Notes under the pieces: generated by a model | The model's input: only the letters and a program-made list of their open reading frames with translations | Told to the model about the DNA's origin: nothing | Database searches by the model: none | Translations under genes and position numbers: made by a program | In this document: in pieces, positions 1 to 42,236 of the stretch | Position numbering within the stretch: position 1 is the first letter of the stretch | Layout: each line of letters begins with the position of its first letter | Source: Gemmata massiliana | GTDB taxonomy: Bacteria > Planctomycetota > Planctomycetia > Gemmatales > Gemmataceae | Length of the DNA: 42,236 bases | Assembly (NCBI GenBank): GCA_000531095.1 | Contig: HG799466.1 | Location: 668,093 to 710,328 of the forward strand | Direction of reading: 5' to 3'

Positions 1-1050
1 AGCAGACGCGCGAACCCGCTGGGTTTGAAACTACATCTGCGGACAATTCTTTCTCTAACTTCGTATAAGGAGGGCGGGGGGGTAGGTTGCCCCTCCCCCA
101 TTCGCTCCTGGCGCACCGCGTTCCTGCTCGTGGGCGTCGTGATCGCGTGCGGGCTCACGCCGCTGGTGAACCCGCACGGCCTGGAGATGATCCGCATCTG
201 GCAGCGCATCGTCGGGTCGAAGGTGCTGCCGGAAGTCATCAACGAACACATGCCGATGGACCCGTCCTCGGCCCTCGGGCTCGCGGTGATCGGGCTGGGC
301 GCGTTCTACATCGCGATGCTCGCCGGGACGCTCCCGAAAATGCCCCGCGTGTCGTGGATCGTTCCACTCGTGTGGTTCGTGCTGAGCTTCAAGGGCATCC
401 GTCAGGGTCCGCTGTTTGCGGTGTGTGCGGGGGTCGCGATCACGGATCTGTGGAAACACACGATCTGGCACCGGCTCTTGGTTAAGCACGGCGACGGGTC
501 GACCGCATGGGACGCCGAGAACCCCGCCGAAGTCGCAAGGCGCGGCGGTTCCCTGTGGGCCGGCCTCGCGGTTCCCGCGGTGCTGGTCGCGGTCACGTTC
601 GCGCTGCAAGTGAAGCAGATCGAGGTGCCGGTAATCGGGCACGGGTGGGCGCGGCTCGACCCGGACTTTATCCCGTCGGACATGACGACGGACGTCACCG
701 AGTACGCGGCCCGCGTGCCGCGCGGGACGCCGATCTTCAACGACGCGAACCTCGGCGGGTACCTCATTTACCACACGCCGAATCTGAAAATCTTCATGGA
801 CGACCGGTGCGAACTGTACGGCGACGAGTGGATCAAGAACTACTCGGACGCGCTCGGGAAGCCGCCCGAAGAACTCGGTTTGGTGTTTGAAGGGTGGGCC
901 GCGAAGTACCGATTCGAGCGTGCAATCGTCATGACGAACCCGCCACCAAAAGACAAGCCGCCGATCGAGCAGTATCTGCTCAGCGCATCAGGGAAGTGGC
1001 GCGAAGTGAGTCGCGGAAAGCGCGCAGTGATGTTCGAGCGCGTGAAGTAG
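1..1050 (+). CDS. Multi-pass membrane protein, 3' part only
   Basis: The frame is already open at the first base, so this is a C-terminal part. Reading from about position 106, there are about five hydrophobic segments (for example FLLVGVVIACGLTPL, ALGLAVIGLGAFYIAML, WIVPLVWFVLSF, AGLAVPAVLVAVTFAL), followed by a roughly 120-residue soluble tail containing NDANLGGYLIY and FMDDRCELYGDEW. This layout and these phrases resemble hypothetical membrane proteins common in planctomycetes; I cannot assign a function. The first 30 or so codons are not reliable: positions 56-68 match a lox arm of a sequencing linker, and the stretch around 25-105 is unlike the rest of the protein. The true N-terminus therefore cannot be read. 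A TTG at 25 is only a nominal start. The stop is TAG at 1048-1050. Confidence 0.6.
   Translation, partial: SRRANPLGLKLHLRTILSLTSYKEGGGVGCPSPIRSWRTAFLLVGVVIACGLTPLVNPHGLEMIRIWQRIVGSKVLPEVINEHMPMDPSSALGLAVIGLGAFYIAMLAGTLPKMPRVSWIVPLVWFVLSFKGIRQGPLFAVCAGVAITDLWKHTIWHRLLVKHGDGSTAWDAENPAEVARRGGSLWAGLAVPAVLVAVTFALQVKQIEVPVIGHGWARLDPDFIPSDMTTDVTEYAARVPRGTPIFNDANLGGYLIYHTPNLKIFMDDRCELYGDEWIKNYSDALGKPPEELGLVFEGWAAKYRFERAIVMTNPPPKDKPPIEQYLLSASGKWREVSRGKRAVMFERVK
56..68 (+). other. Partial lox arm, probable sequencing-linker remnant
   Basis: TAACTTCGTATAA is identical over 13 bases to the left arm of loxP plus the first spacer base, and then diverges (AGGAGG follows instead of the spacer TGTATGC). The same sequence occurs in full at 33285-33321. 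A chance 13-base match in a 42 kb window is unlikely. I infer a partly trimmed 454 paired-end linker joining two unrelated or mis-spaced reads. Confidence 0.65.
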
Positions 1051-1065
1051 GAATTCGACGTGATT

Positions 1066-1090
1066 TGTCGCGGCGCTTGGCACCGCGACA
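1066..1090. terminator. Hairpin between convergent genes
   Basis: TGTCGCGG (1066-1073) pairs exactly with CCGCGACA (1083-1090) across a 9-base loop. It lies between the stop of the rightward membrane protein gene (1050) and the stop of the leftward STAS gene (1115), so it could end transcription in both directions. No strong U-tract follows, so the call is tentative. Confidence 0.4.
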
Positions 1091-1114
1091 GTGCTTCCAC
1101 CCAGTCCCAGCAAA

Positions 1115-1498
1115 TCAATCGCTGCCGCCAAGGGCGGAAATCGCTTCCGCAGCGGTGTCGTAGAGCGCCCAGTACATTTCCAGGTTGGTGATCCGCAGCA
1201 GTTCGCGGATGTTGGGATTCACCCCGGCGAGGACCAGTTCGCTCCCGCGCGCGGCCAACAAGTGGTGACAGCGCAACAAGAACGTGATGAACGCCGAGCC
1301 GAAATACGTAACCGCGGACAAGTCCACGATGATGTTGTTCGGCGGGTCTTCCTTCAGCGGCGCCAGGACCAATTCGGCGGCCGGTTGGAGGAGCGTTTCG
1401 GGTAGATCTTCCACTTGGGGCGACGGCACGACTACGGCGACGTCGCCGTGCCGCTTGACCTGGAAGAACTCATTAGTCAGGTCCGCGTCGGACGCCAT
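1115..1498 (-). CDS. STAS-domain protein (anti-sigma factor antagonist type)
   Basis: A 127-residue single-domain protein that fits the STAS fold. The core phrase is IIVDLSAVTYFGSAFITFL (about residues 58-76), matching the strand-loop-helix around the phosphorylated serine of SpoIIAA-type antagonists. The serine is present, but the residue before it is Gly rather than the usual Asp. Known members bind a serine-kinase anti-sigma factor and are switched off by its phosphorylation. A later stretch, LAARGSELVLAGVNPNIRELL, fits the second half of the fold. No partner kinase or sigma factor gene is adjacent, so the partner is unknown. The ATG start at 1498 is preceded by GAAGG. Confidence 0.8.
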   Translation of the reverse strand: MASDADLTNEFFQVKRHGDVAVVVPSPQVEDLPETLLQPAAELVLAPLKEDPPNNIIVDLSAVTYFGSAFITFLLRCHHLLAARGSELVLAGVNPNIRELLRITNLEMYWALYDTAAEAISALGGSD

Positions 1499-1634
1499 GT
1501 CGGGAACCTTCGGGTGACAGGGAACCGGGTTCGCCGGTCACCCACACGTTAGTCACAAGTAGGTGTCAAATCAAGCGCTTGGTTCGCGGGTGTTGGGTTA
1601 GAATCTCCCGAACACCAGTGAGGACCGCTTTATT

Positions 1635-1910
1635 ATGCGCGTTCGCTGCCCGGCCTGCGCCGCCCCGTATTTCTTGCCGCAAGTCTCACCGCCGGACGGC
1701 CCGCGCTGTCCGAACTGTGACGCCCCGGCACCAACGGATACCGATTCCCCACCCCGCCGCTTTCACCAACCCGAGGAACCCGCGGGCCGGAGCCGGGTCG
1801 TCACAGTCGTCGCGCTACTCCACTTGCTTGTGGCAACCGGCGGATTGTGCATGACAGTGGGGTTGACCGCGGTTACTGGCGAACTGGGGGCACACCAAGC
1901 TCGGACGTAA
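1635..1910 (+). CDS. Small zinc-ribbon membrane protein
   Basis: A 91-residue protein with two Cys pairs near the N-terminus, CPACAAP (residues 5-11) and CPNCDAP (27-33), forming a zinc ribbon like those of MJ0042-type proteins. A Pro- and charge-rich linker follows, and then one hydrophobic helix (VVTVVALLHLLVATGGLCM). The ribbon would face the cytoplasm if the helix is a simple anchor. GAGGA lies 11 bases before the ATG. Function is unknown; such small ribbon-plus-helix proteins are frequent in planctomycetes. Confidence 0.65.
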   Translation: MRVRCPACAAPYFLPQVSPPDGPRCPNCDAPAPTDTDSPPRRFHQPEEPAGRSRVVTVVALLHLLVATGGLCMTVGLTAVTGELGAHQART

Positions 1911-1971
1911 CCTATTGGCGCGAGTTTTGCCAAGATGGAATATCCTTCTTTCATTCAGCGAGCGCGCGTTT

Positions 1972-3653
1972 TTAGAAGTCGCAGTTGAAGCGAACGCCAA
2001 ACGCGCGCAGGTCGCCGTTCTGACGGCCCGCGGCGTCCGCGGGGTTGAACCCGCGGTGGATCCAACTGTAGTTGAACTGGATGCGCGCGTTCGACGTCAG
2101 GTACCAGTTGACCGCGCCCGTCACGCCCTGGCCGATACCCCCGTTGATCCCGCTGTTGGTCAGGTCCACATAATCGTACCGGACGCCGACCTCCCACGCC
2201 CCCGTATCGAGCCGCCAGCGCCCGCCGTCCCCTTCGAGGAACACGAACCGGCGCGACGGGGTCACGCGCGCGTAGCCGGGCCGGTCCTTGACGTACCCGC
2301 GGTGGTCCGGGGTCAGGAACCGCATGACCTCGACGTACCCGCCGGTCGCGACATACGTGCCGTGGCTCGTGACCCCGGTCGGGAGCCGGTTCCCGACGGG
2401 CAGGCCACCGAGGTAGGCGTTGGTGATCGTGCTCACGGTCCCTTCCGCGGCCATCGTCCACGGCCCGAGCGCGGTCACGAACTCCAGGTTGGCGATCTGC
2501 TGGGCGTCCCGCGAGAAGATGTTCCCGGTGTCGAACAGGTTTGGAACCTGAAACCCGCTCCCGATCCGGATGTCGGGCCGGGCGCGCACGCGGACGTTGT
2601 CCTGGTTCAGGTTCCGGTAACTGTAATCGACCCCGAGGTGGACCCAGCGGTGCTCGCTCTCGTTCCACACGGGCAGGCACGTGAGCCGCGCGTCGTACAC
2701 GTAGTTCCCGTCGCCGACGGTCGAGAACTGGCGGTTGCTCTGAGAGTTCTGCTCGAACAGACCGATCAGCGCGTAGGCCCGGTCGTCGAGGAACGTGCGC
2801 GAGACCGTGATGCCGTTGGAAAAGTTGTAGTTCCCGTTGAAGGCGTCGAACATCAGCCCGCGCTCCATCCACACCTGATTGTTGTCCGCCGTGGCGGTCA
2901 CGAAGTTCAGGCTCTCCGGTGCCGCCCGACGCGGACGGTCCCGACCACCGGGAGCTTGGTCAGCCCGATGTACACCTCGTTGAACCCGACCGTTTCGGCT
3001 GGGTCGGTGTTCGTCGTCAGGGGGTTGGCGATCCCCGCCGAGTTCGGGATGCCGAGCGTGCGCTGGCGCAGGTCGGTGCCGTTGGCGAACTCGTACTGCG
3101 CGAAGAATTCGAGTTGCTCCCACGCGAGGCCGCTCATGCGCAGCCGGGCGCGGCGGAAGTCCATCCCGTCGTCGAGCGTGCGCCCGGGATCGACCAAGTT
3201 GTTCAGGGTGCCGATCGACCGCTTCTGGTTCTTGTCCACGTTGAACCAGCCCATATCGAACTGCGTGACCCCGCCGACGTTGAACCGGAACGCCTTATCC
3301 TCAGTCTCGAACGTCAGCCCGTTGTTCCAGGTGCCCGTCACCTTACGGCTTTTTTGCTGACTCTCGGCCTTCTTCTCGGCCTCCGCTTGCTTGGCCTTCT
3401 CCTCCCGCTCGGCGATGGTCTGCTCGACGAGCTTCTTGATCTCTTCGGGCGTTAGCGTAACAGTGGGTGCCGTCGAGGACGTGGTGGGAGTGACAGGAGC
3501 GGCCCCGGCGGGACTTGCAGGAGGGGCGCCGTCTGGCACGACCCCAGACGCGCCGGGGGCGGGCACTTGCGGTTGCGCGAGCGCGGGTGCGGGTGCAAGT
3601 GCCACGAACAATGTAACAACGGTGACGATCACGAAGCGCACAACGGCCGGCAC
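1972..3653 (-). CDS. OprO/OprP-like porin, split by a frameshift
   Basis: Two consecutive frames make one outer-membrane beta-barrel protein of the phosphate/polyphosphate-selective porin type. The 5' part (3653 to about 2909) has a signal peptide (VVRFVIVTVVTLFVALAPAPALA), a Pro/Ala/Thr-rich spacer, a short charged coiled coil (about residues 75-110, EERE and KKAESQQK region) and the barrel start (FRFNVGGVTQFDMGWF, DGMDFRRARLRMSG). The 3' part (about 2935 to 1972) continues with NFVTATADNNQVWMERGLM and barrel strands to the terminal FNCDF, ending in Phe as outer-membrane barrels usually do. The first frame hits TGA at 2907-2909 just after TVRVGRHRRA. A one-base indel around 2909-2945 restores one protein. 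A GTG at 3653 with AGGAGG just upstream gives a clean signal peptide; an ATG at 3698 is the alternative. Given the 454 linker elsewhere, a sequencing indel is more likely than decay. Confidence 0.75.
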
Positions 3654-3889
3654 TGCCCCTCCTCGACTTGAGCGAAAATCACTCGCTCGACACTTCACCT
3701 CAGAAAATGGGCGAACCGTGCCGTATGTATGAGTTACAACGGTATCGGCTCGTTTGATGCGGGGCTTGAGGGAACGTGAACGAATCTGCCCACGAAATAG
3801 GCAGTCGTGATTGCTCGATTTTTGGTGAAAGTGCTTCGGTGAGGTGGCGCGGAGAATTGGATGCAGTTCTGTGCGCGGATATGGATCAA

Positions 3890-3919
3890 GATGTTCCCCA
3901 ATACCAACAGGGGAACATC
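3890..3919 (-). terminator. Hairpin downstream of the hypothetical gene at 3933
   Basis: GATGTTCCCC (3890-3899) and GGGGAACATC (3910-3919) form a perfect 10-base stem with a 10-base loop, starting 13 bases after the leftward stop codon at 3933. The U-tract on the minus strand is weak (TTGAT), so intrinsic termination is plausible but not certain. Confidence 0.5.
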
Positions 3920-3932
3920 CGCCCGCTCTCTT

Positions 3933-4472
3933 TTACGGAAGCAGCTTGTTGACCTGTTTCTGGATGTCCTCGGCCGTTTTGTCCGAGTACGGATAGATCG
4001 TCGGCGGGCCGATGTCAGACAGTTCCGCGCCGGACGGGTGCTGGCGCCCGACGAGTGTGTACGCCTCGCGGTTCGCCTCGAAGTGCGACGCCGGGTCTTT
4101 GTTCAACAGGAGCAGGTACCGCCCCGGTCCCGTATACCCCACGCAGTCCGGCAAGTTGGCGACACCGATTTGTGTGCCCGGCGCCGGGCCACCCTTAAGC
4201 GCCTCGACCACTTTGACCATGATTGCCGGTCGGTCGGCCTTTTCGTTCAGCGCCACCGGTTGTGGCCCCAGTTGCGGCACCTGCCGGATCAGGTGAACCG
4301 CGCGCCCGTCTTCCCCGTTCGTCAACTCGGCCACGACCGCCACGGTCGCGTTGGCCGCCTGAACGCGCGAGACCACCGGGGCGTGGCTCTTCGTGAGCGC
4401 CGTAGCTCCCAACCAGCCGAGCCAGCCAACGAAAAGAAACGCAGCGACGATCAGTCGAATCCGTTTGCCCAT
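3933..4472 (-). CDS. Membrane-anchored hypothetical protein
   Basis: About 179 residues from the ATG at 4472; a GTG at 4484 would add four residues. The N-terminus is a positively charged stretch and one hydrophobic helix (LIVAAFLFVGWLGWLGATAL), giving a signal anchor. The rest is a soluble domain with VAVVAELTNGEDGRAV, PAIMVKVVEALKGG and GPGRYLLLLNKD. This reads like a small beta-rich domain that describes charges or rates in other planctomycete proteins, but I recognise no family. It follows the Minf_1886-type gene by about 50 bases on the same strand and may be cotranscribed with it. Confidence 0.6.
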   Translation of the reverse strand: MGKRIRLIVAAFLFVGWLGWLGATALTKSHAPVVSRVQAANATVAVVAELTNGEDGRAVHLIRQVPQLGPQPVALNEKADRPAIMVKVVEALKGGPAPGTQIGVANLPDCVGYTGPGRYLLLLNKDPASHFEANREAYTLVGRQHPSGAELSDIGPPTIYPYSDKTAEDIQKQVNKLLP

Positions 4473-4521
4473 GATGCCCGCCACAAACTCGCCAGAGAAA
4501 AACGAAACCCCGCCGCGTTCG

Positions 4522-4935
4522 CTACCGGTCCCCGCGCTTGGCCGTGTCGCCGAGCGTGATCTCGAACCCGTCGCGGAGCGCTTGGGCGAGGTCGAACAGG
4601 TCGCGGAAGTCGTCCGGGTCGTCGCGGTCGGACTTGCTGAGGCGCTGCACCTTGATGAGCTTGAACACGATCTCGCCGACGTGATCGGTGGTCCGGATGC
4701 CCCACTGTTTGAACACGACCGGGGCCATCATCCCGAACTCGCGGATCGCGAGCGCGCAGGTGCCGTTGAGGAGTTCCCCGCCGCTCACGTGCCGGTCGTC
4801 GCTCTCCTCCTCGTGCTCCACTGGGGCGCGGCCGAGCCGGTCCTGTGTGAACGTGACAGCGTCGCAGACGAACTCGTAGGCTTCGTATGCGAACCGCGGG
4901 TCTTCGCGACACAACTCAAGAATCCGAGGGTCCAC
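4522..4935 (-). CDS. Minf_1886-type protein (Verrucomicrobia/Planctomycetes-restricted family)
   Basis: 137 residues. The pattern of short conserved blocks matches the family described as TIGR04138/Minf_1886: EDPRFAYEAYEFVCDAV near the N-terminus, then HVSGGELLNGTCALAIREFG, then QWGIRTTDHVGEIVFKLI, and a C-terminal acidic block with DDFRDLFDLAQALRDGF. The family has no known function and is largely confined to the PVC group, which supports the taxonomic call. The start is a GTG at 4935 with AGGAGA five bases upstream. It lies 75 bases after the RicT-like gene on the same strand, so the two may be one transcript. Confidence 0.8.
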   Translation of the reverse strand: MDPRILELCREDPRFAYEAYEFVCDAVTFTQDRLGRAPVEHEEESDDRHVSGGELLNGTCALAIREFGMMAPVVFKQWGIRTTDHVGEIVFKLIKVQRLSKSDRDDPDDFRDLFDLAQALRDGFEITLGDTAKRGDR

Positions 4936-5010
4936 AGCTTCTCCTGCTGGCGAACGGCCGATGGAACCGGGGCGAACCCGTTGGGCGCAGTTCTCACCGG
5001 CGACACCATC

Positions 5011-5835
5011 TTACAACCTTGTCAGCACCTCGTCGGCGGCAATGGGCAGTCGGCGCCCGTCCTCGAACTCGACGAGCAGCCGGCGCGCGAGAATCTCCTG
5101 CGCCAGCACCTTCCCCTGCCCTTTCTCGGTGACCACGCGCGCCCCGATCGGCGGCAGCTCCTTCTGGAACTCTTCGTACACGTCCTGCTCGAACCGCAGA
5201 CAGCACTTCAGCCGCCCGCACCGCCCGGAAATCTTCGTCGGGTCGAGCGTGGACTTTTGCAGTTTCGCCATCCGCATGCTGACCGGCGGCATCACCACCA
5301 TGTGCGTATTGCAGCACACCGGCTTGCCGCAATCGCCGTAGTCCGCGAGCAGCTTCGCCTCGTCGCGCACCCCGATCTGGCGCAGTTCGATACGGGTGTG
5401 GAACTCGCGCGCCATGCTCTTCACGAGTTCGCGGAAATCCACGCGTCCCTCGGCGAGAAAATAGAACACGAGCCGCTCGCCGCCGAAAATGTACTCCACG
5501 TCCACGATCTGCATCACGAGCCGGTGCTGATTCACGAGTTTCGTGCCGATCTCGTACTGCTGCTTTTGCAACTGCGCGATGTGCGCGATCTTCGCGCGGT
5601 CCTCGACCGTGGCCACGCGGACGAGGTCGCCACGAGTCGGTTCCGGGATCGCGGCGAGCGCCTGGGGCGTTGCCGGGCACAATACCTCGCCGCTCTCCAG
5701 CCCGCGCTCGGTGCGCAGAATGGCCACGTCCCCGCGGCGCACGGTCGCGCTCTCGGGCGCGGTGAACGCGCCGACGAACCGCATCGACCCGTGCCGCACG
5801 AGGTAAGGTGTCGGCGGCGCAGTGTTTGGAGTCAT
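5011..5835 (-). CDS. ricT: PSP1-domain protein, RicT/YaaT-like
   Basis: 274 residues, the usual length for the family. The conserved central and C-terminal PSP1 region shows FYFLAEGRVDFRELVK, RIELRQIGVRDEAKLL, then the Cys-rich blocks CGKPVCC (about 177-183) and GRCGRLKCCLRFE (about 211-223), followed by LPPIGARVVTEKGQGKV. In Bacillus subtilis RicT works with RicA and RicF as an iron-sulfur-binding complex that adjusts RNase Y-dependent RNA maturation; whether that applies in planctomycetes is not known. The cysteines that could hold a cluster are intact. No ricA or ricF is adjacent. The start codon at 5835 is directly preceded by a 12-base palindrome and has no clear ribosome binding site. 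Confidence 0.85.
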   Translation of the reverse strand: MTPNTAPPTPYLVRHGSMRFVGAFTAPESATVRRGDVAILRTERGLESGEVLCPATPQALAAIPEPTRGDLVRVATVEDRAKIAHIAQLQKQQYEIGTKLVNQHRLVMQIVDVEYIFGGERLVFYFLAEGRVDFRELVKSMAREFHTRIELRQIGVRDEAKLLADYGDCGKPVCCNTHMVVMPPVSMRMAKLQKSTLDPTKISGRCGRLKCCLRFEQDVYEEFQKELPPIGARVVTEKGQGKVLAQEILARRLLVEFEDGRRLPIAADEVLTRL

Positions 5836-5847
5836 GAAGATATCTTC
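5836..5847. promoter_or_regulatory. 12-base palindrome abutting the ricT-like start codon
   Basis: GAAGATATCTTC is a perfect palindrome that ends exactly where the leftward ATG (5833-5835) begins, in the place a ribosome binding site would occupy. GAAGAT recurs at about 5860. It could be an operator or an RNA hairpin over the start; it could also be chance. Confidence 0.25.
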
Positions 5848-5871
5848 GTAGGAATCGCTCGAAGATGCAAC

Positions 5872-6465
5872 TCAGGTGTCCCACCTACATTCTGCCAACG
5901 CGCGCCGAAACAGTTCGGCCCATGCACAGTTCATTGCGGTCTCGCGCTCGGTTGCCGCACTCCATTCCACCGGGGTTCGACAAACACTGTTCACGGGAAA
6001 AGCTCGGTACTCGGATAGCAGTCGCTCTTCAATGGCGTCGCGAAGTGCGCGTCGGGCTGCTACTGTTAGCGGCTCCACAATTTGCATTGCAAGCTCAATG
6101 CGCGGAGGATAAACGCAACAGTGCATGAACAACAGATTCGACCATTCAACCGACGTGATGAGCCCATTAGAAAGCTGCGTGCGTCTCCGTTCGAGATACT
6201 GAAACAGCTCTTCAACTTCTGGAACCTGTTTCTGTGGCGCCACTTCTGGCATTAACTCAGCCCGAGCAAAGATCGCGACGAACTCGAGAAAATTCATCCC
6301 CTCCACACGCGCTTGTTCAGCCAACCGGAGAAGAAACTGCTCTTCCCAGTATCGTAACCGCTGTGGCCGATTAAGCTCCGAAGCCGACCGAACGAGTCGA
6401 TTGAACGCCCCGGCCCCGTGAGACCGGGCGGCCTCCAAAATGCGCTCGCGATCGGTGGTTCCCAT
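5872..6465 (-). CDS. Hypothetical protein, mostly helical
   Basis: 197 residues with no family I recognise. It is rich in Arg, Glu, Leu and Ala and should be largely alpha-helical (RYWEEQFLLRLAEQARVEG, PLTVAARRALRDAIEERL). No signal peptide or membrane segment is seen. Its base composition is visibly less GC-rich than its neighbours (many AAA, CAA and TTC codons). The ATG at 6465 has a strong GAGGTGAGGG upstream and sits only 11 bases after the stop of the GTPase gene, so the two are probably cotranscribed. The lower GC suggests a recently acquired or fast-evolving gene. Confidence 0.65.
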   Translation of the reverse strand: MGTTDRERILEAARSHGAGAFNRLVRSASELNRPQRLRYWEEQFLLRLAEQARVEGMNFLEFVAIFARAELMPEVAPQKQVPEVEELFQYLERRRTQLSNGLITSVEWSNLLFMHCCVYPPRIELAMQIVEPLTVAARRALRDAIEERLLSEYRAFPVNSVCRTPVEWSAATERETAMNCAWAELFRRALAECRWDT

Positions 6466-6476
6466 GCACCCTCACC

Positions 6477-7472
6477 TCACGTGTGCAGTTCGACCACATC
6501 CTTGTCGTGCAGTACGTGGTCGCGGCCGACAGTCTGGCCGTCGTGGACCGCGGTGCCCCACACGCGGGCCGACTTCACCGTGTCTTCGAGGTCGCGGTGG
6601 ACCTTACCCGCCAGTTCCGCAACCGTTGCGCCAATCGGCGGTGTGAACGGGCTGGTCATGTCCGCCGGCTTGCCCGGTTGCTTCGTGTAGATCCGCATCA
6701 CGCCGAGCGCGTCGTAAATCGCCTTGCGGAGTTCTTCCAAACCGTCGCCGTGCTCGCTCGAGACGACCAAAAGCGGGAACTGTGTGCCGAACTCCTCGCG
6801 CGCGATCTCCAGTCGGATGTCGGCGGCCTCGTCGTCGCCCTTGTTCGCGACCAGGAGCGTCGGGATCGCGTAGACCGCGGGGTCGTCGATTGGCGGGCTG
6901 CCCGGGGGCACGAGTTCCCGGCGCGCAAGTTTTAGTCGGTCGATGGCCGCTCGTGTCGCGGCCGGGCCGTCGTCGTCCGCGAGATCGAGGAACAGCAGCG
7001 CAACGTCCGCGGCGCGCGTGATGTCGGTGACGAAGTTCTCGTAATGGTCCGCGGTGATCGGCGGCAGGTCGATCAACTGCACGCGGACGTCCTCGTAGTC
7101 CATCATCCCCGGCGCCGGTTCGCGCGTCGTGAACGGGTACGGGGCCACCGCCGGCGTCGCCTTCGTGAGCTTCGTAATCAGTTGCGACTTACCCGCGTTC
7201 GGCGGGCCAAGCAACACCACCTGCCCGGCCCCCTGGCGCGGGAACTTGAACGTGCCCGGCGCGGCCTTCTTCGGCCCGAGTTTGGCCTGCTCGATCTGGT
7301 CCGTCAGCTCGGAAATCTTGGTCTTGAGTTCGGCCTGAACCTTCTCGCTCGCCTTGTGTTTGGGCAGGAGTACCCACATCTCTTTGAGCGCGACGAGCTT
7401 GTCTTCGGGCGTCTGCGCCTTCTTGTACCGGGCTTCGGCGTCGTGATAGTGCGGCGGTAAGTTGACTGCCAT
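6477..7472 (-). CDS. DRG/OBG-type GTPase with C-terminal TGS domain
   Basis: 331 residues. An N-terminal helical region (about 1-75, PHYHDAEARYKKAQ; ELKTKISELTDQIEQ) precedes the G domain: G1 GPPNAGKS (89-96), switch region PYPFTTREPAPGMMDY, G3 at DLPP (135-138), G4 NKGD (210-213) and G5-like VSSEHGDG. The last 65 residues (YTKQPGK to VVELHT) form a TGS domain, typical of DRG-family proteins that bind RNA or ribosomes. The usual G3 DxxG is DLPP here, with Pro in place of the Gly that contacts the gamma-phosphate. ATG at 7472 with GGAG upstream. Confidence 0.85.
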   Translation of the reverse strand: MAVNLPPHYHDAEARYKKAQTPEDKLVALKEMWVLLPKHKASEKVQAELKTKISELTDQIEQAKLGPKKAAPGTFKFPRQGAGQVVLLGPPNAGKSQLITKLTKATPAVAPYPFTTREPAPGMMDYEDVRVQLIDLPPITADHYENFVTDITRAADVALLFLDLADDDGPAATRAAIDRLKLARRELVPPGSPPIDDPAVYAIPTLLVANKGDDEAADIRLEIAREEFGTQFPLLVVSSEHGDGLEELRKAIYDALGVMRIYTKQPGKPADMTSPFTPPIGATVAELAGKVHRDLEDTVKSARVWGTAVHDGQTVGRDHVLHDKDVVELHT

Positions 7473-7736
7473 GATTACTCCGATCCCATTCCCGCGGTAG
7501 CGATGTGAGATCAGTGTACGAGCCGGCCGAAACGCGGGTGCCCGGTCCCATCAACCGGTCCAGGCGCGGCTAACATTTGCTAACATTTCGGAAACCTCTC
7601 AAAACCGGAGATTCGACACAAATATCTCACAATAAACACCTTGCGCCACACAATTCGGCTAACAGCTCGAACTGAGGTTGCGTGGTCGTCGCATCCGCCA
7701 CCCCGTTCGACCCACTCAATAGCCCTCTATTCCCAT

Positions 7737-8120
7737 TCATTTCTTGGGTTTCGGCTCTCGCGGTTCGTGGTGCGCCTTCAGCCACTTGTTGAGCACCGCC
7801 CGATCGTCTTCCGTTCCGCGACTCTTCCAGAGCCGGTTCAACCACTTGCCGTGATACTTGGCCACGAACTCGAATCCGGCGTCCGTGAGGTCCGAGTTCC
7901 GGAACTCGATGGTGTCGGTCACGTCTTCAATGCTGCTCGCGATAGTTCGCGTCGTCATGTTGTGGTGCTGGAGGAACTCGATGAACACAAAGAACCGTCG
8001 CAAGACCTCCGAGCGCGGAACCGGGTCGAACCCGCCCTGAACGTGCCGGGCTACGCTGTCCAATTGCCAGTCCACGCTCGAAACCCGGAAGTCCTCCCCC
8101 GGCCGACGGTGCTTCATCAT
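7737..8120 (-). CDS. Hypothetical protein
   Basis: About 127 residues from the ATG pair at 8120/8117. An upstream ATG at 8201 would overlap the next gene by 40 bases and adds residues of poor quality. The protein is soluble, with VSSVDWQLDSVARHVQ, EVLRRFFVFIEFLQHHNM, DTIEFRNSDLTDAGFEFVAKYHGKWLNRL, and ends in a basic Lys/Pro tail (EPREPKPKK). The middle part looks like a helical recognition or immunity-type domain, but I recognise no family. It is downstream of, and almost touching, the gene at 8162 on the same strand, so they may form a pair. Confidence 0.55.
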   Translation of the reverse strand: MMKHRRPGEDFRVSSVDWQLDSVARHVQGGFDPVPRSEVLRRFFVFIEFLQHHNMTTRTIASSIEDVTDTIEFRNSDLTDAGFEFVAKYHGKWLNRLWKSRGTEDDRAVLNKWLKAHHEPREPKPKK

Positions 8121-8161
8121 CAATCCCCAAAACGATATGTCCGCCGATCTGAAAGCCCTTA

Positions 8162-8959
8162 TTACTCGTCGGTAATCGCCTCTCGGTACTCGCCCCAACA
8201 CCGAAGTTGGTCAGCGAAACGGTCCGATTTAGCAGTTGAAGCAATCTGACGGGCGAACCGAAACAAGACGCGCTCGAGCTCAACGAGCCAGTCGCCTCTT
8301 GGGTTCGAGAATCTGAATGTGCCCTCGGTGGCCCAACTGCTCCACTGGAATCGGTAACCAAGCCCGTCGTGTGTTCCCACGCAACCGTTTGGCGCAACTT
8401 GAAACGGGTTCAATGACCCGAGAAAGTGTAACACCTCATCGGTGTCGAGTGCTGCAATGTCGGCGCCGTTCTCGTCAGCGACAAAACCGCGGATCACAAC
8501 CCGATCTGGGCTGGGGCCGCTCTTCCACTCTTCGTGAACGGCTCCAACGACCCAAGCCGGATGGAAACTCGGTAATACGCTTACGGTCCACCACGCCAAA
8601 ACGCACGATGCACCGGGTTCCCCAACTGCTCCCTGACGACCCGAACCGACGCTAAGCGTCGTAAGGTTCAAGTGCCTTGCCAGTTGTTCATTGAACACCG
8701 GCCCGAGCCCGTCCACAGGAATGTCTTCCACAATTGCGATCAGGCCCGCGCGCTGGGCGAGTTCGCACACACGTCGCGCTTCAATCGGGTCACACATCGC
8801 CAGTACCCAATCCGGGGCCGCTCGCGTTTCGCGCAGTACTTCGGCGATCGATCGATCCCGGACGTCCGGCAGGAACCGACGCAAGGCTATTACTTCTTCG
8901 TGAGAAGCGCGCCCCTCCCTCCACCGGGTAACGACACGGACGCGGGTCAAAGAACTCAT
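8162..8959 (-). CDS. Hypothetical protein, possible L7/L12-like N-terminal domain
   Basis: 265 residues from the ATG at 8959, which has GGAG seven bases upstream; the longer open frame to 9319 has no coding character. Residues 1-80 (EEVIALRRFLPDVRDRSIAE, then CDPIEARRVCELAQRAGL) resemble the helix-helix-strand layout of the ribosomal L7/L12 C-terminal fold that planctomycetes reuse in many small proteins; this is a weak resemblance. The rest contains WWTVSVLPSFHPAWVVG, GSLNPFQVAPNGCVGTHDG and a C-terminal helical FARQIASTAKSDRF. No signal peptide. It may be cotranscribed with the following small gene. Composition is more AT-rich than the core genes nearby. Confidence 0.5.
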   Translation of the reverse strand: MSSLTRVRVVTRWREGRASHEEVIALRRFLPDVRDRSIAEVLRETRAAPDWVLAMCDPIEARRVCELAQRAGLIAIVEDIPVDGLGPVFNEQLARHLNLTTLSVGSGRQGAVGEPGASCVLAWWTVSVLPSFHPAWVVGAVHEEWKSGPSPDRVVIRGFVADENGADIAALDTDEVLHFLGSLNPFQVAPNGCVGTHDGLGYRFQWSSWATEGTFRFSNPRGDWLVELERVLFRFARQIASTAKSDRFADQLRCWGEYREAITDE

Positions 8960-9212
8960 GGGTGGCTCCGCATGTTCAAAGATGGTCCCGCAACAATCGC
9001 GGGTTTTGTCGAACAACAGACGCGCCCCATCTCCCACTCGTTCACGGTAGCAAGCAACATCTCGGCATGATACCACATACTGAACACACGAACAAAACAT
9101 TTCTGTCAAATCCGCGCCCGGAATTGATCGGCACTGTGGGCGCACTCGAGCGGGTTGCGCGAAGCGCACGGGGGATCGTACAACAACACCCGACCCCTCA
9201 TCCGGAGCACCC

Positions 9213-10037
9213 ATGTCCACCGCACTGTACGACCAGATCCAGGAAGCCGCCGCGTTCGTTCGGACGAAGTGGAAGCACGCGCCGACCGCGGGCATCATCC
9301 TCGGTACGGGGTTGGGCAAGTTCGCCGAGGACGTGGAGACGGACGTCGTGATCCCCTACGAGGAGATCCCGCACTTCCCGCGCTCGACCGCGCCCACCCA
9401 CAAGGGGCAACTCGTGTGCGGCACCCTCGCCGGCAAGAAAGTCGTGGTGATGGAGGGGCGGTTCCACTTTTACGAGGGGTGGTCGCTCCAACAGGTCACG
9501 TTCCCGGTGCGCGTGATGAAGGCGCTCGGGGCCGGCGCGCTGATCGTGAGCAACGCCTGCGGTGGGATGAACCCGCAGTGGGGCCGCGGAGACATCATGC
9601 TCATCGAGGACCACATCAACCTGCTCGGCGACAACCCGCTGATCGGGCCGAACGACGAGCGGCTCGGCGACCGGTTCCCGGACATGTGCTACCCCTACGA
9701 CCGCGACTTGCTGAAGATCGGCCGGCGCGTCGCGCTCGAAGAACAGATCGTGTGCCACCAGGGGGTGTTCGTCGCGGTGAGCGGGCCGAACCTCGAAACG
9801 CGGGCCGAGTACCGCTTCCTGCGGGCCATCGGCGCGGACGTGGTGGGGATGTCCACGGTTCCCGAGGTGATCGTCGCGGTTCATTCCAAAATGCGCACAT
9901 TCGGAATATCCGTCATAACCGATGTATGCCTTCCAGACTCCCTGGAACCCGTAAGTCTTCCAGAGATAATTGCCACCGCAAATGAGGCGGAAAAGAAACT
10001 GCGTGTCATAATCCGTCGCGTTGTGGCAGAAATTTAA
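9213..10037 (+). CDS. Purine nucleoside phosphorylase (trimeric PNP/MTAP family)
   Basis: 274 residues, normal for the class. It cleaves purine nucleosides with phosphate in purine salvage, in the cytoplasm. Visible family blocks are GTGLGKFAED (phosphate loop), FPRSTAPTHKGQL, MEGRFHFYEGWS, IVSNACGGMNP, SGPNLETRAEYR and MSTVPEVIVAVH. At the base-recognition position the sequence reads VITDVCLPD, with Asp where human and most bacterial guanosine/inosine PNPs have Asn; MTAP and some bacterial clades also have Asp. The ATG at 9213 has CGGAG upstream. The last about 50 codons differ sharply from the rest: by hand count about 73 of 157 bases are G/C from 9881, with several ATA codons, although the protein sequence remains sensible to the end. 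Confidence 0.9.
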   Translation: MSTALYDQIQEAAAFVRTKWKHAPTAGIILGTGLGKFAEDVETDVVIPYEEIPHFPRSTAPTHKGQLVCGTLAGKKVVVMEGRFHFYEGWSLQQVTFPVRVMKALGAGALIVSNACGGMNPQWGRGDIMLIEDHINLLGDNPLIGPNDERLGDRFPDMCYPYDRDLLKIGRRVALEEQIVCHQGVFVAVSGPNLETRAEYRFLRAIGADVVGMSTVPEVIVAVHSKMRTFGISVITDVCLPDSLEPVSLPEIIATANEAEKKLRVIIRRVVAEI

Positions 10038-10122
10038 GAAGTGGCGCGAGTTCATGGCGAAGTAGCCAGAAGCGAACTACGCTTGGGCAGAAATCCTTGC
10101 CCAGCCCTCACCCCCCCGTTCT

Positions 10123-12705
10123 GTGACGCGAACTTCAACACCATTGGTTGCCGAGTCGCGCAGTACCGTTGGGCGGTACCTAGCGGGGGTATTCGGGGTC
10201 GCGATCGCGTACTACGCGACGGCCAAGGTCGGGCTACTGTTCACGGTCGGGGACGCGCACGTCGCGTTCATCTGGCCGCCGACCGGGATCGCCGTCGCGG
10301 CGCTGTTCCGCGCGGGCCGGAAGTTCTTACCCGGGGTCTTCTTCGGCGCCCTCGCGTGCGAGTTCCAGGTGTTCCCCTGGTGGGTCGCGCTGGGCGTCTC
10401 GGTTGGTAACGCACTCGGACCGCTCATAACCGTCGAAATCCTCCGCCGGTTCCGGTTCAACCCAATATCCGCCGGGCGCCGGGACTTGTACGCCTTCCTC
10501 TTCGCGGGCCTCGTGGGGATGACCGCGACGGCTTCTAACGGTGCCCTTTGGCACGCACTCGGCGGCCTTCCACCAATCGAACTCGTACCCGCGTGGCTCG
10601 TCTGGTGGCTCGGCGACACGGCCGGGTTGCTCATCGTCGCGCCCCCGCTCCTCGCGGCCGTTCGGCCCCGGGTCCACCGCGGCGCGGTCCGGCCGGCTCT
10701 CGTTCTCCTCCTCACGGCGGTCCTGTGCGCGATCGCGTTCACGAACGTGGCCTCGCCCCCGACACGCAGCCTGATGGTGTTCCCGCCGTTCATGCTGCTC
10801 ATCTGGGTGGGGATGAACGAGCGCCTCCGCGTCGGGGCGCTGCACGTACTCGTCCTGACGGCTTTTGCGGTCGCGGGTACGTCCGAAGGGGTCGGCGCGT
10901 TCGGGCACCTGTCCCCGATGACCAAAATGTTGTTCGTCTGGGCGCTCGTAGTCACCGCGGCGCTCGTCACCCTCGCGATGACGACCACGCTCGCCGAGCG
11001 CGAGCGCGCGGAAGCGGCCCTCACCACCGCGGCGCGCGAGTACCAGAACCTCGTAGACAGCACGCCCGCGGCCATCGTGCGGTACACGCCCGAGGGCAAA
11101 CTCACCTTCGTCAACGAAACACTGTGCCGGCTGCTCGGCTACCCGCGCGAATTACTGATCGGGCAATCGGTGATGGACTTCATTCCCGAAATGCCCCGCA
11201 CGGAAGCAGTCGCCGACCTGCCCGTGCCGCACCAGATCTCCGGCCCCGCCTCGGGCGCGTCCGGGATGATCCGCAAGCCGGACGGTTCGTGCCTCTGGTA
11301 CCGGTGGACGGCCCGGCACATTACCACCGGCGACGGGCGGAGCGAGTTCCAGGCCGTGGGCATCGACCTCACCGAGCGCCGGCAGGCCGAGGCCGAGCGC
11401 ACCACGTTCGAGCGCAAGATGCAGGACGCCCAGCGCCTCGAAGCGCTCGGGGTGCTGGCCGGGGGCGTCGCGCACGACTTCAACAACTTGCTCGCGGGGG
11501 TACTCGGGCACGCGGAACTGGCCGCCAGTTCGCTCCCGGAGGGGCACCCGGCGCGCGAGCACCTCATGACGGTGCAGAACGGCGTCGCCCAGGCGGGCGG
11601 GCTGACGCGGCAGTTGCTCGCGTACTCCGGTAAAGGCCGGTTCCTGCTCCGCACGATCGACCTGAACGAACTCATCAGCCAGACGACCGACCTGCTCCGG
11701 GTGACCCTGCCCAAGAAGGTGCAACTGAACCTGCACCTGTCGCCCACGCTCCCGCTCATCACCGGCGACGATGGGCAGCTCCGCCAGGTTCTGATGAACC
11801 TGCTCATCAACGCCGGCGAAGCCATCGGCGACCGGGCCGGGAGCGTGACCGTCACCACGACCACACACGACCTCGCGCTCGAGGCGGTCAGCGGGGGCGT
11901 GTACAGCCCGGCCGCACCGGGCCAGTTCATCGAGCTGATCGTGTCGGACACCGGGTGCGGGATGGACGACGCGACGAAATCGCGCCTGTTCGACCCGTTC
12001 TTCACCACGAAATTTACCGGGCGCGGGCTCGGCATGTCTGCGGTCCTCGGGATCATCCGCGGGCACGGTGGCGGCATCCGCGTGGACAGCCGCGTGGGGT
12101 TCGGCACCCGGTTCACGGTTCTGCTCCCGGTAACAACCGAAGCGCTCCCCGAAGCCGCGGAAACGCCCGCGCCGCTGGACTCACTGCTCCGGACGCCGCT
12201 CGAATCGCCGCCGCGCCAGCGCCGCGCCCAGCGGACCGAAATGATTCCGCGGCCCCCGCAACGGTCCGGGCAGTCGCCGCCCCCGGTGCCAGCACCCGCT
12301 CCCGTACCGGCGCCACGCCCCACCCCAGTCGCAAAAACCGAGAAGCGCGGGCTGGCACTCGTCGCGGACGACGAGCCGATCGTGCGTCAGGTCGGCGAGC
12401 TGATGTTGAAGCAGATGGGGTACGACGTGCTCACCGCGAGCAACGGTGCGGAAGCGGTCGCGCTCTTCGTGGCGCACGCCGATCTCGTGCGCGTGGTGCT
12501 GCTCGACCTGATGATGCCGGTGATGGACGGGACCGAGGCCCTCGTCGCGATCCGGGACCGTTCAACGGTCCCGGTGATTTTGTGTAGCGGGTACACCGCC
12601 GAAGCGGTGCCCGAAACCCTCACGAACGACTCGGCCACCGGGTTCCTGCAAAAGCCCTACGCGCGAGGTGACCTCCAGGCCGCGCTCGCCACCATCGGCG
12701 TGTAA
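10123..12705 (+). CDS. Hybrid sensor histidine kinase: MASE1-PAS-HisKA-HATPase-receiver
   Basis: 860 residues. Residues about 15-290 are a MASE1-type membrane sensor of about eight helices (YYATAKVGLLF, AFIWPPTGIAVAALF, GNALGPLITVEILRRF). A PAS domain follows (307 to about 425, from YQNLVDSTPAAIVRY). The dimerisation/phosphoacceptor site is GGVAHDFNNLL with His451. The ATPase domain has the N box NLLINAGEAI and DTGCGMDDATKSRLFDPFF, then a GLGMSAVLGIIRGHGG lid. After a long Pro-rich linker comes a receiver domain with Asp795 in VLLDLMMPVMDG and the conserved Lys in FLQKPY. The kinase can thus pass phosphate to its own receiver; an output partner is not encoded nearby. The GTG start at 10123 has no clear ribosome binding site, so the N-terminus is uncertain. 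Confidence 0.9.
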   Translation: MTRTSTPLVAESRSTVGRYLAGVFGVAIAYYATAKVGLLFTVGDAHVAFIWPPTGIAVAALFRAGRKFLPGVFFGALACEFQVFPWWVALGVSVGNALGPLITVEILRRFRFNPISAGRRDLYAFLFAGLVGMTATASNGALWHALGGLPPIELVPAWLVWWLGDTAGLLIVAPPLLAAVRPRVHRGAVRPALVLLLTAVLCAIAFTNVASPPTRSLMVFPPFMLLIWVGMNERLRVGALHVLVLTAFAVAGTSEGVGAFGHLSPMTKMLFVWALVVTAALVTLAMTTTLAERERAEAALTTAAREYQNLVDSTPAAIVRYTPEGKLTFVNETLCRLLGYPRELLIGQSVMDFIPEMPRTEAVADLPVPHQISGPASGASGMIRKPDGSCLWYRWTARHITTGDGRSEFQAVGIDLTERRQAEAERTTFERKMQDAQRLEALGVLAGGVAHDFNNLLAGVLGHAELAASSLPEGHPAREHLMTVQNGVAQAGGLTRQLLAYSGKGRFLLRTIDLNELISQTTDLLRVTLPKKVQLNLHLSPTLPLITGDDGQLRQVLMNLLINAGEAIGDRAGSVTVTTTTHDLALEAVSGGVYSPAAPGQFIELIVSDTGCGMDDATKSRLFDPFFTTKFTGRGLGMSAVLGIIRGHGGGIRVDSRVGFGTRFTVLLPVTTEALPEAAETPAPLDSLLRTPLESPPRQRRAQRTEMIPRPPQRSGQSPPPVPAPAPVPAPRPTPVAKTEKRGLALVADDEPIVRQVGELMLKQMGYDVLTASNGAEAVALFVAHADLVRVVLLDLMMPVMDGTEALVAIRDRSTVPVILCSGYTAEAVPETLTNDSATGFLQKPYARGDLQAALATIGV

Positions 12706-12762
12706 CGCGATTGGCCTTTGGGGGCCGGCCCTACAGGAGCCGGCGCAACAAACACACAGACC

Positions 12763-13686
12763 TCACTTCACCAGCGGCAGGACCACGCGGTCGACGTCCG
12801 CCTCGGTCTTAACGGGCGGCACGCCGCCGTGCAGCTCCCACGACTCGGTCAGTTCCGCGGACGCGCCCGGCGCGAGCGTGACCAGTTCGCCGACCGTTTC
12901 CATTTCCAGCATGTCCTCGTTCGAGAACGTCTGGTACCGCGTGCCGCGGTCCGGGTACACGGCCCCCTCGCGGTAGTCGAACCGCTTCACGAACAGCACC
13001 CCGGAGTTCAGGTACGCGACCCACCCCTCGCGGTGGGCGAGGCCGATCTTGGTCGGCCCCTTGTTCACGTCCTGGCGGAGCAGCGCGTACTTCTTCCCGA
13101 ACGCCCAGCGCGTGTCGGCAAAGTCGAAGTACGGCCACAGGATCAGCTCCTGGTTCGGCGCGAAGTCGGCCGGCGATTTCGCGTTCTTCGGGTGGAGCGG
13201 GTGGTTCTTCTTGGCCGGCAGCGGAATGATCTCCACGCCGCCGGGGGCCATCACGGTCGGCCCCCAGGGAGCGAGGTCGGTCGGGGCGCTCCCGATGTTC
13301 GTGACCCGCAGCGTCACGTCTACTTTGGTGCCGCTCGCGCCCAAGCGGAGCTCCATCACTTTCTGCACGCCGTACTCGGTTTCCGGCGGCGCGGTGATGC
13401 GGGCCGCGTGCGGACCGATCTGCTCCCACTTTACAGGGCGGTTGTCCGGGAAGTACGTCCGCGTGAGGTCTTCCGGGGAGAGCCAGAACCGGTGCCCGCC
13501 GCGGATCTGCCACTCGGCCTCGCCGGTGCCGCCCATCATGGAGTCGTAGTTCTTCATCACGTTGAACCCGCCCGGGAGCCGGTACGCGATGACGCGCGGC
13601 CCGACGTCGAGCGTCACCACGAGTTCGACGTACCCGTTGCTGAGGAGCAGGTTGTTCTTCCAACCGCGGTATTCGATCACTTCCAC
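12763..13686 (-). CDS. DUF4380-like protein with aldose-epimerase-type fold
   Basis: About 307 residues from a GTG at 13686 (GAGG nine bases upstream); the upstream ATG at 13743 would run through the terminator hairpin of the next gene and is rejected. Motifs include NLLLSNGYVELVVTLDVGPRV, WQIRGGHRFWLSPED, RTYFPDNRPV, TDLAPWGPTVMAPGG and YFDFADTRWAFGKKYALL, in the order seen in uncharacterised carbohydrate-binding beta-sandwich proteins related to galactose mutarotase (DUF4380-like). The conserved His, Glu and Asp residues of that fold may be present (GGHRFW; SPED), but I cannot confirm catalysis. No signal peptide, so it is probably cytoplasmic. Confidence 0.65.
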   Translation of the reverse strand: MEVIEYRGWKNNLLLSNGYVELVVTLDVGPRVIAYRLPGGFNVMKNYDSMMGGTGEAEWQIRGGHRFWLSPEDLTRTYFPDNRPVKWEQIGPHAARITAPPETEYGVQKVMELRLGASGTKVDVTLRVTNIGSAPTDLAPWGPTVMAPGGVEIIPLPAKKNHPLHPKNAKSPADFAPNQELILWPYFDFADTRWAFGKKYALLRQDVNKGPTKIGLAHREGWVAYLNSGVLFVKRFDYREGAVYPDRGTRYQTFSNEDMLEMETVGELVTLAPGASAELTESWELHGGVPPVKTEADVDRVVLPLVK

Positions 13687-13710
13687 GCCACAAACCTCGC
13701 TCGAAGGGGA

Positions 13711-13754
13711 GAAAAAAACAAAGAACGGTCGGCATGGTACCATGCCGACCGTTC
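13711..13754 (-). terminator. Strong intrinsic terminator for the gene at 13773
   Basis: Positions 13723-13754 form a perfect 32-base palindrome (14-base arms around GTAC). On the minus strand it is followed by a T-rich run (13722-13711, TTTGTTTTTTTC). It begins 19 bases after the leftward stop codon at 13773. This is a textbook rho-independent terminator and also separates this gene from the DUF4380-like gene downstream. Confidence 0.85.
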
Positions 13755-13772
13755 AGAGGGTATCGTCTCGTG

Positions 13773-14921
13773 TTACTTCGTGCTCAACAGCCGGGCGCCG
13801 ACGCGCCACGTCCCGACGGTTCCGAGCGCGATCGCGCCAAGTAGCAGCCCCGCGGGGGCGGGGACCGGGCTCGGATTGTTGGGGTTCCCCGGATCACCGG
13901 GATCGGACGGATCGTCTGGTCCGCCCACAGGAACCGTCGGCGTGGTGGTCGTCGGTGGTGTTGTGCTCGGCGGGGTCGTGGTGCTACCTCCACCGACCGG
14001 GACCGTTGACCCACCACCGCCCGTTCCTGTAATGATCCCGCCGCCACCGCCCGGGTAGCCCAGTCCGCTCCCACCGCCACCCATTCCCGCGCCACCACCG
14101 GAGCCACCGCCCGCACCGGTCCCCCCGGCCGTCAGCGCCCGGGCAAATGCTCCGCCGGTACCGGGAGTACCGCCGCTCTTAAACCGCAGTGCAAACTGCG
14201 ATTGGGCGACGACCTTGTCTGCGTTCTCGATGCCCTGAAGCCGGATCAGTTCGCGCCCGCGGAGGTCGGGGTTCTCGTAAAATAGCCCGTCGTCGCGGCC
14301 TGTCAGCGAGTCGAGGAACGTCTGCGCCCGCTGAACGTAGATCGGGGCGTCGACCTTCGGGTAGTCCGCCTGGAAGTCGCCCGCGAACAGGTCCAGCTTG
14401 AGATCACCCATAGCCGGTTCGGTTTCCTGGATGATTTCCCAAAGCGCGATCTGGAACGCGACCGCGTCGTCGGGGTTGACGGCCTTCGTAGTCGGGTCGC
14501 GGAAGTAGCGCCCGAATAGTTCGGTGATGAGCTTGGCGCGCCGGTTCGCGACCTCGTTCACCTTGTCTTTATCGACCCCGTCGACGTTGTAGTTTTCGGG
14601 GGCGTAAAGGTTGTTCACGCGGTAGCGGTAGAGCTTGTCCTTGGTGATCGGTACGAGCACCTCGGCGCAGTACCCGGTGAAGTTCCGGTCGAGCCCGTTG
14701 GTGCCGAACTCAGTCTGCGGAACTTCCCAGCGGAACACGCCGGCGGAGCAGGCGCCTTCTTTGCCCTTCCACTTGTATTTGAACGACTCGCTCGGTTCGA
14801 GTTTGGTGTAGAACACCTCGAGCGCGGGCTCCTGAGCGCGTACCGGCGTTTGCAGAACCAGCGTCAGCGGAAGGGCCGCGAGCAGGGTGACCAGCCCGGG
14901 GCGAACCAGGGTGCGGGGCAT
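13773..14921 (-). CDS. Secreted thioester-domain-like protein with PEP-CTERM-like anchor
   Basis: 382 residues from the ATG at 14921. A signal peptide (residues 1-29, LVTLLAALPLTLVLQTPVRA) is followed by a domain of about 220 residues. Within it, FTGYCAEV (Cys85) and AVAFQIALWEI (Gln157) match the Cys and Gln positions of thioester (TED) surface domains and of the related N-terminal domains of many PEP-CTERM proteins. Next comes a low-complexity region: a Gly-rich stretch (about 265-315), then a Thr/Pro stretch, then Asp/Pro/Asn repeats. The C-terminus is PSPVPAPAGLLLGAIALG, a hydrophobic helix and a basic RVGARLLSTK, the arrangement of a PEP-CTERM-like sorting tail with VPAPA in place of VPEPA. 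It probably ends on the cell surface. No sortase-like gene is nearby. Confidence 0.75.
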   Translation of the reverse strand: MPRTLVRPGLVTLLAALPLTLVLQTPVRAQEPALEVFYTKLEPSESFKYKWKGKEGACSAGVFRWEVPQTEFGTNGLDRNFTGYCAEVLVPITKDKLYRYRVNNLYAPENYNVDGVDKDKVNEVANRRAKLITELFGRYFRDPTTKAVNPDDAVAFQIALWEIIQETEPAMGDLKLDLFAGDFQADYPKVDAPIYVQRAQTFLDSLTGRDDGLFYENPDLRGRELIRLQGIENADKVVAQSQFALRFKSGGTPGTGGAFARALTAGGTGAGGGSGGGAGMGGGGSGLGYPGGGGGIITGTGGGGSTVPVGGGSTTTPPSTTPPTTTTPTVPVGGPDDPSDPGDPGNPNNPSPVPAPAGLLLGAIALGTVGTWRVGARLLSTK

Positions 14922-15230
14922 GACGGACGATCTCCAGCACGGGCGCCCGGACCAGAAACGACGGAACAGTCGGGGCGCCCCATATGAGACGATACCCGGA
15001 CCGGTCACGGGTTAAAAGATCGATCTTAGGGGAAAGAACACGGACTGTAGTGAATTGAACGGTGGCGCGAACGAGAAGGGTTGTTTCGGCTCAAAGCCTC
15101 TGCGCTGTTCAGGGTTCGCATTACTCGATCTGTGGTGAAACCTGAAATTCGCGTCGGTGCGCACGGCCCCACGGGTGCCGCGCACCTGCTATAATCGCGG
15201 GATCGTCCTTATTATTCCGAGTTGCAATTG
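14922..15230. other. Divergent intergenic region
   Basis: About 300 bases between the leftward secreted-protein gene and the rightward ygiQ. A perfect 12-base palindrome (AAGATCGATCTT, 15016-15027) lies roughly in the middle. I see no gene and no promoter boxes I would defend. Confidence 0.4.
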
Positions 15231-17276
15231 ATGTCCGGCACCCAGAGTCGCATCTCCCTTCCCGTCTGGCAAGAGCGGTTCGCCGCGCCGTTCGCGCCGA
15301 CCACGGCCGCGGAAATGGCCGCACGCGGGTGGGACTTCGTGGACGTCGTGTTCGTCACGGGGGACGCCTACGTCGATCACCCCAGTTTCGCGATGGCGAT
15401 CCTGCACCGCGTGCTGGAGCGGGCCGGGTTCCGCGTGGCGATCCTGAGCCAGCCCGAGTGGAAGACGTGCGAGCCGTGGCGCCAGTTCGGGCGCCCGCGC
15501 CTGTTCTTCGCGATCAGCGCGGGGAACATGGACTCGCTCATCAACCACTACACCGCGAACAAAAAAGTCCGCAACGACGATGCGTATTCGCCGGGCGGCA
15601 AGATCGGGCTGCGCCCGGACCGCGCGACGCTGCCCTATTGCCAGCGCGCCCGCGAAGCGTTCCCGGGGGTGCCGGTGATCGCGGGCGGCGTGGAGGCGTC
15701 GCTCCGGCGCCTCGCGCACTACGACTACTGGTCCGATTCGGTGAAGCGCTCGATCCTGCTCGACTCGAAGGCCGACCTCGTCGTGTACGGCATGGGCGAG
15801 CAGAGCATCCTCACGATCGCACAGAAGCTGAAAGCGGGCGGGACGCTGCGCGACCTCCGGGCAATGCGCGGCGTCGCCTACGCGATGGGCGCGAAGGAGT
15901 CCGAGGCGTGGATGGCCCAACAGCAGGCCACCGACGGCGCGGACCGTTCGGCCCTCAGCATCATCCCGTCTTTCGAGCAAGTCCGCGACGACAAATGGGC
16001 CTTCGCCGAGGCGACGCGGCTCATCCACACGAACACGAACCCGTTCAACGCGGCGACGCTGGTGCAGTTCCACGATCGGCAGGCGGTGGTGCAGAACCCG
16101 CCCGCGCTGCCGCTCTCGCAGCAGGAAATCGACGCGGTGTACGACCTGCCGTACAACCGCCGCCCGCACCCGAGTTACAAGGAATCGGTCCCCGCGCACG
16201 AGATGATTAAGGACTCGGTGACGATTCTTCGGGGATGCTTCGGCGGTTGCACGTTCTGCTCGATCACGGCGCACCAGGGCCGCATCATCCAGAGCCGGTC
16301 ATCCGAGAGCGTGATGAAGGAAGTTCAGAAGCTCGCGGCCGATCCGGACTTCAAGGGGATCATTTCGGACATCGGCGGTGCGACCGCGAACATGTACACG
16401 ATGCGGTGCTCGCGCCCGGAAGTCGAAGCGAAGTGCAAGCGCCTCTCGTGCGTCCACCCCGGGGTGTGCAAGCTCCTCGGCACCGACCACGGGCCGCTCA
16501 TCGATCTGATGCGCGAGGTGCGCAACGTCGACGGCGTGCGCAAGGTGCTGGTGTCATCCGGCATCCGCATGGACCTCGCGCAGCTCTCGCCCGAGTACGT
16601 GCGGGAACTCGCGGAGCACCACACGGGCGGGCGCCTGAAGGTGGCGCCGGAACACACCAGCCCCAAGGTTCTGGAGCTGATGAAGAAGCCAAACATCGAC
16701 AACTTCGGCGTCTTCGCGGATCAGTTCCGCCAGGCGAGCGCGGACGCGGGCAAGCCGAAGCAGCAGATCATCCCGTACTTCATCGCGAGCCACCCGGGGA
16801 GCGACCTCGCGGAGATGATCGACCTCGCGCTCTACCTGAAGCAGAACGGCTACCGCCCGGACCAGATCCAGGACTTCATCCCGGCCCCGTTCGATATTGC
16901 AACGTGCATGTACTACGCGGGCCTGGACCCGTTCACGAAGAAGCCCGTCAACACCGCCAAGAACCTCAACGACCGCAAGATGCAGCGCGCACTCATGCAG
17001 TTCTTCAAACCGGAGAACTATTTCGAGGTGCGTGAGGCGCTCATCAAGGCCGGGCGCGCCGAACTCATCGGCGGGTGCAACGGGCTGATCCCCGCCCAAC
17101 CTCCGAAGGAAGCCATCGAAGCGCGCCGCAAGCAGGCCAACGCCGCTGCACGCAACGACCACTACCACTCCGTCGCCAACACCGCCAAGGGCGAACTCGC
17201 CGGCGAGCGCCCCATCCCGCCGCTGGTCAAAAACAAGGGCTACCGACCCGGACGAAAGTCACAGAAGAGGCGATAG
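15231..17276 (+). CDS. ygiQ: YgiQ-family radical SAM protein
   Basis: 681 residues from the ATG at 15231 (a TTG at 15222 is the alternative). N-terminal half: WDFVDVVFVTGDAYVDHPSF, AISAGNMDSLINHYTANKK and VIAGGVEASLRRLAHYDYW. The radical SAM cluster motif is CFGGCTFCS, a CxxxCxxC pattern, preceded by KDSVTILRG; GRLKVAPEHTSPKVLELM and IIPYFIASHPGSD follow. The C-terminal part has PFDIATCMYYAGLDPFT and GCNGLIPAQPP and ends in a basic tail (KGYRPGRKSQKRR). YgiQ proteins are widespread radical SAM enzymes of unresolved substrate. The gene ends just before a strong inverted repeat. Two decayed pieces of its C-terminal coding region lie downstream at 19862-20039 and 21092-21170. Confidence 0.9.
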   Translation: MSGTQSRISLPVWQERFAAPFAPTTAAEMAARGWDFVDVVFVTGDAYVDHPSFAMAILHRVLERAGFRVAILSQPEWKTCEPWRQFGRPRLFFAISAGNMDSLINHYTANKKVRNDDAYSPGGKIGLRPDRATLPYCQRAREAFPGVPVIAGGVEASLRRLAHYDYWSDSVKRSILLDSKADLVVYGMGEQSILTIAQKLKAGGTLRDLRAMRGVAYAMGAKESEAWMAQQQATDGADRSALSIIPSFEQVRDDKWAFAEATRLIHTNTNPFNAATLVQFHDRQAVVQNPPALPLSQQEIDAVYDLPYNRRPHPSYKESVPAHEMIKDSVTILRGCFGGCTFCSITAHQGRIIQSRSSESVMKEVQKLAADPDFKGIISDIGGATANMYTMRCSRPEVEAKCKRLSCVHPGVCKLLGTDHGPLIDLMREVRNVDGVRKVLVSSGIRMDLAQLSPEYVRELAEHHTGGRLKVAPEHTSPKVLELMKKPNIDNFGVFADQFRQASADAGKPKQQIIPYFIASHPGSDLAEMIDLALYLKQNGYRPDQIQDFIPAPFDIATCMYYAGLDPFTKKPVNTAKNLNDRKMQRALMQFFKPENYFEVREALIKAGRAELIGGCNGLIPAQPPKEAIEARRKQANAAARNDHYHSVANTAKGELAGERPIPPLVKNKGYRPGRKSQKRR

Positions 17277-17289
17277 GAGAAAGGGAAAA

Positions 17290-17333
17290 CGCCGACCAAG
17301 TCCGGGGTGGTCACATAGCGGACCTGGTCGGCG
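17290..17333. terminator. Bidirectional hairpin between ygiQ and the propeller gene
   Basis: CGCCGACCAAGTCCG (17290-17304) pairs with CGGACCTGGTCGGCG (17319-17333) with one mismatch over 15 bases and a 14-base loop. It sits between the stops of two convergent genes (17276 and 17356). There is no U-tract of note on either side. Confidence 0.6.
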
Positions 17334-17355
17334 CAGTGAACGACTCTATTGGGCG

Positions 17356-18687
17356 CTATTTCGCCTTCACGTCGTAGCAGTACATCACGGTCTGGTCACG
17401 GATGTAGAGCTTGCCGTTCACGATCACCGGGTGCGGCCAGCTCTGTGAATGGGACCGCTGGTCGGCCGCGGGGAGCTTGAACGACGACACCACCTTCAGC
17501 TCCTTCGGGTCCGGCTCGATCAGCACGAGCACCCCGTTCTCGTACCGGAAGTACAGGCGCCCGTCGGCGAAGAGCACGGCCGCGGACTTCTGCCCGCCGG
17601 CCGGCGATTTCTCCGGCCCCCACTTGATCTCGCCCGTGTTGAAGTCGACGCACACCGGGCTCCCGCCGTTCTGGTCGTGCCCGAAGTAGACGTGCCCGTC
17701 GACCAGCACCATACCGCCGTGGTGGTTGTTGAGCTGCGGTTTCTTGTACGTCTTGATCTCCTTGACCTGGAACTCGTCCTTCCCCTTCGACGCGATTTGA
17801 AGCAGGGCCGCGCCGCCGGCGTAACTGCACGACACCCACACGCGGTCGTCAAGGACGACCGGCATCGGGATCTGTGCGATCCCGCCGGTGGCCGCGGTCC
17901 CCTTATACTGCCACAGCACCTTCCCGCTATCGGCGCGGACCCCGACGAGCCCGGAGCCGTTACCGAGGAGAACGAGGTACTGGGCCACCCCGCCAATCGT
18001 CGCCTTGACCGGCGACGAGTACCCCTGGCCGGGCATGAACCCCCGGCTGTTGGGAGCCCCGATCGGACCCGCGTCGGCCTTCCACACGGTCTCGCCGGTG
18101 TCGGCCTTGAGCGCGACCAGCGCCGCCCCCTTCGCCGCCGGGGTGCAAATGACCTTATCCCCGTCGGCCAGCACCGAGTCGCTGTACCCCCAGGCGACGC
18201 CGTCCTTGCTGCCGACTGACCCGCCGAAGTCCTTCACGTAGCTCTTCGACCACAGTTCTTTGCCGTCCTTCGCACTCAGGCACGACACCGTACCGTCGGC
18301 GCTTACGGTGTACAGTTTGCCGTTGTGAACAGTAGGCGTGCTGGCAGGACCGTTCGATTGCGGGAACAGTCCACTGGCCGAGGTTGCGAACGGGCGGAAC
18401 CACAGTTCGGAGCCGTCCACCTCCTTCAGCGCCCAGACGCCGTCCTTGCCGTCCTTCGACCCGACGCCGTAAATGACCCCGTCGGCGAACGACGGCGTGC
18501 CCCAACCGAGGCCCAGATTCTTCGCGGCCCAGAGCTGCTTGGGGCCGCCCTCGGGCCAGGCTTTGAGCAACCCGGTTTCGGCACACACGCCGTCACGGTT
18601 CGGACCTCGGAACCCGGGCCAGTCGGCGGCCGTCGCTGCCGTGCCGCTGAACAGTGCCGAGGCGAAAAGTGCAAGACGAAGTGTCAT
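17356..18687 (-). CDS. PQQ-type beta-propeller repeat protein (secreted)
   Basis: 443 residues. A signal peptide (LRLALFASALFSGTAATAA) is followed by WPGFRGPNRDGV, a phrase typical of planctomycete PQQ-like propellers of the BamB/quinoprotein superfamily. Propeller blades show the usual W-strand spacing: PKQLWAAKNL, DGSELWFRPF, DGKELWSKSY, TGETVWKADA, SGKVLWQYKG and TGEIKWGPEK. No dehydrogenase active-site disulfide or haem motif is seen, so a catalytic role is not supported; a structural or ligand-binding role outside the cytoplasm is more likely. The ATG at 18687 lies at the edge of the divergent region shared with the AraC-type gene. Confidence 0.8.
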   Translation of the reverse strand: MTLRLALFASALFSGTAATAADWPGFRGPNRDGVCAETGLLKAWPEGGPKQLWAAKNLGLGWGTPSFADGVIYGVGSKDGKDGVWALKEVDGSELWFRPFATSASGLFPQSNGPASTPTVHNGKLYTVSADGTVSCLSAKDGKELWSKSYVKDFGGSVGSKDGVAWGYSDSVLADGDKVICTPAAKGAALVALKADTGETVWKADAGPIGAPNSRGFMPGQGYSSPVKATIGGVAQYLVLLGNGSGLVGVRADSGKVLWQYKGTAATGGIAQIPMPVVLDDRVWVSCSYAGGAALLQIASKGKDEFQVKEIKTYKKPQLNNHHGGMVLVDGHVYFGHDQNGGSPVCVDFNTGEIKWGPEKSPAGGQKSAAVLFADGRLYFRYENGVLVLIEPDPKELKVVSSFKLPAADQRSHSQSWPHPVIVNGKLYIRDQTVMYCYDVKAK

Positions 18688-18969
18688 AAATGAATTCCCC
18701 CGAGTGACCGTCTGAAAAGCTCACCCCGTACCTGCGGGCGCATCGGAACACCGAGATCGACCACTCTCCCGAACGGGAAGTCGAGCGGTTTCCGGAAACC
18801 TAACCCATCCAAAGACAAAGAATGGTAATCCGGCCCCTCAAGAGACCGGTAACCGGTTCGTCTAAAGTTCTTGCCTAATCTTCCAAAAACTTTGGAGGTG
18901 CCCGTGAGCTGTGAACGTTCGTTGCGGGTAGACTGTGAGTGAACGGGCCGATCGGTCGGGAGGGCGGAC
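18688..18969. promoter_or_regulatory. Divergent promoter region of the propeller and AraC genes
   Basis: 282 bases with no gene. Two short symmetric elements are visible: an ACCGGTAACCGGT-type repeat at about 18845 and CCAAAAACTTTGG at about 18884-18896. AraC-type proteins often bind inverted or direct repeats near their own gene, so these are candidate sites, but nothing proves it. Confidence 0.3.
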
Positions 18970-19935
18970 ATGGCAACGGACGAGTTAGCCAGACTGGTGG
19001 CTGCTATCGAGCGGCACGCACCATCAGACGGCGTGTGCCGCACGGCCGTACCCGGGTTGATTATTGCCCGACTCCCGGAGCCGAGCGCCCCCAACGCCCT
19101 CGTGGTCGATCCCTCACTATGCATCGTCGCGCAGGGCGCAAAAGAAGTGTTCCTCGCAGGCGAGGTGTACCGCTACGACCCCGCTCACGCGCTGCTCGTG
19201 TCGGTCGACCTGCCGATCTCCGCGCGGGTGGTCGAGGCAACCCCCGCCCGGCCGTGTTTGGCCGTCCGACTCTCGCTCGACCCGTCGGTGGTCGGCGAAC
19301 TGCTAGCCGAATGTCCGGACGCCCGGTCCCCCGGTCCGCCCGCACGAGGGGTCGAAGTGAGCCCGGTCGAGCCGCAACTTCTGGACGCGGTCGGCCGGCT
19401 CGTGTCCCTCCTCGATTCACCGCACACCCTTGGGCCACTGGCTCCGCTCGTGCTCCGGGAGATCACTTTTCGGGTGCTCATCGGCCCACAGGGGACGCGA
19501 CTGAGGCAGATCGCCACGGTCGGGGCACCGGCCCAACAGATCGCCCGCGCGATCCGGTGGCTGCGCGACCACTTCGCGGACCCGCTCCCCGGCGAAGCGC
19601 TGGCCCGGCAAGCACAGATGAGCCTGTCGGGGTTCCACCAGCACTTCAAAGCGGTGACGGGCTTGAGTCCGCTTCAGTACCAGAAGCAATTACGCCTTCA
19701 GGAAGCGCGGCGACTGATGCTCGGTGAGGGACTGGATGCAGCGGGAGCGGCACTTCGGGTCGGGTACGAGAGCCCGTCCCAGTTCAGCCGCGAGTACCGC
19801 CGGCTGTTCGGTGCATCACCCCGTCGAGACGTGGCCGCCCTCAAAGCCAAGCCTCAACCATCAAAGCAATCGGGGCAATTTCGAGGTACGCGAGGCACCC
19901 ACCAGAGCGGGCCGCGGGCGGGTGCAACGGACTGA
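18970..19935 (+). CDS. AraC-family regulator with AraC_N-type sensor domain
   Basis: 321 residues. The N-terminal domain (about 1-175) is of the AraC_N type that precedes AraC helix-turn-helix domains: PGLIIARLPEPSAPNALVVD, VAQGAKEVFLAGEVYRYDP, ALLVSVDLPISARVVEA. The C-terminal DNA-binding domain (about 190-290) has two helix-turn-helix units: LARQAQMSLSGFHQHFKAVTG and AALRVGYESPSQFSREYRRLFG. Family members typically control nearby metabolic genes in response to a small molecule; the target here is not evident. The last about 28 residues (after AALKAKPQ) are read out of frame through a decayed copy of the ygiQ 3' end, so the natural C-terminus has been replaced. ATG at 18970 with GGGAGGGCGG upstream. 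Confidence 0.85.
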   Translation: MATDELARLVAAIERHAPSDGVCRTAVPGLIIARLPEPSAPNALVVDPSLCIVAQGAKEVFLAGEVYRYDPAHALLVSVDLPISARVVEATPARPCLAVRLSLDPSVVGELLAECPDARSPGPPARGVEVSPVEPQLLDAVGRLVSLLDSPHTLGPLAPLVLREITFRVLIGPQGTRLRQIATVGAPAQQIARAIRWLRDHFADPLPGEALARQAQMSLSGFHQHFKAVTGLSPLQYQKQLRLQEARRLMLGEGLDAAGAALRVGYESPSQFSREYRRLFGASPRRDVAALKAKPQPSKQSGQFRGTRGTHQSGPRAGATD

Positions 19936-20039
19936 TCCCGCCAACACCGCTAGGGGTGAACTCGCCGGCCAAGCGCCCCACTCTACCGCTGGTCAACAAA
20001 AAGGGCTACCGACCCGGACGCGAGTCGCAGTAACGGCGG
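19862..20039 (+). pseudogene. Decayed fragment of the ygiQ 3' end
   Basis: The stretch aligns with the last part of the intact ygiQ gene (about 17020-17276). CAATTTCGAGGTACGCGAGG matches CTATTTCGAGGTGCGTGAGG, GGCGGGTGCAACGGACTGAT matches GGCGGGTGCAACGGGCTGAT, and GGGCTACCGACCCGGACG is identical. Relative to the intact gene about 80 bases (17096-17178) are missing, and small indels break the frame. The AraC-type gene reads into it and stops at 19935. It is a dead duplicate. Confidence 0.8.
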
Positions 20040-20271
20040 AGGAAAAAGGCTCGTGATTCGGTATTTTAAACCCAAGAATGACTTTGCAGTGCGGCGAGCA
20101 TTGATTCAGGTGAAGTAAACGTATTCGATCGGCGGTTGAGAGGGGCTGATACCGCACCATTCGGCGAAAGAAGCAGTCGCACGCGAGCAAACGCGGCCGA
20201 CAGCAACGAGTACCACCATCCGGTCGCCCCGCGAACCGGCTCCTTTGAAAACGTGGAGAGGGAGACTTCAA

Positions 20272-20991
20272 ATGGGACGAATTTTCGAGAAGCGCAAATA
20301 CTCGATCTTCAAGACCGCCGCTCAGAACTCGAAGGTCTATTCCAAGTACAGCAAGCAACTGTACGTGGCGGCCAAGAACGGCGTGCCCGACCCGCACGCC
20401 AACCCGGTTCTGCGCAGCATCATTGACAGGGCCAAGCGCGACAACGTGCCGAGCCACGTGATCGAAAAGGCGATTCAGAAAGCCGCGGGCGCGGGGGGGG
20501 AGAGCTACCAGTCGGCGCGCTACGAGGGCTTCGGTCCCGGCGGCTCACTCGTCATCATCGACTGCTTGACCGACAACAATACGCGCACGATCTCCGACGT
20601 CCGCAGTTGCTTCACCAAGACCGGCTCCAAACTGTCGGCCAGTGGATCTGTGGTGATGCTGTTCGATCATTTGGCCGTAATTTCCTTCGCCGGTAGCAGC
20701 GAAGAGAAAGTGCTGGAGGCCATGTTCGCGGCGGACGTCGCCGTCGAAGAGATCGAAAGTAAGGACGGCACCGTTACAGTCTTCGCTCCCCCCGCCGAGT
20801 TCTACAAAGCCAAAACCGCATTGCACGAAGCGTTTCCGGGCCTCGAGTTTGAAGTCCAAGAAATCACGTTCCTTCCGAAGGAAACGAAACAGCTCAGCGG
20901 GGATGAACTGGCCCTGTTCGAGAAATTCCTGGGCATGCTAAACGATTGTGATGACGTACAGGACGTCTACCACAACGTTTCCCTTTCGTAA
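20272..20991 (+). CDS. YebC/PmpR-family protein (TACO1-type)
   Basis: 239 residues from the ATG at 20272, which has GGAGAGGGAGA upstream. The family fold is clear: an N-terminal helical domain (MGRIFEKRKYSIFKTAAQN, SKVYSKYSKQLYVAAKNG), then NPVLRSIIDRAKRDNVP, VIEKAIQKAAGAGGESY, YEGFGPGGSLVIIDCLTDN, RTISDVRSCFTKTG, GSVVMLFD, ending with EKFLGMLNDCDDVQDVYHNV. Members act as transcription regulators or as ribosome-associated factors that help translate difficult motifs. The opening MGRIFEKRK differs from the common MAGHSKW start and resembles the forms seen in Bacteroidetes and Chlamydiae. It has decayed ygiQ fragments on both sides and lower GC than its neighbours, which suggests an insertion into an older ygiQ copy. 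Confidence 0.9.
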   Translation: MGRIFEKRKYSIFKTAAQNSKVYSKYSKQLYVAAKNGVPDPHANPVLRSIIDRAKRDNVPSHVIEKAIQKAAGAGGESYQSARYEGFGPGGSLVIIDCLTDNNTRTISDVRSCFTKTGSKLSASGSVVMLFDHLAVISFAGSSEEKVLEAMFAADVAVEEIESKDGTVTVFAPPAEFYKAKTALHEAFPGLEFEVQEITFLPKETKQLSGDELALFEKFLGMLNDCDDVQDVYHNVSLS

Positions 20992-21091
20992 GCGTTCGAT
21001 GTGCTCCGTGAGTGGTGCGTTGTGGACCTACTGACCGGGCGGCGCTGAACAACTTCACGCGAAGTGTCGCGCCGTCCGAGATCACTCCCTT

Positions 21092-21170
21092 CGCGCTGTG
21101 CGGGCCTGGCCCTGTTCACTGGGAAGCCCGTTCATGCCACCGAGAATCTCAACGACCGTAAGGTGCGACC
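21092..21170 (+). pseudogene. Second decayed ygiQ fragment
   Basis: An ungapped hand alignment of about 68 bases with ygiQ positions 16917-16984 gives roughly 53 matches. In translation CAGLALFTGKPVHATENLNDRK corresponds closely to YAGLDPFTKKPVNTAKNLND in the intact protein. In the intact gene this piece lies upstream of the fragment found at 19862-20039, but here it lies downstream, with the YebC-family gene in between. The remaining bases of 20992-21405 hold no gene I can support. Confidence 0.7.
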
Positions 21171-21405
21171 GATCAAGGCGAGGCAAGTTCGCACCTCGAT
21201 CTCTTGTAAGCCGATGACCCAACAAACGCCCACAAGATTTCTCGAAACTCGGCCCGATGGGTCCGATCAGAAATCCGTCGAATACACAATCGCCTTCTGT
21301 GCCTCCAGAAACGGCGCGCGACCGCGGTACGCGGTCATCAACCACTCGTAGACGTCCGAACCCAATATATTTTTCAACTGCGTGCCCACCCTTCTCTTTT
21401 ACCGC

Positions 21406-22095
21406 CTATTCCCTCCCCAACACCAGATCCACGACCCAGCACCCGCGCACATGCGGCACGTTGGCGTCGCGGCAGTGGTCCAGCACATCGGCGTTGTCAC
21501 AGCCCGCGTCCTGGAGCGCGTCGGCCAGGATCGGCATCGCGCCGAAGTCTCGCGACTCGTACATCTGCGCCGCCAGCGCGACGGCGGTAGAGGTGCGCCA
21601 TTCGGGGGAGAATGACACGGTGCGGAAAGGATTCCCGAAAATGTCGCGTAAGAGTGGCGCTTGGAACCTCGATTCCGGTGAACCAGCTAGTTCGTCCACC
21701 TCGGGTCGGCGCGAAAAATTGGATAGGGCAATGTTCGCGTTCACAGAAGACCAGAATGCAGTTTCGAGTGCGTAGTCGCGAATTGCACAAAAAAATGTGA
21801 GACAATCAGCCGTGGGTGCTTCGAGCGTTCGGTCAATAATGTCGTGCCAACTACTCGATACGCACAGAAGTGCATCAGCCCATTCCGCTGCGTCGCTGAC
21901 CCCATCTGCTCTTCGTTCGAGCACTGCCACGTAAGAAACTGCATTCTCTGACTCCAGAGACGCCCCACATTTTTGTTGCACCCGGCGGCAACAAATCGTG
22001 GTGAACAGCCTCAACTTGCGATCGCTTGCCCGATCAGACAATGCCCGCAACATTGCTGGAGGATCTTCGCACACCAGCCATTCCGCTTCGGTCAT
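21406..22095 (-). CDS. Gemmata-type paralogous protein with C-terminal ADALQDAGC module
   Basis: 229 residues. It opens with MTEAEWLVCEDPPAML and SDRKLRLFTTICCRRV, a start I associate with a large family of Gemmata-group paralogs of unknown function. The body is helical. The last about 50 residues form a compact module, MPILADALQDAGCDNADVL then HVRGCWVVDLVLGRE. The same module ends the otherwise different protein at 28681-29202. No signal peptide or membrane helix. The ATG at 22095 has GGGAGG upstream. Composition is lower in GC than the core genes nearby. Confidence 0.75.
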   Translation of the reverse strand: MTEAEWLVCEDPPAMLRALSDRASDRKLRLFTTICCRRVQQKCGASLESENAVSYVAVLERRADGVSDAAEWADALLCVSSSWHDIIDRTLEAPTADCLTFFCAIRDYALETAFWSSVNANIALSNFSRRPEVDELAGSPESRFQAPLLRDIFGNPFRTVSFSPEWRTSTAVALAAQMYESRDFGAMPILADALQDAGCDNADVLDHCRDANVPHVRGCWVVDLVLGRE

Positions 22096-22126
22096 CTCGT
22101 TCCCCTCCCGATCTCAGCACAGAGGT

Positions 22127-22243
22127 GCAGGGCTTCCGCCCTGTGCTACGCCAGTCGGCCCCGGTAGGGGCGAAGGCAAATACCCTTGGTGCCTTTCACG
22201 CCGCGGAGCGGCCGGCGTTCGTAGCACAGGGCGGAAGCCCTGC
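22127..22243. repeat. Nested inverted repeat, GCAGGGCTTCCGCCCTG type
   Basis: Two 24-base arms (22127-22150 and 22220-22243) are perfect inverted copies, separated by 69 bases. Each arm is itself nearly palindromic (CAGGGCTTCCGCCCTG). The spacer carries further small hairpins (GGCCCCGGTAGGGGC). It lies between the starts of two divergent genes. Elements of this design are dispersed in planctomycete genomes. Confidence 0.85.
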
Positions 22244-22353
22244 GCGTTTTTCCTCTGCACGCGCGATCTCAATTCTCCCCAGTAAAAGAACATTCCACAC
22301 ACCGGATTAGTAACAATTCCTCAAGAACGCTGAAAAACGAGCCGAAAATAAAC

Positions 22354-22382
22354 TTGACAATAGCGATGGATATTGAAATATT
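22354..22382 (+). promoter_or_regulatory. Possible sigma70-type promoter for the DUF1559 gene
   Basis: TTGACA (22354-22359) is followed after 17 bases by AATATT (22377-22382), four of six matches to the -10 consensus, in a locally AT-rich stretch. It lies about 240 bases before the GTG start at 22621. The gap 22383-22620 holds no gene. Confidence 0.35.
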
Positions 22383-22620
22383 AAGTCCTCACAGGGGCAT
22401 CGATCTCCTCAATCGAGCACCCTGGCAGGAAACGCGGTTCGGAATTCGGGAGTAGTTTCCCGACCCGGAATGTGGTTCCTGGGGCTGTCGATCACGTCTC
22501 TCTCCGTTCGTTATTTCGTTCCTTCTGACCGAAGCGTGGCGCTTCGTTCGGGAGTACCAAACAACCGTGCGTGCGAATTCAATTCGCAGACGACGAGTTG
22601 TTGCGAAACGGAGCCTGTCA

Positions 22621-23538
22621 GTGAAACGTAATGCTACTCCGCGTGGGTTCACGCTGATCGAATTGCTGGTCGTAATTGCCATCATCGCGATCCTCATCGG
22701 ATTGCTCCTCCCGGCCGTGCAGAAAGTGCGCGAGGCCGCGGCGCGGCTCCAGTGCCAGAACAACCTGAAGCAGATCGGGCTGGCCGCTCACAACTTCCAC
22801 GACTCGTACCAGTTCCTTCCCCCGGCGTTCATCGGCGACAACTCCGAGAAGCTGGACGGGTGGGCGACGTGGGGCGCGCTCCTGCTGCCGTACATCGAGC
22901 AAACCGCCCAGTACAACCTGTGGGACATCCGCTACGTCGCGTCCGAGCAGCCGCTCCCGGCCGTTCAGACCCAGGTCAAGATCTACCTGTGCCCGTCGCG
23001 CCCGGCGGCGGTGCTGAGCGTGAGCGACTTCCGAACGGAAGGGGCCGCGCTGACGGACTACGCCGCGAGCTTCGGCACGCACGCCGCGTACACCTCGTCC
23101 ACCGGGGCCATCATCCCGAACGTACCCTACGTCGCGACCGATTCGGCCGGGCGCGTGTACGTCACCAAGTGGTCGAGCCAGACCAACTTCGGGAGCGTCA
23201 CCGACGGCACGAGCAACACCACGATGTTCGGGGAGAAGTCGATCCGCCCGAACTCGCTTCGTGGGAAAAACGAGGACCGGAGCGTGTTTGGCGGGAACCG
23301 CAACAACACGCGCCGGATGATGGGCGTCAGCAGCGTGAACGGGGACTCGCGCCCGCTCCTGCCGCCCGATAACCAGAACCTCCCCTTCGCCAATAGCAGC
23401 TTCGGTGGGCCGCACCCGGGCGTCACCAACTTCGTGTTCGTGGACGGGAGCGTCCGTTCGCTGCGGACCAGCACCCCCGTGGACGTGCTCACCGCACTCG
23501 TGACGCGAGCGAGCGGCGAAGTGGTCCCGAATTACTAA
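22621..23538 (+). CDS. DUF1559 protein with type IV pilin-like N-terminus
   Basis: 305 residues from the GTG at 22621 (GGAG upstream); another GTG at 22567 would add 18 basic residues. Near the N-terminus is a prepilin cleavage and helix motif, [18 protein letters not shown], with Gly before Phe and Glu five residues later, as in pseudopilins. DUF1559 landmarks follow: [33 protein letters not shown], the middle [14 protein letters not shown], and near the end [20 protein letters not shown]. Planctomycetes carry tens to hundreds of such genes; they are thought to be exported through a type II secretion/pilus-like system. The downstream lipoprotein is its usual neighbour. Confidence 0.95.
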
Positions 23539-23562
23539 CCGCGGCCCGATCAGGAGATTCCC

Positions 23563-23982
23563 ATGAAGACGCACCGGATCATCGCCGCGGCGCTCGGGCT
23601 GTTCGTGCTCGCCGGGTGCAACGGCAACTCACCGAAGACGTACTCGGTGAGTGGGAAAGTGGCTCTCGTTGGCGGGGATACCCAGAAACTGGCCGGGCAC
23701 CACATCGAGGTCGCCCTCGCCACCGACCCGACCGTGCGGGCCGCGGGTGTCATCGGACCGGATGGCACGTTTTCACTGGAAACGCTGCACGCCGGGGTGG
23801 TTCTCAAGGGCGCAAAGGAGGGGCAGTATCAGGTGCGCATCCTCCCGGCCGACGAGGACGACAACGGCACGAAGCTGAAGAAACCGCCGATCGCGGCCCG
23901 GCACTTCAAGTTCGAGTCATCGGGCCTCTCACTCAAGGTGCCGGCGACCGGCGACGTGAACCTGGAACTGTCCCCGCGCTAA
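23563..23982 (+). CDS. Small lipoprotein with transthyretin-like (carboxypeptidase regulatory-like) domain
   Basis: 139 residues. The signal ends in a lipobox, LAGC (Cys at about residue 19), so it should be lipid-anchored. The mature part (YSVSGKVALVGGD, HHIEVALATDPTVRAAGVI, GTFSLETLHAGV, GQYQVRILPADED) is a single beta-sandwich of the type seen downstream of DUF1559 genes throughout planctomycetes. It starts 24 bases after the DUF1559 stop and is probably cotranscribed with it. GGAG lies upstream of the ATG. Function unknown. Confidence 0.85.
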   Translation: MKTHRIIAAALGLFVLAGCNGNSPKTYSVSGKVALVGGDTQKLAGHHIEVALATDPTVRAAGVIGPDGTFSLETLHAGVVLKGAKEGQYQVRILPADEDDNGTKLKKPPIAARHFKFESSGLSLKVPATGDVNLELSPR

Positions 23983-24025
23983 CGCACCGACGATCAACGA
24001 ACACGCACGTATTCGGGAGTGACCC

Positions 24026-24361
24026 GTGATTCAGGTGACCTGGCAGGACGAAGTGCTGGACGTGACCCGTCTCGTTTTCGAGGACGATTGCCCGTTCCGC
24101 GCGACCCTCGACCGCATCGCGGCCCGGTTCGCTCTGGACGTGGCCGACGACCGCACGAGTCCGTGGCCGGGCGATTTCTGGATCGGGTGTCACCCGCGTG
24201 CTGGTTGGGGAACGGCCGACGCGAACCTCATCGGGTGGGCCGGACTCGTCGACGTGCCGCAAGCCGTCAGCGCCTTGCGTCGTGCTACGGCGGAAATCAC
24301 GCCGGCCGGTTCGAGTGTGCCCGCGGCGCCCAGATTCGGGTTCGCTGTAGCCTTCGGATGA
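24026..24361 (+). CDS. Hypothetical protein
   Basis: 111 residues from a GTG at 24026 with GGGAG upstream. The visible stretch is MIQVTWQDEVLDVTRLVFED, then TLDRIAARFALDVADDRT and PGDFWIGCHPRAGWGTADANLIGWAG. I recognise no family. No signal peptide. It lies 43 bases after the lipoprotein gene on the same strand, so it may belong to that transcript. Another small domain is possible, but nothing here identifies it. Confidence 0.5.
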   Translation: MIQVTWQDEVLDVTRLVFEDDCPFRATLDRIAARFALDVADDRTSPWPGDFWIGCHPRAGWGTADANLIGWAGLVDVPQAVSALRRATAEITPAGSSVPAAPRFGFAVAFG

Positions 24362-24411
24362 TGCCAACGAAACAAGCCGACTATCAACAATAACCGCCAT
24401 CGGATTCGCAC

Positions 24412-27021
24412 ATGAGATTCGGTCCCAAACATCTGGCCCCGCTCGTCATCCTGACGTTCGCGGGGTTCGCGACGAGCCGGGAGCCGGCGCCCCCCGCGGC
24501 CCCGGACCCGGCCAAGGTCGAGTTCTTCGAGAAGAAGGTCCGGCCGATCCTCACGGGCCACTGCAACCAGTGCCACTCGGCCGATACGAAGCCGGCCGGC
24601 GGACTGCGCGTGGACGATCGTAACGGCCTTCTTACCGGCGGAAATACCGGCGCGGCCGTCGTGCCCGGTGACCCCGCTAAGAGCCTGCTCATCACGCGCG
24701 TCACGCAGAAGAACGAGAAGCGCCGGATGCCGATCGAGGGGAAGCATCTCACGGAGGAGCAAGTCGCGACGCTGACGAAGTGGATCAAGGACGGCGCCGC
24801 GTGGCCCGCGCTCCGCGTCCCCACGTCACTCGGTAAGGCCAAGCCCGAGTACGAGAAGCTCAAAAAGGAGCACTGGGCCTGGCAGCCGCTGACGAAGCCC
24901 ACAACACCCGCAGTCAACGACGCGGCGTGGGCGCGGGACGACGTGGACCGGTTCCTCCTCGCGAAGCTCGAAGCGAAGGGGCTGAAGCCGGTCGGCGATG
25001 CGGACAAGCTCACGCTGCTGCGTCGAGTTACGTTCGACCTCACGGGCCTCCCGCCGACGCAGTCCGAGATCGAAGCGTTCCTGAAGGACAGTAGCCCAAA
25101 GGCGTTCGAGAAGGTCGTGGACCGTCTGCTCGCGTCGCGTGCGTTCGGCGAGCGCTGGGGTCGGCACTGGCTCGACGTGGCCCGCTACGGCGAGAGCACC
25201 GGGCCGAGCCGCAACATCCCGTACCCGCACGCCTGGAAGTACCGCGACTACGTCATTGATGCTGTCAATGCAGACGTGCCCTTCGATCGCTTCATCAAGG
25301 AGCAAATCGCCGGGGATCTGCTGCCGGCAGCGAACAATGACGAGCGCGACCGGCAGCTCACCGCGACCGGGCTGCTCGCGCTCGGCGTGAAGGACGTGAA
25401 TCAGCGGTTCAAGGTCCGGTTCGTCATGGACAACGTGGACGAGCAGATCGACGCCGTGACGCGGTCCGTGATCGGGCTGACGGTTTCGTGCGCCCGGTGC
25501 CACGACCACAAGTTCGACCCGATCTCGCAAGTCGATTACTACGCCCTCGCGGGGATCTTCACTAGCACCGACAACGCGGCCGGGGTGCGGAACCAGATGG
25601 GCGGCGCGGGGCTAGCGTACTACGTCCCTGCAAACCTCGTGAAGTTGAGCGGCGAACTCCCGCCGGCCGATCCGGAGAAGGTCAAGAAACTCACTGCTCA
25701 GGTCGCCGAAGCGAAGAAGGCTTGGGACGGAATCCGCGGAACGCCCGAGGGCCTGAAGATCGCGGCCAACGGCCAGCCAACCCAGCGCCCGTTCCGGCTC
25801 AAGTACGAGGGGCTTCAAGCGGAACTGAACTCGCTCACGGACCCGGCCGCACGCGGGCACGCGGTCCACGGCGCACGCGACGCTCAAGTGATCGCGGATA
25901 CGGAAGTGCGCCTGCGTGGGGAAGCCGAGAAGCTCGGCCCGACTGTACCGCGTGGGTTCCTTAGCACGTTCGAGGTGCCCGGCGCCCCGAAGGTGAACCC
26001 GAAGCAGAGCGGCCGGCTCGAACTGGCGCAGTGGCTCACCAGCCCGAAGAACCCGCTCACCCCGCGCGTCGCTGTGAATCGCGTGTGGCAGCACCTGTTC
26101 GGCTCCGGGATCGTGAACACGGTCGACAACTTCGGCGTGACCGGCGATACGCCCACGCACCCGGAACTGCTCGACCACCTGGCGAACCGCTTCATCGCCG
26201 ACGACTGGAGCGTGAAGAAGCTGGTGCGCCAGCTCGTGCTCACTCGCGCGTACCAGTTGGGTTCGGAAGCGACCGAAGCGCACCGCACCACTGACCCCGC
26301 GAACCGCCTCGTGTGGCGCCACGCCCCGCGCCGGCTCAGCGCCGAAGAGGTCCGCGACGCGACGCTCGCTGCGGCCGGCACGCTCGACACCAAGCGGCCC
26401 GAAGGTTCGTCGGCCAAGGCACTCCGCATGGTGGAGATGCGCGACAACGGCCCGGAAGCGAAGACGATCAACGACCAGGCCGACGCCGCGCGGTACCGCA
26501 GCGTGTACCTGCCACTGCTCCGTGGGGTCACGCCGCACGCACTCGAAGCCTTCGACCCGGTGGACCAGACGCTCGTGAGCGGTACTCGCGACACGACCAC
26601 GGTTCCGGGGCAGTCGCTATTCCTGCTGAACTCGACGTTCGTGCGTAAGCAGGCGATCAGCTTCGCCGAGCGCGTGCTGAAGTCCAAGGACGCGACCGAC
26701 GACGACCGCGTGAAGGCGGCGTACCAGCTCGCACTGGGCCGCAACCCGACCGACAAGGAAATCGACCGGGTGAAGGCGTTCGTGGGCGAATACGAGTCGG
26801 TGTACCGTGCCAACCCGCCGAAGGCCGTCGTCTCGCCGAAGAAGCCCAAGCCCACGGAAGGTTCCAAGCAAGAAGAACCGCCGCTCGACCCGGACCAGAT
26901 CGACCAGACCGGCGAAGTGGTCACCGAAGAATCGGTCCAGCCGAAGGACGCGAAAACCGCCGCGTGGATGGCCCTCACACAAGCCCTCTTCGCCAGTGCC
27001 GAGTTCCGGTACGTGCGCTAA
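24412..27021 (+). CDS. PSCyt1-DUF1549-DUF1553 (PSD1-type) cytochrome protein
   Basis: 869 residues. An N-terminal export signal (LAPLVILTFAGFATS) is followed by a PSCyt1 cytochrome c domain with CNQCH at 51-55 and LLTGGNTGAAVVPGDP. The DUF1549 domain (about 180-375) has FDLTGLPPTQSEIEAF, ERWGRHWLDVARYGES and CARCHDHKFDP at about 360-370, a second CxxCH. DUF1553 (about 540-805) opens with SGRLELAQWLTSPKNPLTP and contains VWQHLFGSGIVNTVDNFG. Domain order is that of the very expanded planctomycete family whose enzymatic role is unknown; the two haem motifs point to a role in electron transfer or oxidation outside the cytoplasm. The DUF1501 gene is its usual partner and follows on the same strand. 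Confidence 0.95.
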   Translation: MRFGPKHLAPLVILTFAGFATSREPAPPAAPDPAKVEFFEKKVRPILTGHCNQCHSADTKPAGGLRVDDRNGLLTGGNTGAAVVPGDPAKSLLITRVTQKNEKRRMPIEGKHLTEEQVATLTKWIKDGAAWPALRVPTSLGKAKPEYEKLKKEHWAWQPLTKPTTPAVNDAAWARDDVDRFLLAKLEAKGLKPVGDADKLTLLRRVTFDLTGLPPTQSEIEAFLKDSSPKAFEKVVDRLLASRAFGERWGRHWLDVARYGESTGPSRNIPYPHAWKYRDYVIDAVNADVPFDRFIKEQIAGDLLPAANNDERDRQLTATGLLALGVKDVNQRFKVRFVMDNVDEQIDAVTRSVIGLTVSCARCHDHKFDPISQVDYYALAGIFTSTDNAAGVRNQMGGAGLAYYVPANLVKLSGELPPADPEKVKKLTAQVAEAKKAWDGIRGTPEGLKIAANGQPTQRPFRLKYEGLQAELNSLTDPAARGHAVHGARDAQVIADTEVRLRGEAEKLGPTVPRGFLSTFEVPGAPKVNPKQSGRLELAQWLTSPKNPLTPRVAVNRVWQHLFGSGIVNTVDNFGVTGDTPTHPELLDHLANRFIADDWSVKKLVRQLVLTRAYQLGSEATEAHRTTDPANRLVWRHAPRRLSAEEVRDATLAAAGTLDTKRPEGSSAKALRMVEMRDNGPEAKTINDQADAARYRSVYLPLLRGVTPHALEAFDPVDQTLVSGTRDTTTVPGQSLFLLNSTFVRKQAISFAERVLKSKDATDDDRVKAAYQLALGRNPTDKEIDRVKAFVGEYESVYRANPPKAVVSPKKPKPTEGSKQEEPPLDPDQIDQTGEVVTEESVQPKDAKTAAWMALTQALFASAEFRYVR

Positions 27022-27044
27022 CGGCTCGAATTTGTCTCTTGCTC

Positions 27045-27099
27045 GTGGCACAGGCCTCTGGCCTGTGTTGCGATTCCACAGGCCAGAGGCCTGTGCCAC
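27045..27099. repeat. Perfect nested inverted repeat, CACAGGCCTCTGGCCTGTG type
   Basis: Two 23-base arms (27045-27067 and 27077-27099) are exact inverted copies around a 9-base loop. Each arm itself contains the palindrome CACAGGCC-TCT-GGCCTGTG. The element sits between the PSD1 stop (27021) and the DUF1501 start (27149). It may also work as an attenuating hairpin inside the operon, but this is inference. Confidence 0.9.
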
Positions 27100-27148
27100 C
27101 AAATACCGAAGTGAATCCGAAACAGAACATTCAGCAAGGAACTTACCT

Positions 27149-28519
27149 GTGACCCACGCACCATACGCTCCCTTTTCGCGCCGCCAGGCCCTGAAGTCGG
27201 CGGGGGCCGGCTTCGGCTACCTCGCTCTCGCGGGGCTGCTCGGTGAGTCGGCCCGCGCCGCGGACAAGGCCGCTCCGAAGCCGCTCGCACCGAAAGAGCC
27301 GCACTTCAAGGCCAAGGCCAAGCGCCTGATCTTCGTTCACATGAACGGGGCGATGTCGCACCACGACACGTTCGACTACAAGCCCCAACTTGTGAAGGAC
27401 AACGGCAAACCCGGTCCCGGGGGCGGCACCCTCACGGCATCGAAGTTCAAGTTCGCGCAACACGGCCAAACGGGATCGTGGTTCTCGGAGCTGCTCCCGA
27501 ATCTCGCCAAGCACGCGGACAAGCTGACGTGGCTCCGCGGGCTGCACACCGACACCCCGGCCCACCCGCAAGCCGTGGTGCAACTGCACACCGGTAGCGC
27601 GAACGCGGCCCTGACGCGGCCGAGCATGGGCGCGTGGCTGCTGTACGGCCTCGGCAGCGAGAACGCGGACCTGCCCGGGTACGTCACGATCAACCCGCCG
27701 CCGAACTTCGGCGGGGCGGTGAACTATGGCAGCGCGTTCCTCCCGGCGCACTTCCAGGGCACGCGCATCAACGACGTGGGCTACCTCCCGAACCTGAAAG
27801 CGACCACCGCGAACGACCTCCAGCGCAAGCAGATCGACCTGATCCAGAACATGAACCGCGACCTCGCGGCCACCTCGGGCGCCCCCGACGCGGTGGACGG
27901 CGTGATCGAGTCGTTCGAGCTGGCGTTCAAGATGCAGGGCAAGGTGCCAGAGCTGCTCGACATCTCCAAAGAGCCGAAAAAGGTGCTGGAAGCCTACGGC
28001 GTGAAGGACGGCCCCGGGGGCGCGTTCGCGCGGCAGTGCGTGATGGCCCGGCGCTTGAGTGAGGCCGGGGTGCGGTTCGTGGAGATCTGCCAGCCGGGGT
28101 GGGACCACCACAACAACTTGCACAAGGGCATGATCGACCGGTGCGGGTCCGTGGACCAGCCGACCGCGGCGTTGCTCTCTGATCTGGAATCACGTGGGTT
28201 ACTGGAAGACACGCTCGTGCTGTTCGGCAGCGAGTTCGGGCGCCTGCCGACGTCACAGGGGGCGGACGGGCGCGACCACAACATTACCGGCTACCCGATG
28301 TTCCTGACCGGTGCGGGCGTGAAGAAGGGTGTCACCTACGGCGCGACCGACGAGTACGGGATCAAGGCCGTTGAGGGGCGCATGCACACGAACGACTTCC
28401 ACGCGACGCTGCTGGCACTCATGGGCCTTGACCACGAGAAGTTGACCTACAAGTACGCCGGGCGCGACTTCAGGCTGACCGACGTGAAGGGGACCGTGGC
28501 GAAGGAAATCTTCGCCTGA
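27149..28519 (+). CDS. DUF1501 protein with Tat signal
   Basis: 456 residues from the GTG at 27149, which has AAGGA eight bases upstream; the longer open frame to 26807 lies inside the previous gene. The N-terminus has a twin-arginine signal: SRRQALKSAGAGFGYLALAG at residues 10-29, so folded export is likely. DUF1501 belongs to the alkaline phosphatase/sulfatase-like superfamily. Landmarks are RLIFVHMNGAMSHHDTFDYK, GQTGSWFSELLPNLAKHADKL, VEICQPGWDHHNNLHKGM, VLFGSEFGRLPTSQGADGRD and HTNDFHATLLALMGLDHEKL. The Asp/His residues that could bind metal are present. It nearly always accompanies a DUF1549/1553 protein in planctomycetes; the substrate is unknown. Confidence 0.95.
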   Translation: MTHAPYAPFSRRQALKSAGAGFGYLALAGLLGESARAADKAAPKPLAPKEPHFKAKAKRLIFVHMNGAMSHHDTFDYKPQLVKDNGKPGPGGGTLTASKFKFAQHGQTGSWFSELLPNLAKHADKLTWLRGLHTDTPAHPQAVVQLHTGSANAALTRPSMGAWLLYGLGSENADLPGYVTINPPPNFGGAVNYGSAFLPAHFQGTRINDVGYLPNLKATTANDLQRKQIDLIQNMNRDLAATSGAPDAVDGVIESFELAFKMQGKVPELLDISKEPKKVLEAYGVKDGPGGAFARQCVMARRLSEAGVRFVEICQPGWDHHNNLHKGMIDRCGSVDQPTAALLSDLESRGLLEDTLVLFGSEFGRLPTSQGADGRDHNITGYPMFLTGAGVKKGVTYGATDEYGIKAVEGRMHTNDFHATLLALMGLDHEKLTYKYAGRDFRLTDVKGTVAKEIFA

Positions 28520-28527
28520 CCGCGAAG

Positions 28528-28638
28528 CGCCCCCGCCGCCGGTGACCCGGGTGATCGGAGAGAGCACTCGGGGATCAGCGGTGGCGATCGACACGGCTCG
28601 GGTCGGCGTTGAGGAGCGGCGGCCGGGCGGCGGGGGCG
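28528..28638. repeat. Long-range GC-rich inverted repeat between convergent genes
   Basis: CGCCCCCGCCGCCGG (28528-28542) is the inverted copy, with one extra base, of CCGGGCGGCGGGGGCG (28623-28638). The two are about 80 bases apart and lie between convergent stops at 28519 and 28681. A terminator role is possible. Confidence 0.35.
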
Positions 28639-28680
28639 TTGTTCTGCTCTGCTGTGGTAAACTTACGTGGTGGAAAATTG

Positions 28681-29202
28681 TTAATGACCAATGAGCGAAT
28701 TCAGTAACAGATCCTGCGCCCAACAATCACCCACGTGCGGGCCGGGGCTGCGAAGGTGATTCAGAATGTCATCGCTGTTGCAACCCGCGTCTTGAAGGGC
28801 GTCAGCCAGAATCGGCAATTGGTCGAAAGTAGTGCCGGCATAAAATCCTTCGACCAGAGTGCGAACCGTGGTCGTGAGCCAGAACGGTTGCACGATAACA
28901 GAACGAAGTGAGCCGAACAGAACCGATCGCAGTTTGGGGCGCGCGCCGAGCCACCCGGACGCAGTAGCCGACTCGACGCAAACGCGAGCGATATTTGGGG
29001 TCACGCGCCAGTTAAACCCCAAAGTTTGGTTGTTGCACATCCCACACGTAACGGTGAGCAGACGGTGGGATTCGTGTTCGGGCCGAGCGCAGAGAATGTT
29101 GGGTTGAGGGGTTCCCAGCCACCAGTCGGCTTCGACCGGCTGCCAGTAGTAGACCTGATTCCCGACGACGATTCGCCTCCAACCCTTTTTACCGAAAGCC
29201 AT
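28681..29202 (-). CDS. Modular hypothetical protein sharing the ADALQDAGC C-terminal module
   Basis: 173 residues. The N-terminal domain (FGKKGWRRIVVGNQVYYWQPV, then a ratio of Cys and Trp residues) looks like a small beta domain found in several Gemmata-group hypotheticals. The C-terminal 45 residues, LPILADALQDAGCNSDDIL, then GPHVGDCWAQDLLL, match the end of the protein at 21406-22095 while the remainder is unrelated. The ATG at 29202 has GGAGGG upstream. No signal peptide. Composition is less GC-rich than the core genes. Confidence 0.65.
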   Translation of the reverse strand: MAFGKKGWRRIVVGNQVYYWQPVEADWWLGTPQPNILCARPEHESHRLLTVTCGMCNNQTLGFNWRVTPNIARVCVESATASGWLGARPKLRSVLFGSLRSVIVQPFWLTTTVRTLVEGFYAGTTFDQLPILADALQDAGCNSDDILNHLRSPGPHVGDCWAQDLLLNSLIGH

Positions 29203-29276
29203 TGATCCCTCCGCACCGTCTCCACCACCAACAAGAAGTAGTTTCAGTCAGAGGCGCTCTCCATCACTGTGGTTCG

Positions 29277-29576
29277 CTACATCGCTGACTTCTGATCCGA
29301 AGCTCTGCTCCTTCGGGTCACGGGAACCCAGTTCTTGTCCGCGTCGTCCACCGCAAGAAAATGTTGCTCCCACTTCTTGCCCCTTGTGCGAAATCGACAG
29401 GCGAACCAGGGCGCACCGTATTCATCGATCTCATAAATGCGAACCGCCCGCCCTCGAGCGACCAGCTTTTTGTAAACGCGCACCGTCTCCGCGTGGATCT
29501 GATAACCCGGTATCCCGACGCTCGGAACTCCCGTAATTCTGATCCGATCACCAACTTTCAGCTCGCTCGCCTTCAT
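29277..29576 (-). CDS. Small hypothetical protein, SH3-like barrel possible
   Basis: 99 residues from the ATG at 29576, which has GAGGGG upstream; the longer frame to 29702 adds 42 residues without coding character. The sequence opens MKASELKVGDRIRITGVPS, a phrase typical of small beta-barrel domains that hold a hinge or bind nucleic acid, followed by VRIYEIDEYGAPWFACRF. Function unknown. It lies beside the module gene above on the same strand. Confidence 0.55.
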   Translation of the reverse strand: MKASELKVGDRIRITGVPSVGIPGYQIHAETVRVYKKLVARGRAVRIYEIDEYGAPWFACRFRTRGKKWEQHFLAVDDADKNWVPVTRRSRASDQKSAM

Positions 29577-29713
29577 CACACACCCCTCGGAACCGGAGTA
29601 CCACAATGATACCCGGTTCCGAACGCCAGGCCTGAAATGCAGGACGGTTCCGCCGACCGAGTCGAACTCGATCAACGGAACCGTCCCCTGTGAGAAAATC
29701 AAACGCGATCCGA

Positions 29714-32700
29714 TTAGTGGTTGAACAGGAACGCCGGGTTGTTAATGAGCGCCCAAACAAGGTCTTGGGCGCCCAGCACGCGGGCGTCGGCGGGCGGAGC
29801 GTTCGCGGTTTCGGCCGCGAGCCGGGCGTACTCCTTGTCCTGGGCCAGGTACATTTGCCGAAGCGCGTCCTTCTGAGCCGGGGTCCGCTTGTCGAGCGGC
29901 GTTTCGAGCAGCGCGAGTTGGGCCGGGCTCACCGAACTTTGCAGCTTCGGGTTCGGGTCCGACGTCACCGACAGTCGGAACTTGCCGATGGTGTGCTGCC
30001 CGCCGTACCGCTGGTCGAGGACCGCGGTGAAGTACCCGCCGGCCGGGTCACTCACCGGCTTGTCGAACTTGAAGAGCGCCGCGTTATCCACGCCGAGCCG
30101 CGGCGCGGTAGCCCAACCGGTGCCGGGGTTCCCGTCCACCGCGTTCGCGACCGGGAACGTCTCCTGCGAGAAGATCGCCGCGAGCGCCTTCAGCTTGATC
30201 GCCGTGGCGGGTGCGTCCGTCTTGTCGAACGTCTTGTACGTCAGGCGGAACTCGTTGAGCACGAAGTTCCCGTTCTCCGCCCGTCCCGGTCCCTTCGCGG
30301 GCAGCGTCGGGTCGGAGAACACATCGAGCCGCAACGCGGTGATCGGCTTATCGATCCCGGTGAGGCCGTGAATCGTGTAGAGGTCGGTGTCGGGAACCTT
30401 CCCGCCCACGAGAATCGAACCGTCCTTGTTGACCACCAATTTCGTGTCGGGCATCTGGGCCTGTGCCCGGCGAATTTCGAGCGGCGTCCACGCGGTCGGT
30501 TTCTGGGCCTTCAGCGATTCTTCCCAGGCGGCCTGTTTCGCGTCGAGCGTTTCCTTGTACGTGTTGAAGGCGTCCAGCTTCGGCTTGTACTCCGCGAGCT
30601 GCGCCGCGTGGTCGGTGGCAGCGGCCCGGATCGCGGCGATCGCGGCCTTGCGTTCTGCCGTAGACGGGAGCCGGTTCAGCACCGCGAGATAGATCTCGTC
30701 GGCCACTTTCGCGTCGTCCTTCTCGGCGAGAACGAGTTTGTTCAGCCGGTTGTTCGGGTCTTTGATGGCGTCCCCCACAACGGGGCCGTTCACCATCGCC
30801 ATGATCGGGCCGATATTCAGCCCGGTGCCGCGCTCGCACTCACACGAAGTCTCGCGCACCGGCTTGTTGAAGATGTCGAGGAACCCACCTGGCAGTTCCA
30901 CGTTACTGTCGAGCAGTTGCGCGGCCCGGGCGCCCGCGGGTAGGCCCGGCAACCGCGACTGCGACCCAGTGGCGCGGTGGATCGTGTCGAACAGCACCTC
31001 GGCCGGGAGCCGCCGCGCCAGTGCGTGGGAGTAGTTGATTTCGTCGTCTTTGTTCCACCGGTTCGTCGCGAGCGAGAGCTGGTACGTGCGGCTCTTGCAG
31101 ATCGTTTTAATGAGCTTCTGCGTGTCGAAGCTGCTCGCCACGAAGTCCGCGGTCAGCTTGTCGAGCAGTTCCGGGTTGGTCGGCGGGTTCCCGGCGCGGA
31201 TGTCGTCCACCGGCTCGATGATGCCGACGCCGAGCAGGTAGCTCCACACCCGGTTCACGTAACTCTTCGCGAAATACTGGTTCTGCGACGCGGTGATCCA
31301 CTTCGCGACTTGCTCGCGGCGCGACGCTTCCGCGGGTTGCTGCACCGACACCGGGTACGGGAAGCCCGCCTTCGCGTTCTCGCTCGTGCGGTCGTGTTTG
31401 ATCTCCCCGGACTTCAGGTCGGTGATGACCTCGACGAGCGGCTTCGCGCCCTCAACGGCGGTGCCCCCGAGTGTCTGACCACGGTACTTCGGGTCCGGCG
31501 CGCGGCCGACCTGTGCGAAGTACGCGGCGAGGCTGAAGTATTGGTCCTGGGTCCACTTCTCGAACGGGTGGTCGTGGCACTTGTTACAGTTGAACCGCAC
31601 CGCGAGGAACAGTTGCGTGGTGTTCTCCATCACCGCGTCGGGCGTGCGGAGCGTCTTGTAGTACGCGCCGGGCGGGTTTTCCACGTTCGAGCCGGTCGCG
31701 GTGAGGATCTGGTACGCGAACTTGTCGTAGGGCCGGTTCTCGGCCACCGCGTCGCGAATCCACTTGCGGAACGCGGTCGCGCCGACGTCGCCGAGGAACT
31801 TCCGGTTCACCATCAGCATGTCAGCCCATTTGTTCGACCAGTGCTCGACGAACGCATCGCTGCCGACGAGCGAATCAACCACCGCTTCGCGTTTCGCACG
31901 ACCGTCGCGGGAGTCCGCGATGAACTGCCGTACCTGCTCGCCCGTGGGTGGTAGACCCGTGAGGTCGAGGTACACGCGGCGCAGGAACGCGGCGTCGTCC
32001 GCGAGGTCGCTGGCCTGAACCTTGACCTTCTTCAGTTTCACATCGACCAGATCGTCGACGTAGTTGTAAACGGGTTGCTGTTTCCACTCGAAGCCCGAGC
32101 GGTCGCCCATGATGACGATCGTGCTCGCGGCGTAGGCCCCCTCGTAGCGGGCGAGCATCGTGGTCTCACCGCGGCGCAGCGTGGCGACCACGCCGGTCTT
32201 GTCCACAGTGGCCACTTCCGTGTTGCTGCTCTCGATGAACGTTTCGGCGGTCACGTCGCGGCGCCGACCGTCGGCGTAGGTGGCGACCGCGGCGAACTGC
32301 TGCTTCTGCCCGATACGCCCGACGATCGGGTTCTTCGGGAAGATCTCGAGCGACGTCACGCGGACCGCGTCGAGGTCGAGTTTCAGTCCCTGGGAGATCC
32401 ACTTGCGCACGAGTTCGTAGTTCGGGTCACCGGCCGTCATCGTTACCCCGCCCTGGTGCGGCACGGCCCCGGCCGGTTTCATCAGCATGAGGCTCTTTTC
32501 CGGTGCGGCGCGGTTGAACCGGCGCCCTTCGAGATCATCCGTGAGCGCGCGGAAGTCGTACAGCGGGTCGTACCCGCGGAGCGAGAGCTTGAACCCGTTC
32601 TTACCGGCTTGCGCGCCGTGACAGGTACCCGCGTTGCACCCGAGTTTGCTGAGAACCGGTTGCACGTCGGTGACGAAACTGACCGGCTTGTCCGCGCCGA

Positions 32701-33037
32701 ATCCCTTCACGGTTACAGGCACTTTGGCCGCAAGCCCGGCGAGCGACACTTCAACATCGCCAGCGCCGTCGGCGGTGGGCCGGACCAGCCCGGCGTTCAC
32801 AGCCGCGATTTTTGGCACAGCCACTTTCGCGATGCGCGTCACATCGACGGCTTCGCCGGTATCGAGCGTCGCGGTCACGAGCAGTTGCGAGTACGCGAAC
32901 GGCCCGCTCAGTTCGATCGTCGCGGGGCGCACGTCGAGTTTCGTAACCTTCGCCCCATCAGGCAATTTCTCTTGCGCGAGGGCCGGCAGCGCACCGCCGA
33001 TCAGAAGCAGGGCCGCAATATATCGGTAGGGCTTCAT
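29714..33037 (-). CDS. Second DUF1549/DUF1553 cytochrome protein with Ig-like domains
   Basis: 1107 residues from the ATG at 33037. A signal peptide (YIAALLLIGGALPALA) is followed by an Ig-like domain (about 30-112). A cytochrome-like motif LGCNAGTCHGAQAGKNGF follows, with Cys134, Cys139 and His140, a CX4CH instead of CX2CH, then FKLSLRGYDPLYDFRAL. A second Ig/BIG2-like domain (FPKNPIVGRIGQKQQFAAVA) leads into DUF1549 (DLTGLPPTGEQVRQFIADSR) and CNKCHDHPFEKWTQDQYF, with CxxCH at 484-488. DUF1553 starts near VNRVWSYLLGVGIIEPVDD. The Ig domains are usual in the longer subtype. It is on the opposite strand to the other PSD1 gene, with the cytochrome-WD40 gene upstream. Confidence 0.95.
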   Translation of the reverse strand: MKPYRYIAALLLIGGALPALAQEKLPDGAKVTKLDVRPATIELSGPFAYSQLLVTATLDTGEAVDVTRIAKVAVPKIAAVNAGLVRPTADGAGDVEVSLAGLAAKVPVTVKGFGADKPVSFVTDVQPVLSKLGCNAGTCHGAQAGKNGFKLSLRGYDPLYDFRALTDDLEGRRFNRAAPEKSLMLMKPAGAVPHQGGVTMTAGDPNYELVRKWISQGLKLDLDAVRVTSLEIFPKNPIVGRIGQKQQFAAVATYADGRRRDVTAETFIESSNTEVATVDKTGVVATLRRGETTMLARYEGAYAASTIVIMGDRSGFEWKQQPVYNYVDDLVDVKLKKVKVQASDLADDAAFLRRVYLDLTGLPPTGEQVRQFIADSRDGRAKREAVVDSLVGSDAFVEHWSNKWADMLMVNRKFLGDVGATAFRKWIRDAVAENRPYDKFAYQILTATGSNVENPPGAYYKTLRTPDAVMENTTQLFLAVRFNCNKCHDHPFEKWTQDQYFSLAAYFAQVGRAPDPKYRGQTLGGTAVEGAKPLVEVITDLKSGEIKHDRTSENAKAGFPYPVSVQQPAEASRREQVAKWITASQNQYFAKSYVNRVWSYLLGVGIIEPVDDIRAGNPPTNPELLDKLTADFVASSFDTQKLIKTICKSRTYQLSLATNRWNKDDEINYSHALARRLPAEVLFDTIHRATGSQSRLPGLPAGARAAQLLDSNVELPGGFLDIFNKPVRETSCECERGTGLNIGPIMAMVNGPVVGDAIKDPNNRLNKLVLAEKDDAKVADEIYLAVLNRLPSTAERKAAIAAIRAAATDHAAQLAEYKPKLDAFNTYKETLDAKQAAWEESLKAQKPTAWTPLEIRRAQAQMPDTKLVVNKDGSILVGGKVPDTDLYTIHGLTGIDKPITALRLDVFSDPTLPAKGPGRAENGNFVLNEFRLTYKTFDKTDAPATAIKLKALAAIFSQETFPVANAVDGNPGTGWATAPRLGVDNAALFKFDKPVSDPAGGYFTAVLDQRYGGQHTIGKFRLSVTSDPNPKLQSSVSPAQLALLETPLDKRTPAQKDALRQMYLAQDKEYARLAAETANAPPADARVLGAQDLVWALINNPAFLFNH

Positions 33038-33208
33038 GGAAGAGGTCTCGGGGGTCGGTTGTCGGTTAAACGCCCGGGGACCGGGCGGGGTTGGTTTGGT
33101 CGGGTCGAAAGAATCCCGGGTCGTATTCCGGATGAATCCCATCGCACCCGATGGGGTGCATCACGGGTGTTGGTATCGGCGCCCGTTGCATCCGCGGGTG
33201 TTGTCCCC

Positions 33209-33425
33209 GCCCGTATCCCAGGGCGTTGCCCTGGGCTGGGGAATCGCACCCGTTCGGGTGCCGGGTATTTCAGGCCGTAGGTCTTAACTTCGTATAATGT
33301 ATGCTATACGAAGTTATTACGGGGCTGGGGAATCGCACCCGTTCGGGTGCCGGGTATTTCAGGCCGAAGGTCTGAGATTCCCCAGCCCAGGGCAACGCCC
33401 TGGGGTTCATCCGGGATACGGGCGA
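33209..33425. repeat. Third nested palindromic element, interrupted by linker
   Basis: The left arm CCCAGGGCGTTGCCCTGGGC (33218-33237, followed by TGGGGAATC) is the inverted copy of the arm at 33376-33404 (GATTCCCCAGCCCAGGGC, then AACGCCCTGGG). Each arm contains the palindrome CCCAGGGC-GTT-GCCCTGGG. Between the arms GCACCCGTTCGGGTGC is another palindrome. The inner part is present twice (33233-33284 and 33322-33373; 52 bases, one mismatch), with the linker between. Removing one copy and the linker restores a single regular hairpin, so the element is natural but the duplication is not. Its right end abuts the stop codon at 33435. Confidence 0.8.
33285..33321 (+). other. loxP / 454 Titanium paired-end linker, assembly artefact
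   Basis: From 33285 the sequence reads the loxP left arm minus its first base (TAACTTCGTATA), the asymmetric spacer ATGTATGC (33297-33304) and the complete right arm TATACGAAGTTAT (33305-33317), then TACG. Thirty-three of the 34 loxP bases are identical, and the trailing TACG is the end of the 454 Titanium paired-end linker as I recall it. In one frame it encodes MYAIRSYYG, a peptide known as a linker contaminant in protein databases. There is no Cre recombinase in the window. Confidence 0.95.
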
Positions 33426-33434
33426 GGCCCTGGT

Positions 33435-34925
33435 TCATTTCGATTTCGTCGGCAGCACGACGAAGCTCTGGAGGAGCTTGCCGGTCGCCGCGTTGTGGAG
33501 CCACACGGTGCCGTCGAAGCCCGCGGACGCGATGATCGCCCCTCCGGGGTGCCATGCGACCGCGTACACGGGGCCGGTCACCTGTTCGCACACGATCTTC
33601 GAGCCGGTGTTCGCGTCGTACACCCGCACTTCGCCTTTTCCGTCGAGGCTGCTGACGGCGGCGAATTTCGTGCCCTCGGAGTTGAACGCGAGCGTCGAGA
33701 TGCGGCCCGGCATGGCTTCATATTCGCGCACCTTGTTCGAGTCGTCGCCGATCTCGCGCTTCACCTCGCGGTGCATCTTGTAGAGGCGCGGGCGCCCGTC
33801 GGACCCGGCCGCGATGATCTCGTCGTACACGTTCGGCTTCGCGCCGGGCGTGTCCACGGGCACCTTCTGCATGCGCTTCGGCAGCGTGAGCGTGTGGGCC
33901 GTCGACCACAAACGGACCTTCGCGGAAGAGTTCATCGGCCGGCGGTCGACGGCCATCAACCCGCCCTTCAGCGCGCCGGGAGTGATGCTCGTCACGTTGT
34001 CCACGAAGCGCTGTGTGGGGACTTCGGTGAGCTTCATACTCATGTCGCGCCCAACGGAAACGAGGTGCAGGCCGTCCTGCGAGAAGACGGTTCCGAGCAC
34101 CCAGTCCGAGTGCGTTCCCATCTGGAGGATCTGTTTTCCGCTCGTCGCGTCCACGGCGCGAACGGTGTTGTCCGAGCAGCCGAACGCGAGTGCTTTGCTG
34201 TCGGGCGACCAACTCACGCCGTAGAGCGTGTCGAACGTGACCGGCGCGGAAATCAGGAGCTTCTCGGACTCGGGGTTCCACACCTGTACTTCACCGAAGC
34301 GCCCGGGGGCGCCACCGACCGCCGCGAGCTTCTTGCCGTCCGGCGAGTACGCGATCGACTGCACGCGCTCCGAAATGCCGATGAGCCGCGCCTTGAGCGC
34401 GTACCCAGCCGTGTCGTAGACCAGGATCTCGTGGTAGCCGGTTGTGGCGAGCGCCTTGCCGTCCGGTGAGAACGCCAGCCCGGTCACGACCGGCGGGGCG
34501 GAATACTTCGGCGGATTCAAGGCGTCGACCACAACGGCCCGCGCGCTCGCGGGGGTGTCATCGACCGCCCCCTGTGCGATCCAGTCCGTGATGAGTTTGA
34601 TCTGGATCGGGTTGAGCGGGTCGCGGCCCTTCGGCATCTCGGCCTTGCCGTTGTCGAGCACCTTGATTTGCTCGACGAGGTGGCTAGCCGCGGGCTTCCC
34701 CGCGACGACGCCGACCTTTCCGCGATCACCGGGTTTGAGCAGGTCGGCGTGCGTGGTCATGACGTACCCGCCGAGCGGCTTCGCGGGCTGGTGGCAGCCG
34801 TTGCAGTGCTGCTGGAAGATCGGGCGCACGTCCTTGAAGTAACTCACCTTCGCGGGTTCATCGGCGCGAGCACTGACCGGAAACGAAGTTACAGCGAGAG
34901 CAAAAAGAGCGTAACGAATCCGCAT
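33435..34925 (-). CDS. PSCyt1 cytochrome c domain fused to WD40 repeats
   Basis: 496 residues from the ATG at 34925. A signal peptide (YALFALAVTSFPVSARA) precedes a PSCyt1 domain: FKDVRPIFQQHCNGCHQPA, with CxxCH at 41-45, then LLKPGDRGKVGVVAGKP and LITDWIAQGAVDD. From about residue 150 there are about seven WD40-like blades: AFSPDGKALATTGYHEILVY, SIAYSPDGKKLAAVGG, VSWSPDSKALAFGCSDNTV, SQDGLHLVSVGRDMSMKL, and AVAWHPGGAIIASAGFDGTV near the end. This is a common planctomycete combination, probably exported and haem-bearing. It is followed on the same strand by the DUF1549/1553 gene, 398 bases away across the repeat and linker, so cotranscription is uncertain. The stop at 33435 lies directly at the repeat. 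Confidence 0.9.
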   Translation of the reverse strand: MRIRYALFALAVTSFPVSARADEPAKVSYFKDVRPIFQQHCNGCHQPAKPLGGYVMTTHADLLKPGDRGKVGVVAGKPAASHLVEQIKVLDNGKAEMPKGRDPLNPIQIKLITDWIAQGAVDDTPASARAVVVDALNPPKYSAPPVVTGLAFSPDGKALATTGYHEILVYDTAGYALKARLIGISERVQSIAYSPDGKKLAAVGGAPGRFGEVQVWNPESEKLLISAPVTFDTLYGVSWSPDSKALAFGCSDNTVRAVDATSGKQILQMGTHSDWVLGTVFSQDGLHLVSVGRDMSMKLTEVPTQRFVDNVTSITPGALKGGLMAVDRRPMNSSAKVRLWSTAHTLTLPKRMQKVPVDTPGAKPNVYDEIIAAGSDGRPRLYKMHREVKREIGDDSNKVREYEAMPGRISTLAFNSEGTKFAAVSSLDGKGEVRVYDANTGSKIVCEQVTGPVYAVAWHPGGAIIASAGFDGTVWLHNAATGKLLQSFVVLPTKSK

Positions 34926-35082
34926 GAATGCGAACCTCGGCGGGGAGGGCCGAAACGGGCCGGAGGTTGAGGCGGGCAGGAGTGAGTAGTGTACCAGGGC
35001 GCAAAGGCGCGGAGCAACCTGTTTCCTCGCGTAATGATACAATTGTGATCCCGATGCCCACGGGCGGCCCGCCCGCGCGAAA

Positions 35083-38000
35083 TCACGCGCCTTCCGCGTT
35101 CGCCGCGGACCGCCCAAAAAGCACATAAAGTGACGGCAACAGAAACAGATTCAGCCCCGTCGAAGTGATGAGCCCGCCGAGGATGACGACGGCGAGCGGG
35201 TACTCGATTTCCTGCCCCGGTTTGTTCCCGGTAATCGCGAGCGGGAGCAGCGCCAGTCCCGTCGCGAGCGCGGTCATGAGAATGGGCACGAGGCGCTCTT
35301 CTGCGCCGCGCAGGATCAGCCCGACGCCGAACGGAACGCCCTCTTCCGTTTCGAGGTGGCGGAAGTGACTCACGAGCATGATGCCGTTCCGCGCCGCGAT
35401 GCCCAGCACCGTGACGAACCCGACCATCGACCCGAGTGACACCACGCCGGTCGTGAGCGCGACCGCGGCCACCCCGCCGACGAGCGCGAACGGGATCGTG
35501 AGCGCGACCAGGAGCGTCGGGCGCCACGCCCCGAAATCGACGAACAGGAGCAGCACGATACCGATAAGGGCGAGGCCCGAAAGCGCGTACAGACGCCGGG
35601 TCGAGTCCTGGCGCGCCTGGTACTCGCCCAGGAACTCCGGGTGATACTCCCGCTCGAACGGTACCCGGCGCACGTTCTCCTCGATCTCGCGCGCCACCGA
35701 GCCGAGGTCGCGCCCGGACACGTTGCACGTCACGTCGAGCCGGCGGCTCGCGTTCTCGCGCCGCACCTCGTTCGGCGCGGACACGATGCGGACATCGGCA
35801 ACGTCCTTCAATCGCACCTGCGTGCCGGCTTGAACGTCGATCGGTAGGGACTGAATCGCCGTCAGGTCGGTGCGCACGTCGCGCGTGCCCCACACCACCA
35901 CGTCGAACTTCTTCTGCCCGTCGTACACCTCGCCGACCTTCAGCCCCTTCAGGAGTGCGGTGGAGGCCCGGCGCGCGTGCCCCGGGGTCAGGCCGAACTT
36001 CGCCAGGTCGTCCGGGCGCGGGCGCACCTCGATCTGCGCGACCAGCACCTGCGGTTCCACCTTCAGGTTCGTGACACCGGGCACGTCCTTCATCGCGGCC
36101 TCGACCTCTTTCGCCTTCGCCCGCAGTACCTCCTGGTCCGGGCCGTAGAGTCGCACAACAATGGCCCCGCTCGCGCCGGTCAGCACTTCCTTGATGCGCT
36201 CGCGCAGGTACGTCAGCAGGTCGCGGTACAGGCCCGGGTAGGCGTACACCACGTCCGCGATCTTCTTCACGCTCGGCCCGTACTCCACGTTGTCCGGAAT
36301 GCTGATCCACAGCTCGGTGAAGTTCGGACCCACGGGTTCGTCCGCCACTTCCGCCCGGCCGATGTGCGACCCGAAGTTGCGCACGAGCTTGGTCCCCTTC
36401 TCGTCTTCGAGCGCGCGTAACTGCTTGCTCGCCTCCGCGGTGACGCGGTGCATCGCCTCGATCGACGTCCCGGGCTTCTCCACGAAGTGCATCAGGAAGT
36501 CGGTTTCCTGGAAGTTCGGGAGGAACTCCTGTCCGAGTCGCGTCGCGAGTGCGGCGGTGGCCGCGAACGCCACGACCAGCGCACTGAGACACACCCACGG
36601 CCGCGCGACAAACGCCGGCAACACGGCGCGGTACCCGCGCTTCAGCACGCGCGCGAGGGGCGGGTCGTGTGCTTCGGTGTGCTTGCGGCGCGTGAGCAGC
36701 ATGTACGACATGGCCGGCGTGACCGTGAGCGCGACGAACAGTGACGCACTGATCGCGACGACGTAAGCCATTGCCAGCGGCCGGAAGAACGAACCGGCCA
36801 GTCCGTCGAGGAAGAACACCGGGAGGAACACGAGCACCACGATCATGCTCGCGTACACCACCGCCGACCGGACCTCGAGCGAGGCGGCGAGCACTACCTC
36901 GAACACCGACGGACCGCCCCCACCCGCGCCCCGCAAGCGCAACCGGCGGTCGATGTTCTCCACGTCGATGATCGCGTCGTCCACTACTTCGCCGAGGGCG
37001 ATCACCAGCCCGGCTAACACCATCGTGTTGATAGTCGCACCGGAGTACGCGAACACGAGGAGCGCGGCGACCAGCGAGAGCGGGATCGCGGTGAGGCTGA
37101 TAACGGCCGTGCGCCAGTCGAACAGGAACACGACGAGGATCACCGCGACCAGGGCGCAGCCGATCAGAAGCGCGTGGCGCAGGTTCTCCAGCGCGCGCTC
37201 GATGAACGTCGCCGGGCGAAAGATCGTCGGGTCGATCTCGACGCCCTTCAACCCGGGCCGCAGCGCCTCGATCGCGGCCTCGACTTTGCGCGTGAGTTCG
37301 AGCGTGTTCGCTTCGGGCTGTTTCTCGACGATGAGCAGAATCCCGGGACCGTCGTTGATGACCGCGTCGCCGATCGGGGGCGGCGACCCGATCCGCACCT
37401 TCGCGACGTCTTCGAGGCGCAGCGACGTTCCACCGCGGTGGTCCACCACGACCCGGCCCAAATCGCCGGCGCCGCGCACGAACGGCGCGTGGCGCACCGG
37501 GAGCCGCTGGTTCGGCGTGTCCACGAACCCGCCCGCGTCCAGGGCCACCGCGTCCGCGCTCGCCCGGGTCACCATCTCCATCGTCACAGAGTTCGCGCGC
37601 AGGTCGTCCGGGTCCACGACCACCTGATACTGCTTGTCACGCTGACCCCACACCGCGACGTTCGCCACCCCAGGCACCGACATCAACTTGGGGCGCACGG
37701 TCCACATCACGACTTCGGTCAGGTCGCGCTGCGAGAGCGTCTCCGACCAGATCCCGATCTTCATGACCCGGCTCGTGGTCGAGAGCGGTTGCAGGATGAC
37801 AGGTGGGAGCGCGACCGTCGGGAGCTGCCGCGTGACCGCGGCGACGCGCTCCTGGACCATCTGCCGCACCTTCAGCGGGTCGGTCCCGTCTTCGAGCACG
37901 AGCACCACCTGCGACAGCCCGAACACGGACTTCGAGCGCACTACCTTCACGTGCGGGACGCCGGTGAGCGCGTTCTCGATGGGCATGGTGACGAGCGATT

Positions 38001-38184
38001 CGACTTCGGTGGTCGAAAGCCCGGGCGCCTCGGTCTGGATCTCGACGAGCGGCGGGGCGAACTCCGGGAACACGTCGAGCGGCGCGCGCTGAACCGCCCG
38101 CGCGCCCACCACGAGGAGCACCGCGCACGTGGCCAGGACGACGACGCGCAGCCGGATCGAGTTGGAAATGAGTGCGGTGAGCAT
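35083..38184 (-). CDS. RND efflux pump, heavy-metal (CusA/CzcA) type
   Basis: 1033 residues from the ATG at 38184; the longer open frame to 38532 runs inside the gene upstream. Opening [17 protein letters not shown], then [20 protein letters not shown] (periplasmic porter start), and the usual two six-helix halves. At the TM4 charge site the reading is [19 protein letters not shown]: the Asp equivalent to CzcA Asp408 and Glu415 is present, while the Asp402 position is Ala, as in CusA-type proteins. Clusters of Met expected of a copper/silver path are not obvious, so the metal is unresolved. Helices [19 protein letters not shown] and [20 protein letters not shown] match the RND core. It pumps from periplasm/cytoplasm outward with the partners encoded upstream. 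Confidence 0.9.
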
Positions 38185-38215
38185 GTTCGGCGTTGGGGCC
38201 TGCGTGGGTTCGGTC

Positions 38216-39526
38216 CTACTTCGAGAAGCCGGTTTCGGTGCCGAACAGTTCGGCCGCGCCCGTGACCACGACCGGCTTGCCCGGCGCCGGCCCCTCGGCG
38301 AGCACCGCGGTTTCCCCGCTGACGTGCCGCACGAGTACGCGCTCGCGCGTGTACGTGTAGTTCGCGCCTTTGACGTACACCCAGGCGCCGCCGTGATAGT
38401 CGTAAATGATCGCGGCCCAGGGAACGGTGAGCGCCTCGGCCGGTTCTTTGAGCGCGAGCGCCACCGCGACCCGCTGACCGGGACCGACCGGCGTGCCCGC
38501 GAACGCGGCGATCGGCGCACCTCCAGCAGCACCTACGACCGCGCGCCAGCGGTCCGCGTTCGGGTTCGGGTTGAGCGTGGAATAAAACAGATCGACCGTG
38601 CCCGCGACGGGATTGGCGGTCGGCGGGGCGGAAACCAGTTCGGCCGGGCGCATCACGTCCCCGCCGCGTGCGGAGAGCGGTCCCACACCGGCCGGAGCGC
38701 TCGCATCAATCTCGTCGCGGTCCCCGACGTACACCGGAACGCGAACCCATACGGCATCGAGGTTCACGACCTCGAAGACCGGCGCCCCGGCGGGGACCGT
38801 TTGCCCCGGGAGCGCGGTCACGTTCCGGAGCACGCCGTCCGCGGGCGGTTCGAGCGGAATGGGAGTCGCGGACCCGGAATCGAGTTCACCGAGCACCTTC
38901 CCGAGTAATTCTCGCCGCGCGGTCGCCGCCGCGAGTGCCTGTTTCGCGACTTCCATTGCGGCCTGCGCGTCGTCCACGTCGCGCTGCCGACCCGCACCGC
39001 CGGCCAACACGTCCTTGGCGCGCTCGAATGTGATCCGCGTGAGCTTGTACTGCTCCTCGGCCCCGCGCACCTGCCCCTCGGCATCGACCCGTGACGCGGC
39101 GAGGTTCGCGCGCCCGACCGGATCAAGGAGCGGGACCAGGTGGAACACCGGCGTGCCCGCGCGGACCGCGCGCCCCGCGACCGGAACCGGCCCCTGTTTC
39201 AGCGTGCCCGCGATCGGGGCCGATACGACCAGCGACCGCCCCGGGGGAACAATGACCTCGCCGCCGTACACGCGCTTCCGCGGCATCGGTTTGCGCTCGA
39301 CCGGCGCGGTGCGAATTGCCAGTTTCGCTTCCGAATCGGCCGTGAGCACGACCGTCGCGCCCTGGTCCTCCTTGAACGGCTTGGGCACCGTCGCCTGTAC
39401 GCCGGGCGCGGACGACTTCGCCGGTTCCTGCGGCTTCACCAGAAAGAACCACCCCGCCGCGCCGAGCGCGCTCGCAGCGACCGCGGTGCCGAAGATTCCC
39501 GTAATTAACCCGTTACGGTAGCTCAT
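38216..39526 (-). CDS. Membrane fusion protein of the efflux system (HlyD/CusB family)
   Basis: 436 residues. An N-terminal membrane anchor ([20 protein letters not shown]) is followed by a periplasmic adaptor: beta-barrel and lipoyl-like pieces ([38 protein letters not shown]), a coiled-coil hairpin (about 150-210, [20 protein letters not shown] and [19 protein letters not shown]), then [20 protein letters not shown] and [16 protein letters not shown]. It bridges the RND pump to the outer-membrane channel. It precedes the pump by 31 bases and follows the channel gene by 33 bases, so the three form one operon. No CusB-type methionine motif is seen in the N-terminal part. Confidence 0.9.
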
Positions 39527-39559
39527 GGTGCGCGCTCATAGGGCCTCGATCTGCGGGAC

Positions 39560-40891
39560 TCACTTCAGGCGCCGGCCCACACTGCGCTCCAGTTCGGCCC
39601 AGGCGCGGCGGAGATCGGCGTGGAGTTGGGCTTCGCGGGAGTAGGTGTCGATCAATTGCCGGTTCGATTCCAACACCAACAGGTACGTCACGCCGCCCTT
39701 CTCGAACGCGGCCTCCGCGCGCTTGATCGCGGCTTCCACTTCCGGCCGCGTCTTGGTGCGGAGCGCGTCCAGTTCGGCCCGCGCCTGCTGGAACCGGATG
39801 AACGCGGTGCGCACGTCGAGCACGATCTGGTTCTGAACGGTTTGCTGCCGCCGGGCGAACTGATCGAGTTCCGCCTGGGCGCGGGCGATGCCGCCCTGGT
39901 TGCGGTTGAAGATCGGGACCGTCATCCGCAGCGCCGGGCCGAACTCGTGCCCGGTCACGCGCCCGCTCGTCGCGTCGAGTAACCCCAGGAAGCGCACCCA
40001 ACCGAGGCGCGCGACCCGCAAGCGTTCTGCTGCGGCAGCGGTCGCGTGGGCCGCGGCGAGTGCGTCGGGGCGCGACTGCACCGCTTCGTCGACCAACGAG
40101 TCGACGGGACTCGTCACCTGCGCATCGAACGGCACGCTCTCGGGCTCCAGCGCGACGGTCTTCAACGAAAGCCCGGTGAAGTTCCGCAAGCGCTCCTCCG
40201 CCGCGGGAACGTCGAAATTGATCCGCGTGAGATCCTGTCGCGCTTGGAGGGCGTCAATTCGCGCGGTGGACACTTCGAGTGCGCTGGCGTCCCCGGCCTT
40301 GAGTCGCGCTTCGGCGAGTTCCAGAATCCGCTCGCGCAGCTTCACCGCGCGCTCGGCGACTTTCACACGCTCGTGAGCGAGTTGCAGGTCGGCGTAGGAC
40401 TGGCGCGTGTCTCGGATGAGATCGAGTGCGAGTTGCGTGAGCCGCGCCGCGGCACGCTCGTTTTCTGCTGCCGTTACTTTGAGGCGTAACGGGCGCAGCC
40501 AGAGTGATTCGAGCGGGAAATCCACAAGGTACTTGAGGGGTTTCCCATCGGCGGGCCAGTAGTACACGAACTCCGGGTTCGGGAGCAGCCCGGCCTGAAC
40601 CAAATCGGCCTTCGTGAGATCGAGTTCGACCAGCGTTTCGTGGAACAGCGCGTTGTTCCACAGTGCGAGCACCACCGCTTGTTCTTCGGTGAGCGGCGCG
40701 CCGCGTTCCAACCACTCGGGGACAATCACAAGGTTCTGTTTCGGACCGGGGCCGACCGGTTGGCCGAACCGTGTTTCGACCGCTTGCGAAACACTCCCCC
40801 GATCAGCCGGCGGAGTCCCGGCACAACCAGCGATCGCACCCGAACCGAGCGCGACCCCGACCGCGAACAGGAGTTTGCGTGGAACGGTCAT
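39560..40891 (-). CDS. TolC-family outer membrane efflux channel
   Basis: 443 residues. A signal peptide ends in IAGC, a lipobox with Cys at about 23, so the protein is probably lipid-anchored like CusC. TolC hallmarks are LTEEQAVVLALWNNALFHET, DLVQAGLLPNPEFVYYW, a long coiled coil (LKVTAAENERAAARLTQLAL, RVKVAERAVKLRERILELAE), VSTARIDALQARQDLTRI, and in the repeat half FNRNQGGIARAQAELDQFA and AAIKRAEAAFEKGGVTYLLV. It is the first gene of the three-gene leftward operon. GGCGGG lies upstream of the ATG at 40891. Confidence 0.9.
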   Translation of the reverse strand: MTVPRKLLFAVGVALGSGAIAGCAGTPPADRGSVSQAVETRFGQPVGPGPKQNLVIVPEWLERGAPLTEEQAVVLALWNNALFHETLVELDLTKADLVQAGLLPNPEFVYYWPADGKPLKYLVDFPLESLWLRPLRLKVTAAENERAAARLTQLALDLIRDTRQSYADLQLAHERVKVAERAVKLRERILELAEARLKAGDASALEVSTARIDALQARQDLTRINFDVPAAEERLRNFTGLSLKTVALEPESVPFDAQVTSPVDSLVDEAVQSRPDALAAAHATAAAAERLRVARLGWVRFLGLLDATSGRVTGHEFGPALRMTVPIFNRNQGGIARAQAELDQFARRQQTVQNQIVLDVRTAFIRFQQARAELDALRTKTRPEVEAAIKRAEAAFEKGGVTYLLVLESNRQLIDTYSREAQLHADLRRAWAELERSVGRRLK

Positions 40892-41199
40892 CGATCCCGC
40901 CGAACTTGACCCAAAGCTGGACAGTAACCAAAATTTCGGTCACCGTCGTGTTGAGGGTGTTATCGGCAAAGCCAGATAAGCTTGAGATAAATTCCCTCTC
41001 AGAACACAAATTCCTTCGATTTCAGCCGCAGAACCCGCGCCAGGCCAAAACCCGCGATCGGTTCGTGACGGATTTCGAGTTGGCTCGGTCGCGGCCCCTG
41101 AGCTAAGATTGAACCCGCGGCGACCGCGGCCCAAAGCCTGTGTCGATCGCACGTTCGGTCGCTCCTCGTCCCGCGCCCAAACTCCACCCCTGAACAATT
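40892..41199. other. Divergent intergenic region
   Basis: 308 bases between the start of the efflux operon and the rightward cytochrome gene. The centre is AT-rich for this genome and has a direct repeat, AGATAAGCTTGAGATAAA (40975-40992). Promoters for both directions should lie here, but I see no boxes strong enough to name, and no metal-responsive regulator gene. Confidence 0.35.
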
Positions 41200-41979
41200 A
41201 TGGCTCGACGCTACCAACGCGGATACGACTCCGACGACCTGGCGCCGGCACCCGCTAGGGGGCTTTCGTCGAACGGGCAGTGGCTCTTCGGCTCGCTCTA
41301 CGCGGCCCTCGTTCTCATCGGGTTCAGCTTCGGCGTGTGGGCGGGCGCGAGTAAGCCGAAAACAATCGAGGTGGCGGAAGCCAAGAAGGAGCCTGCCGAG
41401 AAACCGGATCGTAGCGCGCCGCCCGCGAAGCAACCGGTCACGCCGCCCCCGGCCGAACCGAAGACGAACCCGATGCCGCCCGTCGAGCAGAAGCCGGTCG
41501 AGCGGGAACCGGAGGCGAAGCCGCCCGAGCCGAAAAAAGAGCCGGAGGCCAAACCAGTGGAACCGAAGCCCAAGGAACCGGCCCCGAAACCGCCCGAGTC
41601 GAAGCCGCCGGAACCGAAAAAGGTGAACGTGAAGCCGGTGTCGTTCAAAGAAGTGTCAAAAGTGTTCGTGGCCCACTGCAACAACTGCCACGGATCGGCC
41701 GGGAAGCCAAAAGCCGGAATCGACCTGCGCACGGTCGCGGCCATTATGAAGGGCGGCGAGGACGGGGCCATTGTAAAGCCGGGCGACCCCGAAAAGAGCG
41801 TGCTCTACCTCTCACTCATGGCGGACGCCTCGAAGCCGATGCCGCCGGACGGAAAACCGCGACCGACCGAGACCGACATCAAACTCGTTCACGACTGGAT
41901 CGCGAGCGGGGCCAAACAGCGCCGGCGCCCGGTCCGCGGGCGGCGCGGGTCCGCACCCGTGCGCCCCAAGAGTTACTAG
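41200..41979 (+). CDS. Membrane-anchored protein with long Pro/Lys linker and PSCyt1 cytochrome c domain
   Basis: 259 residues. Residues 1-25 are cytoplasmic and basic; one helix follows (about 28-48, LFGSLYAALVLIGFSFGVWA). Residues about 50-145 are a Pro/Lys/Glu-rich linker of PEPK-like repeats (EPKKEPEAKP, EPKPKEPAPKPPE) that should extend far from the membrane. The C-terminal domain has VAHCNNCHGSAGKPKAGIDL with CxxCH at 160-164, then KPGDPEKSVLYLSLM and MPPDGKPRPTETDI, as in planctomycete PSCyt1. Only one haem site. The last residues (KSY) and stop are immediately followed by the insertion sequence, so the original end may have been altered. Confidence 0.85.
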   Translation: MARRYQRGYDSDDLAPAPARGLSSNGQWLFGSLYAALVLIGFSFGVWAGASKPKTIEVAEAKKEPAEKPDRSAPPAKQPVTPPPAEPKTNPMPPVEQKPVEREPEAKPPEPKKEPEAKPVEPKPKEPAPKPPESKPPEPKKVNVKPVSFKEVSKVFVAHCNNCHGSAGKPKAGIDLRTVAAIMKGGEDGAIVKPGDPEKSVLYLSLMADASKPMPPDGKPRPTETDIKLVHDWIASGAKQRRRPVRGRRGSAPVRPKSY

Positions 41980-42236
41980 AGTCGCTGCACAATAGGGGCG
42001 GGGCGCATAGGTTTGGTGTATGAGCCACACGAGCCGCTTGAGGCGGATGCCGGACACGTTCCGGCAACTGACCGGGATCACGCCCGAGGCGTTCGACCAA
42101 CTGTTGGCCGAACTCGAACCTCGCTACCCGCAGGCCGATACGAAGCGCAAGACCCGGCGGCCACGCCAACGGAAGCCGGGTGCGGGGCGTCAGTTCGCGC
42201 TCCCGCTGACCGACCGGTTGCTGATGCTGTTGGTGT
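41980..42236 (+). mobile_element. Left end of an IS5-type insertion sequence
   Basis: A transposase reading frame starts at 42020, and a 40-base leader opening AGTCGCTGCACAATAGG lies before it, starting directly after the TAG stop of the gene at 41977-41979. The left terminal repeat should lie in this leader. The right end is beyond the window, so neither the terminal repeats nor the target duplication can be compared. Confidence 0.6.
42020..42236 (+). CDS. IS5-family transposase, N-terminal part
   Basis: 72 codons are open to the right edge. The reading is RMPDTFRQLTGITPEAFDQL, KRKTRRPRQRKPGAGRQFAL and TDRLLMLLV, the helix-turn-helix N-terminal part that precedes the DDE domain in IS5-like transposases. 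The DDE catalytic residues lie outside the window. ATG at 42020; no clear ribosome binding site is seen, which is common in such elements. Confidence 0.7.
   Translation, partial: MSHTSRLRRMPDTFRQLTGITPEAFDQLLAELEPRYPQADTKRKTRRPRQRKPGAGRQFALPLTDRLLMLLV

Follow-up and report, generated by a model that had tools for sequence, protein, structure and literature searches.

Features of the locus

The stretch of Gemmata massiliana DNA that was analysed (42,236 nucleotides, C5:668093–710328; hereafter the window) belongs to a genome assembly of 9,269,192 bases in 22 contigs, with a GC content of 64.27% in 1.2 Mb sampled from it. Between two genes on the minus strand, an intergenic hairpin element encloses a loxP-like stretch and a short direct duplication. 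The features, in window coordinates, are the following.

29714–33142 (−): gene for a PSCyt2 (DUF1549)/PSD1 (DUF1553) protein, untouched by the linker
33206–33415 (no strand): native hairpin element between the genes, which linker and duplication have split and lengthened; its arms are 33206–33257 and 33364–33415 (inverted repeat I1)
33233–33284 (+): left copy of the 52-base duplicated flank; end of the left contig or read half (repeat; comparison with genome G008)
33285–33321 (+): 454 Titanium paired-end (loxP) linker, bases 6–42, almost certainly an artefact; exact match, one of 64 sites, missing at the orthologous locus of G008
33297–34469 (+): spurious open reading frame (MYAIRSYYG...) with its start codon within the linker, antisense to the PSCyt1/WD40 gene
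33322–33373 (+): right copy of the 52-base flank; start of the right contig or read half; one copy in G008 (L189:1501–1552)
33435–35126 (−): gene for a PSCyt1 and WD40 repeat protein, untouched by the linker

No Pfam match was obtained for the open reading frame at an E value of 0.001. This result, together with the position of its start codon and its antisense course, agrees with an earlier reading of the DNA made from the letters alone (the sequence-only reading), in which the predicted protein was called an artefact.

Match to loxP and to the 454 linker

The window was compared with the 42-nt loxP linker of 454 Titanium paired-end libraries in the form that we take to be its sequence. Bases 6–42 of this linker are identical, letter for letter, to 33285–33321 (+), a stretch bounded by GGTCT directly on its 5′ side and by GGGCTGGGG directly on its 3′ side. 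The linker has TCGTA where the window has GGTCT; because these five preceding bases are not linker, the window copy is truncated, and it differs from the Roche 454 GS FLX Titanium paired-end linker in being without the first five bases. The assumed linker sequence is corroborated by other genome records, in which 118 of the 128 distinct contexts of the 37-mer have TCGTA, the linker start, directly before it.

A single loxP match is present in the window, at 33284–33317 (+), and none of 100 shuffles contained one (six spacer positions were left open). It agrees with loxP of bacteriophage P1 at 33 of 34 bases, over the two 13-base arms and the canonical asymmetric 8-base spacer ATGTATGC; the sole mismatch, read from the letters, is a T for A at the first base. 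The window differs from P1 loxP in that its last bases are those of the linker (CG after TTATTA). Both the 33/34 match with an asymmetric spacer and the fit of the following bases to the 454 Titanium linker had been noted in the sequence-only reading, and both were confirmed letter by letter.

The orthologous locus and the hairpin element

In G008, a same-genus genome that consists of one contig, the orthologous locus (L189) matches the window in order and orientation and is contiguous and linker-free. The left window flank can be aligned to it as far as L189:1552 (97%) and the right flank from L189:1501 onwards (93%), and the two flanks thus overlap in G008 by exactly the 52 duplicated bases, L189:1501–1552, which are present there in single copy. 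In the window these bases stand 5′ of the linker and are repeated 3′ of it with one difference, at 33278, where the left copy has T and the right copy, G008 and G012 all have A; because the two genomes agree with the right copy, the left copy probably has a base error. G012 likewise has the element without interruption.

Since G008 holds the 52 bases once and without the linker, 89 bases of the window (37 of linker and 52 duplicated) are spurious, and the assembly error is larger than the linker because the flank is duplicated too. As judged by this sequence comparison, the join across the linker is right in order and orientation and is not a misjoin. The earlier claim that the contig is joined across the linker is accordingly kept, refined by G008 to a join of correct order and orientation with 52 bases duplicated besides.

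Both copies of the flank sit in a native hairpin-forming element that the sequence-only reading had not mentioned. Its intact copy in G008 folds at −101.9 kcal/mol, compared with a mean of −60.3 for shuffled sequences (z = −9.7). Loci with the element are 33206–33415 of the window, L189:1484–1586 and L190; among the matches listed are partial copies from this genome and from several others of its genus, and the corresponding locus of G012 has the element inverted with respect to the flanks. The left flank ends just 5′ of the 3′ arm and the right flank begins within the 5′ arm; because the flanks stop and start at the arms, a sequencing or assembly break in a strong hairpin would fit, and the native stable hairpin probably caused the break. 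A tentative possibility is that this planctomycete hairpin, a dispersed repeat whose arms measure roughly 30 bases or more, is an uncharacterised mobile or invertible palindromic element.

Linker copies in this assembly and in other genomes

A search of the whole assembly for the linker, which had been proposed as a check in the sequence-only reading, gave 39 matches to the 37-mer (at most three mismatches), 32 to a 17-base piece from the 5′ part of the linker and 59 to a 17-base core piece (at most one mismatch). Alignment of the linker to the stretches around these matches gave at least 64 distinct sites, complete or truncated, on 13 contigs; the number is a lower bound, with alignments scoring below 14 and at least one further linker match (C1:577513–577554) omitted. 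The complete exact 42-mer is present at nine of the 64, and the remaining sites show truncation at either end (the shortest is a 17-base piece, L080) or single-base errors, including one-base insertions and deletions. Three linkers directly abut N runs. An N run lies within 30 bases of the linker at 9/64 sites (0.1 expected) and within 168 bases, the largest distance seen, at 23/64 (0.6 expected), the expectations being taken from 39,612 control points in the same stretches.

loxP with up to two mismatches, present in this genome, was found in none of 197 other genomes sampled from the class. Many copies in the one assembly and none in relatives (64 sites; 0/197) is the distribution that was looked for in a library linker. 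Other genome records contain the exact 37-mer in no fewer than 103 stretches, and the 80 of these that were listed come from 11 organisms, among them Paracaedibacter, a Rickettsia MAG, Legionella tunisiensis, Clostridium, Kitasatospora, Agrobacterium and Sediminibacterium. Twenty-nine of these 80 stretches are whole contigs; of the 38 matches in them, 22 fall no more than 200 bases from an end, where 2.9 would be expected.

Geometry of the flanking sequences

In 454 paired-end reads the molecule has been circularised, and the sequence after the linker therefore comes from upstream, on the same strand, of the sequence before it. Second copies of the 20-base words touching the linker (gap of at most five bases) were sought around each of the 64 sites, in stretches reaching as far as 9.5 kb to either side. 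Such copies were found at 15 of the 64 sites, compared with 4 of 254 control points 3–4 kb away; at the other 49 sites there was none within these stretches. All 11 copies at least 500 bases away showed the strand and direction of a circularised mate pair, right pieces recurring upstream (6/6) and left pieces downstream (5/5), at distances of 846–6104 bases (median 2208); one of them (L022, −1818) lies in a locally repetitive stretch, and with it omitted the agreement is 10/10. Three of the four short-range copies agreed in direction, including that of the window's own linker, which enters this comparison through a short-range restart alone (offset −89); the fourth (L022) has the opposite direction and is also in a locally repetitive stretch. 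Flanks of the kind left by a circularised mate pair were thus present in 11/11 distant and 3/4 short-range cases.

The right piece at L028 occurs at exactly two places genome-wide, 2208 bases apart on one strand, and in both G008 and G012 its counterpart likewise lies at a distance of some 2.1 kb. At L036 about 40 native bases, kept in G008 and G012, are replaced by the linker, and at L039 the linker is accompanied by a duplication of 142–145 bases. Within 150 bases of the linker, opposite-strand copies of 21–29 bases were seen at L011, L062 and L064 and in the window's own hairpin, and short copies (21–29 bases) in the other direction at L035 and L042. A scan for direct copies of at least 20 bases within 400 bases was weak (6/64 sites against 2/128 control points), the wider scan being the informative one. 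As a test, the geometry (the right piece restarts upstream, the left recurs downstream) offers a simple means of revealing such artefacts that does not need the reads.

Origin of the loxP-like stretch

The loxP-like stretch is almost certainly a remnant of untrimmed synthetic 454 Titanium paired-end linker, that is, a sequencing artefact. Untrimmed mate-pair linker had been the proposal of the sequence-only reading, and the 64 sites, the absence from 197 relatives and the linker-free locus of G008 all bear it out. The synthetic loxP linker marks the circularisation junction of a library molecule; 37 of its bases would have been left untrimmed, and the consensus would have taken up a read containing them, or the end of a contig made from such a read. 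Two contig or read ends overlapping by 52 bases in the hairpin would have been abutted through the linker and left unmerged, and this placement, instead of merging, would have added the 89 bases. The overlap itself may reflect either a pair of contig ends that were not merged or a single circularised molecule of short length.

The available text of the Gemmata massiliana genome paper describes 3-kb paired-end and shotgun XL+ libraries on 454 Titanium, assembled with Newbler 2.8 at 22.4× into 417 contigs in 22 scaffolds of 9.249 Mb with 64.07% GC (PMC4672568). This published 454 paired-end assembly fits a linker origin and is presumably the one studied here; the two differ in length by 20 kb. 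Among the titles listed in literature searches none dealt with linker residues in finished assemblies, although this does not prove that there is no such paper.

Three other explanations were weighed. That the linker joins two non-neighbouring loci in a chimera is very improbable here: linkers at other sites do touch sequence that recurs 0.8–6.1 kb away, but the two window flanks are adjacent in G008, with order and strand unchanged, and a misjoin at the window locus was rejected because this flank mapping contradicts it.

A genuine loxP, acquired from a P1-like phage-plasmid or through some other horizontal transfer, is more improbable still. The natural loxP of P1, P7 and their relatives shares up to linker bases 4–40 at 100% identity, and linker matches occur in 673 plasmid records, 610 of them from Escherichia. 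Because of this shared part the window copy exceeds P1 by its last two bases (CG) alone, and the case consequently rests on the genome-wide copies and the uninterrupted locus. A natural site would hardly be expected to occur dispersed over one assembly 64 times or more, in many cases cut short or close to N runs, nor to carry the 3′ CG and, elsewhere in the assembly, the 5′ TCG, which are linker bases outside the part shared with P1; it is also absent from the 197 sampled relatives of the class, and the locus is uninterrupted in G008. No cognate Cre was found in the genome: the Cre query led to three recombinases of 27–30% identity, none of them close, with the best match 30% identical over residues 37–327. 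Judging from the G008 locus and the linker origin of the copies, the stretch would not reside in genomic DNA. The dispersed copies, the uninterrupted locus and the absence from relatives uphold the rejection of a natural loxP that the earlier reading had made.

Least probable is a short mobile element or dispersed repeat of the species with a chance resemblance to loxP, which would account for 64 dispersed sites and for the direct repeat flanking the window copy, but which was rejected because unrelated genomes hold the identical sequence: the same 37-mer is found in Legionella, Clostridium, Kitasatospora, Agrobacterium and other shotgun records, where it piles up near contig ends (whole contigs were checked), the distant flank copies obey mate-pair geometry, there is no target-site duplication of fixed length (short-range offsets are 89, 127, 135 and 226, with none at most sites) and the linker at L036 occupies the place of native bases.

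As linker remnant, the loxP stretch itself is not a real feature and holds nothing new biologically. Its importance lies in the assembly, where laboratory sequence is present at at least 64 places, with flank duplications, recurrences at kilobase distances and native bases replaced at one site that was checked against relatives; gene models and comparative work therefore need care near the linkers.

Further observations on linker copies

At 13 of the 64 sites (L041, L042, L044, L048, L051, L059, L062, L067, L068, L069, L070, L072 and L073) the match stops at linker base 38, with G in the position of the linker's T; at 11 of these sites the base after that is not N, and at 10 of the 11 it is C. 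These copies are perhaps a second adaptor form. Tandem linkers are present at L018 (C5:600548–600697; 113 bases from start to start) and L022 (C6:134062–134164; 66 bases), the pattern expected if circularised molecules were short or contig ends were stacked.

Tandem copies were also seen outside this genome, in two short scaffolds of Litoribacter populi XAAS-A1 (L100 and L125) with four 37-mers each at spacings of 129 and 123 bases, respectively. In the plasmid collection, an 11.85-Mb record of Nonomuraea gerenzanensis (NZ_LT559118.1) has six linker places, the best of which is a complete 42-mer. The 37-mer also occurs in four viral-contig stretches. The published record of Lactococcus phage Q33 contains linker bases 1–41 (JX564242.1, 17544–17584; L196:2501–2541) in place of about 37 bases that phage BM13 has near the 3′ end of the portal gene, and the annotated Q33 portal gene terminates within the linker.
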